DNA from: a virus
Reading direction: 5' to 3' (one strand)
DNA length: 64,000 nucleotides
IMG/VR virus record: IMGVR_UViG_3300027908_000001
Location: 87,167 to 151,166 of that record
The translations under genes were made by a program, and so were the position numbers. The notes below the pieces were generated by a model. It did not search any database and was not told the DNA's origin. It saw only the letters and a program-made list of their open reading frames with translations. Below are positions 1 through 64,000 of this stretch, piece by piece; the first letter of the stretch is position 1; each line of letters starts with the position of its first letter.

Positions 1-299
1 AGCGCCGAAATGATGTAGTGACCGAACTCGAATGCCTCGATGTGTAATTCTCGAAGCGTAGCGGTTACGCCCTCTGCCCCGCCGCGCGTCTGCGTGAAGT
101 AGATAGTGATGTCGCGCACCCGTCTGGATTCGCGCGTGTCCCCGGTGAAAGGCCCCTGACCGCACGGACCTTTCTTCTCAGGCGTATCCCATTTCTCTTG
201 GATTGCGGCGATGGCCGCGACAATCTGCTCGCGCCTTGCCTCCAGTTTTCTGTAAAGAGCGATTCTCGCTGATTGCTGTTGGGCCTCTTGATAGTTCAT
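1..299 (-). CDS. Hypothetical protein, cut by window edge
   Basis: An open frame starts at the ATG at 299 and runs off the left edge with no stop, giving 99 visible codons beginning MNYQEAQQQSARIALYRK. The ATG overlaps the stop of the next gene upstream in a 4-base ATGA, the junction style used throughout this strand. The N-terminal half is charged and probably helical, followed by a GPCGQGPF stretch. I do not recognise the family. The C-terminus lies outside the window. Confidence 0.6.
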   Translation of the reverse strand, partial: MNYQEAQQQSARIALYRKLEARREQIVAAIAAIQEKWDTPEKKGPCGQGPFTGDTRESRRVRDITIYFTQTRGGAEGVTATLRELHIEAFEFGHYIISA

Positions 300-640
300 C
301 AGTCCACCCGAATTTTTCTGCCATCCCGCGCAAGCGGTTCTGCGACCAGCCTCGGGCCTGCGCCATCTTGCGGAATTTCTTCGCACAACTCGTGCGTTCG
401 GTCGCCGCCACTGACAATGGGTGCTCCTGCTAAGCTATCGGCAATAATTTTACCGAATGACAAATTTTCCTGCACAATCCGAATCGCCTGTTCTTTGCTG
501 ATGCCGAAATATTTCAGCGCATTGGTCACACAGTCGTCATGGACAGGTTTGGGCGTGTTATCCCAATGAACATCTTGACCGCAGATTTCGCACTTCTGCC
601 ATGTCAGGCCAGCCTCCGAAGTTTGGACTTTCGTGGTCAC
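299..640 (-). CDS. Small hypothetical protein with CxxC motif
   Basis: 113 residues. CEICGQDVHWDN near residue 17 plus a later VHDDC could form a zinc site. The middle (FGISKEQAIRIVQENLSFG) looks helical. Both ends sit in ATGA overlaps with neighbours, which supports translation as part of a coupled string. No family recognised. Confidence 0.65.
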   Translation of the reverse strand: MTTKVQTSEAGLTWQKCEICGQDVHWDNTPKPVHDDCVTNALKYFGISKEQAIRIVQENLSFGKIIADSLAGAPIVSGGDRTHELCEEIPQDGAGPRLVAEPLARDGRKIRVD

Positions 641-996
641 GCGTTATTGAAAATGTAGAGGAAGTTTTCCCGAGGGGCAAGCCGCTTGGCATTGGTCGGT
701 TCTTCCATGACAAGCCTGTAAACATCGCGACCGAGTCCGACGATGTGACAACACAAATCCCAAAAGCTATCATCACTCACGCCCCAATATTTCGCTAGTC
801 CTTCTGGCTGGGATTCGGCAAATTCATTCAAGTGCTCCTTCATTTCGGTGGCTCTTGCCTTGGCGAACTCTGCTATTTCCTGAATATGATGGTAGGTTAC
901 GCGCTCGTGTAGCTCCTTTCGCAAGCACGCGTAATCCGAATGGTCGCTATCCCAGCCGATGCGGCGAATCTCGCTCCATAGTTCTATATTAAGCAT
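637..996 (-). CDS. Hypothetical protein
   Basis: 119 residues, largely helical and acidic (for example FAKARATEMKEHLNEFAES). No signal peptide, membrane segment or known motif is visible. It overlaps the next gene by ATGA at 637-640 and the upstream gene by 8 bases. Supported as a real gene by frame continuity and coupling only. Confidence 0.65.
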   Translation of the reverse strand: MLNIELWSEIRRIGWDSDHSDYACLRKELHERVTYHHIQEIAEFAKARATEMKEHLNEFAESQPEGLAKYWGVSDDSFWDLCCHIVGLGRDVYRLVMEEPTNAKRLAPRENFLYIFNNA

Positions 997-1207
997 TTGT
1001 CGTCTCCTTTTTCTTCTGCTCTCTCTTAATCTTGTAGCATGTCAAATGCGTGTCGCAAACGCTGCAAAAAATGTTTGCCCACTCCGCACCGCCCAGCGCG
1101 ATAATCGCGCGCAATGTCTCTACCTCAAACTTGCACTGCTTGCAATACCGGCTTTCTCCGGTCAGCTTGACGACCACGCCGGATATCCGCCTTGGCCGGT
1201 CGCTCAT
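989..1207 (-). CDS. Small zinc-ribbon-like protein
   Basis: 72 residues with two CxxC pairs, CKQC at about 22-25 and CSVC at about 48-51, the spacing of a zinc ribbon. A CYK follows shortly after. The lysine-rich tail (KREQKKKE) could bind nucleic acid. ATGA overlap with the downstream partner at 1204-1207. Exact role unknown. Confidence 0.65.
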   Translation of the reverse strand: MSDRPRRISGVVVKLTGESRYCKQCKFEVETLRAIIALGGAEWANIFCSVCDTHLTCYKIKREQKKKETTNA

Positions 1208-1443
1208 TGCCGAGCGAGCGAATCAAGGTAAAGCCGTCGCCCTTGTATGGCGTGAACCTTGAATCGACCGCCTTTGACACTCACTTCCTCCCCGACTGAA
1301 AACACCGGTCCTTGGTCGGCTCGGTTAGGAATGACGGCGTCTTTCATCTGTTGAATCGCATCGGCGCTCTTGGGCATTTCTGCGACCAACTTGGCAAAGT
1401 CTGGTGGCAACGCTCTTAGTTCTCCGGTTCTTAGGTCTTGCAT
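1204..1443 (-). CDS. Hypothetical protein
   Basis: 79 residues. The C-terminal half (FSVGEEVSVKGGRFKVHAI) looks like a small beta-barrel, as in KOW- or SH3-like modules, but this is only a shape impression. The ATG is preceded by a good Shine-Dalgarno (AAGGAGAAAA). It overlaps the FtsK-gamma-like gene by 13 bases. Confidence 0.65.
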   Translation of the reverse strand: MQDLRTGELRALPPDFAKLVAEMPKSADAIQQMKDAVIPNRADQGPVFSVGEEVSVKGGRFKVHAIQGRRLYLDSLARQ

Positions 1444-1658
1444 TTTTCTCCTTGATTTTGTTGGTTCACTAAATCGCGCGTGTGGTCCGGTTTCTCCGCA
1501 GTCACGAATCCATCCGCTTCCATCTGTTCGATGATTCGGGTAGCTCGTATGAACCCAATCCTAAGTCGCCGCTGTAGGGCGCTCGGACTCACCCGACCTA
1601 TTTCTGTCAGCACAGCCTTGGCCGGTTCGTAATATTCTTGGATGTCGTCGTCCATCAT
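1431..1658 (-). CDS. Stand-alone FtsK gamma-domain (winged helix) protein
   Basis: 75 residues from the ATG at 1658, chosen because it makes an ATGA overlap with the gene upstream; an upstream in-frame ATG at 1793 would cover that gene. The core (VLTEIGRVSPSALQRRLRIG, then RATRIIEQMEADGFV) matches the FtsK/SpoIIIE gamma domain almost motif for motif. In FtsK this winged helix reads the polar KOPS/SRS sequences and touches XerD. No motor domain is attached or visible elsewhere in the window. It could act as a small DNA-binding regulator or modulate host FtsK or Xer; that is inference. Confidence 0.8.
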   Translation of the reverse strand: MMDDDIQEYYEPAKAVLTEIGRVSPSALQRRLRIGFIRATRIIEQMEADGFVTAEKPDHTRDLVNQQNQGEKCKT

Positions 1659-1885
1659 TCCCATCCCGGCCACAGCGCCTGCCCCATTTTCAGGAACTGC
1701 CATGACAACCAACGGCGCGCGCGACGCGTGGAAACAATCATTATCTGACTGCCGACAATCCATACTAATGCCCACGGCTCTGTATCCGTCCATCCCTCAA
1801 TCACTAGGACCGCGATGCCGAAGATTAAATAGACCCATCCGAAATTCCATAAAAACACTTCTAGGTCATTCTTGAAAGAATTCAT
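1655..1885 (-). CDS. Small two-segment membrane protein
   Basis: 76 residues. Hydrophobic stretches at about 10-30 (VFLWNFGWVYLIFGIAVLVI) and about 37-52 (PWALVWIVGSQIMIV) are followed by a basic STRRARRW loop. Likely an inner-membrane protein. ATGA overlaps at both ends. No family recognised. Confidence 0.6.
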   Translation of the reverse strand: MNSFKNDLEVFLWNFGWVYLIFGIAVLVIEGWTDTEPWALVWIVGSQIMIVSTRRARRWLSWQFLKMGQALWPGWE

Positions 1886-2013
1886 GGCGTCTGACTCATG
1901 GCCTTCGGTATGCGCTGGATGTAACCAATCACCTTGATTGTGCCAATCATCGCGGCGAACCAGAGCAGGATGATGCCGGTGGAGATGAGCAGGGCCTTGA
2001 GGTTGGTGCTCAC
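1882..2013 (-). CDS. Single-span micro-membrane protein, GTG start
   Basis: 43 residues starting at GTG (2013), beginning MSTNLKALLISTGIILLWFA. One transmembrane span (about 7-30) is followed by a short basic tail ending AMSQTP. The GTG forms a GTGA overlap with the upstream stop and the TGA forms ATGA with the next start. This double coupling makes a real gene likely despite its size. Confidence 0.6.
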   Translation of the reverse strand: MSTNLKALLISTGIILLWFAAMIGTIKVIGYIQRIPKAMSQTP

Positions 2014-2279
2014 ACTTTTCTCTCCAGCAATGCCTTCGCTTCGGCCGCTATGATGATGTTCGCCGCCGTTCTCAGATACCTTGCCAATTCCTCGGCGCTT
2101 CGCCAGCGCTCAAGGTTTAATTCCATCAACCAATGGTCGCCGACCTCCGTGTTCTGACGCACCGTCACCGTGTTGTAGTTCTCCGCGTCGATGACGGCCA
2201 TAGAAACGCGTTCGCATTCAGTCAGGGGACGGACAAGCGGCTTCAAATCCACGGCTAAGGAATTAGTTTCCGTTTTCAT
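2010..2279 (-). CDS. Hypothetical protein
   Basis: 89 residues. Beta-rich middle (YNTVTVRQNTEVGDHWLMEL) and a helical C-terminus (SAEELARYLRTAANIIIAAE). ATG start at 2279; overlaps the upstream gene by 17 bases. No recognised motif. Confidence 0.65.
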   Translation of the reverse strand: MKTETNSLAVDLKPLVRPLTECERVSMAVIDAENYNTVTVRQNTEVGDHWLMELNLERWRSAEELARYLRTAANIIIAAEAKALLERKV

Positions 2280-2673
2280 CTTCTGGTTTGGCAGTGTCAG
2301 CTATCTCGGTCGCGACCGCCTCCGCAGCCTTGGCCTCGAACTCCGCATCAAGCTTGGTGGCCAATCGCAGCAGTTCCAGACCGAGCTTGTAAAGTTTGTT
2401 GCCGTCCTCTTTCTTCTCCAACGGCTGCATGACCGTCAGCGCATAAGTCGTGGCCGCCAATCGGCATGCCTTGGCGTGTTGTGGGTCTTCCGCATTGAGT
2501 TTCAGGACGAAGTAGATTCCCTTCGGGTCCACCGGTTTGCCGTCGGCTTTGACCAGATGATACTTGACCTTTAATCCATCGCCCGCAATCTCGGGCGCTT
2601 GAACCGCCGCCATGAGTTGTTCGATGGCCTCTTTGTTGCCCGGTTTGGGCGTCGTTGTGTCCATGCCGCTCAT
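2263..2673 (-). CDS. Hypothetical protein
   Basis: 136 residues from the ATG at 2673, which forms an ATGA overlap with the upstream stop; an ATG four codons earlier is also in frame. The middle (GKPVDPKGIYFVLKLNAEDP, then AKACRLAATTYA) suggests an alpha/beta fold and the end is alanine- and acid-rich. I do not recognise a family. Confidence 0.65.
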   Translation of the reverse strand: MSGMDTTTPKPGNKEAIEQLMAAVQAPEIAGDGLKVKYHLVKADGKPVDPKGIYFVLKLNAEDPQHAKACRLAATTYALTVMQPLEKKEDGNKLYKLGLELLRLATKLDAEFEAKAAEAVATEIADTAKPEDENGN

Positions 2674-2873
2674 GCTTTTCTCCATTCCGTCATTCCAGTT
2701 CCAACGTATTCACAAAATTCATTCAGGTTCAGGTTCACGAAGGCGATGCAGACACCCAGCCACCATGCCCGACGAAACTTCTCGCCATTGATTGTACTGC
2801 GGAACACGCCGGGCTTCCACCATGGGCAGTCGATGCACCGGCCGAACTCGATAAACCACGTCCGGTCTTTCAT
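2670..2873 (-). CDS. Small cysteine-containing protein
   Basis: 67 residues from the ATG at 2873 (ATGA overlap with the upstream stop). Contains CIDCPWW near the N-terminus and a hydrophobic stretch RAWWLGVCIAFVNLNLNEFC. It may bind a metal or associate weakly with membrane. Family unknown. Confidence 0.55.
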   Translation of the reverse strand: MKDRTWFIEFGRCIDCPWWKPGVFRSTINGEKFRRAWWLGVCIAFVNLNLNEFCEYVGTGMTEWRKA

Positions 2874-3223
2874 GTCGGCACCATCGGTTGATAGCACATC
2901 GCATCTCTAACGTAGTTCGGCAATCGGTACAGATAAATTCCTTTGCAATACTGGCTGAGCTTTACCTGCGGATGGACCGGCAATGGCAACAACTCCGGGA
3001 ACTGCCGCTCAAGCTCGCGCATCAAGGGCGTGCCGATGGCCAAGAAATCTCCGGCATCCAAATCAAACCCGTACTGCTTGGCCAACGCCTGCCAGACGTT
3101 CTCGAATTTCGGCACCGTGGCAAGTGCGGCCTTGAATTCTTCCAGTGTGAAATCATCATGCGGCTCACCGGTCGTGCTATTGGAACCGTCGAGTATGTCG
3201 TTGATGGTTTCGGTAAGACTCAT
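2870..3223 (-). CDS. Hypothetical protein
   Basis: 117 residues: an acidic N-terminus (MSLTETINDILDGSNS), helical FTLEEFKAALATVPKFENVW, then a proline-containing C-terminus. Coupled by ATGA at both ends. No motif recognised. Confidence 0.65.
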   Translation of the reverse strand: MSLTETINDILDGSNSTTGEPHDDFTLEEFKAALATVPKFENVWQALAKQYGFDLDAGDFLAIGTPLMRELERQFPELLPLPVHPQVKLSQYCKGIYLYRLPNYVRDAMCYQPMVPT

Positions 3224-3513
3224 AGACCAATCATTTTCAACTTGAAAGGGTTGAACGGTTCGGAGTTTTCCCCATGCGACGTATACCCGGCCGCCCGGGC
3301 CATGCAGGTCGCCAGCATGTGCAATATCAAGTCAATCTCCGTATCATCGACTACCCAAACATTGCTATCGAGATGGATTTCGATTTTACCATCCTTCTCT
3401 CCGGTCAGCTTAACCAGTTTAATGTATGGAACCTTGTAACCGCCGACGCTTGCGTAGCAGTATTCCGGTGCCGTGAACGGCCCGATGATTTCCGCATGTT
3501 TGAATTCAGTCAT
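3220..3513 (-). CDS. Hypothetical protein
   Basis: 97 residues, beta-rich first half (YCYASVGGYKVPYIKLVKL, DGKIEIHLDSNVWVV) and a helical end (LILHMLATCMARAAGY). ATG at 3513 overlaps the upstream gene by 8 bases; ATGA with the next. No family recognised. Confidence 0.65.
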   Translation of the reverse strand: MTEFKHAEIIGPFTAPEYCYASVGGYKVPYIKLVKLTGEKDGKIEIHLDSNVWVVDDTEIDLILHMLATCMARAAGYTSHGENSEPFNPFKLKMIGL

Positions 3514-3721
3514 ACTTCTCCACCTGCGGAACCCGCGCCGGATGTAACCGTTTGTACTTCGCGGCGTGCAAGAGCGCGGCGGCTCTCGACATCTTCTTTG
3601 CCTTGTCGCGATGCGCGGTCAGTGTCCAATTTTTGCTGCCTCCGCGTAGTTTCCTAAAAAAATAGTGGCCGCTCGCGAGGCGAACGATGTGAGTTTTTTC
3701 CGATGTAACTTTCTTGCTCAC
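3506..3721 (-). CDS. Small basic protein, GTG start
   Basis: 71 residues. The GTG at 3721 gives a GTGA overlap with the upstream stop, so I prefer it to the in-frame ATG at 3742. Very basic (SKKVTSEKTHIVR, KLRGGSKNW, HRDKAKKMSR, KYKRLHPARV), suggesting nucleic-acid binding. No family recognised. Confidence 0.55.
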   Translation of the reverse strand: MSKKVTSEKTHIVRLASGHYFFRKLRGGSKNWTLTAHRDKAKKMSRAAALLHAAKYKRLHPARVPQVEKYD

Positions 3722-3870
3722 GCGCCCAGTACCCATTTCCAAATCTTACAGACGACCCACACCAGCCCAATCAAGTACATGGCAAATGTAAACACGTGAA
3801 GCAGCTTGTGGTAAGCGCTGCGTGCTTTGCCGTACTCGTGATGGATTCCGATGTCGCCGTGCTCATTCAT
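3718..3870 (-). CDS. Small single-span membrane protein
   Basis: 50 residues from the ATG at 3870 (ATGA overlap). A hydrophilic N-terminus (NEHGDIGIHHEYGKARS) precedes one clear transmembrane span, VFTFAMYLIGLVWVVCKIW. Function unknown. Confidence 0.55.
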   Translation of the reverse strand: MNEHGDIGIHHEYGKARSAYHKLLHVFTFAMYLIGLVWVVCKIWKWVLGA

Positions 3871-4289
3871 TTCTTTACCGGCAATTCCGGCGCTTGAACA
3901 GGCAGCCACCAGCCGCGCCAAAGAGGGTCTTTAACATTGCGTGTTAGTTCATCATAACGAATGCAAACGAACAAATGCGTTTTTGAGCCCTTGTGACCAG
4001 AGCGCATGACATTCAAAAAGAATGGGGCGGAATCTTTATCGCCGTTCCACCACCAGTAATCGCCGGATTCAGTCGGCGGCTTCTGACTCCATTGCGGCTG
4101 CGACTTTAGGCCATGCCGGTCCACTGCCACAATATCGCAAGACAGCTTCTCATAGCTATCGACCAACCGGCGGAGCGCGTCGGTAACGCCCATGGAACCG
4201 AACATCAGGCGGGTCGAGGTAATCGGCCCGGTGAATATCTTCGATTCGAGCGCCAGCGCGCGCTGCTTGACTGTCTGTTTCTTTTTCAT
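3867..4289 (-). CDS. Hypothetical protein with W-rich domain
   Basis: 140 residues. The C-terminal half has a KPPTESGDYWWWNGDKDS stretch followed by beta-strand-like FFLNVMRSG and a GWWLPVQAPELP end. This resembles the short tryptophan-rich modules common in phage accessory proteins, but I cannot name a family. The N-terminus is basic (MKKKQTVKQR). ATGA at both junctions. Confidence 0.6.
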   Translation of the reverse strand: MKKKQTVKQRALALESKIFTGPITSTRLMFGSMGVTDALRRLVDSYEKLSCDIVAVDRHGLKSQPQWSQKPPTESGDYWWWNGDKDSAPFFLNVMRSGHKGSKTHLFVCIRYDELTRNVKDPLWRGWWLPVQAPELPVKK

Positions 4290-4687
4290 GGCTTGTTCGT
4301 ATCCACCTGTTCAATCCAATCGTTGGTCACCTTGAGCTTCCATGTCCGCACTGTCTTGGATAGCTCGCGCTCCGTTTTCCCGGTCCACTTCTGGCCTTCC
4401 CACTCGAACACAAGCAGCTTTTCCTCGATGATGACAGTAGTTTCGTTGCTCTGCGTCAGCGGGTGCGGCAATGGAGGAAACTGAACGTTTGGCAGCCGGT
4501 AAATCGCATCCGCGACGACCACTGTACCGCTATTGGCGACCGGCACCTGTGAGGCAGAATTATCGCATAGGACAACACCCCAAGGACTCTGCTGCGGTGC
4601 TGCAATCACTTCGTCCGTGGTTGCCACAGTCTGCGTGTGAACGTTCAGCACGATGCTGGCGAGGATGAGGATGTTCGATAGCGTCAC
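4286..4687 (-). CDS. Possible exported protein
   Basis: 133 residues. The N-terminal 20 or so residues (TLSNILILASIVLNVHTQ) resemble a signal peptide or membrane anchor without strong basic residues. The rest is polar, with VFEWEGQKWTGKTERE near the end. ATG at 4687; a GGAGAC Shine-Dalgarno precedes it. Family unknown. Confidence 0.55.
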   Translation of the reverse strand: MTLSNILILASIVLNVHTQTVATTDEVIAAPQQSPWGVVLCDNSASQVPVANSGTVVVADAIYRLPNVQFPPLPHPLTQSNETTVIIEEKLLVFEWEGQKWTGKTERELSKTVRTWKLKVTNDWIEQVDTNKP

Positions 4688-4696
4688 GGTGTCTCC

Positions 4697-5791
4697 TTAA
4701 TTCAGTCGCATCGGCATTATCACATAAACGAACCTGCCTGCCGTCTTGATTACGCCGGGGCTCATTTCATCTACCAGTTCAAAAAACACTTCGTCATCAG
4801 TCAAGGCGTTGAGCGGCTCCAGCATGTAATGCGGGTTGAACGCGATGGAGACTTCTTTGCCCTTGAACTTAATCGGCAATTCTTCGCGCGCTTCGCCGAC
4901 CTCGGGCGTGGTGGAAGTGATGGCCAGCAGGTCTTTCCCGAAATGCAGCCGGACCGACATGGACTTGTCCGAGGCCAGCAATGAGGCCCGACGCAGGCCG
5001 CCGATGAACGCGTCCCGGTTCAAGGCCACGCGCTCCTTGCATTCAGCAGGCATGACCTGCTTGTAATTCGGAAACGTGCCTTCGATAATTTTCGTCTTGA
5101 ATTCCACGCCACCAGCCTCGAATGTCACAGCGTCCTTGTGGAATATGATGGTGGCGTAGCCGTCAGAGCCGACCAGCTTGCTCAATTGGTCAACTGCCTT
5201 CGATGGAATAATGACTTCCTGTTTCGCCCACTTGGCGGCTGGCACGGTATGCGGGAATAACGCGAGCCGCCGACCGTCTGTCGCGACGGCAGTGATTTCG
5301 TCTCCATCCAATTCCAGCAGTACGCCATTCAAGACGTAACGGGTTTCGTCGTGGCTAATGGCGTATTTGGTTTTCTTGAGGAGGTCGGCCAGCGCGTTCT
5401 GCGTAATCGTAACGCTCGCCAGCTTATCGGTCTTGAGCATCGACGGGAATTCCTCACCGGGTAAACCATACATCTTCACACTCGAACTGCCGCATGTAAT
5501 CGAGGCAACGTGCTTGGCCGTGATAGAAAAATTAACCTCGGGAGCCGTGGCGTTCTTGAGTACCGCAAACAGACGGCGCACCGGCAGTGTCGATGTGCCT
5601 TCCTCTTTTACATCGGCCTTGACTACCGTTCGGCAAAAGATGTCGAGGTCGGTACAGGTCAGTGTCAAGGAATCCTTGCCAGCGGCGATATGGACGTTGC
5701 CGAGCACCGGCAAACTGGTGCGGCTGGCGATGACGCCTTGGACTTGGCCGAGCGCTTCGAGGATGGCGGACTTTTCGATGGTGAACTTCAT
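4697..5791 (-). CDS. dnaN: DNA polymerase III beta subunit (sliding clamp)
   Basis: 364 residues, the usual length of bacterial beta clamps. The clamp encircles DNA and tethers polymerase and other clamp-binding proteins. Domain 1 starts MKFTIEKSAILEALGQVQGV. Domain 2 has TRYVLNGVLLELDGDEITAV then ATDGRRLAL, a clamp hallmark. The C-terminus VYVIMPMRLN matches the conserved end. I chose the ATG at 5791 (ATGA overlap with the DUF5131 gene); an ORF extending to 5923 would cover that gene. No polymerase lies in this window, so the clamp serves a phage polymerase encoded elsewhere or the host enzyme. Confidence 0.95.
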   Translation of the reverse strand: MKFTIEKSAILEALGQVQGVIASRTSLPVLGNVHIAAGKDSLTLTCTDLDIFCRTVVKADVKEEGTSTLPVRRLFAVLKNATAPEVNFSITAKHVASITCGSSSVKMYGLPGEEFPSMLKTDKLASVTITQNALADLLKKTKYAISHDETRYVLNGVLLELDGDEITAVATDGRRLALFPHTVPAAKWAKQEVIIPSKAVDQLSKLVGSDGYATIIFHKDAVTFEAGGVEFKTKIIEGTFPNYKQVMPAECKERVALNRDAFIGGLRRASLLASDKSMSVRLHFGKDLLAITSTTPEVGEAREELPIKFKGKEVSIAFNPHYMLEPLNALTDDEVFFELVDEMSPGVIKTAGRFVYVIMPMRLN

Positions 5792-6603
5792 AGGCCGAGT
5801 GCGTGCTCCTTCAATTTCGGAAACTGTTTCATGTCCCATGTTCGGTCTGGGATTCGACCCTGTTGGCCCGGTAGCGAAGCCGAGTCCTGCTTTACAAATA
5901 CAGGTACATTGTAAATACCGCATTGCGCCGCGGCCGATTCAATCGCCTTGACTCCGCAATCGCGCCGTTTCTTGCCTGACTCACCGCCAACTATAAGCCA
6001 ATGGAGTTGACCTTCGTACTTGCTAAGCTCCAGCCCTACATCTTCCAGTAAGGGTTCAAGACTCATCATCCTTATAGCCGCCGGTGTGCGCAGCAAGTGG
6101 AGCATGGCGGCATCATAAACCTTCTGCGTACCGGCGCTCGTACCCCAAACAATGTTCGGCACGTCAGCCATTGATGGATAGTGCATGCTTAGGTAATTCG
6201 CCATTCGCTCCTCGCGCTTGGTCAGGATTATGTAAATATGGCGAGGCGTGTTTAGCATCACTTCAATCATCTGCCGAATCTGGTCGGCTGCCACGAATTC
6301 ACCAAAGAAGTCGCTCATCGAATTGACAAACCAACAGGTCGGCGCGGTCGCGCGCTTTGGCAAATCCATATTGACCAATTCTATGCGTACCTCATTACGA
6401 TGCTTGATGGAAAAATCAAATCCCGTACCAAGTCGCTCGTTCATGTCCGAGGCATAACACATGGCGCATTCAGGTTTCCCGGCCACTTTCTCGCAATGCC
6501 ACCCGCGCTTCCCGGTTACCTTATGAAACGCGGCAATGGGATTCCATGTGGCCGGTTTGTAACCGGGCCATGAACACCAGCCGATTGTCGTATCCTTACC
6601 CAA
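5788..6603 (-). CDS. Phage Gp37/Gp68-like DUF5131 protein, TTG start
   Basis: 271 residues. Family hallmarks are present in order: TIGWCSWPGYKPATWNPIAA at the start, PECAMCYASDM with a cysteine pair, CWFVNSMSDFFGEFV, YIILTKREERM, NIVWGTSA and LHWLIVGGESG. DUF5131 proteins are widespread in phages and have a radical-SAM-like barrel; the biochemical role is unknown. The start codon is TTG (6603). It overlaps dnaN by ATGA, so the two are co-translated. Confidence 0.85.
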   Translation of the reverse strand: MGKDTTIGWCSWPGYKPATWNPIAAFHKVTGKRGWHCEKVAGKPECAMCYASDMNERLGTGFDFSIKHRNEVRIELVNMDLPKRATAPTCWFVNSMSDFFGEFVAADQIRQMIEVMLNTPRHIYIILTKREERMANYLSMHYPSMADVPNIVWGTSAGTQKVYDAAMLHLLRTPAAIRMMSLEPLLEDVGLELSKYEGQLHWLIVGGESGKKRRDCGVKAIESAAAQCGIYNVPVFVKQDSASLPGQQGRIPDRTWDMKQFPKLKEHALGL

Positions 6604-6605
6604 TT

Positions 6606-7148
6606 TTACCCCGGCGATTCGTCGTTGGCCGCAACAGCCTCAGATTCCACTACCGACCGCTCCATGTCCTCCAAGACATTGACGGAAGTCAGTGAGCCAC
6701 GCTCCCGAAGATAGGCCAAGCATTGTTCCACGACTTCGTTCACTGCCAGCGCCGTCGAGGTCGTCAAGGCTCGGTGGTCATCCGGATTGGAATCCGGTGC
6801 CGTCTCCGCCAGTGATGGCGATTTCAATTCCAGCAAGGCCGCAGTGTGACGCAGAACCTTCTTCGCCACGATGCTGGTTATCATCGCCCCGTCTTTGGCC
6901 CGGTACTTGATGTTCAGGCCACAGACTTCAAAACGCTCGCCATACGCATGTCCCATTTCGAGCAAATCCAACATCGGAATTTTCAACGACTTGAGCGCAT
7001 CCAGCAGAGCGATGTGTGGCGCTACTTCGCTGGTGAGTTTGTAGTCTAACCATTCGTCCGGGTCGCGCGTCGACGGTTTCTGGTAGGAAATGGAAATCTT
7101 GCCGTCTTCGAGTTTCAGCTTGGTAATCCGCGTCTGTCGTTCGCTCAT
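6606..7148 (-). CDS. Hypothetical protein
   Basis: 180 residues. The N-terminal two-thirds looks like an alpha/beta domain (ITKLKLEDGKISISYQ, then YGERFEVCGLNIKYRAKDG). A polar linker and a helical C-terminus follow. Coupled by ATGA to the upstream gene. No family recognised; similar proteins may be frequent in phages carrying MTase/SSB modules, but I cannot verify that. Confidence 0.7.
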   Translation of the reverse strand: MSERQTRITKLKLEDGKISISYQKPSTRDPDEWLDYKLTSEVAPHIALLDALKSLKIPMLDLLEMGHAYGERFEVCGLNIKYRAKDGAMITSIVAKKVLRHTAALLELKSPSLAETAPDSNPDDHRALTTSTALAVNEVVEQCLAYLRERGSLTSVNVLEDMERSVVESEAVAANDESPG

Positions 7149-7471
7149 GTTGATTCTCCTGCTTCGATAATTATTGGGTCTGGAACTGGGCCGTACCGCC
7201 CGTGCAAAGCCACCAGTTCATCACGCATTTTTAGATTGACCATGACGAGTTCCACGATAGCTTTTTTTAAGGCCAGTTCGAGTGGATTGCATGCGCCAAA
7301 CCGATATTCCGACAACGCGACCGCCACCCGGGGGTCAATCTGCGCACACTTTTGAAAGTTCTCTTCGATATTTTTCTTGCGGCATTCAACGGGGTCAGTC
7401 TCCTTGCAATCATCCTCATGGTGAAGAAAACTGCCGCATTTGAAACAGGCCCGTTCGTTGTGGTCGCTCAT
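7145..7471 (-). CDS. Small zinc-knuckle-like protein
   Basis: 108 residues. The N-terminus carries CFKCGSFLHHEDDC, a CCHC-type zinc-knuckle arrangement, with a further C soon after. The rest is helical (AVALSEYRFGACNPLELALK). Probably a nucleic-acid or protein-binding accessory factor; role unknown. Confidence 0.65.
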   Translation of the reverse strand: MSDHNERACFKCGSFLHHEDDCKETDPVECRKKNIEENFQKCAQIDPRVAVALSEYRFGACNPLELALKKAIVELVMVNLKMRDELVALHGRYGPVPDPIIIEAGEST

Positions 7472-7523
7472 TCCATTCCTTGGTGAGGCTGTTTGTAGCG
7501 GATTACTTGTTTCGCGTCAACAA

Positions 7524-8099
7524 CTATTTTGCGCCGGTCATCATCGCATACCCCCGAATCCCTCGGAGCGGCGTGAAGCTCAGAATCGGACCGGGCGACT
7601 TGGCCGTGTGTGCGGCCTTCTGGACACACAACTCCGCCGCGTACTCCGTAACTTGTGGCGAATTGGGGCAACCTTTCCACTTGTCGTCCATCGGCATGCC
7701 TATCACCTGCCGCAACTGATTAGAGAGCCCCTGCGCTTTCTTGTTGGCCCCGCCGCCCGCCGTCACGAACAGCAGTGTGGGCTGCTTCACGACCATGGCC
7801 AGAGTCAGGAAGATTTCCCACGGTTCCCCGAACGTGTCGCAGTCCACCACGTTGTAACGCGTCATTGGATTCGCATACAACCATGCCGCCGTGACCTCAA
7901 TCGGCAGCGTGCCGGGCATCACAGGCTTCTTGTCTACGGGCACGTACTGCGATGTGCGATACTCGTCCTGCAGCGTCCGCCACAGATTTCCTTCCCCGGC
8001 TCCGATGTCTAAGATGTAGAGGTCGGTGTCGCGCATCCAGCGTTGCAGCGCCCATCGCCGGAGGTCCAACCGCAGACCGAACGTGGCGTCTTTGCTCAT
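7524..8099 (-). CDS. Putative SAM-dependent methyltransferase-fold protein
   Basis: 191 residues. LYILDIGAGEGNLWRTL at about 27-43 is a motif I (SAM-binding glycine loop), followed by an acidic turn in VPVDKKPV and a VVDCDTFGEPW motif. The substrate is unclear: no DPPY or zinc site is visible. ATGA overlap with the upstream gene. The 52 bases downstream (7472-7523) hold nothing I can support. Confidence 0.65.
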   Translation of the reverse strand: MSKDATFGLRLDLRRWALQRWMRDTDLYILDIGAGEGNLWRTLQDEYRTSQYVPVDKKPVMPGTLPIEVTAAWLYANPMTRYNVVDCDTFGEPWEIFLTLAMVVKQPTLLFVTAGGGANKKAQGLSNQLRQVIGMPMDDKWKGCPNSPQVTEYAAELCVQKAAHTAKSPGPILSFTPLRGIRGYAMMTGAK

Positions 8100-8512
8100 A
8101 TTTGCCCTTCAAATTTCATTTGATTCTGCCAGCCGATTGATTGTTTAATTTCCTCCAAGCTCCTTCCGAAAACGGTCGCATTGAAACAAAGGCTTACCTT
8201 CAGACTGCTGGTGTCCTCATCGAAATATGAACGCACAAAAAACCTTCCGGCTTTGAATGGGATTTTCATTTTATCTTCAATGAGACTCTTAAAGACCAGC
8301 CAATCTTCGAGGTAGTCAGTCCTTCCGCCAACTCGAAGAGTGTAGTCTGTTGTGTATCTGCCCAAGAAAATGTGTGAATCGGTAATTTGCTTTCCTGTAA
8401 AAACGCTGTCGCAGAATGTCGTTCCGACTTCTAGGGCTACCAAATCACCGACCTTGAAATTTATCTCCCACGGGAATGCTGCGACAGGAGGAGTATCGGC
8501 GGTCGCACTCAT
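8096..8512 (-). CDS. Hypothetical protein
   Basis: 138 residues, beta-rich (VGDLVALEVGTTF, DYTLRVGGRTDYLEDW, AGRFFVRSYFDED). No motif recognised. ATGA overlaps on both sides place it in the same coupled string as the methyltransferase. Confidence 0.65.
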   Translation of the reverse strand: MSATADTPPVAAFPWEINFKVGDLVALEVGTTFCDSVFTGKQITDSHIFLGRYTTDYTLRVGGRTDYLEDWLVFKSLIEDKMKIPFKAGRFFVRSYFDEDTSSLKVSLCFNATVFGRSLEEIKQSIGWQNQMKFEGQI

Positions 8513-8829
8513 GCCGCCTTCTCCACTACCGGCGTGAACGTCCCCGCGCCATCGCAGCGCAGTTGGTTGATTTTGTATGGCGCTTTCAGCCAGTAGAAGT
8601 TATCACAGCCGCGTGCTCCGCACTTCGCGCAACACCAACACGACGTGCAGCCACCCTTGGAGAACTCCTTATTGGCGCAGATGATTTTGAAAGCTTCCGG
8701 TTCGATGGTCGGTATTGTCCGATAATTCGCCGTCGGGTCGGCGGCGTCCGCCCAGAGTAATGGTATGCCTCCTTCATTGACGCTCAGGCATGGCCGCTCC
8801 GGAATCTCGGTATGCGTGACATCACTCAT
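8509..8829 (-). CDS. Small cysteine-rich protein
   Basis: 106 residues from the ATG at 8829 (ATGA overlap; an ATG five codons earlier also exists). A dense cluster CTSCWCCAKCGARGC at about residue 62-76, with a further C later, suggests a zinc-binding site. Family unknown. Confidence 0.65.
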   Translation of the reverse strand: MSDVTHTEIPERPCLSVNEGGIPLLWADAADPTANYRTIPTIEPEAFKIICANKEFSKGGCTSCWCCAKCGARGCDNFYWLKAPYKINQLRCDGAGTFTPVVEKAA

Positions 8830-9023
8830 TGCTTGAACCACCACTTATCCGTAGCCCATAGCCAGAACTTGACCTCCCAGATAGAGGCCAATCCCGCTAA
8901 ATCCATATCCATCATTTGAAGCCTCTTGACGTGGTCATCAATGTTCAAATGAAAAATCCACATCATAATCTGAACGATGGTGAGCATAACGCAGACCTTG
9001 GTAATCTGGCGACCGGTCATCAC
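8826..9023 (-). CDS. Small membrane-associated protein
   Basis: 65 residues with a hydrophobic N-terminal segment (VCVMLTIVQIMMWIFHL) and a second tryptophan-rich hydrophobic end (WEVKFWLWATDKWWF). Likely one or two membrane helices. ATGA-coupled on both sides. Function unknown. Confidence 0.55.
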   Translation of the reverse strand: MMTGRQITKVCVMLTIVQIMMWIFHLNIDDHVKRLQMMDMDLAGLASIWEVKFWLWATDKWWFKQ

Positions 9024-9640
9024 GCGTTCTCCACTCCCGCCTTGTTCACGACTACCAAGCTCATCGCCTCCAATGCCGCCACATGTTCCCGCGCCCGGCC
9101 GTACTCCGACATGGGAATAATCAGAAACAACTTAACGGTGTTGGCCGGTGTCTCGGCCTTTATTTCTTTCCGCTGCTTCTCGATGACCGACTTGTCCGCC
9201 TCGGCCGGTTCTCCATCACCGCCGACTTCTGGCACCGGCGCGTCCTTGAGCATGGCGTCTACGTCGGGCACTTCGGACTTGACCGCTTCTAGTCTGGCGA
9301 GGATTTCCACGTCATGCGTGAATGCCAGTTGTGGTAGATAATTGTGATTGCGCGTCTCATCTTTTGCCTCGGCGTCATCAAGGTCGGTGATAATGCAGGA
9401 TAATTCTGGAAGATTTATTTCCTCCATCCGCATTTTCCCGTCGATTACTTCAAACTTTCCCTTGTGCTCCGGGGCTGGGTGCGGACGGACGAGCAGTACA
9501 CTGGTGACGCCCACGTCCTCGGTTCGGTCGCGCAATTCCTGCCGTTCGGTTTCCGGGTGTTCCCATACATGGCCCGGATGTGCGATGAGCAGGTTTTTGG
9601 AAATCTTCTTGAAGCCTACGATGCGGTCACGGATGGGCAT
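9020..9640 (-). CDS. ParB/sulfiredoxin-like domain protein
   Basis: 206 residues. The N-terminal 100 residues follow the ParB/Srx plan: a start like LIAHPGHVWEHPETERQELR, then VGVTSVLLVRPHP and FEVIDGKMRMEEI, equivalent to the VIDGxxR turn. Such stand-alone domains are common beside phage DNA methyltransferases, and here the methyltransferase is the gene immediately upstream (4 bp gap). Likely a DNA-binding or nuclease-like partner; its exact activity is unknown. The C-terminus is charged with a final FLIIPMSEYGRARE segment. Confidence 0.7.
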   Translation of the reverse strand: MPIRDRIVGFKKISKNLLIAHPGHVWEHPETERQELRDRTEDVGVTSVLLVRPHPAPEHKGKFEVIDGKMRMEEINLPELSCIITDLDDAEAKDETRNHNYLPQLAFTHDVEILARLEAVKSEVPDVDAMLKDAPVPEVGGDGEPAEADKSVIEKQRKEIKAETPANTVKLFLIIPMSEYGRAREHVAALEAMSLVVVNKAGVENA

Positions 9641-9643
9641 GTT

Positions 9644-11503
9644 TTACTCCACCTTTCCAGAGAACAAACTTAACTCCTCAATCTTCTTGGCCGGTGTCAC
9701 CCGCAGCGCGCGGTCCATCGCTTGGCCTTCAAGATACTCGCGTGAAATGTCGCAGCCGATTCCGTAGACACCAAGTTCCCTAGCGACTTTCAATGTCGTG
9801 CCTGAACCCACGAACGGGTCCAATACGATTCCGGCTACTGGTTCTTGTACCGGACAGTTACAAGTCTGGCGATAACCTTGTAGCCTTGTTTCACTTCGTT
9901 CGCCTTCCTGCACTCTGTCTCCACCATTTACGCCAGTTTTGCCTTTATCGAAAGCACTGTTGTGATGCGAGGCCACCGGCTGGCCGGTTCGCTCAATGAC
10001 CGGGGCATATCCTGCACCGCAAACCGGACAGCACTTCCTCGGTGTGGTGGCCCGAATCAAGCCTTCAATGAGTCCACTGGGAAATGCGGCATAATGGTTC
10101 CCGGTGTAGTTAGACGGCGCGGGTCTCAGGATTGTGTTGGGCGTCCGGTTGGATTCATCCAATTCCTCCAGAACCTCCGGGTGGGTATCCTGCAGCCAGT
10201 TCAAGAGACGAACGAGTTGTCCGCCCTCGGTAGGTTCGACGTACAATACGTTCCGCGGATTGCGCGTGGCGCTGCCGGTAAATATGCTTTGGTCGCTATG
10301 TTTCGTGTCGTTGTGTTTGTTTCCGCCGAACCGGTCGTTGCGCTTACGGATGCCGCTTCGTTCCGCCTCGGGCAGGCTCTTGTTTCCTTCCTGTACCCGG
10401 TCGTAGCGGCCTTCCCAATCCACGTCCACCGCAGGTTCTTTGGCCGCCTCACTGTCCGCGTAGTAATTCATGCCCTTTGTCAACATAAGAACGAACTCGT
10501 GGCTTCGAGTCATTCGCCAAGACCCGTTCCGCAAGATATATCCGCCGGTCGATTTGCATTTGTCGCAGCCCGGACAATCCCTGAACTTGGAAGCGCCGAT
10601 ACCTTCCTCAAAGTAAGCCTCTCGTTCCGCGCGAGATGAGACGCCCAATCCCTGTTTGCCGGTGTTCTCTTGGTGTGGATTATTGGCTCGCTTGGATTTC
10701 TCAATGGGAATGGTGTGCCGCTGCCAGCGTGGACCAGAAATCGATTCGGGCATACATGACCGCTTTCCCCAAATTGCGTCATTGCGAACAGTCCACCCGG
10801 CAGCCTGCGCGGCCAGCATCAACCGGTGCGGAACCCCGATAAGATTGCCCGGCGGTATCCCGGTCTTGCCAGCGAGTGGCGTCCAGCCTTCATCCTGTCC
10901 GAACACCGGCCGGTCGGCTTCCTTGGACAAAGTCGGAGCACTGCGTTCATGGTGCTCTTTGTGTTCGCCCCATGACCCCGAAAAACTGTCGCCCCAGTTG
11001 AGCCACGCCACCCCGTCATCACGGAGCACGCGTTTGATTTCTTGTAAAACCAATAGCAGATGCCAAATGAAATGTTCGACTACTTCTTCGCTTCCGAGTC
11101 CACATCTCAATGCTCCACACTTCCCGCACTGATAACCGCCCAACTTCTCGCGGTTCTTGTTGCCCTCATGCTGGACTTTACCGGGCTTAGTATCACTACC
11201 GCGATGGCCCGGCGGATGAAACTCTCGGCTAAAGTCGTGTTCGCAATTTTCTAACTCTTCCCAAGTCGTTGGACCGGGCACCACAATCGGAGATGTCGCG
11301 CCTGTCATCGGCAGGTACGAACCGCCAATCCAAACGAGGTCTTGCTCGCCGTGATATTTCCGGAGGCCGAAATAGGGTCCGGACGTTACAACCGCGTTCA
11401 CGCTCTTGTCCGCCAGCGGGATTTTATGCGCGCTGGCGCAGATGAGTGCGCCGGTGCTGGTACGAGCCACGACATCGGCATGTGGTAGAATCGGGTCAAT
11501 CAA
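9644..11503 (-). CDS. DNA N4-cytosine/N6-adenine methyltransferase (beta class)
   Basis: 619 residues, TTG start at 11503. The catalytic loop VVTSGPYFGLRKY (39-50) lies N-terminal and the SAM motif LDPFVGSGTT (about 561-570) C-terminal, the beta-class order of the N6_N4_Mtase family. The catalytic motif is TSGPY rather than TSPPY, a substitution at the first proline. The long middle holds cysteine-rich inserts: YQCGKCGALRCG, CPGCDKC and KCCPVCGAGY. At 619 residues it is far longer than CcrM-type enzymes (about 350). The target site cannot be read from sequence. Many promoters here carry GANTC, which makes its specificity worth testing. Confidence 0.9.
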   Translation of the reverse strand: MIDPILPHADVVARTSTGALICASAHKIPLADKSVNAVVTSGPYFGLRKYHGEQDLVWIGGSYLPMTGATSPIVVPGPTTWEELENCEHDFSREFHPPGHRGSDTKPGKVQHEGNKNREKLGGYQCGKCGALRCGLGSEEVVEHFIWHLLLVLQEIKRVLRDDGVAWLNWGDSFSGSWGEHKEHHERSAPTLSKEADRPVFGQDEGWTPLAGKTGIPPGNLIGVPHRLMLAAQAAGWTVRNDAIWGKRSCMPESISGPRWQRHTIPIEKSKRANNPHQENTGKQGLGVSSRAEREAYFEEGIGASKFRDCPGCDKCKSTGGYILRNGSWRMTRSHEFVLMLTKGMNYYADSEAAKEPAVDVDWEGRYDRVQEGNKSLPEAERSGIRKRNDRFGGNKHNDTKHSDQSIFTGSATRNPRNVLYVEPTEGGQLVRLLNWLQDTHPEVLEELDESNRTPNTILRPAPSNYTGNHYAAFPSGLIEGLIRATTPRKCCPVCGAGYAPVIERTGQPVASHHNSAFDKGKTGVNGGDRVQEGERSETRLQGYRQTCNCPVQEPVAGIVLDPFVGSGTTLKVARELGVYGIGCDISREYLEGQAMDRALRVTPAKKIEELSLFSGKVE

Positions 11504-11504
11504 C

Positions 11505-11720
11505 TCAGAACCCCTCGCAGGCGTCTTGATACAGCACTTCCCCGATAGCCTTTTTCAAGGCCGCCAATACTTCATTGCGGGATTCACCAAACAACCTGTT
11601 CTTCGTCGGTCCCCTATAATCGAGGCATAGATGGTATTCGCGCGTCAAGGCGTCCATGACGAACTCGAACGCCCGCTGCTTCTGGCCCTCGGTTATCGGC
11701 GCTGGTCCCATGCAGGGCAT
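11505..11720 (-). CDS. Hypothetical protein
   Basis: 71 residues from the ATG at 11720, which shares its A with the upstream TGA stop. Helical throughout (KQRAFEFVMDALTREYHL, EVLAALKKAIGEVLYQ). No motif recognised. Confidence 0.6.
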   Translation of the reverse strand: MPCMGPAPITEGQKQRAFEFVMDALTREYHLCLDYRGPTKNRLFGESRNEVLAALKKAIGEVLYQDACEGF

Positions 11721-11959
11721 CAGCGCTTCTCCCCATGGAACTCGGAATCGGTCTGCCGCTTCTGCCACCACTCCAGCACATCGGCAATCCGCTTGTGCTG
11801 TTCGAGCGATTCCGTGAGCCGCGCTTCGCAGCGTTCGTTGGCCGCCCGCGCCGCCTTCACGTCTTTACGCTGGGCGCGCCACAGCACCAGCGCCGATAAA
11901 GTCATGCCAGCCACAAACGCGATGCCGCAGGCGAAGGATTTCAGGATTTCGATTATCAT
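11720..11959 (-). CDS. Membrane-anchored coiled-coil protein
   Basis: 79 residues: one transmembrane span (FACGIAFVAGMTLSALVLW) followed by a charged helix (RKDVKAARAANERCEARL, EQHKRIADVLEWW). Small proteins of this shape occur as phage spanin or holin-associated factors and as unknown accessory proteins; nothing nearby supports lysis. Coupled at both ends. Confidence 0.6.
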   Translation of the reverse strand: MIIEILKSFACGIAFVAGMTLSALVLWRAQRKDVKAARAANERCEARLTESLEQHKRIADVLEWWQKRQTDSEFHGEKR

Positions 11960-12138
11960 GTTTCCTCTTTTGGGTTGTAGGCGTCGAACAAATCCTCATC
12001 CCCTTGGAACTTGGCGACCAGCCGCATGTTCTCGTCGTCAAGGAGGTTACCGAGCGCCGTGGGGAATTGTTCGAGGACGCCGAGCAAACTCTTTATCAGC
12101 TTGTCCTTTTCGGCTTCCGTTATTTTTTCGAGGGCCAT
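11956..12138 (-). CDS. Small helical protein
   Basis: 60 residues, acidic and helical (EKITEAEKDKLIKSLLGVLE). ATG at 12138, two bases after the SSB stop. No family recognised. Confidence 0.55.
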   Translation of the reverse strand: MALEKITEAEKDKLIKSLLGVLEQFPTALGNLLDDENMRLVAKFQGDEDLFDAYNPKEET

Positions 12139-12140
12139 GG

Positions 12141-12575
12141 CTAGAAGGGGATATTGTCGTCTTCTGCCGACGCACCAGCCCCGACCTGCGCTGCTTCCTT
12201 CTCGGTCGGCGGGGAACTTTGTCGTTCATCGCGGTCGCCCCGGTCAGCCGAAGTCAGGAAATGCACTCGTTCGGCGGTTACCAGCATCTTGCTGCGCTTC
12301 TTGCCGGTCTCCTTGTCGTCCCACGATTGAACCGACAACCGGCCTTCGATAAACACGTTGCTGCCCTTGGCGAGATATTGCCCGCAGGTCTCAGCCGTTC
12401 GGCCCCATGCGGTGACGTTTACCCACGTCGTTTCTTCTTTCTTCTCGCCGGATTCGTCCGACCACTTCCGGTTCACAGCCACCGATAGCTCGGCGACGGC
12501 GGTGCCCTTGGGTGTGTACTTCAGTTCGACATCTCTGCCGAGGTGGCCTGCAATTTGTACCTTGTTGAAATCCAT
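12141..12575 (-). CDS. ssb: Single-stranded DNA-binding protein
   Basis: 144 residues. An N-terminal OB fold (FNKVQIAGHLGRDVELKYT, TAVAELSVAVNRKW, TTWVNVTAWGRTAE, NVFIEGRLSVQSW) is followed by a short disordered linker and the acidic tip DDNIPF, the bacterial SSB protein-interaction tail. SSB coats ssDNA at forks and recruits repair proteins. The ATG at 12575 follows a strong Shine-Dalgarno (CAAGGAGAG). A frame extension to 12671 lacks one and would overlap dnaB. A sigma70-like promoter lies 22 bases upstream. Confidence 0.95.
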   Translation of the reverse strand: MDFNKVQIAGHLGRDVELKYTPKGTAVAELSVAVNRKWSDESGEKKEETTWVNVTAWGRTAETCGQYLAKGSNVFIEGRLSVQSWDDKETGKKRSKMLVTAERVHFLTSADRGDRDERQSSPPTEKEAAQVGAGASAEDDNIPF

Positions 12576-12596
12576 AACTCTCCTTGGTTGGTTTGG

Positions 12597-12625
12597 TTCA
12601 TAAACATTCTGGCGAAACTTGTCAA
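12597..12625 (-). promoter_or_regulatory. Sigma70-like promoter for ssb
   Basis: On the minus strand: TTGACA (12625-12620), 17-base spacer, TATGAA (12602-12597). It sits 22 bases upstream of the ssb start with a good ribosome site between. The TGA inside TTGACA is the stop codon of the dnaB gene. No CGAWTCG element in this spacer. Confidence 0.6.
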
Positions 12626-14010
12626 GACTCCGTCCGGGCGTATTGCGCTTCCACCGGTACATCGCCGTCATCGATTTTGGCTCGGTCTCTGAATCTTGTG
12701 AACTCGGGCAAGAACGTTAGGTCGATGTCGCCAGTAGGCCCATTACGCTGTTTCGCAATCGTCAGCACCGCTTGCCCCTTCAATTCTTCCCGCATGTTCT
12801 CTGCCGCGAACAATTCCGGGCGCACCAAGAATCCCACAACATCAGCGTCCTGTTCAATCGCTCCCGACTCGCGCAGCCAAGACAGCCGTGGCGTGAGGTC
12901 GGCACCCTCGGCTTGCCGGTTCAACTGACAGACCGCAATCACGGGTATCCCCAACTCTTTAGCCATGGCCTTGGTGCCCTGACTAACTTCGGCCACTTCT
13001 TCCTCGCGTTTTCCATTTCGCTTCGTTCCGTGCGCCAGTTGCATGTAATCGATGACCGCCAGCTTGATGTCGTACTTGCGTTTCATTCGGCGCGCCCGCG
13101 ACCGAATCTGCTGGATGGTCAATGCCGCCGTATCGTCGATATGGATATTGGTTTTTAATAATTTCTCGGATGATTGCAATAGTCTTTCAAAATCATCCGC
13201 CTTGCCGCGACCGGCTTGAATGACTCGGAGACTCACGTGCGCCGCACTCGTCACGGCCCGGTCCGACAATTCTTCCGCCGTCATTTCCAAACTGAACCAG
13301 CCGACACCGTTACCGGCAATCGCCGTGTTTTCGATGATGTTTGCTGACAGGGAGCTTTTGCCGTGGCCCGGTCTTCCAGCCAAAACAATCATCTGCCCCG
13401 GCCGCAACCCACCCAGTATCCGGTCGATGTCACTGAATCCTGTAGCCACACCCACGACCTGACCGGGATTCACGTGCCACTCGTCAATCCGCAGCATTGT
13501 GCCCTTGACCAGTTCCTGAATCGTGCGCGACCCCATCGAACTTGAGTGAACGCCGATGTCGAAAAAAACCTGCTGTACTTCCGCCAGCCATGTCTTGACA
13601 TCGTCCTGTTGCTCGAAACTCCGGCTAATCACGTCATGCGCCGCGCCGATTAACTGCCGGAGCGTATGCTTTTCCAGTACGGTGTCGATGTGGTAATCCA
13701 GCGTGGACGTAGTCACAACCGCCGCCACGAGGTCGAACAAGTACACTGGTCCGCCGATTTCTTCCAGCCTGCCTTTGTCCGACAACCACTGGCTCATTGT
13801 CGCCGAATCCACCGGCTGGTTGGCATCAGTCATCTCGCAGAATTCTTCAAATAAGACCTGATGTCCTGAGAAGTAAAAGTGGTCTTTCTCCAGCCGCGAC
13901 ATGGCTTCGCTGCCGCACTTGGCCGCGTCGAGCAACATGCAGCCGAGCACGTTCTTCTCGGCATCCAACGAGTTCGGGAGTACCCGGTCGAGCGTGAGCG
14001 GTTTAGCCAA
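12622..14010 (-). CDS. dnaB: Replicative DNA helicase DnaB
   Basis: 462 residues, the DnaB family length. The N-terminal domain starts LPNSLDAEKNVLGCMLLD. The RecA-like motor has Walker A GRPGHGKS (212-219, usually RPSMGKT), FSLEM (239-243), Walker B AVIDYMQL (318-325) and the QLNR motif (362-365). The helicase unwinds the fork as a hexamer. Start is TTG at 14010, preceded by GGAAAG, overlapping the replication-protein gene by 8 bases. Its stop is embedded in the ssb promoter, so helicase and SSB can be expressed separately. Confidence 0.95.
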   Translation of the reverse strand: MAKPLTLDRVLPNSLDAEKNVLGCMLLDAAKCGSEAMSRLEKDHFYFSGHQVLFEEFCEMTDANQPVDSATMSQWLSDKGRLEEIGGPVYLFDLVAAVVTTSTLDYHIDTVLEKHTLRQLIGAAHDVISRSFEQQDDVKTWLAEVQQVFFDIGVHSSSMGSRTIQELVKGTMLRIDEWHVNPGQVVGVATGFSDIDRILGGLRPGQMIVLAGRPGHGKSSLSANIIENTAIAGNGVGWFSLEMTAEELSDRAVTSAAHVSLRVIQAGRGKADDFERLLQSSEKLLKTNIHIDDTAALTIQQIRSRARRMKRKYDIKLAVIDYMQLAHGTKRNGKREEEVAEVSQGTKAMAKELGIPVIAVCQLNRQAEGADLTPRLSWLRESGAIEQDADVVGFLVRPELFAAENMREELKGQAVLTIAKQRNGPTGDIDLTFLPEFTRFRDRAKIDDGDVPVEAQYARTES

Positions 14011-14764
14011 GTTGCGCTTTCCAATCCTGATTCAGCTTGCGTCCGCTACCGGCCAACGCCAGTCCAGTTTGGACATCATCCTCCCACCGTCGCTGATTCA
14101 GCCACGTTGCCGGGTATGGGATGTACTGGCCTCCATCCTTCAACCACTGGGGCGTCTTGCGCTGCGCGTCGATTGCCTTGAGAAGCTTTGGCAATACTTC
14201 CAGCGCCGCCGTGCCCTTCCCGCAGGCTTTATCGAACGCCTTCTCTGCCGCTCCCTTTCCGAGCCGCTTCGGATAAGCCCGCCAGAAATGCTCAAATGGC
14301 GATGGCGAAGACGAGGACTTAGGCGGAGACTCTGGAAGCTGCGCTCCGCAGCGGACGGCAGCGGAACTGTGCGAATCGCCGCCGTTTTGGGAAACGCGCA
14401 GGCTTTCGCAGTTTCCTCCGAACAGTATTTCCACCCCAAGTGATTCAGGGGAAGGATAATAGCTGTGTGAGGAACGAGCGCGTTCAGACCAGTTGGTTAG
14501 TTGTAGATAACGCTTCCCGCTGAACTGGTAGTATATCACCAACTGGGCGAGGGAGGTTTCTTCGCTCAACTTATCAATCGTCTCTACACGGATGTCTTCG
14601 CGCAATGGGAAGGCATGCGACCGTAGGAGGACCGGGTCGGCGTCGTAACGTCCATAGTCATCGACAAGGGTTAGCAGCCTCACATAAAAACTCTGGGCCT
14701 GCCAAGTGCATTTTTCCCACTTGCGGCTGGATGTGAGACCGGGTTTCAGAAATCGTTGCGGCAT
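14003..14764 (-). CDS. Putative phage replication initiator/loader protein
   Basis: 253 residues. The N-terminal half reads like a winged-helix replication domain (FYVRLLTLVDDYGRYDADP, VETIDKLSEETSLAQLVIYY). The C-terminal part has the phage replication-protein pattern FEHFWRAYPKRLGKGAAEKA followed by YIPYPATWLNQRRWEDD. Such proteins lie next to dnaB and resemble lambda O or DnaD-like loaders. The position just upstream of dnaB supports helicase loading or origin binding. No ATPase motif is present, so it is not a DnaC-type loader. Confidence 0.7.
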   Translation of the reverse strand: MPQRFLKPGLTSSRKWEKCTWQAQSFYVRLLTLVDDYGRYDADPVLLRSHAFPLREDIRVETIDKLSEETSLAQLVIYYQFSGKRYLQLTNWSERARSSHSYYPSPESLGVEILFGGNCESLRVSQNGGDSHSSAAVRCGAQLPESPPKSSSSPSPFEHFWRAYPKRLGKGAAEKAFDKACGKGTAALEVLPKLLKAIDAQRKTPQWLKDGGQYIPYPATWLNQRRWEDDVQTGLALAGSGRKLNQDWKAQLG

Positions 14765-15147
14765 TAGGCTTTTGCCTTGGCTATGCGAGGTCGGCTCATC
14801 GCAATTTTTTTCTTCCTTGGGCGATTAGGCACGTCGGCATGCCGAATATTGAACCTTGGTTTCAACCGACGAATAAGACGGTATTCGATTGAAAGCCAGT
14901 CGCCCAATTTCTTGGTGGGGAGGTATTTCACTTCGCACGATGTGAAATGTCCCCAAAGCGTAATAATCGCGTTTGAATATGTAGCGAATCGGATGTGCGT
15001 CCAAATTCTTCCAGATAGATTTTCAGTGGAACCGATGTATGAAAGAACTCCGTCCAGATAGAGAACATAAACGCCCGGTACCACAGGGAATTCAGGAAGG
15101 TTATGCAAATGAAGGTCTTGAAATGACCCTGATTTCCAACGGCTCAT
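14764..15147 (-). CDS. GIY-YIG endonuclease
   Basis: 127 residues from the ATG at 15147, preceded by GGGAGAGC; a frame extension to 15234 lacks a ribosome site. The GIY-YIG core is complete: PGVYVLY (24-30), LSYIGSTENLSGR (35-47) and later LSIEYRLIRRL with the metal-binding glutamate, then KPRFN. The tail is very basic (NRPRKKKIAMSRPR). Likely a homing-type or branch-cleaving nuclease. Placed between the initiator gene and small unknown genes, it may be a mobile intruder. Confidence 0.85.
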   Translation of the reverse strand: MSRWKSGSFQDLHLHNLPEFPVVPGVYVLYLDGVLSYIGSTENLSGRIWTHIRFATYSNAIITLWGHFTSCEVKYLPTKKLGDWLSIEYRLIRRLKPRFNIRHADVPNRPRKKKIAMSRPRIAKAKA

Positions 15148-15308
15148 TCTGCTCTCCCTATTATGAACCGTCGGAACCGACGACGACTTGGGCAAGCTGC
15201 TGAAGGCTTGGCAGTCGTTCCGACGAACAACCACTTGGCCGTCGCCGGTTCGGGCGAGTCATTTAGGCAAGATTTTGAAGATGAAGCTACCAGCATTCCC
15301 CACCGCAT
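15144..15308 (-). CDS. Possible small protein upstream of GIY-YIG gene
   Basis: 54 codons, beginning MRWGMLVASSSKSCLNDSPE, with AAGGAAAGC just ahead of the ATG and an ATGA overlap with the GIY-YIG start. The product is basic and low-complexity (PSRRRFRRF) with no recognisable fold. Two other short minus-strand frames compete in this 260-base stretch. I regard it as a gap that may hold a leader peptide or nothing. Confidence 0.3.
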   Translation of the reverse strand: MRWGMLVASSSKSCLNDSPEPATAKWLFVGTTAKPSAACPSRRRFRRFIIGRAE

Positions 15309-15407
15309 TGCTTTCCTTGTTCGCCACGCACACTGCGCGGCGCGACTCCTTATTTACGGCCCCGCGCTGAATGAGTCAACAGGAAAGTGAGGCGTCAGAC
15401 GATTTAT

Positions 15408-15650
15408 TTACAGCACTGCGATTTTTGCGCGCAATGCGTGCCGCAACTGATTCCGAACAGCGGGATTGGAGGCCGCGCTGATGGGCTCGTCCGGGCCAAT
15501 CAATTCCAGCATGAGCGCCTTCACGTCGGCAACGATTTGGTCGTCGGACAGGCGATTGTCCTGTAGCGGCGTGCCATCAGCCTCCTTCAAAGAGAAGTTC
15601 TCGCAGCCGTAGCAGTCGTGCTTGTCGATGATGTCGAGGAGCTTGCCCAT
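15408..15650 (-). CDS. Hypothetical protein
   Basis: 80 residues. Contains CYGCENFSL near the N-terminus and a helical C-terminal half (DQIVADVKALMLELIG, RNQLRHALRAKIAVL). Three bases separate it from the nuclease gene upstream. No family recognised. Confidence 0.6.
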   Translation of the reverse strand: MGKLLDIIDKHDCYGCENFSLKEADGTPLQDNRLSDDQIVADVKALMLELIGPDEPISAASNPAVRNQLRHALRAKIAVL

Positions 15651-15653
15651 GAA

Positions 15654-17000
15654 TCAGACGATTTTTATTTTCGGCTTGGCTGTCCGAGCGGCTTCACCAG
15701 CGTTTGCGGCTGCTTCGGCGGCACCGGCCTTTGGCTGTGGCGACGTGGCGACATCCAGCTTCTCACGCGGCTTGGCTGATTCCCCGAACAACGTGGTGAC
15801 GGCATCCTTGACATCGGACGCAGGAATAGCCCCGGATTGCGCTACGTTGCCCGCCGGACGGCCTTCCTGCACTTCCACGCTCCATGACCAGCCCGGCTCC
15901 TGATTCGTGTACTTGGCCTTGAGCTTCTTGAACGCCTCCAGTTCGTCCGGTGCCCATTCCGATTCATCGGCAAGCGAAGGTCGGCCTTTAGTCATTTTTC
16001 CGCTGATGACGTAGGAGGGCGCATCCCCAACCACAATGAGAGGAGTTTTCAGCGCGTTGAAGTGTTCCTTTAATTCTTCATGGACACGTTCATACTCCTT
16101 GGCGACAGGCTTGATTTCTTCATGGCGTGCGATGTTCGTGGCCAACTGCTGGTCATTGGCGAAGCGAACCCTCGATTTTGAAATCACGTCCGGAAGACAG
16201 ATGTGGTTGAAGTTGCACTTGCCGCAGATGTCCACGTCGTAGGGTATCCGCTCGGGCAATTTCCACTTGGATTCGTCGGTGATGCCATGGTTTTCTTCCA
16301 CGAACATATTCACCTTTTCCAGCGTGTCGAGGAACTCCTGCGTGGCCTGCAGGTCTTGCGGGATGACGATGAAGCGGAAATGGCCGAGGCAATCCGTTAC
16401 GACCAACACGCACTCTGTTTCTGCGTGGCCGTACATATATGCAAGGCATTGCCGGTAGTAACGAGACAGGAATGCGTCGTGCTTCAAATCATCCACGTTC
16501 TTGCAGTTATCATAGAACATAGGATGCATCGATTTTATTTCCAGCGGGACGCGCCGTGCAGTCCGCCGGTCATTCGGGTCGGTGTAGAATTCAATCTTCC
16601 CGTCAATCTTACCGCTAAGTTTGTAGTGGCGAATCATGTCCGGATGCAGGTATACCTGTTCTTCGACAATCCTGAAACCGAGTTGCTGTCCCAGTTTCTT
16701 CAGTTCGATAATCACCCACTCCTCTTGTCGGTCGCCTTCTTCAAACCGCGCAAGAAGGTGTGCATCAAATGGCTTTTTCTGGTCATACGCTACGAACTCA
16801 TACACGCCCTGCCGCGCGCAAACCGGAATGCTTGAAGCATAATTGTTAGCGCGTGGCGTAGGCTTATTGTTTTTTGAGAGAAGCCGCTCCTCGCGGGCTA
16901 GTTCAATCTGGTGGACAAGCTGCTGGATGGTGCGCGGTACCGGTTTGGCGGCGACCGCCGGAGCCTCGGACTCCAGTTTCAATTCGGTAGTCTCGCTCAC
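15654..17000 (-). CDS. PD-(D/E)XK exonuclease, Cas4/RecB-like with Fe-S cysteines
   Basis: 448 residues from the GTG at 17000 (GTGA overlap with the upstream stop); the open frame reaches 17453 but would cover the upstream gene. The nuclease core is complete: D133 in SGKIDGKIEF, E154-x-K156 in PLEIKSM, and Q184 in YRQCLAYMY. Four cysteines, C61 (SIPVCARQGVYEF), C259, C262 and C268 (CGKCNFNHIC), match the 4Fe-4S arrangement of Cas4/AddB nucleases. The C-terminus is disordered and alanine-rich. Paired with the putative annealase upstream it would make a two-component recombination module, as in Red-type systems. Confidence 0.85.
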   Translation of the reverse strand: MSETTELKLESEAPAVAAKPVPRTIQQLVHQIELAREERLLSKNNKPTPRANNYASSIPVCARQGVYEFVAYDQKKPFDAHLLARFEEGDRQEEWVIIELKKLGQQLGFRIVEEQVYLHPDMIRHYKLSGKIDGKIEFYTDPNDRRTARRVPLEIKSMHPMFYDNCKNVDDLKHDAFLSRYYRQCLAYMYGHAETECVLVVTDCLGHFRFIVIPQDLQATQEFLDTLEKVNMFVEENHGITDESKWKLPERIPYDVDICGKCNFNHICLPDVISKSRVRFANDQQLATNIARHEEIKPVAKEYERVHEELKEHFNALKTPLIVVGDAPSYVISGKMTKGRPSLADESEWAPDELEAFKKLKAKYTNQEPGWSWSVEVQEGRPAGNVAQSGAIPASDVKDAVTTLFGESAKPREKLDVATSPQPKAGAAEAAANAGEAARTAKPKIKIV

Positions 17001-17911
17001 TTGGCCGCGCCTTCCGCCGGTGCATCCTGACAACCGCGCGCCGCCCATGCGCAGGCCGCGTCGTAATCTTCCGGCTTCAACTTGGTGAAGTGCGGGTGTT
17101 TGTCGTCTCCGACGATGTACGGATACCGCTCGCTCATGCAGCGTTTCAACTCGGCCTCGGCCAGCCCGCCGTCTTTCGTGCCCATCATGAACAGGCGTTT
17201 GGCCTGCGGTTCGGATATAGTCGAGAACTTCTTGCCATCGCTGCCGGACGATTGACCGCCAGCGGGGCGACCGGCCTGACCCTTGCCGCCGAATTCCCAG
17301 CCGCGAACCACGCTCACGTCCAAACCGAGTCCTGCGGCGGCGGATTCCGAGATGGCGCGGAGCCCGAACAACTGGCGAACGCCTTCCTTCTGCGCCGACC
17401 GACGCGCGGCGATGCGAATGTTCGGCTCGCTCACGTCCTGCAATGGTTTCCACTGGTCGTTGGCGTATCCGAAAAACTTGTCGCGAGTAGATGCACGGCC
17501 CTCAACGCTGCGCGTAAGCCCTCCGATAACCGCGTCGCACCGATAGTACCAAGTATACCATTCCCCGTGCTCGTCGCTGCCCTTCTCCTTTTCAGAACTC
17601 CAGTTGAAGAAGTTTACGCCCAACGCGCTGGCGATACGCTCGGCACACGCCCCACTCATGGACAGCACGGCTTCGTTGCCCGGTCCCTTGAATCGCACCC
17701 AATCACCGGGGAGCGCGCGACCGAGAATAAATCGCCGAATCTTGTCCATCGCCTTGCCGAGTTCATCGACACGCGCCGCCAGCGCTATCGTGGCATCGAT
17801 TTGGTTGGCATCGATTTTGGTGGTAAGCGCTGCGGTGCCTGTATGGTCTGGCTCCGGCTCTGCTACTTCGATTTCATCGGTTCCAGTGTGTTCGGTAGGT
17901 TGTTGGCTCAT
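16997..17911 (-). CDS. Putative single-strand annealing recombinase
   Basis: 304 residues from the ATG at 17911, which has GAGAGAAC upstream; an ATG at 17950 would overlap the previous gene. The central domain (GDWVRFKGPGNEAVLSMSGA, later SEPNIRIAARRSAQKEGV, RQLFGLRAI) and the C-terminal FSTISEPQAKRLFMM segment resemble phage annealase families (RecT/Rad52/Sak-like), where such an IS-x-x-Q tail is common. The call rests on that pattern and on the adjoining Cas4-like nuclease. It could be another ssDNA-binding factor. Confidence 0.5.
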   Translation of the reverse strand: MSQQPTEHTGTDEIEVAEPEPDHTGTAALTTKIDANQIDATIALAARVDELGKAMDKIRRFILGRALPGDWVRFKGPGNEAVLSMSGACAERIASALGVNFFNWSSEKEKGSDEHGEWYTWYYRCDAVIGGLTRSVEGRASTRDKFFGYANDQWKPLQDVSEPNIRIAARRSAQKEGVRQLFGLRAISESAAAGLGLDVSVVRGWEFGGKGQAGRPAGGQSSGSDGKKFSTISEPQAKRLFMMGTKDGGLAEAELKRCMSERYPYIVGDDKHPHFTKLKPEDYDAACAWAARGCQDAPAEGAAK

Positions 17912-17921
17912 GATGGCGTTC

Positions 17922-17950
17922 TCTCTATGGTGTTTGGGGTGGGTTGTCAA
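17922..17950 (-). promoter_or_regulatory. Sigma70-like promoter for annealase-nuclease pair
   Basis: Minus strand TTGACA (17950-17945), 17-base spacer, TAGAGA (17927-17922). Only 10 bases separate the -10 from the ATG at 17911, so the mRNA would have a very short leader. The promoter is embedded in the last codons of the upstream gene. No CGAWTCG in the spacer. Confidence 0.5.
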
Positions 17951-18362
17951 GACTTTCGACGCGGCATTGGCAGTTCAACATCGCTCCGGCTTTCTTAATG
18001 GCGGCGCGCTGTTCGTGATTCAGCGGCTCATCCCGGATAAGCTTGCGATAGCCGAGCACCACGCAGGCGCGGAAGTAACTAATCAATAATCGGTCGAAAT
18101 CATTGTCTATCACGAATAGTTCGCTGGTGTTTTCCGCAGTGGGCGCGAACTTATCCCGCCAAACCTTGGCCAGTTCCAGCCGGGTGGACTTGCGGGTGAT
18201 GGTTGCGATGCTAATCAGTGCAGCATGATAGTCTTGGAGCCGTCGAGCCACCCGCCGCGCGACCGATGCCGGTCGTTTGTTCAGCAACTCGGCCAGCACC
18301 GCATGGCATTTGCTGCCGCCGAGCGAGTCCGCCGTATAGATTCGTTTGCGTGCTTTCATCAT
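17925..18362 (-). CDS. Hypothetical basic protein
   Basis: 145 residues from the ATG at 18362 (ATGA overlap with the zinc-ribbon gene). Strongly basic helices (KARKRIYTADSLGGSKCHAV, RPASVARRVARRLQDYHAAL) suggest nucleic-acid binding. Family unknown. Confidence 0.6.
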   Translation of the reverse strand: MMKARKRIYTADSLGGSKCHAVLAELLNKRPASVARRVARRLQDYHAALISIATITRKSTRLELAKVWRDKFAPTAENTSELFVIDNDFDRLLISYFRACVVLGYRKLIRDEPLNHEQRAAIKKAGAMLNCQCRVESLDNPPQTP

Positions 18363-18592
18363 CCACTCGTTCTGACGTAATATGTTTGCCCGCACTTCGC
18401 GCACGCCGCCGGTATCTGGCTGTCAACATGGACATGGCCCCATTGGACTGCGCCGCCGCACGCCTTCTGCGGTGTCCGGTTCAGGCAGTGCGGGCAATAC
18501 TCGCCGTTGACGCAGCGACGGACGCCGCTCATCAGGTCGGTGAGGATTTCCCCGAACCCGTCCAGCCCAACGCGTATGCCGGTCTGGGCCAT
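18359..18592 (-). CDS. Small zinc-ribbon protein
   Basis: 77 residues with CPHC at about 33-36, another C at about 45 and CAKC at about 64-67 near the C-terminus. The two CxxC pairs make a zinc ribbon likely. Two bases separate it from the upstream gene stop. Role unknown. Confidence 0.65.
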   Translation of the reverse strand: MAQTGIRVGLDGFGEILTDLMSGVRRCVNGEYCPHCLNRTPQKACGGAVQWGHVHVDSQIPAACAKCGQTYYVRTSG

Positions 18593-18593
18593 G

Positions 18594-18872
18594 TCAGTCC
18601 TCGTTCACCACCACGACATCCTCGCGCAACTTGGGCGGCCGTTCAATCGGGAAGATGGTCTTGCCGACACTTGGATGGCGACTAACCGTATCGATGGCCA
18701 GATTGCGGAGCTTGGCTTCGAGCACCTGAAATGTTTCCTCACTGACCCGGTGAAACTTGTGGCTCCGCGTGCGGGCCGCATGGTCAAGCAGGAACCGGCG
18801 CAGATGCGTCCGGTTAATCAAGGACTGGCTTTTGCGTTTCGGCACTTTGGCCTCGGCATGAGCTTCATTCAT
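18594..18872 (-). CDS. Small basic helical protein, possible histone-fold
   Basis: 92 residues. After a basic N-terminus (PKRKSQSLINRTHLRR) comes RFLLDHAAR, then HKFHRVSEETFQVLEAKLRN and a helix ending PSVGKTI. The order (short helix, RVS turn, long helix, G-K-T-I) resembles helix 1, loop 1, helix 2 and the GRKTI turn of archaeal histones, but a third helix with its aspartate is not evident. First gene after promoter 18946-18918, with leader AACCGACAGGAGAG. It may be a DNA-binding architectural protein; this is inference from pattern only. Confidence 0.6.
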   Translation of the reverse strand: MNEAHAEAKVPKRKSQSLINRTHLRRFLLDHAARTRSHKFHRVSEETFQVLEAKLRNLAIDTVSRHPSVGKTIFPIERPPKLREDVVVVNED

Positions 18873-18880
18873 TTATTCTC

Positions 18881-18899
18881 TCCTGTCGGTTGATGGTTT
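18881..18899 (-). promoter_or_regulatory. Repeated 5' leader element with Shine-Dalgarno
   Basis: Minus strand AAACCATCAACCGACAGGA, leading into AGGAGAG before the ATG at 18872. Near-identical leaders occur at 29203-29226, 32038-32057, 32319-32338 and 32612-32632, always just before a gene start. Confidence 0.55.
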
Positions 18900-18917
18900 G
18901 TATTCCATTTCGAGGAG

Positions 18918-18946
18918 AGTATATCATGTATCGCGATTCGAGTCAA
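18918..18946 (-). promoter_or_regulatory. Sigma70-like promoter with CGAATCG spacer element
   Basis: Minus strand TTGACT (18946-18941), 17-base spacer, TATACT (18923-18918): a near-consensus promoter. CGAATCG starts right after the -35, giving a GANTC site. The TGA in TTGACT is the stop codon of the ATP-grasp gene, so this promoter closes the 18.9-24.6 kb operon and starts the replication and recombination block. Confidence 0.75.
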
Positions 18947-19734
18947 CAACTATTTTTTGGCACCAAATGGGCGTTGATGAATTCCATGTCGGATTTTGCC
19001 TCACGCTTGGCTCGCTCGAATTTATCTTCATCGGTCGGCGCATTCGGACAGCCGGGCCAGTGGTAGCTTTGGTCCATTGATGCCATGTCAATCGCGTACC
19101 AGCCCCGGTCGGTATGCAGCCAGTCGAGCGACCATGCACCATCGAATGCCAATGATACCTTTTCACTGAGAGCCGTCAGTTCGGCGATTTCCTCGGGCGA
19201 TTCGGTGTTGATTAAATCCAACACTTTCTCCCATCCGGTTCCGGGCTCGACATGGTTCTCGAACGCTTCCAGCGGCCAGTAAGGGTGATGGCACAGCACC
19301 TTGCCGCCCTTGATGAAGTAGCGCCGCTCCTTGGTCACTGGCATATCATGGAACGCCGTGAACGCGCGCTTGGTCGGCAGCAACTCGCGTACCGCCCAGA
19401 CGTTGTACGGCAGACCTAGCAAGCTGGCCATCTCACCGTACTCTACAATCTCCAAGACATGTTTCTCGATGTCGTCCGCGCTGGTGATGTAACAGGAATC
19501 CTTCCAGCTATGCTTCGCCGAAGTTTGTCCAGAGCGCAAGAAGCATGGTAACCCCATTTTGTTCACGGCATATTTCAGGAGCACCAGCAATTCATCAAAT
19601 CCCTTGGGTCGTTCACCTTCAAACATCATGGCGATATGACATGGGGTCGTCGCGATGAAAGTTTTTGGCACCGGCACACCGGTGGCTTGGAGCTTCGGAA
19701 ACCAGTAAGACAGACAGTTCAGGTAATGTTTCAT
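18943..19734 (-). CDS. ATP-grasp domain protein
   Basis: 263 residues. The central region has the ATP-grasp plan: FLRSGQTSAKHSWKDS, a helix DDIEKHVLEIVEYGEM, NVWAVRELLPTKRAF, ERRYFIKGGKVLCHHPYW, and a late acidic-metal region SLDWLHTDRGWYAIDMA. ATP-grasp enzymes join a carboxylate to an amine or thiol using ATP. The substrate is unknown. It overlaps the PurA-like gene by ATGA, and GGAGGA at the end of that gene serves as its ribosome site, so the two products are probably made together and may act in sequence on one metabolite. Confidence 0.75.
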   Translation of the reverse strand: MKHYLNCLSYWFPKLQATGVPVPKTFIATTPCHIAMMFEGERPKGFDELLVLLKYAVNKMGLPCFLRSGQTSAKHSWKDSCYITSADDIEKHVLEIVEYGEMASLLGLPYNVWAVRELLPTKRAFTAFHDMPVTKERRYFIKGGKVLCHHPYWPLEAFENHVEPGTGWEKVLDLINTESPEEIAELTALSEKVSLAFDGAWSLDWLHTDRGWYAIDMASMDQSYHWPGCPNAPTDEDKFERAKREAKSDMEFINAHLVPKNSC

Positions 19735-21050
19735 ACTCCTCCTCTGGGAAAATCCACAACGCTACCGAGTATCGTCTTGCTCTGGTACGTCGGCCCATTC
19801 GAGGTGATGGTGACCGGCGCGCGCAGGTAACCAGAAACCATGTCCACCAGCCCGGCCTTCTTGACCGGCTCGTAGATGGGCGTGCTACCTGCCAGCAAGG
19901 TGCCCATCCGTTCCTGTGCTTCCACGTCCGGCAACTCGGGTGGCGTGAGATGCAGGGGCGTAGCGCCGACCTGATGGCCGACCCCGACCATGCAGTCTTC
20001 CGGTAAATGGTCCATGCAACTCACCGCCAATGCGTCCACGCCGCCGACGCAATCGACTGCGTACCGGAGCAGCGCCAAGTCCAGCCAGCCGCGCCGCATC
20101 GTGCCCTGCCAGTCATTGTGCGGGTTGTATTTGTCCAACGGAAAATCCAGATGCGTCTCGGTCGGGAACGGCCCGGCTCCGTGGCGCGTCATGTAACCGC
20201 GCAACAATCCGAGCTTGGTGACCGGCCGGTTGTAGCCGCCTTCGCGTAATATCTCCTCGGCGTTGGCAAATGTCGTCGTGGCTCCTGTTGTATGGGGATG
20301 AAAACCGGCCCACTGGTCCAAAAGCACGCCCTGTGCGCCCTCGAACACTGGCGGATACGGGCCGACGAAAATGGCCTTTAGCAGTTTCTCACCGTCCACA
20401 ATGTTCAACCGCCGACTGATTTCCACCAGCTTGTTCAGCACGTAACCGAATACCTGCTCGTCATACAACGTCGAGCGTTCCTCGTCCACTTGTTGATTGG
20501 ATGGCAGACTGAGTGCCTCAACTTCCTTGAGCTTGGTATCGCGTAGCCGCACAAGTTTTTCCCGCAGTTTCTTCCAATCATTTAGGTCGGCCATGATGGG
20601 AGACTGAGCCGGGTCATTGAGCCAGTATTCGACCGTTTCCCAAATTCCCATTCCGCAACTTCCATGTTTTGCGCCCCGCCGCGAGATTTCCTTGAGCCGA
20701 TTAGCCGCACGATGGAACGGAGTGGTGAGCAGGGCACGCCGGTCAATGTAGAGCCGCTGGTACGCATCCTTCACCCCTTTCTTGAAAAGATGAACTTCTT
20801 CCAACTCCAGAGTGAGCGGATTAACCATGACGTGACGAGATAAAAAAGTGATGACTCCGGGTATGAATGTCCCGGAGCCGAACTGGCTGAACGTGTGATG
20901 CCTACCATCGGGAAGTACCACATTGTGGGCGGCCTGCCCTCCGCCGTTGTACCGAATTACGGCTGTGCTCGGCAGGACGCGGCACAGTAAATCAACGCAT
21001 GAGCCTTTGCCCTCGTCGCCCCAGCCAAGTCCCGCCGTAATCACAGCCAT
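19731..21050 (-). CDS. Adenylosuccinate synthetase-like enzyme (PurA/PurZ family)
   Basis: 439 residues (E. coli PurA is 432). The P-loop GWGDEGKG (9-16) keeps the catalytic aspartate (D12), which canonical phage PurZ replaces, and H42 in GGGQAAHNVV is kept where PurA has GGxNAGHT. FEGAQGVLLDQ and TRHGAGPFPTE are typical. The guanine-recognition motif usually written TKLD appears as SCMD (in AVSCMDHL). The aspartate-binding loop is shortened to WQGTMRRGWLD. PurA joins aspartate to IMP; PurZ uses dGMP toward 2-aminoadenine. The altered motifs leave nucleotide and amine donor open. Start at 21050 (GAGG upstream); longer frames would overlap the vWA gene. Confidence 0.85.
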   Translation of the reverse strand: MAVITAGLGWGDEGKGSCVDLLCRVLPSTAVIRYNGGGQAAHNVVLPDGRHHTFSQFGSGTFIPGVITFLSRHVMVNPLTLELEEVHLFKKGVKDAYQRLYIDRRALLTTPFHRAANRLKEISRRGAKHGSCGMGIWETVEYWLNDPAQSPIMADLNDWKKLREKLVRLRDTKLKEVEALSLPSNQQVDEERSTLYDEQVFGYVLNKLVEISRRLNIVDGEKLLKAIFVGPYPPVFEGAQGVLLDQWAGFHPHTTGATTTFANAEEILREGGYNRPVTKLGLLRGYMTRHGAGPFPTETHLDFPLDKYNPHNDWQGTMRRGWLDLALLRYAVDCVGGVDALAVSCMDHLPEDCMVGVGHQVGATPLHLTPPELPDVEAQERMGTLLAGSTPIYEPVKKAGLVDMVSGYLRAPVTITSNGPTYQSKTILGSVVDFPRGGV

Positions 21051-21057
21051 AATAACC

Positions 21058-22068
21058 TCACACCCTTTCGACCGCAGGCGCGCCCGTGTCCGCCGTAGCC
21101 AAGTCCCCGGTGACCTTCGCGGTCTTGGTGATACCGGCTGACCGCGCATACGTCGTCAACGCTTTTGACGCCACCTTGGCCGACCCGGAATCCGTGCCGA
21201 CATCCAGCAGGTCCGCCTCGAACTGGTCCGCATCCAACCGGCCTTCGTTCACGCCAATGATGCCCGCAATGAATTCGCAGACCGCGTTCGCATCGCTCAG
21301 GTGTAGCACGTTCTGCTGAAGCAGTTTCTTCCACGGCCCGAGCACGGCAGCTTCGCCCTGATAAGAAGCACCAGCCGGTTGAATGAAGAACACATTGAAC
21401 TTCTCCTTGAGCTTCGCAACCACGGCTTCAATCGGGATGTCCGCTTCGATGTCCTCGCCGAGCCATTGTTTGGCGTGCTCGCGCGTGACGGAATCGTAGG
21501 GCGCTTCATCGCCGAGGATGAATAAAAAGCCCTTATGACCCCGCTTCTCCACGCAATCCATTGCCGCGTGTTCGGCCAAGAAGTGCATCGCGAGTTGATA
21601 GCTCTCGTGCATCGACCCGCCGCCGTTGCCTTCCAGAATCATCTGGCTCAGGCAATCTTCCATGGTGATGTCCGACTCGAACTGTCCAATCTGGACCGGC
21701 ACGCAGTCTGAGTAACCATCACCGACCGCGCCGAACAAGACGTGCGGATGGTCAACGTACCCCTTGCGGAGCAAGAGCCCCATAAGCTTCGGCAGTGCCG
21801 CCTGAAATATCTTCGGCGTCCCGCTCATGGAGCCGGTCACGTCAATCAACACGGCGATGCCGAGCGATTCCGGATGTTCCTTGCTATCCCGGCTCTCGCG
21901 GATAATCTGACCGGCTTTGTTCTTCTTCTTGGGGTCAAGGTTCTTGTGAACCTTCAACACACCGCTGGCCTTCGATGAATCACTGAAGGCGAACGCGCTT
22001 ATTCCTGTTTTTGCCCGGCTGGTCGCTCGGTCACCGTATGCTGCATCTGTCCAACTTCCTCCGCCCAT
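21058..22068 (-). CDS. von Willebrand factor A (vWA) domain protein
   Basis: 336 residues. The metal-ion-dependent adhesion site is DVTGSMSG (76-83), a DxTxS variant, with GNGGGSMHES and LFILGDEAPYDSVT completing the usual vWA strands. Soluble, no signal peptide. AAGGAGC precedes the ATG at 22068, 12 bases after the kinase-fold stop. In Ter-type and MoxR-type systems vWA proteins scaffold partner enzymes and pair with kinases, which matches this gene order; the actual partner here is unknown. Confidence 0.85.
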   Translation of the reverse strand: MGGGSWTDAAYGDRATSRAKTGISAFAFSDSSKASGVLKVHKNLDPKKKNKAGQIIRESRDSKEHPESLGIAVLIDVTGSMSGTPKIFQAALPKLMGLLLRKGYVDHPHVLFGAVGDGYSDCVPVQIGQFESDITMEDCLSQMILEGNGGGSMHESYQLAMHFLAEHAAMDCVEKRGHKGFLFILGDEAPYDSVTREHAKQWLGEDIEADIPIEAVVAKLKEKFNVFFIQPAGASYQGEAAVLGPWKKLLQQNVLHLSDANAVCEFIAGIIGVNEGRLDADQFEADLLDVGTDSGSAKVASKALTTYARSAGITKTAKVTGDLATADTGAPAVERV

Positions 22069-22080
22069 GATAATTGCTCC

Positions 22081-23142
22081 TTATGTTGTGGGTTGTTTTC
22101 TGGGCCAGTTAAAGACCCGGAATTTTCTGGGGCCGTACAGGGCCTCGATAAGTTCGGTAAATTCATCGAACAACTGCCATGCATCGGATGGGCGACTCGC
22201 TGCCGACTTCATCAGGCATGACCGAAAGAAAGCCTTCATGCGGTTCACGCCCGGTCCGTCGTCGTTCAACAACTGCGAAATGGTAATCGCTGCCATGTAA
22301 ATGTCCAGCCCCGGTGTTACCGCGACCTTGTTCCGAAGTTCTGGAGGATAGCTCACTGCGCTACCGGACGGAATCGCGCGCAACTTCTCGCCGACCTTGA
22401 CCGCGTAGCTCCAATCAATCAGCACGCCGTTGTGGTCCTTCGGGTTAATCAGGAAATTCTCCGGTAACACCGCGCCGTGGACGTATCCAGCTTGGTGTGC
22501 TACGCCGAGCGCCGCCAGTAACCGCCGCGCCATCCACGCTGCATCGCGAGGGTCTATGCCTTCGGGATACGCTTTCATCACGTCGGTCAATGACACGAAT
22601 CCATCAGCGTACTCGAACACGTTGGCCTGCCGCCGCGTGCTTTCGTCGAGCATCGAGAACGCGTCCAGCAGAACCGGAATATGCGGGCATTTGGCCGGTC
22701 CGCCGTTGTGTTTAAGGATGGCCCTTAGCACCGCCGCTTCATTCGCTACGAGGTCGTTGACGCTCGGGTGACGGCTTACCTTGACCAAGATACGCGCGAT
22801 AGAGTGTGTGCCGAGATAGACGTTGCAGAGGTTGTCGGTAGTCAGATGCTGGTCAATCTCATAGATGTTCTTGCCGTTCGTGATGGCGACCTGCATCATC
22901 GGCAGTTTGCCGTACAAATCTTTCGCAATCCGACGGTCCGCAACATCCTTCCATTGCTGGAGCAGGATGAACGCTTCATGCGCGATTTTCTTGTCGGCAG
23001 CCTTCTTGCATTTATCCTCATGGACAATCTTCGCCAGCCTGCGGAACTCAGGGGTCACGTTGTCGGCGAATCCACCAAAGACATCTTCGGGCCGTTTGGC
23101 GTGCGACAGGAAATTGTAGGTGGACTGGAGTTCGGATGTCAT
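22081..23142 (-). CDS. J-domain-like + protein kinase-fold protein
   Basis: 353 residues. The first 70 (RPEDVFGGF, FRRLAKIVHEDKCKKAADKK, AHEAFILLQQW) follow a J-domain with HED in place of HPD. A kinase-like fold follows: K121 (ARILVKV), E135 (ANEAAVLRA), hinge NVFEYADGF, HGAVLPENFL where HRD is normal (catalytic Asp missing, N229 kept), and LIDWSYA in the DFG position (D243 kept). Either a pseudokinase or an atypical kinase. It sits directly upstream of the vWA gene, recalling kinase-vWA pairs. ATGA overlap with the membrane protein before it. Confidence 0.75.
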   Translation of the reverse strand: MTSELQSTYNFLSHAKRPEDVFGGFADNVTPEFRRLAKIVHEDKCKKAADKKIAHEAFILLQQWKDVADRRIAKDLYGKLPMMQVAITNGKNIYEIDQHLTTDNLCNVYLGTHSIARILVKVSRHPSVNDLVANEAAVLRAILKHNGGPAKCPHIPVLLDAFSMLDESTRRQANVFEYADGFVSLTDVMKAYPEGIDPRDAAWMARRLLAALGVAHQAGYVHGAVLPENFLINPKDHNGVLIDWSYAVKVGEKLRAIPSGSAVSYPPELRNKVAVTPGLDIYMAAITISQLLNDDGPGVNRMKAFFRSCLMKSAASRPSDAWQLFDEFTELIEALYGPRKFRVFNWPRKQPTT

Positions 23143-23297
23143 TTCTTCCTCGAAAACTTCCGGCGGAACACTCGCACCATGTCGGGAATGATAATTTTAC
23201 AGAGAAACCAGTACCAAAATGTGAGCGCCAATACGACGATGGGAACCACTATCGTAAGAATCAAAAACCAATTAACGATGAGCAGCAACAGATTCAT
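23139..23297 (-). CDS. Small membrane protein
   Basis: 52 residues: MNLLLLIVNWFLILTIVVPI then a second hydrophobic run LTFWYWFLCKIIIP and a basic end VRVFRRKFSRKK. The ATG overlaps the SMC-like stop and its own stop overlaps the kinase-fold start, both by ATGA, so it is locked into the operon. It may be a membrane anchor for the neighbouring system. Confidence 0.65.
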   Translation of the reverse strand: MNLLLLIVNWFLILTIVVPIVVLALTFWYWFLCKIIIPDMVRVFRRKFSRKK

Positions 23298-24589
23298 TTG
23301 GCGACCACTTCCCCTTCGGACATTTGGATTGCAGCCGGGTCGTTACTCTCGACGACCTCTAAAAAAACCTGTAGGTCAAGCGCCTTGGCCATGTCGAATA
23401 ATGCCTTTTTACTGGCCGTATCGAGAAGCGATGCTTCTTTGATAAAACAGAACCGCAACTTGGGATTTGCCGCCGCCAACAGCGCCACGGCGATGCGCAA
23501 TCGCTTGGCCTGACTCTCCTGCGCAAAAGGTATCCCATTGAACACCAGCTTGCCTTCATGGTCGAGCGACAAACCTTCCACGGGAAACTCGGCATCCTTG
23601 AGCGCCTTCTCGCGTATCGCACGGAGTTCGTCAATCTTCAAGGTCAACCCTTCGCTCTCGGCCTTGGCAGCTTGGAGGTCTTTTGTTACACGTTCGTACT
23701 GGTCGAATGTGGCGATGTCGGTGGCGACTTGTGCCGCGCTGGAAATCTTCTCGTCTAGGTCGTCGAACGTTTGGAAGGCAGGCGCTGCTGTCATTTGTTT
23801 CTGATGATAATCATAGAGGGACTTGGATTTCTCCAGATTCTTCTCGGCAGCTTCCAATTCCGACTTGAGCCGACGCACTTCATTTTCCGCGAAGGTATTG
23901 GCTTCAAAAGCTGCATCCATCGCGTTCTTAATTTGTAGACGCTCGGCATTAGATGACTCTCGCCGCTTCCGCTCGGCAATGACCGCCGTTGTATCTACCG
24001 GCACCGGTCGCTCCGTGGGTATCTGCGTGAACCCGGCGCGTTGACCTTCCAGCTTGGCGACTTCGCGGTTCTTCAATGTGCGCTCATCGAACGTGGTCTT
24101 GACGGCCTGTGCATTCCGGACTAAATCGAGCGGTACCGGGCAAATCTTGAGGAGGTACTTCTGCCGTTCTTCCTCGGTCATTCGGTCGGCGAATTCTTGC
24201 GGGTCCATGAACCCCTTGAACATCGCATTGAGCAACTCGCGCGGCTTACTCAGCGCCGCCGTGGTCTTGTCGCCCACTTTCCCTCGGACGGTCAGGTACT
24301 GGCTAGCTTCCGTCAGGCTGACCTTCACCACAAAATCTTCTGTCTCGGCGATGACGTGGCCTTCCTTCTCACCGGCTCGCAACATCTTCTCGGGCTTCTC
24401 GCCGGTGAACGGCGTCATGACGGATTGGAGGAGGCTGGATTTCCCGCTGCCGTTGGCTCCCGAGACTATCACGAACCCAGAAGGGTCTTGCTCGTCGAAC
24501 CGGAGTTCCACGAGTTTTATCTTCAAGAAATTTGAAACCGATAGCCCAATCAGGTGCTGCGGTCGGTCGGCAGTCGCGGTATCAGTCAT
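23294..24589 (-). CDS. SMC/SbcC-like AAA ATPase
   Basis: 431 residues. An N-terminal half-ATPase has Walker A SGANGSGKSS (43-52) after LIGLSVSNFLKIKL. A coiled coil of about 150 residues runs from about 195 to 345. The C-terminal half-ATPase has the signature-like AQESQAKRLRIAVALLAA and a degenerate Walker B in LRFCFIKEASLLD. This matches phage RecF/RecN/SbcC-like proteins with short arms. It may process or sense DNA ends. First gene of the operon after promoter 24641-24613, with AAAGGAAC before the ATG. Confidence 0.85.
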   Translation of the reverse strand: MTDTATADRPQHLIGLSVSNFLKIKLVELRFDEQDPSGFVIVSGANGSGKSSLLQSVMTPFTGEKPEKMLRAGEKEGHVIAETEDFVVKVSLTEASQYLTVRGKVGDKTTAALSKPRELLNAMFKGFMDPQEFADRMTEEERQKYLLKICPVPLDLVRNAQAVKTTFDERTLKNREVAKLEGQRAGFTQIPTERPVPVDTTAVIAERKRRESSNAERLQIKNAMDAAFEANTFAENEVRRLKSELEAAEKNLEKSKSLYDYHQKQMTAAPAFQTFDDLDEKISSAAQVATDIATFDQYERVTKDLQAAKAESEGLTLKIDELRAIREKALKDAEFPVEGLSLDHEGKLVFNGIPFAQESQAKRLRIAVALLAAANPKLRFCFIKEASLLDTASKKALFDMAKALDLQVFLEVVESNDPAAIQMSEGEVVAK

Positions 24590-24612
24590 GAGTTCCTTTG
24601 CATGTTGCGGCT

Positions 24613-24641
24613 ACACTATCGCGAATCGCGTATGGCGTCAA
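24613..24641 (-). promoter_or_regulatory. Sigma70-like promoter opening the six-gene operon
   Basis: Minus strand TTGACG (24641-24636), 17-base spacer, TAGTGT (24618-24613). The spacer holds the perfect palindrome CGCGATTCGCG. The TGA in TTGACG is the stop codon of the upstream nuclease gene. The next gene start is 24589, giving a leader of about 18 bases that carries AAAGGAAC. Confidence 0.65.
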
Positions 24642-25408
24642 GCGGTATTTTTCGGGGCTTCCATCACCGGCATCGTGGCGACCTTTTCCAGATAGGCGAC
24701 AATGCCCTTGGCCGTCGCCAGTAGGTCGGGAATGCCGCGCTGGATTTTCTCCACACCGCCGCCGCGCACAAAGTTCACGGCATCGCCGATATTACCCGCA
24801 TTCCACCCGATGATGCGGACACCGGCCTTGGCCTCGAATTCCGTTACAGAATCCTTGTAGTGCTTGAGTTCCATTTCCAATCGCTGGATGTCAATCTTCG
24901 CCGATTCCTCGCCGCGCTTTTGGCCCTTGGCATATTCATCCGCCAGCTTCTCCTTGGTCTCGGCCTGTGGTACGACGCGCTCCTTAGCCTTGCGCAGGAT
25001 GGCGGCCAAGAACAATTTGTCTAGCGGTTGCGGCGTCAGCGTCGGCGCTTCGACCTTCACCTTCAACTTGTCGCCATCAGCCACCAATAAACCCCATGTC
25101 GGCGGTAGTTCGCCATCCCTCACAATGTTGTCATCCCCGGCAACTATCCACCAGCGGTCACAGAACCGGCAAATCTCCTCGGCCTTCTCGGGCTGTTTAA
25201 GTTCCTTGACCCAATCGCCCCGGTAACACTTTATCTCGAAGCCGTGAATTTCCAAACCTCTGGACGGCCAGAGGCTCATGGCGATGGCGTCGGCAGTCCG
25301 GTCCACCTTGCGCTGGAAGCCGGTGCCGTTGCGGACTTGCGGGAGGAACGCCCACGCCTCGCCGCCGTAACGTTTCTCCAAGGCGACGGTAAGTTGTGAC
25401 TCGTTCAT
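24638..25408 (-). CDS. PD-(D/E)XK-like nuclease with coiled-coil tail (MmcB-like)
   Basis: 256 residues. The N-terminal domain reads RTADAIAM (38-45), HGFEIKCYRGDWVKELKQP (E58, K60) and CDRWWIVAGDD, a well-known phage and actinobacterial nuclease-like pattern also seen in MmcB-like DNA-repair proteins. The middle is a coiled coil (IDIQRLEMELKHYKDSV) and the end a small helical domain with GIPDLL. Likely DNA processing; activity unproven. ATGA overlap with the gene downstream of it is not seen; its stop lies in the operon promoter. Confidence 0.7.
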   Translation of the reverse strand: MNESQLTVALEKRYGGEAWAFLPQVRNGTGFQRKVDRTADAIAMSLWPSRGLEIHGFEIKCYRGDWVKELKQPEKAEEICRFCDRWWIVAGDDNIVRDGELPPTWGLLVADGDKLKVKVEAPTLTPQPLDKLFLAAILRKAKERVVPQAETKEKLADEYAKGQKRGEESAKIDIQRLEMELKHYKDSVTEFEAKAGVRIIGWNAGNIGDAVNFVRGGGVEKIQRGIPDLLATAKGIVAYLEKVATMPVMEAPKNTA

Positions 25409-25644
25409 GGTGTCAACTCAATCACCGGATTAGACCGGCTTATCTTGTAACCAGACTCGGACACCACGGCAACCTTCCCGTCAAATTTGAAGAAGGCCAC
25501 CGACTTACGGCCCTTGCATACCGACGCCCCGGCCGTGTCTAGGCGCTCCAGAGTCTTGTTGCCAATGCGCTTGGTGCGGTTCCAGCGCTGGTTGATGCGC
25601 CATATTTCGCGGAGGCATTCCAATAACTTACCACGGGAAATCAT
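25405..25644 (-). CDS. Hypothetical basic protein
   Basis: 79 residues. Basic helix (LREIWRINQRWNRTKRIG) followed by a beta-rich C-terminus (VAFFKFDGKVAVVSESGYK). Overlaps its neighbours by ATGA at both ends. No motif recognised. Confidence 0.6.
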   Translation of the reverse strand: MISRGKLLECLREIWRINQRWNRTKRIGNKTLERLDTAGASVCKGRKSVAFFKFDGKVAVVSESGYKISRSNPVIELTP

Positions 25645-25853
25645 ATCAATGGCAACTGTCCTACAATCTTCCGATTCGATTTCGGTGCCTTGGCCAGCTT
25701 CACCAGTTCGGCCACGGCAAACGCTGCTCCGCGGCCATGAAAGGTTCCGTTACACTGGCACTGACAGAGCGACACATCATTTTTAGCGGTCCAACATCTA
25801 CTATTGCACGCGCCTTTCTCTCCGTCCGCATTGGCTATCAGGAATCCGGACAC
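25641..25853 (-). CDS. Small cysteine-rich protein, GTG start
   Basis: 70 residues from the GTG at 25853. Five cysteines within CNSRCWTAKNDVSLCQCQC suggest a zinc-binding knot. The C-terminus is helical and basic (ELVKLAKAPKSNRK). Role unknown. Confidence 0.55.
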   Translation of the reverse strand: MSGFLIANADGEKGACNSRCWTAKNDVSLCQCQCNGTFHGRGAAFAVAELVKLAKAPKSNRKIVGQLPLI

Positions 25854-25859
25854 ACGCGG

Positions 25860-26069
25860 TTACTTATCCCATTCTCCGCGGACGGCCTTTGCTACCACTT
25901 CGGTAGGAGTTGCGGCATGGCATTTAACAGCCTCGCCTTCGCGCCCGTCATCCCTGAATGCCTCCACGCGCCAGTGACGGTTCGGGTCCTTCTCCATCCG
26001 CAAATTGATAAGCGCCACGCCGTCCATGGTCTTGGCCAGTTCGATTAGTCCGTCGTTTACAGAATCCAC
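25860..26069 (-). CDS. Hypothetical protein, GTG start
   Basis: 69 residues. A strong Shine-Dalgarno (CAAGGAGG) five bases ahead fixes the GTG at 26069. Contains ALINLRMEKDPNRHWRVEA, probably a small alpha/beta domain. No family recognised. Confidence 0.6.
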   Translation of the reverse strand: MDSVNDGLIELAKTMDGVALINLRMEKDPNRHWRVEAFRDDGREGEAVKCHAATPTEVVAKAVRGEWDK

Positions 26070-26155
26070 GCGACCTCCTTGGTTTAACTATGGGATTGGA
26101 GCCGGGCAATGCGGAACAATCTGTACCGCCCGGCCCCCACCCACCTGCGAACGAA

Positions 26156-26617
26156 TTACTTCTGGAACGGAGCCAGCTTGGTGTTGGCTGGTTGACCTTC
26201 CACAGATACCGCCAACTTAATCCCCGCGCTGATGTTCTCCAACACTGGCAACGTACATGTAGCCGCCGTTAGGTTGGAATCAACCGACGACTGCCATGCC
26301 GTGCCGAACAGAATCTCCACCGCGCCAAAGTACGGGGCATACTGTTGACCGCCCGCCTTGATAATCGCGGTCACGATGGCCGTGCTGTCGAACTGGCCGG
26401 TGGACACCGAGTTATCAATATTGGAATCGATACCTGTGATGACGGAAACCGGTGCGCCACTCTTGAGCGCTGCCAGCGTGCCACCGTATGCTACGAGTTC
26501 AGCGCTGGTTGTGGTTACGGTAGGGCACCCGCCGCTCGTTGAAGCGCAGCCAGACGATGCGACGGCGGCGGCGAACAGGGTGATTGCTGCAAGACTGCGA
26601 ACGATATTCTTTCTCAT
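26156..26617 (-). CDS. Exported lipoprotein
   Basis: 153 residues from the ATG at 26617, eight bases after CAAGGAGAG. A signal peptide (NIVRSLAAITLFAAAVASSG) ends at a cysteine in SSGCAS, a weak lipobox. The mature part is threonine/serine-rich with no recognised domain. Driven by promoter 26684-26655. Exported phage lipoproteins often act in superinfection exclusion or as spanin subunits; neither is shown here. Confidence 0.65.
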   Translation of the reverse strand: MRKNIVRSLAAITLFAAAVASSGCASTSGGCPTVTTTSAELVAYGGTLAALKSGAPVSVITGIDSNIDNSVSTGQFDSTAIVTAIIKAGGQQYAPYFGAVEILFGTAWQSSVDSNLTAATCTLPVLENISAGIKLAVSVEGQPANTKLAPFQK

Positions 26618-26654
26618 GACTGACACTCTCCTTGGGTTGTGTTTTGCAGATGCG

Positions 26655-26684
26655 TGTGTAGCGCGAACCGAGCAGGTTTGTCAA
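26655..26684 (-). promoter_or_regulatory. Sigma70-like promoter for lipoprotein gene
   Basis: Minus strand TTGACA (26684-26679), 18-base spacer, TACACA (26660-26655), then a leader of about 30 bases with CCAAGGAGAG. The TGA in TTGACA is the stop codon of the DUF6283-like gene. The spacer has CGGTTCG, not CGAWTCG. Confidence 0.55.
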
Positions 26685-27049
26685 CAGGAAACTTTGCGAC
26701 GATGAACTTTTTTCTTCTGCGCGGCGACCATTTCATCAAATGAGTCAAACACTGGGGCCTTCATGTTCAGCTTCCTCCGGTCATAAAGACTCAACCTCTC
26801 GCATATCCGCATCATCTGAGATGGGAGTTCCAATCGTTCTAGCAATATGAGCGCCCCTGCACAGTGCTGGGTGTGCGCGGTCTCCTGCGGTGCGCCATCT
26901 TCGCCATCATAAGCCATGGTCTTGTGGCAGGGGAACTCCGAGCGGACGAGCGATTGCTGAATCTCACGGACGCGTTCGGGTCGAAGATAGGATTGAATAT
27001 CCGAACGGAATGGGCAGTTATCGCACGGGGATGTCAGGCCGTATTCCAT
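26681..27049 (-). CDS. DUF6283-like cysteine protein
   Basis: 122 residues. The family pattern is clear: SPCDNCPFR (7-15), FPCHKTMAY (about 39-47) and HTQHCAGALILLERL (about 59-73), giving four metal-binding cysteines and histidines. The function of this small actinobacterial/phage family is unknown. Its stop codon lies inside the lipoprotein promoter. Confidence 0.7.
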   Translation of the reverse strand: MEYGLTSPCDNCPFRSDIQSYLRPERVREIQQSLVRSEFPCHKTMAYDGEDGAPQETAHTQHCAGALILLERLELPSQMMRICERLSLYDRRKLNMKAPVFDSFDEMVAAQKKKVHRRKVSC

Positions 27050-27052
27050 GCA

Positions 27053-27775
27053 TCACGCAGGCAACAACCGCGCCACGTTCTTGACGAGCAACTCGCGCTT
27101 CTGCTCATCGCCTAGTAACGCATCGAGATTGTTCTTGAGCAGTTCCACCCGCCGGGCGATATCGTTGAGCGCCGCCCAGAGTTCTTCGGTATAGGCGATG
27201 TAGTGGGTCTTGACACCAAAGTTGCTGTGGTCGGTCGATTCCTCCAGACAGGGAATCGAGAAAGGCGTCTTGCCGTGCCAATAGAATTTACGGGAATTCA
27301 ATCGACGTAGAAGCGGCTTGTCACCACGGCCGCTATCGCGCTTGAAATCGTAATGGTCGCTGCCCGCAAAATCCTCGGAATACCATGTGGTGCATTCCAA
27401 CCATTCACCATCCGGTTTCTTAGCCATCCAAGACCGGTCGCAATCCATTCTCAATTCGGCTTTGGTAGTCTCGCTGCGGGCATCATCTTCAAGCGCGCCA
27501 TCATCCTTGCGCTGACCGCCCGGATATGGCTGGCCAAAGTAATCCGAGTTGCCGCTAACTCTCAAGGTGATAACCGGAATCCAGTCCAGCTTGACGCCTT
27601 CCTCGGAAGCCTTGAGAAGCTTCTTGCGGAGATTCTCCAAAGAGACATCCGTGAACCGGGCACCGTTGTACTCGGCAAAGAACTCGCCCGACAGATGCAG
27701 GCGAATCTCGGCGCTCACACTGGTGTACTTAGGATGCGACCAGACTTCAATCTTGCGGCCATTTCCTCGTGCCAT
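27053..27775 (-). CDS. Hypothetical protein
   Basis: 240 residues. Beta-rich N-terminus (AEIRLHLSGEFFAEYNGARF, WIPVITLRVSG), an aromatic central region (GEWLECTTWYSEDFAGSDHY) and a helical C-terminal tail. No family recognised. It directly abuts the metallopeptidase-like gene and may work with it. Confidence 0.7.
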   Translation of the reverse strand: MARGNGRKIEVWSHPKYTSVSAEIRLHLSGEFFAEYNGARFTDVSLENLRKKLLKASEEGVKLDWIPVITLRVSGNSDYFGQPYPGGQRKDDGALEDDARSETTKAELRMDCDRSWMAKKPDGEWLECTTWYSEDFAGSDHYDFKRDSGRGDKPLLRRLNSRKFYWHGKTPFSIPCLEESTDHSNFGVKTHYIAYTEELWAALNDIARRVELLKNNLDALLGDEQKRELLVKNVARLLPA

Positions 27776-28453
27776 TTAGTTTGCCTCGACTTTCTGGATG
27801 CGTTTTTGAATTCGGCGGTTGCTCGCCTGCTGCTTCTTGAGTTTGGTCGTATAGAATTTTACCTTGCGAGCGAACACCTTCTCTCGCTCCAAGCCGATAT
27901 GCAGCTTGTGCTCGGGGCTGTTCAGGAGCGCGGCGCGTTCGGCGGCGGAATTTCTTTTGGCCGATTCCCGCACGGCTTCCTTGTGCCGGATGGCGTCGAG
28001 TTCGGCATCGAACTCGGCGCGATGTTTGCGCAGGTAATCGACGGCATCTTCCCATGCCAGTTCACAGCGGAATTCAAACTCCCGCGGCTTGCCTCCACCA
28101 TCGGCGTGACGATGTAAGAATTCATGCGCGGCCAATCCCGTAAGGCATTCCGCCCAATCGTTGACAGTCAACAATGGAAAATCTTCATTGTTGGCATATC
28201 GCGCATAGCGATGCGTGTTGGGAAATCGCGACGGGCTTCCGATTCGTAAAAGCACCCTGCGAAAACTCGCTCTGCCGGAAAACGTCCATTTCGCATTCTG
28301 AACCTTTACGACAAATGCCGATTCCACTCCGGATGTCAACCGGCCCGGCACATCGCAGACGCTGCGCAGCGCCCAGCGTAAGCATAGTTCGACCGCTTCA
28401 TCGCTGTACTGGCTGGTGTTCCGTATCTGGAGCTTGGGGAGTTTTGTTTTCAT
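27776..28453 (-). CDS. HExxH-containing putative metallopeptidase-like protein
   Basis: 225 residues. The motif LAAHEFLHRHADGGGK holds HExxH at about 111-115, the zincin signature; a glutamate-rich helix (REFEFRCELAWEDAVDYL) follows. The C-terminal third is a long basic helix (KVKFYTTKLKKQQASNRR). SprT-like or other minimal zincins are possible, but no third ligand is assigned. One base separates it from the gene downstream. Confidence 0.55.
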   Translation of the reverse strand: MKTKLPKLQIRNTSQYSDEAVELCLRWALRSVCDVPGRLTSGVESAFVVKVQNAKWTFSGRASFRRVLLRIGSPSRFPNTHRYARYANNEDFPLLTVNDWAECLTGLAAHEFLHRHADGGGKPREFEFRCELAWEDAVDYLRKHRAEFDAELDAIRHKEAVRESAKRNSAAERAALLNSPEHKLHIGLEREKVFARKVKFYTTKLKKQQASNRRIQKRIQKVEAN

Positions 28454-28457
28454 GGTG

Positions 28458-28664
28458 TCAGCTAAATCCGAGAGCCCGACTCAGGTTCCCGAACTCCTTT
28501 TGGATGGACAACGTCAGCGCCTTTCGTTCGGACTGCTTCTCCTTGAATTTGGCATATTCCGCCGGGTGCTTCTGCCGATAGTGCTCACAGAATTCCGAGA
28601 GCACTTGATTGTCATGCAAGTTGAACGTGTCAGAGCAATGCAGGCAGTGATAATCTCTACGCAT
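28458..28664 (-). CDS. Small C2H2-type zinc-finger protein
   Basis: 68 residues beginning YHCLHCSDTFNL, then FCEHYRQKH, so C-x2-C and H-x4-H can form a single zinc finger. The remainder is a charged helix. Probably nucleic-acid binding. Overlaps the upstream gene by 8 bases. Confidence 0.65.
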   Translation of the reverse strand: MRRDYHCLHCSDTFNLHDNQVLSEFCEHYRQKHPAEYAKFKEKQSERKALTLSIQKEFGNLSRALGFS

Positions 28665-29055
28665 TGGCCACCTCGGTTCCGCTGGCCGGTTCCAGTTCGA
28701 GCATCTTCAGCGGCTTGCGGTTGACGTAATCCTGTCCCCACTGATGATAGATGCAGACCATTTGTTTCTGTCCATCAGCCTTGGCTCCTTCGACCGTCGC
28801 GATGAACCGACATGGCTTTCCGTCCTTAGCGGTGCAAGAGCATGGGCGCTCGACCTTGACGCGCGCGGCGTATTGTTTCCCGGCATCGGTCAAGTGAAAG
28901 TCTATGCGTCGATGTCCATCAATCCACTCAATCTTCTCGGACATCAGCCCCTGTCGGACGTGCATCCGATTGTGCGAGGCGACCGCGAGCCCGGCATTGC
29001 TAAGCTGATGCCCGCACAGCCAGCAGGTTCCGGTATTATAAGTTCTTCGGCTCAT
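28657..29055 (-). CDS. Zinc-finger-like protein
   Basis: 132 residues from the ATG at 29055. CWLCGHQLSNAGLAVASHNR forms one candidate zinc site and CSCTAKDGKPC with a later CIYH forms another. The middle is a small domain (IEWIDGHRRIDFHLTDAGK). Role unknown. A longer in-frame start at 29175 would cover the 46-residue gene upstream. Confidence 0.65.
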   Translation of the reverse strand: MSRRTYNTGTCWLCGHQLSNAGLAVASHNRMHVRQGLMSEKIEWIDGHRRIDFHLTDAGKQYAARVKVERPCSCTAKDGKPCRFIATVEGAKADGQKQMVCIYHQWGQDYVNRKPLKMLELEPASGTEVANA

Positions 29056-29056
29056 G

Positions 29057-29197
29057 TTATTTTTGCTCCAAGATGGCCGATACGATTCGAGCTTGGGTCG
29101 CGCAGGGATGCACGCTAATCCTGTTGCGAATACAAATCTCGCAGAGGACTTCATACGGCAGCGCCAAGAGCGCATCGCGAATTTGCGTCAGATTCAT
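29057..29197 (-). CDS. Small helical protein
   Basis: 46 residues: MNLTQIRDALLALPYEVLCE then ICIRNRISVHPCATQARIVS. It follows promoter 29268-29240 and the repeated leader (AACCGATAGGAC). One base separates its TAA from the next ATG. Resembles a small winged-helix or SAP-like fragment, uncertain. Confidence 0.55.
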   Translation of the reverse strand: MNLTQIRDALLALPYEVLCEICIRNRISVHPCATQARIVSAILEQK

Positions 29198-29202
29198 TTT
29201 TG

Positions 29203-29226
29203 TCCTATCGGTTAAGGTTGTTGTTT
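29203..29226 (-). promoter_or_regulatory. Repeated 5' leader element with Shine-Dalgarno
   Basis: Minus strand leader containing CTTAACCGATAGGAC just ahead of the ATG at 29197. Member of the AACCGAYAGGA leader family. Confidence 0.5.
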
Positions 29227-29230
29227 CCAT

Positions 29231-29878
29231 CTACACAGGAGTATCGCACAATACTCGATTCGAGTCAACACCTATTTTCATAGCCTCACACCGCTCATCC
29301 CATAAGGCTTGCAGGCCAGACTCCCAATTCACGATGCCCTGATGTTGCCGGTATTCCGTCCAGAGCGGACCGAACACCTGACCGGCCTCGAACCCGTAAA
29401 ACTGCTCGCTGGCAGGCGTCGGCACGCGAATCCGAAAGGGTTCCACCGATTCATCCTCCACCACCCTGCCCATTTTGCTGTCGTACCGCCGGTACTTTTT
29501 CAAGCGCAACTCCAACTGGTTCTTGGTGCCGGGATGATAAATCCAGCCCATCCGAAATCCCCGGAGCCAGTTCAAATCCTTGATTTTCAGTTCCAGCAGG
29601 ATATCGTAGTCAAGCGTAGGCTGGATGTCACCACGTCGATGCGGCATGCCCTCGTGGATAAGCGTCCCGCAGACCGCCGCCCCCAAGGGTTCGAGTTGTC
29701 CGTCGTAACTCCCGTACCGCCAGAATTTCCAGTCCTCGTCCCGTCGGACTTCCCGGCCGATGCCGTAATCCGGTTTGTAGCCGCCCACGATGACGTGGCC
29801 TTCCGCTTCGACCCGCAGGCAGGCTTCCAACAGCCGACCGATGGCGTCAGGGTACAGTTGTTGGAGCGTGAGGTTCAT
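29231..29878 (-). CDS. Hypothetical protein
   Basis: 215 residues from the ATG at 29878; longer frames overlap the upstream gene. Contains HVIVGGYKPDYGIGREVRRD and a tail region YGFEAGQVFGPLWTEY. The final 12 codons overlay a promoter. No family recognised; the pattern suggests a small enzyme or structural fold but gives no motif. Confidence 0.65.
   Translation of the reverse strand: MNLTLQQLYPDAIGRLLEACLRVEAEGHVIVGGYKPDYGIGREVRRDEDWKFWRYGSYDGQLEPLGAAVCGTLIHEGMPHRRGDIQPTLDYDILLELKIKDLNWLRGFRMGWIYHPGTKNQLELRLKKYRRYDSKMGRVVEDESVEPFRIRVPTPASEQFYGFEAGQVFGPLWTEYRQHQGIVNWESGLQALWDERCEAMKIGVDSNRVLCDTPV
29240..29268 (-). promoter_or_regulatory. Sigma70-like promoter with ACTCGAATCGAGT palindrome
   Basis: Minus strand TTGACT (29268-29263), 17-base spacer, GATACT (29245-29240). 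A perfect 13-base palindrome ACTCGAATCGAGT overlaps the -35 and spacer. 27 bases (29252-29278) are identical to the rightward promoter at 57784-57810. It lies inside the last codons of the upstream gene. Confidence 0.75.
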
Positions 29879-30200
29879 TGGATTCGGCTTTCGGTGGTAG
29901 AACCAAATATGGCGCGAACACGTCATGCACAAATTCCAGCAGTTCATTGGCTGTGCCAAGTTCGCGTAATTGCAGCTTGAGTTTTTCATCCGCATACCGC
30001 GCGTTCGTCTCTGCAGCGGAAGTACGTGGGCACAAGCCGATGTCCTCTTCTTCAAGGCGCTTGGCTGTGGCGACATCAGCCTTGCAGCGGGCATCATGCC
30101 CCACGGCTTCGCCGTAGTTGTAGGCGGTCTGCTGGTAATGGCGCGTGGCGAGCGTCAGGAGCAGGCGAGTGAGATAGATTTGGCGTTCGTTGGTCATCAT
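29847..30200 (-). CDS. Hypothetical helical protein
   Basis: 117 residues, largely helical (YLTRLLLTLATRHYQQTAYN, DEKLKLQLRELGTANELLEF). ATGA overlap with the upstream gene; overlaps the downstream gene by 32 bases. No motif recognised. Confidence 0.6.
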   Translation of the reverse strand: MMTNERQIYLTRLLLTLATRHYQQTAYNYGEAVGHDARCKADVATAKRLEEEDIGLCPRTSAAETNARYADEKLKLQLRELGTANELLEFVHDVFAPYLVLPPKAESNEPHAPTTVP

Positions 30201-30445
30201 CCTCTCCCGTGCATAATCGTTTTGGTATCGCTCGTAATCGCGCCGAGTCGTTTCAGTTCATCCACAATCGATTGCTCTGTTTCGCCATAAGTGATGACGA
30301 TTTGGAGGCCCGGTGGAACCACTGTCCCATGGGTAAGCTCGCTGATGCTCATGGGCTTACCCGCCACGAACCGCTTGACGTTCTCGGCGGTCAGGCCGAG
30401 TAGTAGAAGCGTCTTGCCGTTATCTTGGTTCTTGGCGATGAACAT
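30197..30445 (-). CDS. Hypothetical protein
   Basis: 82 residues. NGKTLLLLGLTAENVKRFVAGK and GLQIVITYGETEQSIVDELK give a beta-alpha pattern. ATG at 30445 shares bases with the upstream TAA stop (TAATG). Family unknown. Confidence 0.6.
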   Translation of the reverse strand: MFIAKNQDNGKTLLLLGLTAENVKRFVAGKPMSISELTHGTVVPPGLQIVITYGETEQSIVDELKRLGAITSDTKTIMHGRG

Positions 30446-30675
30446 TATAGCGGCTCCTGTAAATGAACGACCACGCTAGGGCGAGTGTCGTGCTCAATAT
30501 CATCATAGAACCAGTCCGCTGCCCCTACGAAGCCCTTGATGACTTCGCCGGTGGCATTTGTCACCTTAACGAACTGACCATCGCGCGGCACCACTGCCGG
30601 AGCGTCCTTGAACTTCACGAATTTTTCCTCCCGGCCATTGACCATGTACACGATGGATTTCAATGTGCCAATCAT
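30445..30675 (-). CDS. Small beta-rich protein
   Basis: 76 residues, strand-rich (TLKSIVYMVNGREEKFVKF, QFVKVTNATGEVIKGFVG, SVVVHLQEPL), probably a small barrel. Coupled by ATGA and TAATG. Role unknown. Confidence 0.6.
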   Translation of the reverse strand: MIGTLKSIVYMVNGREEKFVKFKDAPAVVPRDGQFVKVTNATGEVIKGFVGAADWFYDDIEHDTRPSVVVHLQEPL

Positions 30676-30944
30676 ACGTCCGCCTTTCCCGCCATGTGCA
30701 TTAAGTGTTCACGCCGGTTATACTCAATCATGGTCGAATCGAATACCACCGCCCATTTCTTAATCTGTTCATAGTCCGGCAAGCTGCCGTCGTCGTTACG
30801 GATGTCCAGATAAACGTAGGCCAGTCCTGATACGAACCGGTCACGTACATCCTTGGCCTTGGCCCAGAAATCCAACCGGCCGAACTGCTCGCGCAACCGG
30901 TGGACTTCTTCAAGGAAATACTTCTCGGTGTAGCCGTCGCTCAT
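30672..30944 (-). CDS. Hypothetical protein
   Basis: 90 residues, helical (YTEKYFLEEVHRLREQFGRL, AKDVRDRFVSGLAYVYLD). Coupled by ATGA to both neighbours. No motif recognised. Confidence 0.6.
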   Translation of the reverse strand: MSDGYTEKYFLEEVHRLREQFGRLDFWAKAKDVRDRFVSGLAYVYLDIRNDDGSLPDYEQIKKWAVVFDSTMIEYNRREHLMHMAGKADV

Positions 30945-31462
30945 GCCTTCACCACTTTCTGCGTCAGCGGATTTTTATACCCCGGCGCATTGACCACCAG
31001 CCCGCAGAGCAGCTTGATGTACTTGCGGAGGTTCTCGATGCAATTCGGCGCTTGCATAATCTTGTCGAACGTCACGTCCGGGAAATATTCCACCGCGCTG
31101 TCAATGAGCAACCGTTCGGCTGCACGCTGCAATTCCTCAGCCACGCAGGCCGGGCAATGGCCATCCGGCAGCTTGTACCCCATCTCGTTGATGCGGTGTT
31201 GACGTTCAGCGTAGTGGAACACTACATCTGCGCTGTCGAGGTCGGCCAGAAACATGTCCTTGCCATTGGTGATGCGCTCGACCGGTCGGCCATGCTTGCC
31301 AGCCGAGTAAATCGGAAACTTCTGCAAGAGTTCCGTGTCGAGCTTGTCCATCCGTTCGCGTTCGCACAATGCGTAAGCCTTGGCCATCAGCACGGCGTTG
31401 ACCGCGCTGACCAGTTCGCGGCTGGCGGCCTTGGCGTTCTCGATGGTGAGTCCCTTACTCAT
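30941..31462 (-). CDS. Hypothetical protein
   Basis: 173 residues. Helical N-terminus (IENAKAASRELVSAVNAVLM), then CPAC near residue 105 and a helical end (CIENLRKYIKLLCGLVV). The single CxxC could bind zinc with other residues. ATGA overlaps. Role unknown. Confidence 0.65.
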   Translation of the reverse strand: MSKGLTIENAKAASRELVSAVNAVLMAKAYALCERERMDKLDTELLQKFPIYSAGKHGRPVERITNGKDMFLADLDSADVVFHYAERQHRINEMGYKLPDGHCPACVAEELQRAAERLLIDSAVEYFPDVTFDKIMQAPNCIENLRKYIKLLCGLVVNAPGYKNPLTQKVVKA

Positions 31463-31641
31463 TTGACACCTCCCATGTTCTCGCGGATGACGGCCTCAAG
31501 TTCTTCACGATTGACAAACGGCAGGTAGGGTTTGGGAAACTCTCCCACCGACTTCTGGTCGCTCAGGCGAATCACCTGTATGGTGCTTGGGAACTCCAAG
31601 AGCCCGAATCCTTCCGGCGCGCAGGGATGTTGCACGGTCAT
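31459..31641 (-). CDS. Small hypothetical protein
   Basis: 60 residues from the ATG at 31641 (ATGA overlap with the upstream stop); a longer frame to 31755 would cover that gene. Contains GFGLLEFPSTIQVIRLSDQK. No motif recognised. Confidence 0.55.
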   Translation of the reverse strand: MTVQHPCAPEGFGLLEFPSTIQVIRLSDQKSVGEFPKPYLPFVNREELEAVIRENMGGVK

Positions 31642-32027
31642 GACGCACCGCCTTTCTCCCAGCCGATGGTGATAGCCACGCAACCCGGACCGGCATCGGC
31701 CTTGGTGACTTGAAGTTTCGGACGGCGCACGGCGCGGTATCCGCCCCAGTGCCACTCATTGATGGTGTCCAGCGTCCCGAACGCATGCCCGCGGTGAATC
31801 ACCCCATAAGCCTTGATAGCGAATATCTCGCCTGTGGCGTTCACGACCATGTACTTGCCCGAGTCGCCTACGTCTACGCGGGTGTATTTGTTGCCGTCGT
31901 GACTGTGGACCTGATAGCTCGGAATCTGACCGGCATAACCGGACGCGGTCATGTAGGCGTCGTGGTCACGCTGAATCAAGGCGACGAGCGCCGCGACCTT
32001 GTCTTTGAATTCTTGGGGAGTTGTCAT
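31638..32027 (-). CDS. Hypothetical protein
   Basis: 129 residues. Mid-region TRVDVGDSGKYMVVNATGEI and AYGVIHRGHAFGTLDTINEW suggest a beta-rich domain. Preceded by the AACCGACAGGA leader. Function unknown. Confidence 0.65.
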   Translation of the reverse strand: MTTPQEFKDKVAALVALIQRDHDAYMTASGYAGQIPSYQVHSHDGNKYTRVDVGDSGKYMVVNATGEIFAIKAYGVIHRGHAFGTLDTINEWHWGGYRAVRRPKLQVTKADAGPGCVAITIGWEKGGAS

Positions 32028-32037
32028 TGTGTTTTGT

Positions 32038-32057
32038 TCCTGTCGGTTGATGAGTTT
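32038..32057 (-). promoter_or_regulatory. Repeated 5' leader element with Shine-Dalgarno
   Basis: Minus strand AAACTCATCAACCGACAGGA, ending 10 bases before the ATG at 32027. It lies between two genes with no clear promoter of its own. Confidence 0.5.
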
Positions 32058-32059
32058 GT

Positions 32060-32311
32060 TTAGTGCGTTGCTGCGAATCTACGTGCCTCATTAACACAGT
32101 TCGCCAGATTGTCCCGTCGATTGCCCTCCGCATGTCTCCAGTGGAGCGGCTTGCTGCGAGGAAGTCTCACGCCAGCGCCGCGAATGAATTCGCCTTTGAA
32201 GGCAACACGGTAATGGTCGGCATCGCATTCAAACTCAAAACCCGCCGTCTTGAGTTTTTCCAGCGCTCGCCGATTCTCCTGATGCTGGCTATCTGATATG
32301 TTGTAGCTCAT
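32060..32311 (-). CDS. Hypothetical protein
   Basis: 83 residues: helical N-terminus (QHQENRRALEKLKTAGFEFE), strand ADHYRVAFKGEF and a basic C-terminal half (RLPRSKPLHWRHAEGNRRDN). Possibly nucleic-acid binding. Preceded by the repeated leader. Confidence 0.6.
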   Translation of the reverse strand: MSYNISDSQHQENRRALEKLKTAGFEFECDADHYRVAFKGEFIRGAGVRLPRSKPLHWRHAEGNRRDNLANCVNEARRFAATH

Positions 32312-32318
32312 TTCTCGC

Positions 32319-32338
32319 TCCTATCGGTTGATGGTTTA
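32319..32338 (-). promoter_or_regulatory. Repeated 5' leader element with Shine-Dalgarno
   Basis: Minus strand AAACCATCAACCGATAGGAG ahead of the ATG at 32311. It overlaps the stop codon of the gene before it. Confidence 0.5.
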
Positions 32339-32605
32339 GTTTCCGTTGCGCCAGTGAGCGCCCGTGCTGGCCGTCCGGCGGAGTTCGACTGCGAACGATT
32401 CAATTGCTTCCAAGACCTCCCTGATTTGTGCGTGAACCGTGCCGAACCCGGTCATGGCGGCGTAATCGGTCAGTAGCGGGCGCGCCTTGTCGAGGATGAC
32501 GACCGCCTCACCCAAGGCGGCAGTATGGCTCTGGCCCAAGTCCCATTTGCCGGAATACGGCTTCACCTCTACCGAAGCATCCCTGAGTGGCGTTTGAGTT
32601 TTCAT
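32336..32605 (-). CDS. Hypothetical helical protein
   Basis: 89 residues, mostly helical (TAALGEAVVILDKARPLLTD, HAQIREVLEAIESFAVELRR). First gene after promoter 32677-32649. No motif recognised. Confidence 0.6.
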   Translation of the reverse strand: MKTQTPLRDASVEVKPYSGKWDLGQSHTAALGEAVVILDKARPLLTDYAAMTGFGTVHAQIREVLEAIESFAVELRRTASTGAHWRNGN

Positions 32606-32611
32606 TCTATT

Positions 32612-32632
32612 TCCTATCGGTTAATCGTTGAT
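32612..32632 (-). promoter_or_regulatory. Repeated 5' leader element with Shine-Dalgarno
   Basis: Minus strand ATCAACGATTAACCGATAGG followed by AAATAG and the ATG at 32605. It lies about 17 bases downstream of a clear promoter, so it is transcribed leader. Confidence 0.5.
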
Positions 32633-32648
32633 TTCCTACTACACCCAC

Positions 32649-32677
32649 AGCCTAGCGCACTACTCGAATCGCGTCAA
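32649..32677 (-). promoter_or_regulatory. Sigma70-like promoter with CGATTCG spacer element
   Basis: Minus strand TTGACG (32677-32672), 17-base spacer containing CGATTCGAGT, TAGGCT (32654-32649). Drives the 32605 gene through a leader with the repeated element. Confidence 0.7.
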
Positions 32678-32696
32678 CAACTTTCTGCGATTATTT

Positions 32697-32936
32697 TTAG
32701 CGCAGGCAACAGCGCTTGGACTTGAGCAGACTTCCGCACGGGCACAGGTCATTACGCCCGACATCCTTGCAGACCTCCAAGAACGAGCGGTCAAGGAAGT
32801 CCCACCCGCGCCGCACCTGCCCCTTGAGCATCCACGCGACATCTTCCGCGCCGCCGTTCACCCACCACACCAGCAGGTCGGCAAGCTCGGGGTCGGTGGT
32901 CTCTAACGGGATTGGACTATCGAGCGCGTCATCCAT
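32697..32936 (-). CDS. SEC-C motif protein
   Basis: 79 residues ending in NDLCPCGSLLKSKRCCLR, the SEC-C zinc motif (CxC...CC) otherwise found at the end of SecA and in many small proteins. The N-terminal helical part (DPELADLLVWWVNGGAEDVA) is unrecognised. The -10 of its promoter ends 7 bases before the ATG, so its mRNA is probably leaderless. Confidence 0.75.
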   Translation of the reverse strand: MDDALDSPIPLETTDPELADLLVWWVNGGAEDVAWMLKGQVRRGWDFLDRSFLEVCKDVGRNDLCPCGSLLKSKRCCLR

Positions 32937-32943
32937 GAGATGG

Positions 32944-32973
32944 ATAGTACGCGATTCGAGCGGCTACGGTCAA
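32944..32973 (-). promoter_or_regulatory. Sigma70-like promoter, leaderless, with CGAATCG element
   Basis: Minus strand TTGACC (32973-32968), 18-base spacer with CTCGAATCGCG, TACTAT (32949-32944). The ATG at 32936 follows seven bases after the -10. TGA of TTGACC is the stop codon of the gene upstream. Confidence 0.65.
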
Positions 32974-33212
32974 GCAGATTTACGGCGGGCGGGACGCTTC
33001 TTGGCGGACAACAGCGGAACGACGATATAGCACAGCGCTTCGTGGTCGGCCATGCCGGTGGATTGATACTTTTTGACGCCTTCGCCGGGATTCTCGGACA
33101 CCAAATATGTCGGCAATTCCCGGTCCAACACAAACCCTTGGCCGTTCTCATCTGTGCCCACAAGAATCTTGCGGGAACAGCGCGGGCAAACCGTTTGTTT
33201 GGTCAGGGACAT
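32970..33212 (-). CDS. Small zinc-ribbon-like protein
   Basis: 80 residues with CPRC at 9-12 and a lone later C; the C-terminal tail is very basic (SAKKRPARRKSA). Probably nucleic-acid binding. Overlaps the NinG-like gene by 10 bases. Confidence 0.6.
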   Translation of the reverse strand: MSLTKQTVCPRCSRKILVGTDENGQGFVLDRELPTYLVSENPGEGVKKYQSTGMADHEALCYIVVPLLSAKKRPARRKSA

Positions 33213-33697
33213 GCGGGCTCCGTGGCTTTCATGCTCGACTCGACGGCCAAGGAGGTGATGTAGTCGGTGAGGTCTTTCTTGACGCCCAGCAGGAACATCT
33301 CTGTGACGGGCTGAATCCGGTTGGACATTGCTTCCAATTCATCGAGGTTGATGTCGGTATGCGGCCACCACTTTCGCACCCACTCCATGAACTCATTCGG
33401 GTTGGCATGAAAATACATGTGCGTGTCGGGCAAAAGACTTACCCCGTTGTGGACGGACCAACGCGTGGCGTGGCGCGAGCGAGTGAATATATGCGCTGCG
33501 TCCAGTTTCAAATCGAACGCACCGGATTCCCGGCACCGGTTCTTGTCACGCAGATGGATGGCAGCCTTCCAAAGCTGGTCGCACTCCGATTCCAGCTTGG
33601 CGATTGAGCCCTTCGAGCGATGGCGGAGTTTGCCACTCCTTTTGAGCGACCCAGTTCGCTTGAGTGGACCGCCGCGTTTCAATTCTGTCCGCTTCAT
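33203..33697 (-). CDS. NinG/Rap-like recombination endonuclease
   Basis: 164 residues. A basic N-terminus (MKRTELKRGGPLKRTGSLKR) is followed by an HNH-type core: RDKNRCRESGAFDLKLDAAH, IFTRSRHATRWSVHNGVSLL, HMYFHANPNEF. This is the order of phage NinG/Rap proteins, which cleave branched DNA and help recombination. Start at 33697 shares a base with the stop of the gene upstream. Confidence 0.75.
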   Translation of the reverse strand: MKRTELKRGGPLKRTGSLKRSGKLRHRSKGSIAKLESECDQLWKAAIHLRDKNRCRESGAFDLKLDAAHIFTRSRHATRWSVHNGVSLLPDTHMYFHANPNEFMEWVRKWWPHTDINLDELEAMSNRIQPVTEMFLLGVKKDLTDYITSLAVESSMKATEPACP

Positions 33698-33948
33698 CAG
33701 ATATTCGACGCTCCTTCCAGCCGCTTACGTTCTGCTATCAGATTGTTGACCCACTCACGGAACTGTTCATCGCTCATCCGCATTAAGCCCATGGCCATGA
33801 CCTTGCCGATAATCACATCCTTGTCCACCCAGCAGTTCTCGTACATGATGCCGACCACGGCCAGTACCGCCTGTTTCTCGCGCGGCATCTTCCAGAAGTC
33901 GGCAACCTCGTCACCCTGAGCCCGACGGGATTTGTACTCGTCGCCCAT
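33697..33948 (-). CDS. Hypothetical protein
   Basis: 83 residues, helical (MPREKQAVLAVVGIMYENCW, MSDEQFREWVNNLIAERKRL). No motif recognised. Adjacent to the NinG-like gene. Confidence 0.6.
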   Translation of the reverse strand: MGDEYKSRRAQGDEVADFWKMPREKQAVLAVVGIMYENCWVDKDVIIGKVMAMGLMRMSDEQFREWVNNLIAERKRLEGASNI

Positions 33949-33956
33949 GCCGCCTT

Positions 33957-34256
33957 CTACAATATCAGGTGCGCCCGCATCACTTCTTGGAACTGCTCCG
34001 GCAAGTCAGCCTCGGACCCAGTGAAGACATCGCGCACTTTTCCATCGAATGTGGCAAGCGCAAACGTCGGCTGGTCCACTCCTACATCCGGTACATTCTT
34101 GAGCTTGGCCATCGCCCGGCACCATTTCGAGCCCTTGAGGTGACCGGCCTGCCAGATGACGCGGTGATGGTCGAACGCAAAAATCCAAGCGCCCGCGGCC
34201 ATGCTCCCGTCTGGTGTGTCGCCGGGTACGGTGAACACTGGCTGAATTGGAATCAT
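33957..34256 (-). CDS. Hypothetical protein
   Basis: 99 residues, beginning IPIQPVFTVPGDTPDGSMAA. Contains AWIFAFDHHRVIWQAGHLKG. No family recognised; 12 bases separate it from the papain-like protease gene upstream. Confidence 0.6.
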   Translation of the reverse strand: MIPIQPVFTVPGDTPDGSMAAGAWIFAFDHHRVIWQAGHLKGSKWCRAMAKLKNVPDVGVDQPTFALATFDGKVRDVFTGSEADLPEQFQEVMRAHLIL

Positions 34257-34268
34257 AAATCAATCTCC

Positions 34269-35114
34269 TTATGGTTTCGCCAGCGCCGGGTTCGGCGTGA
34301 CCAATCGCAGCGACGTGAGGTCGCTCGAACGATTTGGGTCCAAGATGTCCGACAGCGGCACGTAGAAGGAGCCTTTGTCGCCCCACGAAGTTCCCCAGCT
34401 ATTTTCCACGATACCCCACCAAGGAATCGACTTCGCCCACTCTGGCAGCGCCAGCGCCGCGCCTTGGCTGTGTACCTTTTTCAGGTCGTTGGTGTATCCG
34501 TTCAGATACACTTCGTGTCCTCCGACAATGGATTCATCTGTGCCGGGAATGGGAACAATGCCGGTATCAGCCACGGTTTGCGACTCAAAACTCTCACCCA
34601 CGGAAAATCCGTAGGCAATTCCGAGCCCTTGCTGCAAGCAGTAGAACACCTTGCCCGCTCGCTGTTCCATGCCCCAATACTGAAGCAGGCGGTGCTTGGC
34701 TGCGTCATCCCACGCAGACTGCGGAGGGCTGAGCGTGAACTTCGTGATGTCGTATGGCCAGAGTTCCTCTGTGCAAACACCATTGTGTTGCAGCGCATGT
34801 ACGCCGTCAATGCTCATTGCTCCGGCGTCGGAATCAATTGTGCCCTCGCGCATGCGCTCACAAAGATATAGCATCAATCGAGATGGCGTGAACATTGGAG
34901 CACCGGCCTTCAGGAGCGCATACATCAAGGCGCGCGCGAGCGCATTAGCCGTACAGGAACCGAGTTGACCTTGGTCAAAAATAGGCACCGCAGCATTGTT
35001 GCGATTATCCACCACTGGGATGGTTGCAGAATCGGCGTCATTGGTTTCCGTGAATTGCGGCTTGTGCGGCAGACTCGGCCTCCAGCCATATCGCGCTATT
35101 TTTCTGGGTGTCAT
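34269..35114 (-). CDS. Papain-family (C1) cysteine protease
   Basis: 281 residues. The catalytic triad and oxyanion elements are plain: FDQGQLGSCTANALA with C54, VGGHEVYLNGY with H200, and VENSWGTSWGDKGSF with N238. No signal peptide or long propeptide is visible, so it may act in the host cytosol or be virion-borne. It is co-directional with, and overlaps by ATGA, the glycosyltransferase-sulfotransferase gene. C1 peptidases are rare in phages; the target is unknown. Confidence 0.85.
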   Translation of the reverse strand: MTPRKIARYGWRPSLPHKPQFTETNDADSATIPVVDNRNNAAVPIFDQGQLGSCTANALARALMYALLKAGAPMFTPSRLMLYLCERMREGTIDSDAGAMSIDGVHALQHNGVCTEELWPYDITKFTLSPPQSAWDDAAKHRLLQYWGMEQRAGKVFYCLQQGLGIAYGFSVGESFESQTVADTGIVPIPGTDESIVGGHEVYLNGYTNDLKKVHSQGAALALPEWAKSIPWWGIVENSWGTSWGDKGSFYVPLSDILDPNRSSDLTSLRLVTPNPALAKP

Positions 35115-36514
35115 ATCGTCATTCCTCTCGTTGGTTTAATTTCTGGAACATCCTTGGTCACGTTCTCGTTAGGAAATTCTGCATCGGGCACCGGTACATC
35201 GAGGAACTTGCATAGGTCGTTCCAACGATATTCAATGTCCTCGTCGGTGTTTACCACCAGCAAATCGTCAGGCCGGTCCTTGAAGTAATCCAGCACCTCG
35301 GCATTGTGTCGGCGATAACGCTCAAGGAATGTGAGCGCGTCAAAGTCGCGACGGCCGTAAATGATTCTGTGAATCTGGTGCGTAAACGGGTCCGAGTTCC
35401 ATGCCGACTTAAACGGGTTGGTCGGCGCGCTCCAATGCCGCTGTACGCTGCGGAGCCAATCGACTTCGTTGCGGACCGTCAGGATGAACTTCGAGCCCGG
35501 ATAGGCGATGTTCAGTTCGCGGAACAGCACCGGGATAGGCAGGTCGCACAGTGCATAAAACTTTTCCAGTGTCGGCGATTTGCCGCGTTCGGTCATCTCC
35601 CTCCAGATGGCCTTGGCCCAGTGCGCCGTTTCCCAGTGACCGCTGGAGAATCCCAAGAGCTTGAATGCTTCGTGAAGAGAAGTCGTGGCGGTCTTGTGCA
35701 TGCCGATGCCAAAGATGCGCGTGGGCACCGGCTTGAGCGAGGTGGACTCGGGAGAGAAATTCTTCCACACTGTGCCGCACCCGATACGGCCCTGATTGAC
35801 CACGGTCGCGTTCGGGTCCAGCCCGAACACTTCCTCGTAAGATACCAGCGCGGCATGCTTGTACTCGCGGAACCGCATCTTATCGTTGTGCATGACGGCG
35901 CGCAGATAGGAAGCGGGAATCTTGCGGCCGTCGACGCCCATGCGGCGTAACCGGGCGTTGAAATCCTTGTCGTCCGGTGAATGAGTTTCGTACTTCTCGT
36001 CGTACCCACCGGACTTAAGGAACGTATCCGCCGACACCACAATGCGTCCGCTGATGCCGCGCGGCAAACGGCCTTCGCCGTCCTTAATCATCTCGGCCCA
36101 GAGAAAGATTTCCTCCTTCGCCTGCATGAACTGTTCGGCGATGTAACGCGCGAACCCCGGTCCGGTAAAGTTGTCCGCATCGAGGTTCACGAGGATGTCC
36201 GCGCCTTCAAGGATGCCGCAACGATGAGCCATGTTCTTGGCGTGCGCCATGCGAAACGGACCGGGCTCGCGGTACTGGTAGAACGCGACCCTGCCTTCCG
36301 CCGATTCTTGAAAGAAATTTTCCTTCATGAATTCGGCAAGGTTGTCTGGAGAATTGTAATCCAGCACGACGAACACCGCGTTTGGATAATCGGCGTTATC
36401 GGCCAGATTCTTGGGCAGCGTAAGCTGGAGATGCGGAGTCCTCCCCTTGACGGTGGTGCAGAAAGCTATCCTCGGCACCTTGGAGCCAAGGGAGGTGAAC
36501 GGAACGGATGACAT
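35111..36514 (-). CDS. Glycosyltransferase-sulfotransferase fusion
   Basis: 467 residues, two enzymes in one chain. Residues 1-260 form a GT-A glycosyltransferase: DYNSPDNL, MAHAKNMAHRCG, metal-binding NLDADN (110-115), YDEKYETHSPDDKDFNARLR. Residues 265-467 form a PAPS-dependent sulfotransferase with P-loop GIGMHKTATTSL (269-280), FILTVRNEVDWLRS as the 3'-phosphate site and a final HNAEVLDYF...DLLVVNT region. It could add a sugar and then a sulfate to one glycan. Nearly leaderless promoter directly ahead. Confidence 0.85.
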   Translation of the reverse strand: MSSVPFTSLGSKVPRIAFCTTVKGRTPHLQLTLPKNLADNADYPNAVFVVLDYNSPDNLAEFMKENFFQESAEGRVAFYQYREPGPFRMAHAKNMAHRCGILEGADILVNLDADNFTGPGFARYIAEQFMQAKEEIFLWAEMIKDGEGRLPRGISGRIVVSADTFLKSGGYDEKYETHSPDDKDFNARLRRMGVDGRKIPASYLRAVMHNDKMRFREYKHAALVSYEEVFGLDPNATVVNQGRIGCGTVWKNFSPESTSLKPVPTRIFGIGMHKTATTSLHEAFKLLGFSSGHWETAHWAKAIWREMTERGKSPTLEKFYALCDLPIPVLFRELNIAYPGSKFILTVRNEVDWLRSVQRHWSAPTNPFKSAWNSDPFTHQIHRIIYGRRDFDALTFLERYRRHNAEVLDYFKDRPDDLLVVNTDEDIEYRWNDLCKFLDVPVPDAEFPNENVTKDVPEIKPTRGMTI

Positions 36515-36523
36515 GCCGCGCCC

Positions 36524-36552
36524 GCTATACGCCCTGCGAGCGCGAGAATCAA
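36524..36552 (-). promoter_or_regulatory. Sigma70-like promoter for GT-sulfotransferase gene
   Basis: Minus strand TTGATT (36552-36547), 17-base spacer, TATAGC (36529-36524). A GATTC overlaps the -35. Nine bases separate the -10 from the ATG. The TGA of TTGATT is the stop of the DUF3307 gene. 17 bases around the -10 (36525-36541) closely match those ahead of another glycosyltransferase gene at 47215-47231. Confidence 0.6.
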
Positions 36553-36968
36553 GCGGGAGTTGTGAGGCGGTAGGCGACCAGTATGAGGATGTAGAAGTGC
36601 GCCAGTTGGTCTAGGCCAATTACTAGCCAGCACTGGCGCGTATTGAAGTCGCCCGTAGACGGAAAATAACGGGCGATTGCGCCCTTGATGATGTCGATGG
36701 CCCAGTGGGTCAGCAGGATGAAAAGGCTGGCTTCAAATTGCAATAGGAATAAGTTCAATGCCCGGTCATTATCCGGAGGAACGATGAGCGGCCAGCATAT
36801 ACCCAATGTCATCAGACTACAAAATCCATGTATGGCGGCATGGGCGAAAATCGGGTGAATCGGCCAACCATTTTTCTTGGCGTCAATCATCCACGGCGTC
36901 AATAACGGCGTGAAGTCGCAGGCAATATGAACGGCGGCCAGAACCGCGAGGATGCCCCACCACGTCAT
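36549..36968 (-). CDS. DUF3307-like membrane protein
   Basis: 139 residues from the ATG at 36968. About four membrane helices (WGILAVLAAVHIACDF, FAHAAIHGFCSLMTLGICW, ALNLFLLQFEASLFILLTHW, LDQLAHFYILILVAYRL). Conserved-looking HIACDFTPLL, DAKKNGW and HAAIHG match the DUF3307 family of phage and bacterial membrane proteins. Function unknown. Stop lies in the downstream promoter. Confidence 0.7.
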   Translation of the reverse strand: MTWWGILAVLAAVHIACDFTPLLTPWMIDAKKNGWPIHPIFAHAAIHGFCSLMTLGICWPLIVPPDNDRALNLFLLQFEASLFILLTHWAIDIIKGAIARYFPSTGDFNTRQCWLVIGLDQLAHFYILILVAYRLTTPA

Positions 36969-36970
36969 CG

Positions 36971-37288
36971 CTAGTGCGCCCCGTTCCCGTTGAGTTGCTT
37001 CGCGTAATGCTGCCGTAACGCCTGCGCCATCTCGACCGCACCCCAACACGCCGCGGCCTTCGGCAGGTTTCCGCTGTTCTTCGAGCGCCAACTGGTCCAT
37101 ACCCTAACCGAGAAGGTCGGCAAATCGAATTGCTGGCGTATTGGCAAATCGTTGATGGCCTTGGCGAACAGACGGTCGCTTAACCCGAGCCGCTTCTGGA
37201 TGCTCACGAGTTCGTTGACGAGAACCTCTGCCCGGCGTTGGTTGGCCCGCACGACGGACGGCGGCTGCTGATGATTGACTGTACTCAT
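36971..37288 (-). CDS. Putative DNA-binding protein
   Basis: 105 residues from the ATG at 37288, only seven bases after the -10, so probably leaderless. Helical LVNELVSIQKRLGLSDRLFA then AKAINDLPIRQQFDLPTFSV looks like a helix-turn-helix-type region and could make a small regulator. The link to the CGAWTCG element is untested. Stop is 2 bases before the DUF3307 start. Confidence 0.5.
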   Translation of the reverse strand: MSTVNHQQPPSVVRANQRRAEVLVNELVSIQKRLGLSDRLFAKAINDLPIRQQFDLPTFSVRVWTSWRSKNSGNLPKAAACWGAVEMAQALRQHYAKQLNGNGAH

Positions 37289-37295
37289 GCCAATC

Positions 37296-37324
37296 AGCCT
37301 AACGCGAATCGCGGTATCTGTCAA
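37296..37324 (-). promoter_or_regulatory. Sigma70-like promoter, leaderless, with palindrome
   Basis: Minus strand TTGACA (37324-37319), 17-base spacer containing CGCGATTCGCG, TAGGCT (37301-37296). Seven bases to the ATG at 37288. Confidence 0.7.
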
Positions 37325-37327
37325 GTT

Positions 37328-37699
37328 CTATTTGGCGGGCGGGACCGGCAGGGGTTTGAGTGTCACCGCCCAAGGGCCTTGAATCACGTCACCGGTCAGC
37401 GGTACCGGCATCTCGGTCACGATGCTGGCGGCATCGCCTGTGGCGAATTTCCGATAAACCACCGAGGTACCCAGCGGGGATAGACGAGTGGATGTTTGAC
37501 TGACCATGTTCGGAACGCCATTACTGAGCGGCACGGTCGTGTATTCGTGGCGGACAAGCCCCAGTCGGAAACTGTAGTTCTGATAGCCGATGTCCAGCCC
37601 GACAACTGTTGCCACATCGTTGACAATGGTCTTGTTGTTCACCGCGCAGCCCGAGAGGAGTAGGGCGGCGGAAACCGCTAAGGCGCTGATAATTCTCAT
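37328..37699 (-). CDS. Small lipoprotein
   Basis: 123 residues from the ATG at 37699 (ATGA overlap). A signal peptide (MRIISALAVSAALLLSGC) ends in a good lipobox LSGC. The mature part is beta-rich (RLGLVRHEYTTVPLSNG, GPWAVTLKPLPVPP). Last gene of the exported-protein cluster. Role unknown. Confidence 0.7.
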   Translation of the reverse strand: MRIISALAVSAALLLSGCAVNNKTIVNDVATVVGLDIGYQNYSFRLGLVRHEYTTVPLSNGVPNMVSQTSTRLSPLGTSVVYRKFATGDAASIVTEMPVPLTGDVIQGPWAVTLKPLPVPPAK

Positions 37700-40005
37700 G
37701 GCTTCACCCATAGACCGTTTTGCATCTGTTGCAGGTACACTTTCTCCAGCAATACATCCGTGAGTCCGGACCGCCGGGCCATGGGATTCCGGTCGCTATA
37801 CTCCGCCCGGGCTTGCGCGTACATTTGCCGGGTGAACGCGGCGGACGGACTGCCAGAATCTGAGAAGCGCGTGTTGCCGTTGTTCCAGTTCCAGTTGTGG
37901 GTTTGAATGACGGCGTCACTCGTGGAGTTCAACACAGGCCAGTTGTTGCCCGGCGATAGGAACGTGCAGCAACCGTCAACCAGCATGGAGCCGGAGGTAG
38001 ACCCGCCCACCCTGTACCAGTCGATGATGTAATTAGCCAGTCCCAATAAGAACGCGCCATTGAAGTTGACCACCGAAAACGCGTTCGATGTGGCCCGTGA
38101 AAAATTTGCGCCGGACGCGCCAATGTTCTCATGAAGTACGGACGCCAGATATGTCACGGTGCCGTTGCCGGACAACTGGAGAATCCGGTTGCCCGTGGTG
38201 TTCCCCGCTTCGTTGTAGATGGCCTCGCCGTAAAACTGGCCGCCATTCGTACACATCAAGCTCAGGACATTCACGCCGTTGTCCGTGTCAATCATCCGCA
38301 CCTTGCCATGGCCTTCCAGCAATACGTTGACGCCAGTGGTGTCATAGATAAGATTGCCAGCCACATCCACGGTCGTATTTGGGCATTCTCCCAAACGAAT
38401 ATTGGAAGCAGTGGACAAATTGATGTAGTTGTCTTGCACGTAAACCCGAGCGGCGGACGCGCCCACCCCCGTTACTGCTATCATGGCCCCGGCGGAATTA
38501 CCTCCCGCAAGTTGAACCTGAGAGAAGGTCACATGCGACGGGGCCGGGCAGGAGAACATCGTTCCCCCTGAAGAACCGTTCCAAGAAAACTTGGACATGA
38601 AACCGTCACCGACAATCCGCACATCCAAATTCGCTGGCATGCTTATGGTGGAACCAATGTTCCATTGGCCGCCGCTCGATGACCACGGGATATGCACAAT
38701 TGCACCATTCGCGGCGCTATTGATTGTGGATTGTAAAGACTGCGCGTTCAAATTGGAAACCGGCATGTCCAGCACAGTGCGATTGAGATTGGTGGCCTCG
38801 GGCGGAATCGCCGGTGAAGCGAACACTAAAGAACTGCGCGCGACCACGTAGTTGTCCACCAAATTTGTTTTCAAGCCGCTTCCCGCCGAAATCCAGCCGG
38901 TCGTGCAATTCGTGTTGCCGATGGCGGTCAGGTCAATCTGAAGCGAGTTGCCCGCGATTACAGAAGCGCCACTTGCGCACGCAATGATATTATCGAGCAT
39001 TACCAATGGACCCGGTTGTCCCATGACGACCGGCGTTTTAGCGTCAATGATGGTATTGCCCTTAATCAAGGTCGGCGTAATGTTCGCCCCTTGATTGGCC
39101 GTCTGGTAGAAAGTACCCGCACGCACGCTGATGTTGCTCACCAGTGACACGTAGGAGGCGGCAGGTGACATATAGAAGTCCGTCTGGTCGTCCACCAGTA
39201 CGCTGTGATATAAATGAGCGTTACCCGTTTGAACGTACACGCCCGTCTGGCAATTGGTAAAAAGACAGTCGCGCAACCACGCATCCAGCGCGTTGTAGTT
39301 CCAAGTCTGCAAGCCAACGCTCAATCCTATGAACTGGCAACGAGTAAACCCTTCATTGGAAAATCCTGCGCCATAGAAGCCGCCGTCGACCCCGTGCCCG
39401 CCGGACGCTCCGTTTTTAAAGACCAAATCCTCAAACGTGTTCGCGTTGTCGAAGTAGGTATAGCCGCTGTTTTCACTGCAACTCAATAATGTTTTTGACT
39501 TACCGTTACCGTCCAGCGTTAGTCGGGCCAGCACAATCTGTTGGACTGAATCCAAGTGCAGAACCGTCGAACCATCGGAATAAGCTGTACCGGTAGCACC
39601 ATCGTACTTGAGCGTCGTATCGCTGGAACTATGGCCTAATATCTCAACCATCTGCCGATTATGCAGGTAGAGTTTGGCGGTAACGCGGTAGGTGCCGGGC
39701 GGGAAGTACAATACCGGTGAAGCCGAGCCTAGCCCCACGCTGGCGAGCGCCTTGTTAATGGCCGCCGTATCATCCGTCACTCCGTCCCCAACGGCCCCAT
39801 AGGTCGTTTTTACGTTCGACCAGCTATTGAATGGACCGTACCATTCATTGAATGCCGTATTCATCGGTGGTGTCGGAGGCGCGGGCGCGGCCAGCGTTGT
39901 GACACCTGTCATATTTGATGGCGGCGACGTAACCGCCTGCGCCTTGTAACCCGAGAGCGCTAGGAGTGTAGAAAGCGCCAATATCCAAAAACGAGATTTC
40001 ATCAT
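37696..40005 (-). CDS. Secreted right-handed beta-helix (pectate-lyase-like) protein
   Basis: 769 residues. A Sec signal peptide (MMKSRFWILALSTLLALSGY, cleavage after AQA) precedes the pectate-lyase-superfamily start motif VKTTYGAVGDGVTDDTAAIN (about 64-83) and then VLYFPPGTYRV. The remainder is a long solenoid of turn repeats. The fold is that of phage tailspike depolymerases, but tailspikes normally lack signal peptides. C-terminal 60 residues (MYAQARAEYSDRNPM, LEKVYLQQMQ) are helical. ATGA overlap with its upstream neighbour. Confidence 0.75.
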   Translation of the reverse strand: MMKSRFWILALSTLLALSGYKAQAVTSPPSNMTGVTTLAAPAPPTPPMNTAFNEWYGPFNSWSNVKTTYGAVGDGVTDDTAAINKALASVGLGSASPVLYFPPGTYRVTAKLYLHNRQMVEILGHSSSDTTLKYDGATGTAYSDGSTVLHLDSVQQIVLARLTLDGNGKSKTLLSCSENSGYTYFDNANTFEDLVFKNGASGGHGVDGGFYGAGFSNEGFTRCQFIGLSVGLQTWNYNALDAWLRDCLFTNCQTGVYVQTGNAHLYHSVLVDDQTDFYMSPAASYVSLVSNISVRAGTFYQTANQGANITPTLIKGNTIIDAKTPVVMGQPGPLVMLDNIIACASGASVIAGNSLQIDLTAIGNTNCTTGWISAGSGLKTNLVDNYVVARSSLVFASPAIPPEATNLNRTVLDMPVSNLNAQSLQSTINSAANGAIVHIPWSSSGGQWNIGSTISMPANLDVRIVGDGFMSKFSWNGSSGGTMFSCPAPSHVTFSQVQLAGGNSAGAMIAVTGVGASAARVYVQDNYINLSTASNIRLGECPNTTVDVAGNLIYDTTGVNVLLEGHGKVRMIDTDNGVNVLSLMCTNGGQFYGEAIYNEAGNTTGNRILQLSGNGTVTYLASVLHENIGASGANFSRATSNAFSVVNFNGAFLLGLANYIIDWYRVGGSTSGSMLVDGCCTFLSPGNNWPVLNSTSDAVIQTHNWNWNNGNTRFSDSGSPSAAFTRQMYAQARAEYSDRNPMARRSGLTDVLLEKVYLQQMQNGLWVKP

Positions 40006-41033
40006 TGTGTCAATCCTATGGTGTTGACCGCAGCATAATTGGTCTGTGACGTGAATGTCACCTGAATTACACCGTTAGAGGGTACTACCACCGAATAATC
40101 AAGCTCGATACCCTTCAGCGGCCCTCCTGCGCGCAGCACAAGGTCAATCCCGCTATCAACGGTGACTCCATTAACGGCGATACTGAAAACCCGTTGGCCT
40201 TTGATTGTCCAGTAAATCTCCGCTGCAATCACGCGGAGCGTGAGCGTTGAGCCGGGCGGCAAATTCGTGAATGTGTACCCGGCAGGGCCGGTATTAAATA
40301 CCCGCTGCGTCTGCCAGACACCGGTTGGCGGCGGGTTGGTCATGAGCGAGGTGTTCACCACCACCGCTGTACCGGCGGAATTGGCAGTCTCCTTGTCCGC
40401 ATTGCCTCCGTTGAAGTCCATGTCGGCTACGTAAGGCGCGAAGCTGACCGCGCTGCCGGAGGCGATGAAGATGTTTGTGAACAGTATCGGCGGCGAGTTG
40501 GAGGTAGCCGCAGGCGTCCATGAAAAAGGCGTCTGCGCGTCGGAGAAATAACTATAGGCCGTGCTCGCTTGAACCGTGCTATCTGTAAATATCGTATTGG
40601 GATATAGCGCAAACGCAATCGGAAGGCCGGGCCATTTGTCCTGTCGATAGAGTTCGGCGAAGGCGTAGTTGGTGCTGGCCCATGTAAATCCGAGGACGAC
40701 GTTCGGTGAAGTCACGCTTATCGCTGTAAGATTTATCGGACCGGGCGGGCACCCGTTCGAGGAACATTGCGGACAAACATTGGTCGGCGGGCACGTCGGG
40801 CAAGTAGGACAGGTCGGGCAGTTTGCTGATGGTACATCCACCACGATGGATGCCATGCCGGTTACCGAGGCTCCCGGCCAAGGAACACCAAGCAAGGTGA
40901 ACGGTTGAGCCGTATAGACCACTGGCACTGAATAAGAAGCATTGCTGGTAATCGTCAGTGATTGAGGTGTCTGCGCCAGACCGGAGTGAACCACCAGTAG
41001 TAGCGCACCGATTAGAAGCCAAATATTTTTCAT
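40002..41033 (-). CDS. Secreted protein with malectin-like domain and CPT repeats
   Basis: 343 residues from the ATG at 41033, eight to ten bases after AAGGAG; an ATG at 41051 overlaps the previous stop. Signal peptide KNIWLLIGALLLVVHSGLAQ. A CPTCPTCPTCPP run (about 72-84) and CPQCSSNGCPPG follow, a likely disulfide or metal-rich linker. The C-terminal 150 residues (VADMDFNGGNADKETANSA, FTNLPPGSTLTLRVIAAEI, VFSIAVNGVTVDSGID) follow malectin-like carbohydrate-binding modules. Probably glycan binding outside the cytoplasm. Confidence 0.65.
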   Translation of the reverse strand: MKNIWLLIGALLLVVHSGLAQTPQSLTITSNASYSVPVVYTAQPFTLLGVPWPGASVTGMASIVVDVPSANCPTCPTCPTCPPTNVCPQCSSNGCPPGPINLTAISVTSPNVVLGFTWASTNYAFAELYRQDKWPGLPIAFALYPNTIFTDSTVQASTAYSYFSDAQTPFSWTPAATSNSPPILFTNIFIASGSAVSFAPYVADMDFNGGNADKETANSAGTAVVVNTSLMTNPPPTGVWQTQRVFNTGPAGYTFTNLPPGSTLTLRVIAAEIYWTIKGQRVFSIAVNGVTVDSGIDLVLRAGGPLKGIELDYSVVVPSNGVIQVTFTSQTNYAAVNTIGLTQ

Positions 41034-41047
41034 GATAGAATTCTCCT

Positions 41048-41434
41048 TCATTGCGAAATCCCTTCTTCCGCGGCAACCGTGACGTTGCCGGTGCTCCAGA
41101 AATAGACCTCATTGCAATCCGTGCCGTACCACACGCCATTGGCTATGGTCGGAGGTTGAATGGCATATTTCGCGCCTTTGATGAGCAGTTCGCCATTACT
41201 CGTGGTTGACGAGATTCGCGAGACCCAGCCATCGCTCGGCCCGTTGTTTACAATGAACCCGGTCAACCGCAGCATCCCGCACCGATTGCTCATGACCAAC
41301 GTGCTGCTATTGGATGAAACGAGGGTGCTGTACTGCGCGTGCGGTTCGATGGTGCTTTCGCCGCGCCCGAATGCAATGAGCGCGAAGCCAGTGGCGGCCA
41401 GCGCTATGGTTAAGATGATTCCATATTTTTTCAT
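41048..41434 (-). CDS. Small secreted or membrane-anchored protein
   Basis: 128 residues from the ATG at 41434 (GGAGAG ahead). N-terminal KKYGIILTIALAATGFALIA is a signal anchor. The rest is beta-rich (RLTGFIVNNGPSDGWVSRI, YAIQPPTIANGVWYGTDCNE) and could be a small virion or surface protein. No family recognised. Confidence 0.6.
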   Translation of the reverse strand: MKKYGIILTIALAATGFALIAFGRGESTIEPHAQYSTLVSSNSSTLVMSNRCGMLRLTGFIVNNGPSDGWVSRISSTTSNGELLIKGAKYAIQPPTIANGVWYGTDCNEVYFWSTGNVTVAAEEGISQ

Positions 41435-41451
41435 GTGTGATTCTCTCCTGT

Positions 41452-42438
41452 TTACCGCGACCGATTGAGGGCGTTGATTGTTGCAAAAAGCGCGAGGCCG
41501 TTCGGCGCGAATTGGTCGTTTACCCAGTCCCAGTAGGTCATAGGTCCGGGAGCCATGATGCCGACCGGCGCGAGACCCCAAACGCCGTTTTTCTGCGCGA
41601 CAACGACAAAGGCGATGGCGTTACTGACCGAGCCGATACCAACCTCGTTAATCATCATCGGCTTGTTGCCTGCAAACTTCTTCATGCCCTGACAATCGGT
41701 GGCCAGCGTCCGTAATCCTGCTGCCGTGGTATCAAACGGCGACATGAACATGGGATTCATTCGGTAATCGTGCCAAGTGATGGCGTCAAGCGCCTTGAAA
41801 CCACCGGCCTGTTGAAAGGCAGCGTTCCACGCCGCATCCTCCGCGCTGGTGTTGGACGGACCGGCAATCAGGATATTCGGCTGAACGCCGCGCGCGGCCA
41901 CACGGCTGGCGATTATCAGCTTGGCCGAGAACTGCGCGTTCTGCGTGGCGTTGGTACAGGATGGAATCCAGTTGCACCCACCATCCGGCTCATTGACAGG
42001 CTCTACCCACCTGAATACACCGGGATACCGAGCCAGTATTGCCTTGATAAAGTTCGTCTCGCCACCGATGAAGGCCGCTTGCGAGTTGGTGTAGGACTCA
42101 GGCGCTTGCAACGGCGCAACGCAGATGCAGAGCATGTTGGCTGGCTGCACTGGCTGCGGATTCGGGAAGTTGATACTGGCCCAGTTGGACACCGTGCAAG
42201 CCCACATCTGTTTATCCAGAGCGCGGAAATCATACATGCCGCGATTCGTTTCGATGCTGGCCCAACAGACCTGCAACCGCCACCATGTTGGATTGACAGC
42301 ATTCGGTCCGAACAGCCGATGAAATTCCGACGAGTCTGTGCCGGTAGGCGCTTCGCAGCCGGGCGCAACGGTCTGCGCTATACAAAATGAAGCCAGCAAT
42401 GTTCCAACCAGACAAAATATGGTTAGCAGTTTTTTCAT
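41452..42438 (-). CDS. Secreted glycoside hydrolase, clan GH-A
   Basis: 328 residues from the ATG at 42438 (ATGA overlap with the fibre gene). Signal peptide KKLLTIFCLVGTLLASFCIAQ. Acid/base WVEPVNEP (N149, E150) and nucleophile MMINEVGIGS (E265) sit at TIM-barrel strands 4 and 7 with the usual spacing. Related families (GH5, GH39, GH44-like) hydrolyse plant or microbial polysaccharides; the exact family is not assigned. Secretion would place it in the periplasm or outside. Confidence 0.75.
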   Translation of the reverse strand: MKKLLTIFCLVGTLLASFCIAQTVAPGCEAPTGTDSSEFHRLFGPNAVNPTWWRLQVCWASIETNRGMYDFRALDKQMWACTVSNWASINFPNPQPVQPANMLCICVAPLQAPESYTNSQAAFIGGETNFIKAILARYPGVFRWVEPVNEPDGGCNWIPSCTNATQNAQFSAKLIIASRVAARGVQPNILIAGPSNTSAEDAAWNAAFQQAGGFKALDAITWHDYRMNPMFMSPFDTTAAGLRTLATDCQGMKKFAGNKPMMINEVGIGSVSNAIAFVVVAQKNGVWGLAPVGIMAPGPMTYWDWVNDQFAPNGLALFATINALNRSR

Positions 42439-45400
42439 TGAGCAAAGTAGTCCATCGCGAACCAAGTGTCGTTGGTTATAAGCGTGTATTGGGAATCACC
42501 TCCACTCGCTAAATGGTATGTTCCAGAAGTATCAAGTAGTATGCCCAACTCGGACACGGTGTTAGCGGGCAGGTAAAACACTTTTGGCGGAGGCGATATG
42601 ATGCCAATCGCTGTTCCATTGGCAAGGATGGCGTTACCTCCTAGACCAATCCAGCTAGTGCCGTTATTTGTGGAGAAGGCTAAAAATCCGTTCAGGTTCT
42701 GGCCACAGCAATTGGAAACGCAGGCACTGCCGGTGACTGAGTACGCCCCGCTGACCAGATTCGTAATCTTTCCCGCTACAATATCGGGCTTGAAGTAAAC
42801 GGTGCTTGAATTGGTGTCCACAAGATTGTAGGTAATAACGTTTGGCGGGCTGTAAGCAGTCAGCGTGCCGCTGTTCGCATTACGAGAGATGCTGATTCGT
42901 TGCGGCGGGTGCAGCATCGAAGTCTGGAGCGTCGATATCGTCCCGACAAGGTTCCCAAGGGAGTTTGTGTAGCCGTCGTAAAGAACATTTACGGAAGTGG
43001 CGACGAGTGTCCCGGTTGGATTTTGGGTGTAGTCCCCCCCCTGAACGGTGATGTTGGTGCTTCCTTCGATGTCCAATCCAATGGCGCAATTGACTGCGCT
43101 ATTGGCACCAAATACTACGTTGGTACTGTAATTACCGTGTATTAAGAATCCTCCTGAACCTGAATTGGTGCAATTACGCGCTGAATTCCCAAGCACAGAT
43201 AGACCAACCGAACACACTTGTGAATGCGTGTAATTCAAGTAGAGTCCGTACACAAACCCGTCAAAAGTGTTGCCTTCAATCACTCCACCGACCGTGCGGC
43301 CTTCGTCGTCAAGGCCACCATCGAGCCCAAGTCCGGGAGGTGTCTTTTTTGAAAACTCGCAGTTGGCCACGATGAAACCTTTAAGGGGCAGCCCGACTGG
43401 ACTTCCCGTAGGGTCGCCGCCCAGAATTGTCAGGTGCGCCTCATGGGAGGCATTCGTGCGTGTTGTGTTGTGGAATTTATCATTGATAAAAACCCAATCG
43501 CCAATGTATTCGTTGGTCACGTTTGCCAGAGAGAATCCAAGCGGACCAACATCGAATATGTTATCATCGAATGTTGTGCCCGTCACCCACTCGTGATTGA
43601 GCGAGTAATCGTTTCCGTAGTATAAATACAACTCTATGCCATATCCGAAAACGTTGGAAATAACACAATCCTTTACGTTGACGTAAGGCTCGACAACCAG
43701 AATCGCAGCTTGGTTATTTCCCCCCACATAACCGCCAGCTTTTACATTGCCCATGCCTAGTATTTTCACCTTCTCAAAGGTAAGGCCACTGCCGGTGTAG
43801 TGTGTGTCGGTGCATGAGTTTCCATAATCCAAATCGGCCCATTCTGCGCCGCCGGACATGGCCTGAATCGTCGTGTCATGAATACGGTTGTTGCCGATGG
43901 GGCCATCCAACACGAAGGCGTATTGGTTCAACGTGGCATCATTGGTTTCTTGGCCGGTTCCGGTGATGACGCCCCCACCAAAATCCAAGTTGCCGCTGGC
44001 CCAAAAGATGCAAGGAGGGTTAATTTCAAATCCGGTGTTCACCTGACCTGCCAGATTGGTTTGCGGCGCTTGCAAGTAAGCCCCGTTCTCAAAAACCCAA
44101 CGAACGCCGTTGGAGCACGCCCGGATGTCGTCAATGACGGAGTTACATCCGGTATTGGTTGCCGACCGCAAGGAATAGTAACCGTTCGGGAAGTAGGCCA
44201 CGGAGAGCAGGTTGGATTTGGACGCGTTGGCGATGTCTATGGTCATCGCTCGCAACGCCACCGCCGCATCGGGATTCGTCGTTCCATCCGCGCCGTAATC
44301 GCGAATATTGAATACTTTGTACGCATTCGTATTCAGGGCGTAGAGCGAACCGGGTAAACCATTCAAGCTTCCAGCGTTGGCCGCGAAGTTGGCTGTGCCC
44401 ACCGACATTCCGCCGTATGTCGCTGCCGCTCCAGAGCCATTGAGTGAGCCAGCGGTGGTAGCGAATGTCGCTGTAGTAGCATTGCCAACCGTCATATTCG
44501 GGTTCGTGGAGTTCGTCGTCGCAAGGTTGTTCGTTGGTGCGAAATTTCCCGTAGCGGTCGCGTTTACAAGAACCACGTTGGTCAGCCCGGCACCGGCCAC
44601 CACCTGCGATGCAATATTCGCCTGACCGGGCTGCAGAGCAGAGTTCCAAGTATTAGACGATGAATTGACTGCGATTATGATTGGTTGAACCTGTGCCAAT
44701 GGAACCGGAGAATTTGTCGCAACAGCAATCGGCACATTACTTTGAATTAAATTCTGCCAATCCCAATCCGCAATAAGCGGAAGTGTTTCCGTAATCCACA
44801 TTGTATTATTGTTGGCATTATACTCGATGCCAAACGCCGGATTCCCATTGGCCTTTAGGAACGACAACGAACCAAAATTGCCTATCGCGATATTTGTGGT
44901 TCCTAGAATTGAAGTGAAAGAGCCATTGTTGGCATTAATTGTTCCGGTAGAAGTTACGTTATTGGAAAATATCACCGCAGAAGATTGTCCATTGCTTAAT
45001 ACTTGGTTGGCAGCGTTGTTGCTCGCAATAATGCCGTTTACATCGTTCGTTAAAAATGGATATGGTAACGCCGCATTGGCCGTGCTCTGAGCGGTTGCGG
45101 TAGCCGTCGCCAGCGTATTACTAGTGCTGGTTAATTGTGTTTGGTCTGGGAGTCCGTTTGTGACGGCCATCGCTCCAATTCTCAAAGACGCATTTGTCCC
45201 ATTGAGCCAAGAAATCACATCCGCGTGAATGGCATTATTTGTCGCATTCAGTGCAGCAATTATCAATGCGTTGGTGGCATTTATCCACCCGCCGATATCC
45301 GAGCGAATGCTTGTATTGGTCAGATTCAGCCAGCTTTGCACGTCGCTACGGATGGAAGCATTGGTGCCATTGAGTGCAGCGATGGCCGAGGCAAACACGG

Positions 45401-45968
45401 CATTACCCTCGTTGGCGACCGCGGCAGTATCAGGCAGCCCGTTCGTGACAGTTTTCGTGACGAACCCTTGACCGTTGACATAGGTCGCGTCCGGCAGTCC
45501 GTTCGTGACAGCTTGAGGGCCGATTCGGAGAAGATTGTTCGTTCCATTTAATTGTCCGCCGAGCACTATCACCACGGCGTTGCTGGCGTTCAGAATGCCG
45601 GTGGCCATATCGGCGCGGATGGCGTTGTTTGTGCCGTTCAGCGCCGTAAAGTCCGGCAAACCATTGGTGAGCGAACCAGAAGCGCCGGTCGAGGTCGCTT
45701 GATACACGCCCGGTGCGACCTGAAACCACGTGACGGTATCCGAATTCGACAAGGACATGAACTTGATGTAAGCGCTGATATGGCCGCCGCCCGCGTTCGT
45801 AACAGTGAGTCCGGAAACGCCATTCGTGTCCAGTATCAGGTCGGACACGTAATACGTGTTCGTACCCTTAATGACCGTGATGAAATACGGCGTGATGGCG
45901 GCGCGCGATATGCCCGCTAAGGCCAAGAACAGTAAGGCGATGGAGAAAAAGAGTCGGCGCATGAGCAT
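42435..45968 (-). CDS. Large secreted fibre-like beta-helix protein
   Basis: 1177 residues. A signal peptide (MLMRRLFFSIALLFLALAGI, then SRAA) opens the chain. Residues about 100-330 are repeats built on LNGTNNAIRAD, WLNLTNTSIRSD and VTNGLPD units, a trimeric-fibre style region. Near residue 555 a pectate-lyase-type start appears (FNIRDYGADGTTNPDAAV) and a beta-helix follows, with a C-terminal domain of about 120 residues. Looks like a receptor-binding fibre or depolymerase, yet with an export signal. Preceded by the TGACCCC-type motif. Confidence 0.7.
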   Translation of the reverse strand: MLMRRLFFSIALLFLALAGISRAAITPYFITVIKGTNTYYVSDLILDTNGVSGLTVTNAGGGHISAYIKFMSLSNSDTVTWFQVAPGVYQATSTGASGSLTNGLPDFTALNGTNNAIRADMATGILNASNAVVIVLGGQLNGTNNLLRIGPQAVTNGLPDATYVNGQGFVTKTVTNGLPDTAAVANEGNAVFASAIAALNGTNASIRSDVQSWLNLTNTSIRSDIGGWINATNALIIAALNATNNAIHADVISWLNGTNASLRIGAMAVTNGLPDQTQLTSTSNTLATATATAQSTANAALPYPFLTNDVNGIIASNNAANQVLSNGQSSAVIFSNNVTSTGTINANNGSFTSILGTTNIAIGNFGSLSFLKANGNPAFGIEYNANNNTMWITETLPLIADWDWQNLIQSNVPIAVATNSPVPLAQVQPIIIAVNSSSNTWNSALQPGQANIASQVVAGAGLTNVVLVNATATGNFAPTNNLATTNSTNPNMTVGNATTATFATTAGSLNGSGAAATYGGMSVGTANFAANAGSLNGLPGSLYALNTNAYKVFNIRDYGADGTTNPDAAVALRAMTIDIANASKSNLLSVAYFPNGYYSLRSATNTGCNSVIDDIRACSNGVRWVFENGAYLQAPQTNLAGQVNTGFEINPPCIFWASGNLDFGGGVITGTGQETNDATLNQYAFVLDGPIGNNRIHDTTIQAMSGGAEWADLDYGNSCTDTHYTGSGLTFEKVKILGMGNVKAGGYVGGNNQAAILVVEPYVNVKDCVISNVFGYGIELYLYYGNDYSLNHEWVTGTTFDDNIFDVGPLGFSLANVTNEYIGDWVFINDKFHNTTRTNASHEAHLTILGGDPTGSPVGLPLKGFIVANCEFSKKTPPGLGLDGGLDDEGRTVGGVIEGNTFDGFVYGLYLNYTHSQVCSVGLSVLGNSARNCTNSGSGGFLIHGNYSTNVVFGANSAVNCAIGLDIEGSTNITVQGGDYTQNPTGTLVATSVNVLYDGYTNSLGNLVGTISTLQTSMLHPPQRISISRNANSGTLTAYSPPNVITYNLVDTNSSTVYFKPDIVAGKITNLVSGAYSVTGSACVSNCCGQNLNGFLAFSTNNGTSWIGLGGNAILANGTAIGIISPPPKVFYLPANTVSELGILLDTSGTYHLASGGDSQYTLITNDTWFAMDYFAQ

Positions 45969-45980
45969 GATGTCTCTATA

Positions 45981-46000
45981 CTTCGCCGAAAGGGGTCAAC
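45981..46000 (-). promoter_or_regulatory. Putative late promoter motif (class II)
   Basis: Minus strand GTTGACCCCTTTCGGCGAAG, 13 bases upstream of the 45968 start. It is one of four copies; the others are at 55771-55791, 56862-56884 and 57741-57761. Confidence 0.55.
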
Positions 46001-46011
46001 GCGGGCATGAA

Positions 46012-47202
46012 TCAGGTGTGACTCTCTTGGGTGCCAACCTCAATCGTGGCAGGTTTTGGAGGCTCGACCGGCTTGGGCGGTGGCGAAGGTCTACCATCAT
46101 TGGCCGGGTCGAACTTCTCGCCGGGCTGAAATTCATAGAACGGCGCGAGCCGGTAGCGCACGTGGCCAACACATTCTCCCTCGGTTTCATGATAGGGCTC
46201 GACTACGATGTACTTGTTCGGCATATTGCGGTCGCGACAGACGTGACTGGATAACGCGTGCGGAATCACAACCGACCGCAACCCCTTCTGATGCCACCGC
46301 CGGTAATTTATATAGATGTCTTCCGTACCCCAACTGTCAGGATTACCGGAGCCGTACCCGCTCCAATCACAGAGCGCCAGTGCAGTGCGATTCATCATGG
46401 TGCAGCCAAATCCAGTCCAGTCCGTCGGCATCATCGCACCGAGCCCAATGGCCGGATAAGCATGGTCGTACCAGCCCCTCCTCTTCCATCGGCCCTTGCT
46501 ATTCAACTCGAAAACATCACCCTTTGGGGGTGCAGCTTCGATGAGCTTGTTAATTTCCTGCACCCGCTTCCATTTCTCATCGAGTTCTTTCCGTAACGCA
46601 TCGGTGATATCTTTCGGCTCCCGTTTCAACCTGCCGAATTCCATCAATGCCTTTTTCTCTTCCAGAAGTTTCGGGTCTACCTCCTTTTCGTCCTCGGAAT
46701 AATTCGGCAGAATCGGATTTTGCGGCGTGCCGCGACCGCCGAGTAGTCCGCCGATTCCTTGCGATGGATACGGTGACATGGCCACGGAATAGTAGCCATT
46801 ATCGAAATTCAAAGCATCGAGACAGCAACGGATGGAGTTGATGGCCGGGAGCACGTCCGAGTCGAGCGAGAAACAATAGTCCACGTCCAGTTCCCGCGCT
46901 TTGGCGCACATGGCAGACCGGCCGGTTGCGATGGTCAATTGCGCATGGCCTTTATAGTTTTTGCCAGAGCCGTAGATGCCGTCTAGGACGAGCAAATGCG
47001 TAGTGAACCCCGGCAGCAATCTGCGGTATTGGGCCGCCGTCTCTTTCAATCGAGCGCACTTATCTCCAGCCAGAATGATGTGGTGGGTTTGCATGTCGCC
47101 CGAGATTCCCGCATACTTGAGTGCCGATTGCACGCGGTTGGCCTGAGAAAAAAGAGCGTAAGTATAGGTATCGGTGGCGAAAATCGTGATGGCAAACTTC
47201 AT
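46012..47202 (-). CDS. GT-A glycosyltransferase
   Basis: 396 residues. N-terminal nucleotide-sugar domain (KFAITIFATDTYTYALFSQA) with the metal-binding CFSLDSDVLPA (110-120, DSD). The C-terminal part has WTGFGCTMMNRTALALCDW and DSWGTEDIYINYRRW, the acceptor-side ED-type motif of family-2-like enzymes, then a proline-rich tail. A cytoplasmic enzyme; likely modifies a host or virion glycan. Probable short-leader promoter just ahead. Confidence 0.8.
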   Translation of the reverse strand: MKFAITIFATDTYTYALFSQANRVQSALKYAGISGDMQTHHIILAGDKCARLKETAAQYRRLLPGFTTHLLVLDGIYGSGKNYKGHAQLTIATGRSAMCAKARELDVDYCFSLDSDVLPAINSIRCCLDALNFDNGYYSVAMSPYPSQGIGGLLGGRGTPQNPILPNYSEDEKEVDPKLLEEKKALMEFGRLKREPKDITDALRKELDEKWKRVQEINKLIEAAPPKGDVFELNSKGRWKRRGWYDHAYPAIGLGAMMPTDWTGFGCTMMNRTALALCDWSGYGSGNPDSWGTEDIYINYRRWHQKGLRSVVIPHALSSHVCRDRNMPNKYIVVEPYHETEGECVGHVRYRLAPFYEFQPGEKFDPANDGRPSPPPKPVEPPKPATIEVGTQESHT

Positions 47203-47213
47203 GAAGCGCCATC

Positions 47214-47231
47214 ACTATACGCCCCGTGAGC
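47214..47231 (-). promoter_or_regulatory. Putative promoter core for glycosyltransferase gene
   Basis: Minus strand GCTCACGGGGCGTATAG, with TATAGT as a good -10 and only 11 bases to the ATG at 47202. No -35 is convincing. 15 of 17 bases match those before the GT-sulfotransferase gene at 36525-36541. Confidence 0.4.
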
Positions 47232-47251
47232 CCCGGAAAGTAGCGCCAGTT

Positions 47252-47950
47252 TTATGCGCCCCACGCCGGGGCCACCGGATTCTCCAGTTCAAAATACCCA
47301 TACCTCCGCGCAGCCTGTTCCGCCTCATCCTTGAGAGCGCCCTTGGGGATATCTGACCAGCGAATGAATTCGGCTCGCTCCCGGTGATGGACTTCCGTGC
47401 CAACCTTAAGCATGGCCTCCCGGCACTGCTCCTCGGTGCGTTCAATCCCCAATGACCAGCGCAACATTTCAACAACTTCAATCGGTCGGATATGACGCAC
47501 CCGCCAAAGTGCATACTGAGACTTCGGCGTCTTTTCAATCATCTGGTTCCAGTACAGCCAAAACGCCAACGAACGTTCGAGGGATGTGTGGAGTTCAAGG
47601 CTCTCGGGACAATGCAGCTTGATGAACAGGCCCACCTTCATGGTTTTTTCAAAAATCTTGCCCATGAAATTACGCCCCATGAGGGAGCGCACAAAAACCA
47701 GCGGATGACGCACCTGATGAAGGACGGATATGTTGGCTGGCATCGTGCCAACGAATGGGGCGGCAAACCATGAGGATTCCGCGCGACAATACGGCGGCAA
47801 TTTCTGCCAGATTGCCACAGCTTCCCTGCCGCCTTGATTGAATATGCCTTCATGACTACAGCGGATGTCAATCGCTTTCAACAATTCAGACATGAACGTG
47901 GTCCCGCTACTCATGCAGCCGGTAATCAGCAACCGCTTTTCGTTGGCCAT
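47252..47950 (-). CDS. PAPS-dependent sulfotransferase
   Basis: 232 residues. P-loop ITGCMSSGTTFMSELL (9-24) and 3'-phosphate loop QVRHPLVFVRSLMGRNF match the sulfotransferase family; KLHCPESLELH and FWLYWNQMIEK follow. It would transfer sulfate from PAPS to a hydroxyl of a glycan or small molecule. Two sulfotransferase domains in one phage window, with three glycosyltransferases, suggests a sulfated glycan. PAPS would come from the host. Confidence 0.8.
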   Translation of the reverse strand: MANEKRLLITGCMSSGTTFMSELLKAIDIRCSHEGIFNQGGREAVAIWQKLPPYCRAESSWFAAPFVGTMPANISVLHQVRHPLVFVRSLMGRNFMGKIFEKTMKVGLFIKLHCPESLELHTSLERSLAFWLYWNQMIEKTPKSQYALWRVRHIRPIEVVEMLRWSLGIERTEEQCREAMLKVGTEVHHRERAEFIRWSDIPKGALKDEAEQAARRYGYFELENPVAPAWGA

Positions 47951-47961
47951 AGAACTTCCCT

Positions 47962-50900
47962 TTAGGTGATTGGATTTATGAATTCTGGTTGTTCGTCGTC
48001 CGGGTCATCGTTCCATACGCGCGCCGTGGTGCTGAGTTGGCCATTGTCTCCGTTCGGATACCGGACGTTGTTGTAGAACACGCTGGCGGGATTGAATATG
48101 GTCCGCGCCGTACCGTCCGCGCTGTCCCCCGGCGAGGATGTGGCTGTGCCTGTGCCGCCGGTATCGTTCACCGTCACGAAACCGCGATGACCTGCGCCTA
48201 TCTGCATGGTGCGACCGTTGCCGATAATGGTCGTAAGCGGCGCGACAGTCCATTCGTAGGTCTTATCGGCATATAATCCGCCCGTGCCGGTCGTATTGCC
48301 CGGCGTGACCATGACCGTGTCATCGGTCATGACGGTTTGCGGCCAGCCCATTTGCCATGGAGGATTTGTCGATAACCCGGCATCATCGAACCAGTCGAAA
48401 AGAGTGTTATCGGCATCCTCATGCAAGAACGTCCAGTAACTGCCCGCGCCGGTAACGGACTGCAGGTCGCTCAGGTAGATGCTGCCATGATAATTCGCTA
48501 CCGCAGAAAGCACCGAACCAGTGCCGACATAGATGGCGATTTGCGCCGAGGTGTCCGTAATATTGAAAAGGAAAGCCGTGGTACCGTCCGCGGTATAACT
48601 CCCATTTACCGTGATGGTGACAACCGACGAAGTTGTCAGGGTCGGGTTGACCAATACCTCCAAGTCCGTGGTCGTCGCGCTGAGAAGGGTGAACGGCAGC
48701 CAGAAACCGCCGGGCGCTTCCAACATCCAGAGCATACGCGGCGCATCCATCTGCGAAGAAAAGTCCACCAGATTGATGGTATCGAACGTACCGGTTTCCC
48801 ATGTACCGGTTCCTGTGTCATCCGATGCTCCCTCGTTCAGGTTCCAGCTTGTGGTGACGCCGTTGCCGCCGAACCAGCTATATTGGGGCTGGTCGGTATT
48901 AAAGCTGGCTACTATGCCAAAGTTGCAGGCGGTGCTGGTGGTGGTTCCAGCCGAATTTGTGCTCCAGCATAACACGCTGGTCTCATAGGCAATGCTTATC
49001 CAGCCGAACCGTCGCGTATCGGAACTGGTCACAAGCGGCCGGTAACCTCGCCCTGCTAGACTGACGCAAAGGAAATCCTCGCCGCCGAACGCCCGCTGCC
49101 AATTCAGCGCATCGGGCGCACCGGACTGCTGGCTGTCCAGAAAAGTGCCCAATGCATACGAGTAATAATTCCAGTATGTATTGGTCACTCCGTTTTGCGC
49201 CCCGAATGTAGATGTTGTCCAGCCCTCCGTAGCGTCGCCCGTGGTAGCTTGCACGCTCGTATTCGTGAAACTGGCCCCTTGCTGGCCCGCCGCAAGAGCA
49301 TACATGGTGAGCACGGTCATTGTAATAGGCTGGGGAATCCGTGCCGTAATCGTCAAAGCTGTCGGCTGTAATTCCAGCGGGCTGCCATCATAATCGGAAG
49401 TCATGACGGTGCCAGCGCTATTTTCATAGGTGACTGACGCACCGCGAACCACTGGATAAATCCAGCCGGTGGTAATCACACCGGGTACTCCGTCGATGAC
49501 CCCTACGGTGACAGTCGATGTGCTGGTCATATTATTCCACCACGTGAATGTGGGAGATGTCGTTGCGGTGGTAATTTCTGTTACAGTCCCAACCAGAGTG
49601 GTAGCAGTTGTATGCGTGAGTTGGTCGGATATATTGGTGTGGGTGAACGCATAAAACGGCGGCCCATTGAATGAGGTCACGTAAGACGACATGCCCGAGG
49701 AGCTATCGCCGGTGGCCAGCCAGTTGTCTTGCGGCACGCACATCAGCGTGGTCCAAATTTGCGAATTACCTGCCGACCGAGTATTCGTGGAGAAAGTGGT
49801 TGAAGCGCCCGGCGCGGATTGAAACGTGTCCGTCCAGCTTACGGTCTGTGTCGTAGTGGCCGACCAGCCGCTCCCTGTAGCAGAAGTCCAAGGTTGGGTG
49901 AATACGTGTGTCTGTCCGGCTGACAGACTCAAACTGCCGTCAAGGTCGAACCCGCTCTGGTCGATTCTCGTGGTGGACGCAGTCATGGTCTGCGTAATAT
50001 CTCCGGTCTTGCCGAACGGCACCGCATACTCGGGCGAAGCCGACCACGACAAACCGCACTCGAACGGAATCAGGCGCGAGCCCGGCAGCATGTTGGCCAC
50101 AGTATCGCCGCCTTCCATGACCCACACGATGGTTGTCAGATAGGGCGGCACGGCGTCAGGGAACACGTCGAAGTTGGAAACAATCTTGCGACTATACGTG
50201 CCCGTGCCGGTGTGCGTGATGGCGGTAGAAGTGTAGGTTCGGTTTGTTGTTGCCGCGTCACCTCCGCCAGTGGTAGTCGGCACCATCTCCGTGGCGGTTA
50301 CCGCAGTCGTGGTATACGCAGCATAAGTCAACGTGACATTCGGCGCGATACCGATGCTGGACGTGTCAAAATCAAAATTACTCAAAGGAATGAAAGTGGT
50401 GCCACCCATCACCGACGACCATGTGGTGGTTTCGTCATTGATGGCCCATAACAACGCTTGGCGTGTACTGCTGGATGTGGTTCCCGGCGTGTCATTGGTA
50501 AAAGCACCGCCGCCCGAAGCAACTGTCTCTCCATCTGAGCCAAAAAAAGTAATTCCTACTTCATCATAAGCCATTTCAATATGCGTCCACGATATTACCA
50601 CCTGACCATTGGTAATCGTGACCGTGCTACCGCCAGAAACCGCTGTCGTCGTGAATGCGCGAGTGCCAACCTCGCTGACTTCTTGAAATCCATTGCCTAG
50701 GATTTGCGTTCGATTGCTTGAGCCAGTGCCAGTGCCTTCTCCCTCATTTGAGTAATTATTGAATGCGCCGCTTTCGGCTACGCTAAGGCCGCCTACGAAG
50801 GTAAGCCCAGTGGCATTCTTAGAGAAGAAAAATCCATCAGTAGAAGTGGTTCCCGATACGCCGGATTGGCCGACACCATCATTATTGGTATACGATACAA

Positions 50901-51000
50901 CGGTCACACCGCCGGATGTGGATGTTTGGCCGGTAGAGTTCCACCGCTCCAGTTCATCATACGGCCAGATGGCCGGGCCGTGATAGGTGTAGCCGACCAT
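47962..51000 (-). CDS. Large serine/threonine-rich virion protein
   Basis: 1012 residues from the ATG at 51000, after the upstream TAA. Extremely rich in T, S, G and beta-strand patterns (TTTSSSTRQALLWAIND, TVTEITTATTSPTFTWW), with no hydrophobic anchor. Located between tail-tip genes and the fibre cluster, so a receptor-binding or tail-fibre role is likely. No domain family recognised. Confidence 0.65.
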   Translation of the reverse strand: MVGYTYHGPAIWPYDELERWNSTGQTSTSGGVTVVSYTNNDGVGQSGVSGTTSTDGFFFSKNATGLTFVGGLSVAESGAFNNYSNEGEGTGTGSSNRTQILGNGFQEVSEVGTRAFTTTAVSGGSTVTITNGQVVISWTHIEMAYDEVGITFFGSDGETVASGGGAFTNDTPGTTSSSTRQALLWAINDETTTWSSVMGGTTFIPLSNFDFDTSSIGIAPNVTLTYAAYTTTAVTATEMVPTTTGGGDAATTNRTYTSTAITHTGTGTYSRKIVSNFDVFPDAVPPYLTTIVWVMEGGDTVANMLPGSRLIPFECGLSWSASPEYAVPFGKTGDITQTMTASTTRIDQSGFDLDGSLSLSAGQTHVFTQPWTSATGSGWSATTTQTVSWTDTFQSAPGASTTFSTNTRSAGNSQIWTTLMCVPQDNWLATGDSSSGMSSYVTSFNGPPFYAFTHTNISDQLTHTTATTLVGTVTEITTATTSPTFTWWNNMTSTSTVTVGVIDGVPGVITTGWIYPVVRGASVTYENSAGTVMTSDYDGSPLELQPTALTITARIPQPITMTVLTMYALAAGQQGASFTNTSVQATTGDATEGWTTSTFGAQNGVTNTYWNYYSYALGTFLDSQQSGAPDALNWQRAFGGEDFLCVSLAGRGYRPLVTSSDTRRFGWISIAYETSVLCWSTNSAGTTTSTACNFGIVASFNTDQPQYSWFGGNGVTTSWNLNEGASDDTGTGTWETGTFDTINLVDFSSQMDAPRMLWMLEAPGGFWLPFTLLSATTTDLEVLVNPTLTTSSVVTITVNGSYTADGTTAFLFNITDTSAQIAIYVGTGSVLSAVANYHGSIYLSDLQSVTGAGSYWTFLHEDADNTLFDWFDDAGLSTNPPWQMGWPQTVMTDDTVMVTPGNTTGTGGLYADKTYEWTVAPLTTIIGNGRTMQIGAGHRGFVTVNDTGGTGTATSSPGDSADGTARTIFNPASVFYNNVRYPNGDNGQLSTTARVWNDDPDDEQPEFINPIT

Positions 51001-51001
51001 G

Positions 51002-51655
51002 TTAGTTGTAGCCTTTGACGACCCAGTTCCACACGCGAAGGTACGCCTCGCCTCCGGCAGCAACACTACTTGCCGGTGTCAAAAGAACCTGCCGAGGCTG
51101 ACAGGTGAACGGACCGTAATCAATCTGGTTAATCACGCGCGACCCGGCTGAGCCGCCGGTGATGTAGCCGAGCAGAATCGTAAACGCCGTCGGCGCGGCT
51201 CCTACTGCCGAACCAATGAGCGGCGCGGTTGGGAGCGAAGATGCCGCCGTCCAGCTAACGCCATTCACGCTAATACCATCCGCCGATGTCACGCTCAGGT
51301 ACACGTAACTCAGCGAGCCGCTCAATGTCACCCCCGCTCCGATGACCGTGCTCGGGTCCGGTGTCATCTGATTGACCACACCGGGAGTAATGTGACACGT
51401 ATCGGTGCCGCCGGAGGTAGAGATGCTGATAAGGAACTGCTGTGGGTCAACCGGTTCGTTTATCGTGGTGCTGGACGACCCTGATGACGCTGCGCCCGGA
51501 TTGACGGCGAACGTGGTGCCGTTTGACGACATGAGAATCCGCATGCCCTTGCCGGGTTGTGGAGTGATGGCACGCAACCACGCCTCGACGGCGTTAAACC
51601 ACTGGTGTGGTATCCTCGCCATACCCGGATAGATTCTTGGAAGTCGGAAGGCCAT
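51002..51655 (-). CDS. Probable tail/fibre protein
   Basis: 217 residues. N-terminus MAFRLPRIYPGMARIPHQWF and an extended glycine/serine-rich, strand-rich body (LSGSLSYVYLSVTSADGISV). The start resembles anchoring segments of phage fibre proteins. Follows the 245-residue gene and shares the virion module. Family unknown. Confidence 0.6.
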   Translation of the reverse strand: MAFRLPRIYPGMARIPHQWFNAVEAWLRAITPQPGKGMRILMSSNGTTFAVNPGAASSGSSSTTINEPVDPQQFLISISTSGGTDTCHITPGVVNQMTPDPSTVIGAGVTLSGSLSYVYLSVTSADGISVNGVSWTAASSLPTAPLIGSAVGAAPTAFTILLGYITGGSAGSRVINQIDYGPFTCQPRQVLLTPASSVAAGGEAYLRVWNWVVKGYN

Positions 51656-51672
51656 AAAAATCTACATAACTA

Positions 51673-52410
51673 TCACGAATACAAATCTTTATCGATGAAG
51701 TCGTAGCCCGCGAATTCCCTATCGCGAGTCCAGTATGGAAACTCCGAGTGCGCCCGGTCGGCTGTGAGAATCCACTGATAACCAACAGGACATCCGAAGA
51801 ATGGTGCCACGATGCTATAGGTGCCCAAAGCCGCGCCGACCGTCAACATCGTGTAACCAATTTCGTGGATTCGCGCTATCGGCGTGTAAACCGTGTAGGA
51901 ATCTTCTCCGTTCAAATATTTCAACGCATAGTCTTGCGCATTGGTACCGAGCGTAATAGTCCCGAGTGTGCCGCCATCGAACTGAAACGCCCGCTGCAGT
52001 GCCGCATTGGGTTCAGCCTGCCACTTCTGGATGTTCAACTGGTCCGTGCTGGTTAATGCCCGTGCGCCGCCGGTCAAATACCGAGGATGCGACAAAAGCG
52101 GCTTCTGCAACGGCGTCCAGTCCACTTCAAACGTCGCCAGCGCATTCCGGTTTTCCGCCTCGACAATCAACCGACACGCGCCGCCTTTGGCCAATGGTTC
52201 CAGTTTACACGACATCACCAGATACGCGCCGCCACTGATGCCAACGCCGATGTTCGCCCCAATCGCCGGTAGCGCCGCCTGCGCCGCCGCATAGGTCGGG
52301 TACTCGGTGACCTTGGTAATCTTGTCCATCTGGTAGGACCGCTCCAGCCGGTTGTTCTCAGGCTGGATGACCGGACTACTAAAACTGACCAGTGTTGGAT
52401 GTGCGGACAT
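51673..52410 (-). CDS. Probable virion (tail) protein
   Basis: 245 residues. N-terminus PTLVSFSSPVIQPENNRLER; the C-terminus has YGVGCPVGYQWI-like turns (FFGCPVGYQWILTADRAHSE). AAGGG precedes the ATG at 52410. Located immediately after the tape measure, where distal tail proteins usually lie, but no Dit-like motif is visible. Confidence 0.6.
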   Translation of the reverse strand: MSAHPTLVSFSSPVIQPENNRLERSYQMDKITKVTEYPTYAAAQAALPAIGANIGVGISGGAYLVMSCKLEPLAKGGACRLIVEAENRNALATFEVDWTPLQKPLLSHPRYLTGGARALTSTDQLNIQKWQAEPNAALQRAFQFDGGTLGTITLGTNAQDYALKYLNGEDSYTVYTPIARIHEIGYTMLTVGAALGTYSIVAPFFGCPVGYQWILTADRAHSEFPYWTRDREFAGYDFIDKDLYS

Positions 52411-52419
52411 GATATTCCC

Positions 52420-55400
52420 TTAGCTAACGACTCCTCCGTTTTCGCTGCGGCCATCCGGCTTCTTCGGCGTGACGTGCTCGGCTATCTTGGCCGTGTTGGC
52501 CGCAGTGGCCCGGGCATAGCGGACCGATTCCGGGTCCTGCCGTACCGGGCCAATGGCCGCGCGTGCCATCATTTCTGGCTGGCTGTTCAATCCCATTGTG
52601 CCAAGGCTGTCATGGGCGACGGCTGGCAATCCGCCGTTGAGCATCATCATGCCCATGTTCGGCACGCCGCGGACACCGGCAAATAAACCTTTCGACCGGT
52701 CGGAATCCGTCAGCCGTTCCAGCTTGGTTTGCTGGTTCTTGAGCGCTTCCTCGTTCCGCAGCATGCTGGAGGCCATGGCTTCCGGGTCGAACCCGTTTTC
52801 CTTGGTGAACCCTTCCGCAGCCAGTTCCTTGACCTTCTCACGGAGCTTGATTTGGCGTTCAAGCTGGTTGGCTTCCTGATAATTACCGGCCACTTTCAGG
52901 GACGTGACGCGGGCTTCGTCGAGCGTCTTTTGGCGGTCGGGCGCTTTCTCGTTGAACAAGTGCGCCTGCGCCTCGGCCAGAGCATCGGCATTGGCTTTGG
53001 CGTCTTGGTCAGCGTCATCCTTGTATTTGCCGCTCTCGATAATGAGTTTTTTGTATTCCTTGGTGAGGTCAACGAGGCGTTGCTGGTTCTCCAGTTCGGC
53101 TGCACCGGCAAAATTGCCTTGCGCCTTGAGTTGCAGAATCTCGTTTTCAATCTGCATTTTCTCCAGCGCCAATTTCTTCTCGTATTCCGCCGCGGCCTCG
53201 TCGTCGGCGCGCTGGGAAAAACCAACTTGGTCTGGAGTGGCATTGCCGTACATGCGCGCGTATTGCGCCGGATTTTCCCGTTGAAGCTTCGCGGCCTTCT
53301 CGGTCAGTTCTGCCAATTTTTCCGCTCGGTCAATTTCGGCTACAGCGCCGGTGTTTCCAGCGGCTTGTGCATGCAGCTTGGCCACGTCAGATTGATGCTT
53401 TACGACTTCGGCAGCTAGGTCGGCCTGTTCCTGTTGCGCTTTCAACATCTTATCGGCATCGGTCAGGATTTCCTTGGACAAGTCCTCATACATCTTGGCG
53501 AGCATGAGTTCCTTGCCCCATGCCGTAGTCGTCTCACCTTTCCATTCTGCGATAGACTTCTCTGCGCCAACCGACTTAGCAATCTCTGCGGCATTAGCCT
53601 TGTGCGCCTCGGCTTCATCCATCAGTTCTCCTGCTCGTTCGCGAGTAGGGGAAATGCCGGAAACTTCGCTTTGACCTGATAGGCGGTTGAACTGCTCAAC
53701 GACTTCTCTGGCGTGGTCATCGATGGCGCTGATTTTTGCCGTGGCGTCCGTGGCGACATCGATTTGGAGTTCATACCGTCTGGCGGTCAATTTACTCAAC
53801 TCGGTGGCCACCTGATGCAGGTGCTGCTCAGTCTGAACCCAGTGCTCTGGTTTGAGCATTTCCGGTATGGATTGTGCATCGCCGGTCATCATCTTGTTGA
53901 TGGCCATGATGTCGGCCGGTCCGCCGCCTCCGGGTAGCCCGGCATCCGGTATGCCTTGCAGGTGTTTCAGACGCTTCCGCGCGTCATCCAGCATTCCCGG
54001 CCCGCTCTTAATGGATTCCGCTGCGCTGTTCGCGGATTGATAGTTGTCATTGGCTTCCGCCGCCGCCTTGACAGCAGCGCGATAACGCATGGAGGATGTT
54101 CCGCCGGTGCTCAATCGGGCAGCCTCGACTTCCGCATCCGCCGCATTTTTCTTATCGAGGAACGGCTGCGCCTTCTTCACTGCATCGTTGTAATCTTCTT
54201 GAAGCTCGTCCACCACTTGTTGCTGTTGTTTTACATCCGCCTCTTTTTCCGACTTGGTGGTTGGTTCGGTCTGGTCGCGATGGCGCTTCCGGGCTTCATC
54301 CTCCAAATGGGAGAGCTTATCGAACTCCGCTTCCAGCGCTTGCAGTTCGGCAATCTTCTGCATGATGATGTTGGTCGCCAATACCCCAATGAACGTGCCA
54401 ATACTGGCCGCCGCCGCCAGACCGGCAATGCTCGTAGCTTGGAAGTCTCCGACCAGCGCCTTCATGGCTGAGCCAAAACTGTCCACCTTACCGGCGTTAA
54501 GAGCCGTAAAGAAGGATTCCGGCACCATCTTGCCTGCGGTCAATCCGGCGATGGCCGTCTGGCGCTGCAATGGAGTCAGACCGGCGATTCCGCCAGCGCC
54601 ACGCGCTGCCGCGTTCTTGGCTTGGGCCGCCGTATTCTCATTCAATGCCTGTGTCTCGGTCTTGATGCCAATGGCGGACTTGGTAAAAGCGACGATTTTG
54701 GCCGCCAGATTCTCCAGTATCTTGACCGCCATCATCGCGGAGTACGCAACCCCCATGGCAATGATGGCTTTAGTGCCGATACCGATAGCGTTGGCCATGT
54801 ACCCGAAGAACCCGACGATTCTTCCGATAACGGTCACGCCTTCGCCGATGTAGGTGATGAGGAGATTCAAGCCATCACCAATCACCTCGAATTTCTTGGC
54901 GACTTCCGCGCCATCCATGTCCTTGAACCGGGTCAGCAACATGTTCAAGGTAGGCCCCACCCGTTCGGCAATGACCGATGCAAACTCCGTGAACCGCAAC
55001 TGCAATGCCTTCATGCCCGTCTCGATGGACTCGAACATTTTCGCGTTGCGTTCCATCAACTGCGCGTACAGCGACATTGGCGCTTTCAGCTTGGCAACGA
55101 AATCCTCATCCTTCAACCCCGACAGTAATTGCGGCCCAGACCGACCGAACAAACTGCGCATCACATCCGTCTGTTGGCTCTGGTCCTTGAGTCGCTTGAG
55201 CCCTTCCGCGATGGCCGCCAACTGCATTCGTGCCGGTAGTTTCCGCAACTCATCCGCCCGCAGTCCCAATTGCTGAAACGCGCCCGCCGCGCCGCGCGTG
55301 TGCATGGCCACCGCATCCATGCCGCCACCGGCATCCGCCACCATCGATTGTCCGAGTCCGTGGGCTCCGCCAGATACCTGCGCGATGCTGCGCTGGAGCA

Positions 55401-55752
55401 TGAACAGGTACATGCGGAGGGATTCAGCAGAGATACCAACTGACTGCAACGCGCGCTGCATGGTCACCAAATCGCCCACCGACTGGCCGGTGGCCCGCGA
55501 AAGATTCAGGAGTTGCGCGCCCTTGGAGAAACTCTCGGTCATATACCGCATGGCGCTGCCCACGGAAGTCAGCCCAATCTGCATGCCGACCAGCGAAGAC
55601 GCCATGGTCACGATTTTTCCACGGAAACCTTCCAGTGATTGATTGACTTGGGAAGTTCTGTCGCCGATGGATTGGAGGGCGCGTTCCAGACCACTGAACG
55701 CGACGATAGCGCCGGTGTTATCGACTTTTATCTGAAAATTTAGCGGTTCCAT
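52420..55752 (-). CDS. Tail tape measure protein
   Basis: 1110 residues. Alpha-helical throughout: an N-terminal heptad region (GLERALQSIGDRTSQVNQSL), central membrane-like helices (GFFGYMANAIGIGTKAIIAM, ATSIAGLAAAASIGTFIGVL), then long charged coiled coils (VKQQQQVVDELQEDYNDAVK). This is the tape measure plan, and the two-frame chaperone pair lies directly upstream as expected. At about 0.15 nm per residue the tail would be roughly 165 nm. Helical hydrophobic segments may form the DNA-passage channel. Confidence 0.9.
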   Translation of the reverse strand: MEPLNFQIKVDNTGAIVAFSGLERALQSIGDRTSQVNQSLEGFRGKIVTMASSLVGMQIGLTSVGSAMRYMTESFSKGAQLLNLSRATGQSVGDLVTMQRALQSVGISAESLRMYLFMLQRSIAQVSGGAHGLGQSMVADAGGGMDAVAMHTRGAAGAFQQLGLRADELRKLPARMQLAAIAEGLKRLKDQSQQTDVMRSLFGRSGPQLLSGLKDEDFVAKLKAPMSLYAQLMERNAKMFESIETGMKALQLRFTEFASVIAERVGPTLNMLLTRFKDMDGAEVAKKFEVIGDGLNLLITYIGEGVTVIGRIVGFFGYMANAIGIGTKAIIAMGVAYSAMMAVKILENLAAKIVAFTKSAIGIKTETQALNENTAAQAKNAAARGAGGIAGLTPLQRQTAIAGLTAGKMVPESFFTALNAGKVDSFGSAMKALVGDFQATSIAGLAAAASIGTFIGVLATNIIMQKIAELQALEAEFDKLSHLEDEARKRHRDQTEPTTKSEKEADVKQQQQVVDELQEDYNDAVKKAQPFLDKKNAADAEVEAARLSTGGTSSMRYRAAVKAAAEANDNYQSANSAAESIKSGPGMLDDARKRLKHLQGIPDAGLPGGGGPADIMAINKMMTGDAQSIPEMLKPEHWVQTEQHLHQVATELSKLTARRYELQIDVATDATAKISAIDDHAREVVEQFNRLSGQSEVSGISPTRERAGELMDEAEAHKANAAEIAKSVGAEKSIAEWKGETTTAWGKELMLAKMYEDLSKEILTDADKMLKAQQEQADLAAEVVKHQSDVAKLHAQAAGNTGAVAEIDRAEKLAELTEKAAKLQRENPAQYARMYGNATPDQVGFSQRADDEAAAEYEKKLALEKMQIENEILQLKAQGNFAGAAELENQQRLVDLTKEYKKLIIESGKYKDDADQDAKANADALAEAQAHLFNEKAPDRQKTLDEARVTSLKVAGNYQEANQLERQIKLREKVKELAAEGFTKENGFDPEAMASSMLRNEEALKNQQTKLERLTDSDRSKGLFAGVRGVPNMGMMMLNGGLPAVAHDSLGTMGLNSQPEMMARAAIGPVRQDPESVRYARATAANTAKIAEHVTPKKPDGRSENGGVVS

Positions 55753-55770
55753 TGGGGCGGCGTTCTTCCT

Positions 55771-55791
55771 ACCATTCGCCGAAAAGGGTCA
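55771..55791 (-). promoter_or_regulatory. Putative late promoter motif (class II)
   Basis: Minus strand TGACCCTTTTCGGCGAATGG (55790-55771), about 20 bases upstream of the tape-measure start and followed by TAGGAAG. It may provide a separate promoter for the long tail gene. Confidence 0.55.
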
Positions 55792-55821
55792 CAGCCAGCG
55801 CGATAGAAATCGCGGTTTTTA

Positions 55822-56079
55822 TTAGTCAGGACGCCAGTGGTGCTTGAGGTCTTTTACATCCTCAATCACGAAGTCGAGGTCATCCTTTTCTTCGTAGCTC
55901 GGGTCGGCAAAGATTGCGCCATTCGCGACTTCGTTCTCGACCCACAACAGGAAAAGTTGGGAGAGCGGCACCTTGTGGAGCGCGTAATCGACCGTCCACG
56001 ACTTGAGCGACGTGATGCGCCCGACCAAACTGCAGGCCCAGCCTATGCCGGAAGAGGGCCGGGCCTCGATGCCAAAGGG
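55822..56079 (-). CDS. Tail assembly chaperone frameshift extension (-1)
   Basis: The -1 frame relative to the chaperone gene is open from the slip site at 56079-56073 to 55822 (83 codons after the slip, starting GIEARPSSGIGWACSLVGRI). Product of the shift would be about 214 residues. Ends in an acidic tail (YEEKDDLDFVIEDVKDLKHH), typical of G-T type chaperones. It lacks a start codon with a ribosome site, which supports expression by frameshift. Confidence 0.75.
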   Translation of the reverse strand, partial: PFGIEARPSSGIGWACSLVGRITSLKSWTVDYALHKVPLSQLFLLWVENEVANGAIFADPSYEEKDDLDFVIEDVKDLKHHWRPD

Positions 56080-56465
56080 CTTAGCTGGTCCCCCGATTCC
56101 GGCATCTTGGTCTTGGCTGCGGTAGCGAACGCGGCTTGGATATGGGCGAGCAATTTGTCGCCGAGCGTGTTTAGGTCGGTCAACTGAATCTTGTTGCAGA
56201 GCCCGAACACGGCCGCATCGAAAGTTTCTGGCCCTTGCGCCCAGAACGCCAGACAATCGGACAGAGGCGTGGTGAGAACGTACACGGCACGGAACATATC
56301 CATGCTCGTGACTTCCTTCTTGCCGCCCTTGAGCAGTGGCGAGCCAATCTTGTCGAGGAACAGGTAAACGCCGAGCGTGAGCGGTTCGAGCTTCAGGTCG
56401 CCGATAACGAGATGCGTCGCCAAAAGGCTGTCGGTGACCACTGTCGGAGTGGAGGTTTCTGCCAT
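56043..56465 (-). CDS. Tail assembly chaperone, unshifted product
   Basis: 140 residues. Helical, like lambda gpG-type proteins (LGVYLFLDKIGSPLLKGGKK, FRAVYVLTTPLSDCLAFWAQ, GDKLLAHIQAAFATAAKTKM). Position between a tail-tube-like gene and the tape measure is diagnostic. About 10 residues before its stop lies the CCCTTTG slip site that yields the longer form. The chaperones bind tape measure during tail assembly and do not stay in the virion. Confidence 0.8.
   Translation of the reverse strand: MAETSTPTVVTDSLLATHLVIGDLKLEPLTLGVYLFLDKIGSPLLKGGKKEVTSMDMFRAVYVLTTPLSDCLAFWAQGPETFDAAVFGLCNKIQLTDLNTLGDKLLAHIQAAFATAAKTKMPESGDQLSPLASRPGPLPA
56073..56079 (-). other. Slippery heptamer CCCTTTG for -1 frameshift
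   Basis: Minus strand C CCU UUG with codons CCU (56078-56076) and UUG read in frame, exactly fitting X XXY YYZ. After a -1 slip reading continues GGC ATC GAG into the long extension frame. A G-run (CGGGGGAC, 56095-56088) 9 bases upstream is a weaker alternative site. Confidence 0.7.
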
Positions 56466-56488
56466 AAGATGTTACCGCGATTCAGGGA

Positions 56489-56824
56489 TTACTGAGGCAA
56501 CGCCGCGCCACGGACCCGCAACTTTTTGATTCCCTTTTGCTCCCACGCCTGCTCGACGGACTCGATGTAAACGGACTGGCCGCCCACGGTCATGTTGTCG
56601 CCGACGTTCGGTACGTTCGTGGTGTTTTCCACGAGGATTTCGTAAGATGCCTCGGCGTAGTTCGGCACATAGATGGTGCCGACCGGCACACCGTTGTCGT
56701 CCAGAACCGGAATCCGTTCCGCGTTGGTCGTGAGGGTGGCGGACGTGCAAAGGCCGACGACGTTGGTCATGCTCGTGCCCCATGTGACGTTTACGCCGCG
56801 TGCCTGCCTTGAGATATTTGCCAT
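56489..56824 (-). CDS. Probable tail (tube-like) protein
   Basis: 111 residues, beta-rich (VNVTWGTSMTNVVGLCTSAT, GVPVGTIYVPNYAEASYEIL, QSVYIESVEQAWEQKGIKKL). Short for a tail tube protein, but in the right place before the chaperones. A class II motif lies 38 bases upstream. Confidence 0.5.
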   Translation of the reverse strand: MANISRQARGVNVTWGTSMTNVVGLCTSATLTTNAERIPVLDDNGVPVGTIYVPNYAEASYEILVENTTNVPNVGDNMTVGGQSVYIESVEQAWEQKGIKKLRVRGAALPQ

Positions 56825-56861
56825 GTTGGTGTCCGCTCCTTAAAGTGTGTGCTTGTGCTCT

Positions 56862-56884
56862 ACCATTCGCCGAGAAGGGTCAAC
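56862..56884 (-). promoter_or_regulatory. Putative late promoter motif (class II)
   Basis: Minus strand TTGACCCTTCTCGGCGAATG (56883-56864), followed by GTAGAG. The TGA of TTGACC is the stop codon of the upstream glycosyltransferase gene, the same stop/-35 sharing seen in early promoters. Confidence 0.55.
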
Positions 56885-57731
56885 GCGCTCGCGACAACCG
56901 GTTGACCGGTTCGGCCCGTGGCGTGATGAGTTTCAGGCGTTTCCCGAAATCGCCTTCAAACGTGTAGGTACCGGCATGGGCCAGCCTGCAATGGGCCGAC
57001 GCACGAATCTTGCCGCCCATGGCTATCCATCGCTGGCAAAAAAGAAAGTCTTCCGACAGGTACCGGTCGTTCACTATCCCGTAATCGAACAGGGCCGGTA
57101 TCCGTCGTTTCGGGCCGTCCGCGAAATCGTCGGTGTACGACAGTTTCTTGTAATGCTTCACCATGGCCTCTATCGCCGCGCGCTGGATGAGTAAGAACCC
57201 GGTGCCGACATAAGCCACTTCGATGCAGTCCCGGACCATCTTGCCTTCCCGGTTCGGGAGTGCGTTGACGACGTAGGAGAGCGCTGACTCGGCGGTGGTC
57301 TCTGCCGTGCCGTCGCCATTCGAGGTTCGTGCGTGGGTGAACGCCGCCTGCCACCGGAGTTGTTTCTTCGGATACACGCCGCCGACAATCGGGAAGTTGG
57401 CCAGTATCATCTGGACAAGGGCTGCCGGGTCAAAGGTGATGTCGGAGTCCAGAAATAGAAGGTGCGTACACTTGGATTCGAGGAAGTCGGCCACAAGCCT
57501 ATTGCGGGCGCGGGCGACCATCTCGCCATCGAGCATCCGTAACGCTTGCTGGACGCCCAGTCCTCTCAATATATGAGTGAGCTTGAACAGGGAGAGCATG
57601 CAGCCGGAATGGACTGAGCCTTGGTAGGTCGGCACGCCGATGAACAGGTTTACGTCCCGCAGTTCGGCATCGGTCAGGGGAGATTTGGGTTCGGAAATGG
57701 CGGTATTGCGATGGTTTGGCTTGGTACGCAT
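56880..57731 (-). CDS. GT-A glycosyltransferase-like protein in the tail module
   Basis: 283 residues from the ATG at 57731. DVNLFIGVPTYQGSVHSGC opens a GT-A Rossmann-like domain and LLFLDSDITFDPAALV (92-107) gives the metal-binding DSD. Later VAYVGTGFLLIQRAAIEAM and LSEDFLFCQRWIAMG match acceptor-side elements. It lies within the tail genes and its stop is in the next class II motif. It may modify virion or cell-surface glycans. Confidence 0.75.
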   Translation of the reverse strand: MRTKPNHRNTAISEPKSPLTDAELRDVNLFIGVPTYQGSVHSGCMLSLFKLTHILRGLGVQQALRMLDGEMVARARNRLVADFLESKCTHLLFLDSDITFDPAALVQMILANFPIVGGVYPKKQLRWQAAFTHARTSNGDGTAETTAESALSYVVNALPNREGKMVRDCIEVAYVGTGFLLIQRAAIEAMVKHYKKLSYTDDFADGPKRRIPALFDYGIVNDRYLSEDFLFCQRWIAMGGKIRASAHCRLAHAGTYTFEGDFGKRLKLITPRAEPVNRLSRAR

Positions 57732-57740
57732 GGGTTTCCG

Positions 57741-57761
57741 TAATTCGCCAAAAGGGGTCAC
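57741..57761 (-). promoter_or_regulatory. Putative late promoter motif (class II)
   Basis: Minus strand GTGACCCCTTTTGGCGAATT, 10 bases from the start of the glycosyltransferase gene. It lies back-to-back with the rightward promoter at 57794-57822. Confidence 0.5.
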
Positions 57762-57793
57762 GACGCTTCCCAAAAAGAATCGCAAAATAGGTG

Positions 57794-57822
57794 TTGACTC
57801 GAATCGAGTACGGTGCTAGGTT
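57794..57822 (+). promoter_or_regulatory. Rightward sigma70-like promoter with ACTCGAATCGAGT palindrome
   Basis: TTGACT (57794-57799), 17-base spacer, TAGGTT (57817-57822). The palindrome ACTCGAATCGAGT overlaps the -35 and spacer. 27 bases (57784-57810) are identical to the reverse-strand promoter at 29252-29278. Eight bases separate -10 from the ATG at 57831, so the transcript is near-leaderless. Confidence 0.8.
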
Positions 57823-57830
57823 GGTGGCAG

Positions 57831-58184
57831 ATGAACGAGAAACCATTAACCGATAGCGCGGCGACCTACCACATCGAAGGCGTGCTGGGAGTCACGAAGT
57901 CGTCGCTCAAGCGCAGTATCTGGAAACAGGCGGAAGGCGCAGAGAACGCGGTGAAGGCCATCGCCATCCTTGATTCTCGACGCGGCTCGTTTTTCACGCT
58001 GGATGAATTGAACACACTCTGCGATTGGCTCATTTGGAATGATGCCGCTGCCGATGGTGTGGAAGGTGAAACAACCGGCCTGACAGAGTATCGCAATGCG
58101 CGGTGCCGGAAGCGGTACGACCGCGCGGTCGCCAAGCTGATTGAACTCCGTAACCGAAACACTCAACCGACAGGAACGACATGA
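57831..58184 (+). CDS. Small hypothetical protein of rightward island
   Basis: 117 residues from the ATG at 57831. N-terminal SAATYHIEGVLGVTKSSLKR looks like a helix-turn-helix or recognition helix; the C-terminus is basic (ARCRKRYDRAVAKLIELRNR). Ends in ATGA overlap with the next gene. First gene of the only plus-strand operon in the window. Confidence 0.65.
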   Translation: MNEKPLTDSAATYHIEGVLGVTKSSLKRSIWKQAEGAENAVKAIAILDSRRGSFFTLDELNTLCDWLIWNDAAADGVEGETTGLTEYRNARCRKRYDRAVAKLIELRNRNTQPTGTT

Positions 58185-58480
58185 AAGACAAGGTCATCAA
58201 ATATTCCAAGAAGGCCAAGTGCCCGAAACGGAACTGCGGCGGGATGCTGGCCTACAGCGGCACCTACAAGCGCAAGCTGCCGATTGGGTTCGGGTTCGCC
58301 CCCGGTCAGACGGATTTTCAAATCGACTTGATTGCCGAGCGTGGCTATGTTGGCGAATGTATGGACTGCGGGCAAAAGGTATTGGCATGGAAATGGCGAA
58401 GGCATGAGACGAATAAACCAGTCAACATCAATCGGAAACTGAAGGCGGCGCGAAGAGGCAGCCAGATGGTCACAGCATGA
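58181..58480 (+). CDS. Small zinc-ribbon-like protein of rightward island
   Basis: 99 residues. Cysteines in KCPKRNCGGM and GECMDCGQK make a zinc-ribbon pattern. Basic throughout. Coupled by ATGA on both sides. Confidence 0.65.
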   Translation: MKDKVIKYSKKAKCPKRNCGGMLAYSGTYKRKLPIGFGFAPGQTDFQIDLIAERGYVGECMDCGQKVLAWKWRRHETNKPVNINRKLKAARRGSQMVTA

Positions 58481-58716
58481 AACCACTCCCATTACCGCCC
58501 AAGCCAGTCATGCTAGTTCCAACGCAGGGATGCTATCAGGAGCCCATCATCGGGAAGCTTGTCGGCGAATCTCCAACCATGTGGCACGTCATCATGGTCG
58601 GCGAAGGCCAGTACGTGCGGCGCTACTACAAGTCCACGATGATGGCCGTCAAACCGTGGGACCGGAATTTTCCGAACCGCAAGCTGGTGATTCCCGAAAT
58701 GGCGCTGCCGAAATGA
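58477..58716 (+). CDS. Hypothetical protein of rightward island
   Basis: 79 residues, proline-rich start (PLPLPPKPVMLVPTQGC) and a strand-rich remainder (TMWHVIMVGEGQYVRRYYKS). Coupled by ATGA overlaps. No motif recognised. Confidence 0.6.
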   Translation: MKPLPLPPKPVMLVPTQGCYQEPIIGKLVGESPTMWHVIMVGEGQYVRRYYKSTMMAVKPWDRNFPNRKLVIPEMALPK

Positions 58717-58883
58717 AGCCCGACATTTTGCAGGAGCGGGAGAAGGTCTTGGAATTCTTGAAGGTTAGCGGTCTTGGGGACAATAGCATCTATCGGAATG
58801 CAATCATTCTGCTATTGGCGGAATTGGCGCGCTTGGATGCGCTCGAAACGGGCCTCCCTACGCCGTCACATCAAAGAAAATGA
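58713..58883 (+). CDS. Small helical protein at end of rightward island
   Basis: 56 residues: MKPDILQEREKVLEFLKVSG and a helix YRNAIILLLAELARLDALET. Its start forms ATGA with the previous stop. Its end overlaps the convergent leftward tail gene by 26 bases. Confidence 0.55.
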   Translation: MKPDILQEREKVLEFLKVSGLGDNSIYRNAIILLLAELARLDALETGLPTPSHQRK

Positions 58884-59604
58884 TTTCGCTTCCCTGAAAT
58901 CCACCGGCCACGTTGTACGCCGCCACGCGGTAACTCTGGCCGACTGTCACTGTCAGCGGACCGCCGTACAACGTCCCGCCCAATCCGGCCGCCGGGTAGT
59001 CCGTGTCCTGCAACGAATAATAGATGCTCGCTGCCGGGTCGGCGCAGGTCAGCGTCAAAGTCGTCCCGCTAATCTCGGCGACGGGTGTTGGTACTCGGCT
59101 GGCGTTGGCGTCCGGTAACTGATAGACGGCATGAAACTCGCAATCGTAGGTCAGCCGCGGCTCGAAGTCCAGCGATGGCGTCAAGGCGTTCGGCGATGCC
59201 CGGAACCTATCCAGTGACCGCCCGAACTTGAACAGGTGCAGCAGATTCAGGACATTGAGCGCCACTTCCTCGGAAGTCTTTTGTGTGCCCGTAGCGCCCA
59301 TATTGATGAGAGGATATTCTTGAATCCGAACGCAGTAGCTTATCAAGAAGAACGGTCCGGGGACTTTCTCGTATTCTTCCACGCACGAGGCGGTCGGCAT
59401 GAGGACTTGCACGGCCAGCCCGGTCTGGTTCTGCTTGAAAGAAGTGCCCATGATGGCCGCCGTAACGGCAGCATCGATAGTCCGGCTGCGGACTACGAAC
59501 ACGGGTATGTTGGAGAAATAGGATTCCGAAAGCAGTTTGTTACCGATGTCGTTCTGGAGCAACACCAGTTCCGAGGCGATATTGTTCAGTGGGAAAAAAC
59601 TCAT
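58858..59604 (-). CDS. Probable tail protein with chitobiase-like C-terminal domain
   Basis: 248 residues. The first 150 (PLNNIASELVLLQNDIGNKL, IPVFVVRSRTIDAAVTAAIM, EEVALNVLNLLHLFKFGRSL) could be a tail-terminator or neck-type fold. The C-terminal 75 (CADPAASIYYSLQDTDYPAA, GGPLTVTVGQSYRVAAYN) resemble the chitobiase/beta-hexosaminidase C-terminal Ig-like fold. Convergent with the rightward island. ATGA-coupled to the neck protein. Confidence 0.6.
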   Translation of the reverse strand: MSFFPLNNIASELVLLQNDIGNKLLSESYFSNIPVFVVRSRTIDAAVTAAIMGTSFKQNQTGLAVQVLMPTASCVEEYEKVPGPFFLISYCVRIQEYPLINMGATGTQKTSEEVALNVLNLLHLFKFGRSLDRFRASPNALTPSLDFEPRLTYDCEFHAVYQLPDANASRVPTPVAEISGTTLTLTCADPAASIYYSLQDTDYPAAGLGGTLYGGPLTVTVGQSYRVAAYNVAGGFQGSEIIFFDVTA

Positions 59605-60140
59605 CGTTCACCTCGAAAAGTTTTGTTGACGACCGCGGCGAACCCGCGTTTGTAGTCGGGGATTCGTTCGATGAGGCCGTGGGTGACGGGGCCGCGCGCT
59701 GGCATGTGCATGTGCCGCATGAACCCGTGGACGAACGCTACGCCGGTTGCTTTGAGCTTCTTGCCTTTCATCACATCCCGCGAATGCTGGTGCCGGGTGA
59801 AACTCGGCACGCTCTCCACGCCGTCGAACCCGAATTCGTGGATATTGGCGTACCTCACGTTGTTGGTGATGGCCGCCGTAATTCCGGTGCCCGAGCGGTA
59901 TGCCGGTATCACTCCCTGTAGCAATCCGCGCCGCAACGTGCCGGTCTGGACCCTGAGCCCGGCCATGCCCGGATGTGATTTCTTGGGGAAACTAAGCCGG
60001 GTGCGGGCAACGTAATTGGCCGTGAGCCGGTTCTGCTTGTTCATCTCCACGGCGAGCCCTTCCAACAAACTGTCCGGGAACTGACGGAACCGGGCTAGTA
60101 CCTTGCTGGCGTTGGAATTGATTTTGACTGGGATTTGCAT
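59601..60140 (-). CDS. HK97-gp10-like neck/tail-completion protein
   Basis: 179 residues. Basic N-terminal helix (NSNASKVLARFRQFPDSLLE), then NNVRYANIHEFGFDGVESV and a C-terminal MHMPARGPVTHGLIERIPDY, which is the gp10 family pattern (RYA-x-HEFG and P-A-R-P). Such proteins join head and tail. Start after a TAA with two bases between. Confidence 0.8.
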   Translation of the reverse strand: MQIPVKINSNASKVLARFRQFPDSLLEGLAVEMNKQNRLTANYVARTRLSFPKKSHPGMAGLRVQTGTLRRGLLQGVIPAYRSGTGITAAITNNVRYANIHEFGFDGVESVPSFTRHQHSRDVMKGKKLKATGVAFVHGFMRHMHMPARGPVTHGLIERIPDYKRGFAAVVNKTFRGER

Positions 60141-60141
60141 G

Positions 60142-61170
60142 TTACCGCAGCCCGATAGGAGCCGTGTACGCCGTCAGTACCTGCGCCACGGTTGGCAGCA
60201 GTTTAACGCCAGCCAGCGACTTGCGTGTGTCGTGTGCCGTGTCACCTGCCGGGCTCCACGTGATGCCCAAGTTATCGCGATTCACCCAAAGATGTTGGCA
60301 TTGGAGGAACCACGCTTCTTGCAGGTCGTCGGTGAGAATGTTCGCGGGCGTGACGCCATCGAACTGCATCGGGACCGTGCCGGTGCCGTTATCGGTCGGG
60401 TCGTACCAGTATCCGCCGTCCACTGTCGCGCGGTACAACCCGGCTTGGTCGTGACGGAACACGTCGACAGCAGGCCACATGTCCTTGATGCGAAGTATCC
60501 CCTCGAAGTTGTCCAGCAGACATACGGCCAGCCCGGCGCTGATGTCTATCCAGCCGTCTGCGGTGTTGTACATCACTTCCAGCTTACTGATTTGCTCTAT
60601 CGGGATATGCTGGAACACCAGATTGCGATGGGTAACCCCGAACGTTTCACGTGCGCCAGTCTCGCGCTTCAGGATGCGGCCGGTGGCGTTGTTGAAACTC
60701 TTGGCGACGCCGCGCCCGATAATCTTGATTTGTTCGTCCCACGTGGTCTGTGCGACAATTGAGGAGTTGATGAGGAACCGCTTGAGTTGACCGAGCGTAC
60801 CCAATCCGCAATCGGTCGTGTCCACGCCCGCGGTGACCGGGCCGGGGTCGAGCGATACCCATACATCCAAGTCCGCCGCGTCCGCGTCCGTCGCTGTGCT
60901 GATGATGACATCGACCTGCGCGCCAGCCGGTACAATCAGACCAGACCCGTTATCGGCATACCGCAACCCGGCCGGTAGAACGTACTGCAATGCCTGCGGA
61001 GTGGTATTCAGTCGAATCTGAACGCCAACAGGATTGGCTGCCGGGTTCTGCCCTTTCGTGGACAGTTCGACTTGGGTCACGGTCCGCTGGTACGGTGCCG
61101 ATTGGATGCTGGACACCCGGCCTACCGACAGGAATCCACTAAAGTTGAATAGTATTCGTTCGGTCGCCAT
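60142..61170 (-). CDS. Virion protein after the capsid gene
   Basis: 342 residues. N-terminus VSSIQSAPYQRTVTQVELST and a central strand-rich part (RNLVFQHIPIEQISKLEVMY, DFQ-like turns) with no recognised fold. Between the capsid and neck genes, so a head-decoration or head-tail connector role is plausible. Separated from the capsid gene by a terminator. Confidence 0.55.
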   Translation of the reverse strand: MATERILFNFSGFLSVGRVSSIQSAPYQRTVTQVELSTKGQNPAANPVGVQIRLNTTPQALQYVLPAGLRYADNGSGLIVPAGAQVDVIISTATDADAADLDVWVSLDPGPVTAGVDTTDCGLGTLGQLKRFLINSSIVAQTTWDEQIKIIGRGVAKSFNNATGRILKRETGARETFGVTHRNLVFQHIPIEQISKLEVMYNTADGWIDISAGLAVCLLDNFEGILRIKDMWPAVDVFRHDQAGLYRATVDGGYWYDPTDNGTGTVPMQFDGVTPANILTDDLQEAWFLQCQHLWVNRDNLGITWSPAGDTAHDTRKSLAGVKLLPTVAQVLTAYTAPIGLR

Positions 61171-61186
61171 GATGTCCTAAAACCGC

Positions 61187-61224
61187 AACGGGCCGAACTC
61201 CCATCGCAAGAAGTTCGGCCCGTT
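61187..61224 (-). terminator. Factor-independent terminator after capsid gene
   Basis: A perfect 13-base-pair stem, AACGGGCCGAACT (61187-61199) with its complement at 61212-61224, and a 12-base loop. In the leftward transcript it is followed by GCGGTTTTAG, a short U-tract. It would lower transcription of the tail genes relative to the capsid gene. Confidence 0.75.
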
Positions 61225-61255
61225 CCCCACCACAACTACTTTCCAGATGGCCTGA

Positions 61256-62251
61256 TTAGCTACCGCCAACCGTCCACTGGATGTTCACAACCTTCGCGAT
61301 GGCGTTGACTTCCTCGACCGCCACGTCAACGGACGCGTGGAAGAAGATTTCAAGCGAATCGCGGTGCTTGTTGAACTCGTCGAGGATACGAATCTCGTCC
61401 TCAACGGCCCAAATCAGGTTCTTCGGGTGAGCGAAGAAGATGACACCCTCGTTCTGGTTCGTGCCGAGGTTGTTCGGCATGGAGTCCACGCCGATAACCG
61501 GTACGCCGTAAGCCTTGAGGCTGCCGTCTTCCGTCTGCCACACGTCACCACCGACCGTGCCGCGCTGCGACAGCGCGTAGCGGTAGGCCATTTCCAGACC
61601 GTGCGAAACATAGAAGCGAAACTCGCTGATGTTCCGACGGAACCGGGCTTGCACGCTGTTGATGGCCATGACGAACGCGTTCGTGGTGAACGGCGTGTGG
61701 CCCCAGTCGACAATGTTGGCGGCCGGTACGTTCGCGAGGAACCCGTTCCGCATGTTGTACAGCGGGTCGGCGGAACCGACCAAGCCGTTGACACCGAAGT
61801 CTTCGAGGTCGAACGCCGCGCGCTCGGCCATGATTTCGACGAGGGTATCGGCGAACCCTTCCTTCTCGATGTTCCGTTGCAGGGTTTCCCACGAGATGGA
61901 ACTCGTGCCGTCCATCTTCTGCGTCTGCAGCTTGATGGACTGGAGCGTTGGCTTGGACTCCAGCGCTAGATACGCCGCTGCCGACGTATAGAGACGGGTG
62001 TCATCTTCCACGCCCGGACGCAGGAACCGGCTGGTCATACCAGTACGGTCGAGCAGCTTCTGGCCGCGGCTGACAATCTCGACGCGGGCCTCGCGCAAAA
62101 TTGCCTGTGACACCTGCGTGATGCGCAGGAATTGTTCGAGTTGTTCCGGCTGCAGTACGCCACCACCGACCCCGTTGGTCGTGGTGATGTCGGCTACCGC
62201 TACCGCCGCCTTTATCAGCAACTCATCATTTGTGTATGCTTGCTTGCCCAT
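61256..62251 (-). CDS. Major capsid-like protein
   Basis: 331 residues. NDELLIKAAVAVADITTTNG at the N-terminus, then DGTSSISWETLQRNIEKEGF, DWGHTPFTTNAFVMAINSVQ and DEFNKHRDSLEIFFHASVD. The length, position after the scaffold-like gene and highly expressed ribosome site (AAGGAGATAC) fit a capsid protein. The HK97-type fold is probable but not diagnosed by motif. The terminator directly after it fits a highly expressed gene. Confidence 0.7.
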   Translation of the reverse strand: MGKQAYTNDELLIKAAVAVADITTTNGVGGGVLQPEQLEQFLRITQVSQAILREARVEIVSRGQKLLDRTGMTSRFLRPGVEDDTRLYTSAAAYLALESKPTLQSIKLQTQKMDGTSSISWETLQRNIEKEGFADTLVEIMAERAAFDLEDFGVNGLVGSADPLYNMRNGFLANVPAANIVDWGHTPFTTNAFVMAINSVQARFRRNISEFRFYVSHGLEMAYRYALSQRGTVGGDVWQTEDGSLKAYGVPVIGVDSMPNNLGTNQNEGVIFFAHPKNLIWAVEDEIRILDEFNKHRDSLEIFFHASVDVAVEEVNAIAKVVNIQWTVGGS

Positions 62252-62277
62252 ATGGGTATCTCCTTGTGCTGAGTTAC

Positions 62278-63609
62278 TCAGCGGTTACGTTGCGCCATTG
62301 CAATCGTTGAAATGGCTCCCCCGAAAACATTCTTCCGCACCGTCTCGGCGCGCGCGCTCTTGTCGTCCAACTGCCCGGCTTGCTGACTGCGGGCCTTCAC
62401 TACCGGCTCCGTCTGGGCCTTGGCGACCTCGTCGGTCTTGGCCACAGTCGCGCCTTCGCGAATCATCTTGGCCATCGCCTTCTCCAGATTCTCGACACGC
62501 GCCTTCTCCACCCCGGCATCCGCCAGCGCCTTTTCCAGCGTGCCGACTTGCGTCTTGAGCGTGGCCAGTTCAGCCTGTAGCGCATCATCCTTGGCCGCTT
62601 CGCCATCGTTGGTCTTGATGGCACCGATACCGGAATCATTGGCCTTGCGTTCCTTGTCGATGGCGTTGGCCGTGGCCGTTACCGCCGCTTCCTTGGAAGC
62701 ATCGATGGCCTTCTCGCCGGGCCGCGACGTGTCAATCTTGGTGATTTGCGCCGCCGAACTGGTCGACTTGCCCGCCGCTTCCACCGTGCCGCCATTGGAT
62801 TCGTCGGTGTGGTCGCACGCGTCCTGCGTTTCCTTGACCGCCGCGAGTTCTTCCTTCTTGCGGGCTGCTTCACCCGGTCGGCTCGTATCAAACTTCGTGA
62901 GCCGGTCCAGAGACGCCTTCACGTCAAGAAACGACTTCTTGAGTTCTTCCGCGTCAGCCTTGCTCATATGACTGAAATCCACGCCACCGGACTGCGAATC
63001 GTCCTTCGGCTTCATCTGCTGCGTCGGCTGGCGGGACTCAACCGCGCCTTCGACATGGGACCCGACGTTCTTCGCGTCCGCTACGCGCTCGCCGAGGTCG
63101 GGCAGTGTCACCGCGTTGTCGGCATCGCCGCCGTCGCTGTCCTTGAGCTTGCCGTCCGTCGGAGCCGCATCGCCCACGCGCTCACCCCGGGAATCCTTGA
63201 CGCCTTCCAGCGCCTTGGCCACGATGGCCTTGTATAGCTCCGGGTTGGCCTTCTCGATGTCGGCTGCTGTCGCCTTTGAAATGTCCATGTCGTTCACGCT
63301 CTCCGTTGTTGCAGTTTTCTCGACAGCCGCTTCGGGCTTCTTGCCAAATGCCTTCGCTATCATTCCGGTAATTCCGCTCACGAGGTCCTCCGCAATCTTT
63401 GTGATAGTTTGTGCATCGACACTTTGTTCGTCACTATTCGCGCCAGAGGGTAAACGCGTTTGCGAAGATTCCGCGTCGACCTCGGCATCGGCGTCCTTGG
63501 ATTTCATTAAAACGTGGGTGGCCTCGGGCACGGCAGGTGACTTGCAGAGACCAACCCGCGTGATTCGCACATCACTCAATTCGTTGTAACCGGCTTGTGT
63601 TTTATCCAT
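62278..63609 (-). CDS. Scaffold-like protein with XkdF-type N-terminus
   Basis: 443 residues. The first 45 (SDVRITRVGLCKSPAVPEAT) look like the turn that ends XkdF-type domains. The rest is highly charged, low-complexity coiled coil (SGGVDFSHMSKADAEELKKS, ATLKTQVGTLEKALADAGVE) as in phage scaffolds. Short internal repeats of FDTSRPGE and IDTSRPGE occur near 250 and 300. Likely a scaffold processed by the neighbouring protease. Confidence 0.6.
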   Translation of the reverse strand: MDKTQAGYNELSDVRITRVGLCKSPAVPEATHVLMKSKDADAEVDAESSQTRLPSGANSDEQSVDAQTITKIAEDLVSGITGMIAKAFGKKPEAAVEKTATTESVNDMDISKATAADIEKANPELYKAIVAKALEGVKDSRGERVGDAAPTDGKLKDSDGGDADNAVTLPDLGERVADAKNVGSHVEGAVESRQPTQQMKPKDDSQSGGVDFSHMSKADAEELKKSFLDVKASLDRLTKFDTSRPGEAARKKEELAAVKETQDACDHTDESNGGTVEAAGKSTSSAAQITKIDTSRPGEKAIDASKEAAVTATANAIDKERKANDSGIGAIKTNDGEAAKDDALQAELATLKTQVGTLEKALADAGVEKARVENLEKAMAKMIREGATVAKTDEVAKAQTEPVVKARSQQAGQLDDKSARAETVRKNVFGGAISTIAMAQRNR

Positions 63610-63612
63610 AAA

Positions 63613-64000
63613 TTAGTTCTCCTCGGTCGGCTCGATGCGTTTTCTAATTCCGCGGCCGTAAATTGAAAAACCGGTTTTCAAACCCTTCTTGATTTTGTCC
63701 CAGTAGGTTGGCGTCCACACGACACCCAGCATGCCGGTTCCCTTCGGAAGGAGGCGTGCTTCTCCGGATTTAACTATCGCTTTTTGAAGTTCCGAAATCT
63801 TCTGGATACGTTCCTGATTCTCGGCGGAGTAAGTATCCGTTTTGGCAAAAAGGGTGTCGGCAGGTAGGCAATACTTCTCGACCGTATCTCCCATCTTGAG
63901 GTTCTTAACTAGGCTGTGTTCATCATCGAGCAAGCCGTCGGAAAGCTTCATCCCCCAGAGCGCTTTCTCGATTTCGTCGGCGGAAATTTTATCGAGTTGA
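63613..64000 (-). CDS. XkdF-like prohead protease, cut by window edge
   Basis: The frame is open past the window end; the visible part begins QLDKISADEIEKALWGMKLS. VKNLKMGDTVEKYCLPADTL and KGTGMLGVVWTPTYWDKIKK, ending GFSIYGRGIRK, match phage XkdF putative serine proteases (the -GTW-V--V--D--W--I--G---GFSI-G pattern). It would cleave the scaffold or capsid. Its own N-terminus is missing here. Confidence 0.75.
   Translation of the reverse strand, partial: QLDKISADEIEKALWGMKLSDGLLDDEHSLVKNLKMGDTVEKYCLPADTLFAKTDTYSAENQERIQKISELQKAIVKSGEARLLPKGTGMLGVVWTPTYWDKIKKGLKTGFSIYGRGIRKRIEPTEEN

Follow-up and report, generated by a model that had tools for sequence, protein, structure and literature searches.

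A cassette conserved in phages and bacteria: J-domain pseudokinase, vWA protein and PurA-like enzyme

Six leftward genes packed closely together in a viral genome raise two questions: which of them belong together, and what might be made by the one that resembles adenylosuccinate synthetase (PurA)? The genes lie in the window, i.e., the whole 64,000-nucleotide stretch of viral DNA that was analyzed, and a preliminary description had treated them as a single six-part system.

Layout of the six-gene block

All six genes are on the minus strand. The first two encode an SMC/Rad50-like ATPase (phrog_1499; 23294-24589; AAA_23, E 7e-8), probably a recombination gene, and a 52-aa membrane peptide (23139-23297) that has no family match and is outside the conserved core; both are co-directional with the genes that follow. 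The core comprises a J-domain plus pseudokinase protein (phrog_3043; 22081-23142) whose Pfam Pkinase match is at the cut-off, a vWA protein (phrog_2971, E 8e-80; 21058-22068) with no Pfam family, and a divergent adenylosuccinate synthetase paralog, referred to here as PurA-like (phrog_1211; 19731-21050; Pfam Adenylsucc_synt, E 1e-53). The last gene encodes an R2K_3 ATP-grasp ligase (18943-19734; PF14243, E 8e-7) and occupies a recurrent accessory slot directly 3′ of the PurA-like gene. ORFs were found at every position where the preliminary description had placed a gene, and the junctions are as tight as it had claimed, with ATGA overlaps at three and gaps of 12 and 7 bases at the other two. 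Most starts are preceded by a purine-rich RBS. Judged from sequence, co-transcription of the six genes as one unit, from 24613 to 18943, is plausible.

The candidate promoter of the operon, TTGACG-17-TAGTGT (minus strand, 24613-24641), contains CGATTCGCGATA (24617-24628) and has a weak -10 box; it scores 8/12 and was missed by the promoter scan. The promoter of the next unit, TTGACT-17-TATACT (minus strand, 18918-18946), contains CGAATCGCGATA (18929-18940), has an extended TG -10 and, with a sigma-70 score of 10/12 in the promoter scan, is the sole good match of the two. As had been observed, each of the two TTGAC -35 boxes contains a stop codon, in one case that of the preceding gene and in the other that of the ATP-grasp gene. 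The 7-mer CGAWTCG, which had been taken to mark both promoters, occurs at chance frequency (22 sites versus 19.3 expected) and, not being enriched, was rejected in that role, but a longer 12-mer, CGAWTCGCGATA, is rare. Only three perfect copies exist in the 197,395-base record, each shortly downstream of a TTGAC, and two of them bracket the six-gene block.

Recurrence of the three core genes

Scattered genes in relatives are what the preliminary description itself had set against an operon. For three of the six genes, order is instead conserved. PurA-like and vWA genes occur together in 125 of 128 non-redundant viral loci, the exceptions being two PurA-only loci, both at contig edges, and one vWA gene alone. 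A kinase gene was found on the same strand in 90 viral loci, in the order kinase>vWA>PurA in 83 and vWA>PurA>kinase in 7; the other 35 of the 125 pairs yielded none, and the gene may therefore be dispensable or have diverged too far for recognition. The scan starting from PurA agrees with that starting from vWA. In bacteria, PurA-like and vWA genes are together in 68 of 79 non-redundant loci, and the order kinase>vWA>PurA is kept in 47 of the 79. An internal control within the same bacteria gave a vWA gene beside PurA-like in 12 of 13 loci and beside canonical PurA in none. Genome contigs were searched with the PurA-specific motif YxTRHG[AN]GP, and antisense ORFs in GC-rich loci, which produce false neighbor “families”, were excluded from the neighbor families. 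No protein fusions of core genes were found. The J-domain pseudokinase, the MIDAS-bearing vWA protein and the divergent PurA paralog are thus almost certainly a conserved unit. No description of the cassette was found in the literature searched, as had been supposed for the larger set.

The PurA-like gene, nearly always accompanied by vWA, is carried by ~190 cultured mycobacteriophage records, hundreds of viral contigs and scattered bacteria. The phages that share the core have large genomes, and the set also occurs on plasmids. Among named phages, carriers include Bixzunavirus, Rhizobium phages and Vibrio phages. The distribution is patchy, with no match in a further 197 Actinomycetota genomes. 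Because the Bixzunavirus phages I3, Tonenili and Pinkcreek grow on laboratory M. smegmatis, the product and phenotype of the cassette are directly testable.

The six-part system did not hold up, and the six-gene operon was rejected as a conserved unit. The SMC-like gene was found in no relative's locus at the sensitivity used, and no relatives of the membrane peptide could be detected there. SMC-like relatives in other phages adjoin exonuclease, SSB, RecE or RecT genes. Since the SMC-like gene is not recurrent and belongs to recombination neighborhoods, the proposed DNA sensing by its product is without support.

Active site of the PurA-like enzyme

The AF2 model of the PurA-like protein (pLDDT 94.6) has a full-length PurA fold, with AdSS as the best PDB match (TM about 0.8). 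Catalytic and GTP-site residues are kept in the window protein (D12, K15, H42, Q240 and D347). Across the clade, catalytic Asp13, Lys16, His41 and Gln224 are kept in at least 112 of 113 viral and 76–77 of 77 bacterial sequences. The guanine-binding Asp333 is kept in 112–113 of 113, and the equivalent of Thr239 is also retained. The aspartate loop TTGRxRR, by comparison, has become (W/F)QG-x-(F/L/M)R: T301 is replaced by Q and R305 by F, L or M, and the R303 column is empty in 113 of 113 viral sequences. R143 is also lost, N38 is changed to Q, V273 to H and K331 to C or H, and the clade has polar invariants of its own (Q39, H52, H129, R284, H290, N309 and Q315).

Retention of the GTP-transfer residues together with loss of the aspartate-binding loop indicates that the PurA-like protein is probably neither an AMP-making PurA nor a Z-base PurZ. 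Loss of the part that grips aspartate suggests an unknown nucleotide product, although it could also reflect another mode of aspartate binding or an abandoned ligase activity. A product of this kind would fit the altered active site, in keeping with the modified purine metabolite envisaged in the preliminary description. A PurA paralog without an aspartate site but with phosphoryl-transfer machinery implies a purine reaction outside the textbooks.

A plain phage adenylosuccinate synthetase that raises host AMP synthesis would account for the fold, and RefSeq and PGAP records annotate the protein as such. This is very unlikely, however, because the protein scores only 138 and 135 bits against the NCBIfam purA models (cut-offs 402 and 395), lacks the aspartate loop and falls in a separate clade, in which phage and bacterial members are intermixed. 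Moreover, unlike PurA it is tied to a pseudokinase and a near-obligate vWA partner, and it coexists with true PurA in bacteria, a full canonical enzyme being additionally present in all 16 bacterial genomes tested that have the PurA-like set.

PurZ and PurZ0 are likewise phage-encoded PurA relatives with changed specificity, and the RefSeq product name “2-aminooxy adenylosuccinate synthetase” is common to both families. A PurZ-type enzyme for 2-aminoadenine (Z) genomes is nonetheless scarcely credible. The PurA-like protein reaches 17.8 bits against the NCBIfam PurZ model (cut-off 300), keeps Asp13 (Ser14 in phiVC8 PurZ) and Asp333 (Asn in PurZ), and is distant from PurZ structures (13–17% identity, TM 0.50–0.61). 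Those structures, by their titles, hold aspartate or its analog hadacidin, whereas the PurA-like clade lacks the aspartate loop. The tree separates the clade from canonical PurA and PurZ with a support of 0.996. Membership in either family was rejected, the grounds being model scores, active-site residues, phylogeny and fold.

In PGAP and RefSeq, members are labeled “adenylosuccinate synthetase” or “2-aminooxy adenylosuccinate synthetase”, and the divergent family is hidden by these names.

Partners of the core and a proposed mechanism

The vWA protein has a well-conserved MIDAS, with D-x-T-G-S in 99–100% of members and D187 in 100%, and its AF2 model (pLDDT 92.8) matches vWA and integrin I domains. 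In the kinase family, Pfam DnaJ matches 20 of 51 members and Pkinase 32 of 51. Only six of the 94 viral members have the catalytic Asp of the HRD motif; 76 have A or G instead, and A takes its place in 35 of 50 bacterial ones. An HPD J motif occurs in about 88% of viral members. The earlier label of “J-kinase” was right in kind, but the window copy has HED rather than HPD, with no Pfam DnaJ match, and HGA at the HRD site, i.e., no catalytic Asp.

The Ter/TerY-P triad (PMC7824862) likewise combines vWA and kinase-fold proteins in a single operon, with a suggested nucleotide-derived signal, and the ATP-grasp gene adds to the resemblance to a Ter parts list. Assignment to a Ter/TerY-P type stress module is exceedingly unlikely, however. 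PP2C, TerB/C/D, PRTase and HAD are all missing from the six genes, and the kinase-fold member carries a J domain and is a pseudokinase. As the preliminary description had said of the Ter core, the six genes and the flanking genes scanned contained neither a Ter core gene nor a PP2C phosphatase; neither was among the recurrent downstream families listed, and the recurrent neighbors of the triad are not Ter genes. The methylation-associated defense system MADS was also rejected (kinase versus MAD6, 34.6 bits against a cut-off of 460; weak PADLOC mad3/mad6 matches).

Optional partners of the core are an R2K ATP-grasp ligase, the NrtR regulator and NAD salvage genes. The window ATP-grasp passes the Pfam R2K_3 gathering score (29.8 bits versus 26.3), and R2K_2 proteins occupy the same slot, directly after PurA-like, in 17 non-redundant viral loci; the window ATP-grasp is therefore probably part of the system. 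R2K ligases are missing beside most triads, and the window R2K_3 and recurrent R2K_2 proteins gave no mutual match with the profiles used. The paper on the R2K ATP-grasp clade mentions no vWA or PurA association (PMC4431377). An ATP-dependent DNA ligase, seen at first in 28 loci, was rejected as a partner when a stricter profile left 14 matches at inconsistent positions.

NrtR lies ≤150 bp from the core in 17 bacterial loci, and some 10 non-redundant viral loci have NAMPT at a distance of no more than 6 kb. In phage L013, NrtR, NAMPT and NadM form one run with the core, as in NrtR-regulated NAD salvage operons. Such neighbors link the core to NAD/ADP-ribose, yet they are partners in a minority of loci, and most core loci are without NAD genes. 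The window's own phage encodes NAMPT; a NUDIX protein is absent from its genome. None of the three core proteins is a known NAD salvage enzyme.

We infer that the system synthesizes an unknown purine conjugate. The PurA-like enzyme would still spend GTP on the activation of a purine-like carbonyl oxygen, as the kept Asp13, Lys16, His41, Gln224 and guanine-binding Asp333 suggest, and would then couple a nucleophile other than free L-aspartate, given that Arg143 and three aspartate-loop residues (Thr301, Arg303 and Arg305) are lost. Where present, the R2K ATP-grasp may extend or conjugate the product by an amide bond. The vWA protein and pseudokinase would act as a non-catalytic chaperone/adaptor pair, in which the J domain recruits host Hsp70 and the MIDAS metal holds the target. 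NAD+/ADP-ribose or nucleotide stress during infection is the likely setting. As a whole, purine conjugate synthesis with an adaptor pair under such stress is tentative, with a probability of roughly one in three.

Alternatively, the PurA-like protein could have ceased to be a ligase and become a GTP/purine-nucleotide sensor or switch within a vWA and J-pseudokinase regulatory or chaperone complex, whose role would be to counter nucleotide- or NAD-based defense in phages and to mount it in bacteria. This is possible, if on the unlikely side. A kept GTP site with a lost aspartate site, the nature of the two partners, the NrtR and NAD salvage neighbors, the patchy distribution and the plasmid-borne bacterial copies all speak for it. 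Against it, the phosphoryl-transfer residues are almost invariant, the clade-specific polar invariants resemble a new substrate pocket, and PurA-like and vWA fit no PADLOC model.

Re-amination of deaminated purines (ITP, dITP or hypoxanthine NAD), as repair or to counter deaminase-type defenses, is improbable. PurA chemistry does target 6-oxopurines, NAD salvage genes are neighbors, and the changes at R143, N38 and V273 are around the phosphate/ribose site and could admit di-/triphosphate or dinucleotide substrates. Nevertheless, the loop that supplies nitrogen from aspartate is gone throughout the clade, and no PurB-like lyase recurs beside PurA-like.

A more specific version of the conjugate synthesis proposal concerns the nucleophile. 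Of 123 viral vWA proteins, 122 begin with Met-Gly, which makes the N-terminal glycine of this partner a candidate. The PurA-like enzyme might then join a purine nucleotide to an amino group on a protein, with loading by the J-pseudokinase and Hsp70 and with the ATP-grasp as a further ligase. Although very doubtful, such a reaction would, if true, amount to post-translational purine tagging of a kind that is new.

Three conserved genes in phages, bacteria and plasmids

The conserved unit consists of three genes, encoding a J-domain pseudokinase, a MIDAS vWA protein and a divergent paralogue of PurA (adenylosuccinate synthetase, AdSS), represented in the window by the protein at 19731-21050 and referred to as PurA-like. 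Relatives were gathered by alignment-based scans of IMG/VR from PurA (best 80 of 478 used) and from vWA (best 80 of 330 used), and 128 viral loci were obtained once duplicates were removed and named phages added. PurA-like and vWA genes occur together in 125 of these non-redundant loci, a count that rests on best-scoring relatives and may differ for the most distant ones. Two others are PurA-only, both at contig edges, and one is vWA-only. In 83 viral loci the kinase gene shares a strand with vWA and PurA and lies ahead of them; in seven it lies behind them, and in 35 no kinase was found.

The order seen in the window recurs in the Bixzunavirus mycobacteriophages I3 (kinase 270, vWA 271, small gene 272, PurA-like 273) and Tonenili, and about 190 mycobacteriophage records carry all three genes. 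The vWA-PurA pair is also found in Rhizobium and Vibrio phages. A genome announcement (PMC9476963) names the C1 kinase and PurA-like genes, without comment, in a list of genes shared by every C1 phage. No published description of the gene set was found in the literature searched, mostly outside subscription journals, and an earlier description elsewhere is possible.

The clade motif YxTRHG[AN]GP has at least 592 matching stretches in bacterial genomes, including those of Chloroflexota, Actinomycetota, Planctomycetota, myxobacteria and candidate phyla. The clade is rare, with a match in the seed genome only among 198 Actinomycetota genomes. vWA is present in 68 of 79 non-redundant bacterial loci and the full kinase-vWA-PurA order in 47; some of these loci may be prophages. 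The core is also plasmid-borne in Rhodococcus, Tsukamurella, Agrobacterium and Acetobacter. Canonical PurA is additionally present in all 16 tested bacterial genomes with PurA-like, and no vWA was seen beside the canonical loci of such bacteria. Phage and bacterial PurA-like sequences are intermixed in the tree, which points to exchange between the two.

A rebuilt aspartate loop and its partners

Among 113 viral PurA-like sequences (<70% identity), the phosphoryl-transfer residues are near-invariant but the loop for aspartate has been remodelled: none of the 113 has a residue in the R303 column, F, L or M stands in place of R305 in most, and Q replaces T301. R143 is also lost, with N38 changed to Q, V273 to H and K331 to C or H. 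Bacterial sequences (n=77) match this pattern. Residue numbers are the established ones of E. coli AdSS, transferred via two canonical PurA sequences. R143 and R303 were already positions of interest, since the PDB contains structures of the E. coli R143L and R303L mutants.

The predicted PurA-like structure is confident (pLDDT 94.6) and nearest to AdSS; structures of PurZ, the 2-aminoadenine-genome enzyme, are farther off. In the tree, a split with support 0.996 separates PurA-like sequences from canonical PurA and PurZ together. At loci L007:8986-10314 and L012:23081-24112, RefSeq uses the name "2-aminooxy adenylosuccinate synthetase" both for phiVC8 PurZ and for the different PurA-like clade, which is an annotation problem.

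In the kinase family, Pfam detects a DnaJ domain in 20 of 51 members and a kinase fold in 32; HPD is mostly retained and the HRD Asp is replaced in most members. The vWA family has no Pfam family match. Its fold is supported by predicted structure and fold matches, and members have a complete MIDAS and a Met-Gly start. In some C1 mycobacteriophages an intein lies directly ahead of the vWA GDE motif. That of Mycobacterium phage Pinkcreek gene 241 (L293:2062-2826; in-frame, about 255 aa) begins with Cys, ends with Ser-Asn followed by Cys, and sits just ahead of the MIDAS IFIGDE; other C1 records give the same two-piece vWA match. Inteins are often inserted in functional motifs, so this position agrees with a probable importance of GDE.

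NAD-linked neighbours and a possible mechanism

An R2K ATP-grasp gene follows PurA-like in the window (R2K_3) and in 17 viral loci (R2K_2). In 17 bacterial loci an NrtR-type regulator gene (NUDIX + NrtR_WHD) is no more than 150 bp away, and one phage locus (L013) has a single NrtR-vWA-NadM-NAMPT-PurA-kinase run. Of the 128 viral loci, about 10 have NAMPT within 6 kb of the core. About two would be expected, by a rough estimate that applies the published NadV frequency for phages of medium and jumbo size (22-33%; PMC9503650) to 12 kb out of a genome of roughly 200 kb. The window's phage has a nicotinamide/nicotinate phosphoribosyltransferase (NAD salvage) at 3670-4527 of its whole record, far from the triad.

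Conservation, gene order, residue losses and folds are what the data show; beyond them, we infer that PurA-like would activate a purine carbonyl in a GTP-dependent step and then couple it to a nucleophile that is not free aspartate, with vWA and the J-pseudokinase as putative adaptors and the system tied to NAD/ADP-ribose. The main rival to this coupling reaction is that the PurA-like system acts as a sensor.

The window's candidate operon and its surroundings

The preliminary description gave a six-gene leftward block, and sequence reading bears this out, with six ORFs, three ATGA overlaps, gaps of 12 and 7 bases, and a stop codon within each of two TTGAC boxes. Its proposed mark, CGAWTCG, occurs at chance level for a 7-mer. 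The longer 12-mer CGAWTCGCGATA has only three perfect copies in the 197,395-base record (the window being bases 87,167-151,166), all on the minus strand, and two flank the block (window 18929-18940 and 24617-24628; the third at G000:C1:185727-185738 of the whole record). Each lies downstream of a TTGAC at variable spacing, and the 12-mer is perhaps the operator of a phage regulator. As to the two promoters said to bracket the block, the downstream one is a good sigma-70 match and no good match was found upstream.

An MmcB-like protein of DNA-repair type (24638-25408) is encoded immediately upstream of the SMC-like gene; together with a Cas4-like exonuclease at 15654-17000, it suggests a recombination neighbourhood. 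Elsewhere in the window, a DNA methyltransferase (N6_N4_Mtase; 9644-11470) extends several hundred residues beyond its profile match and may have an inserted domain or unusual architecture, and a sulfotransferase-domain protein with a weak glycosyltransferase match is encoded at 35111-36514.
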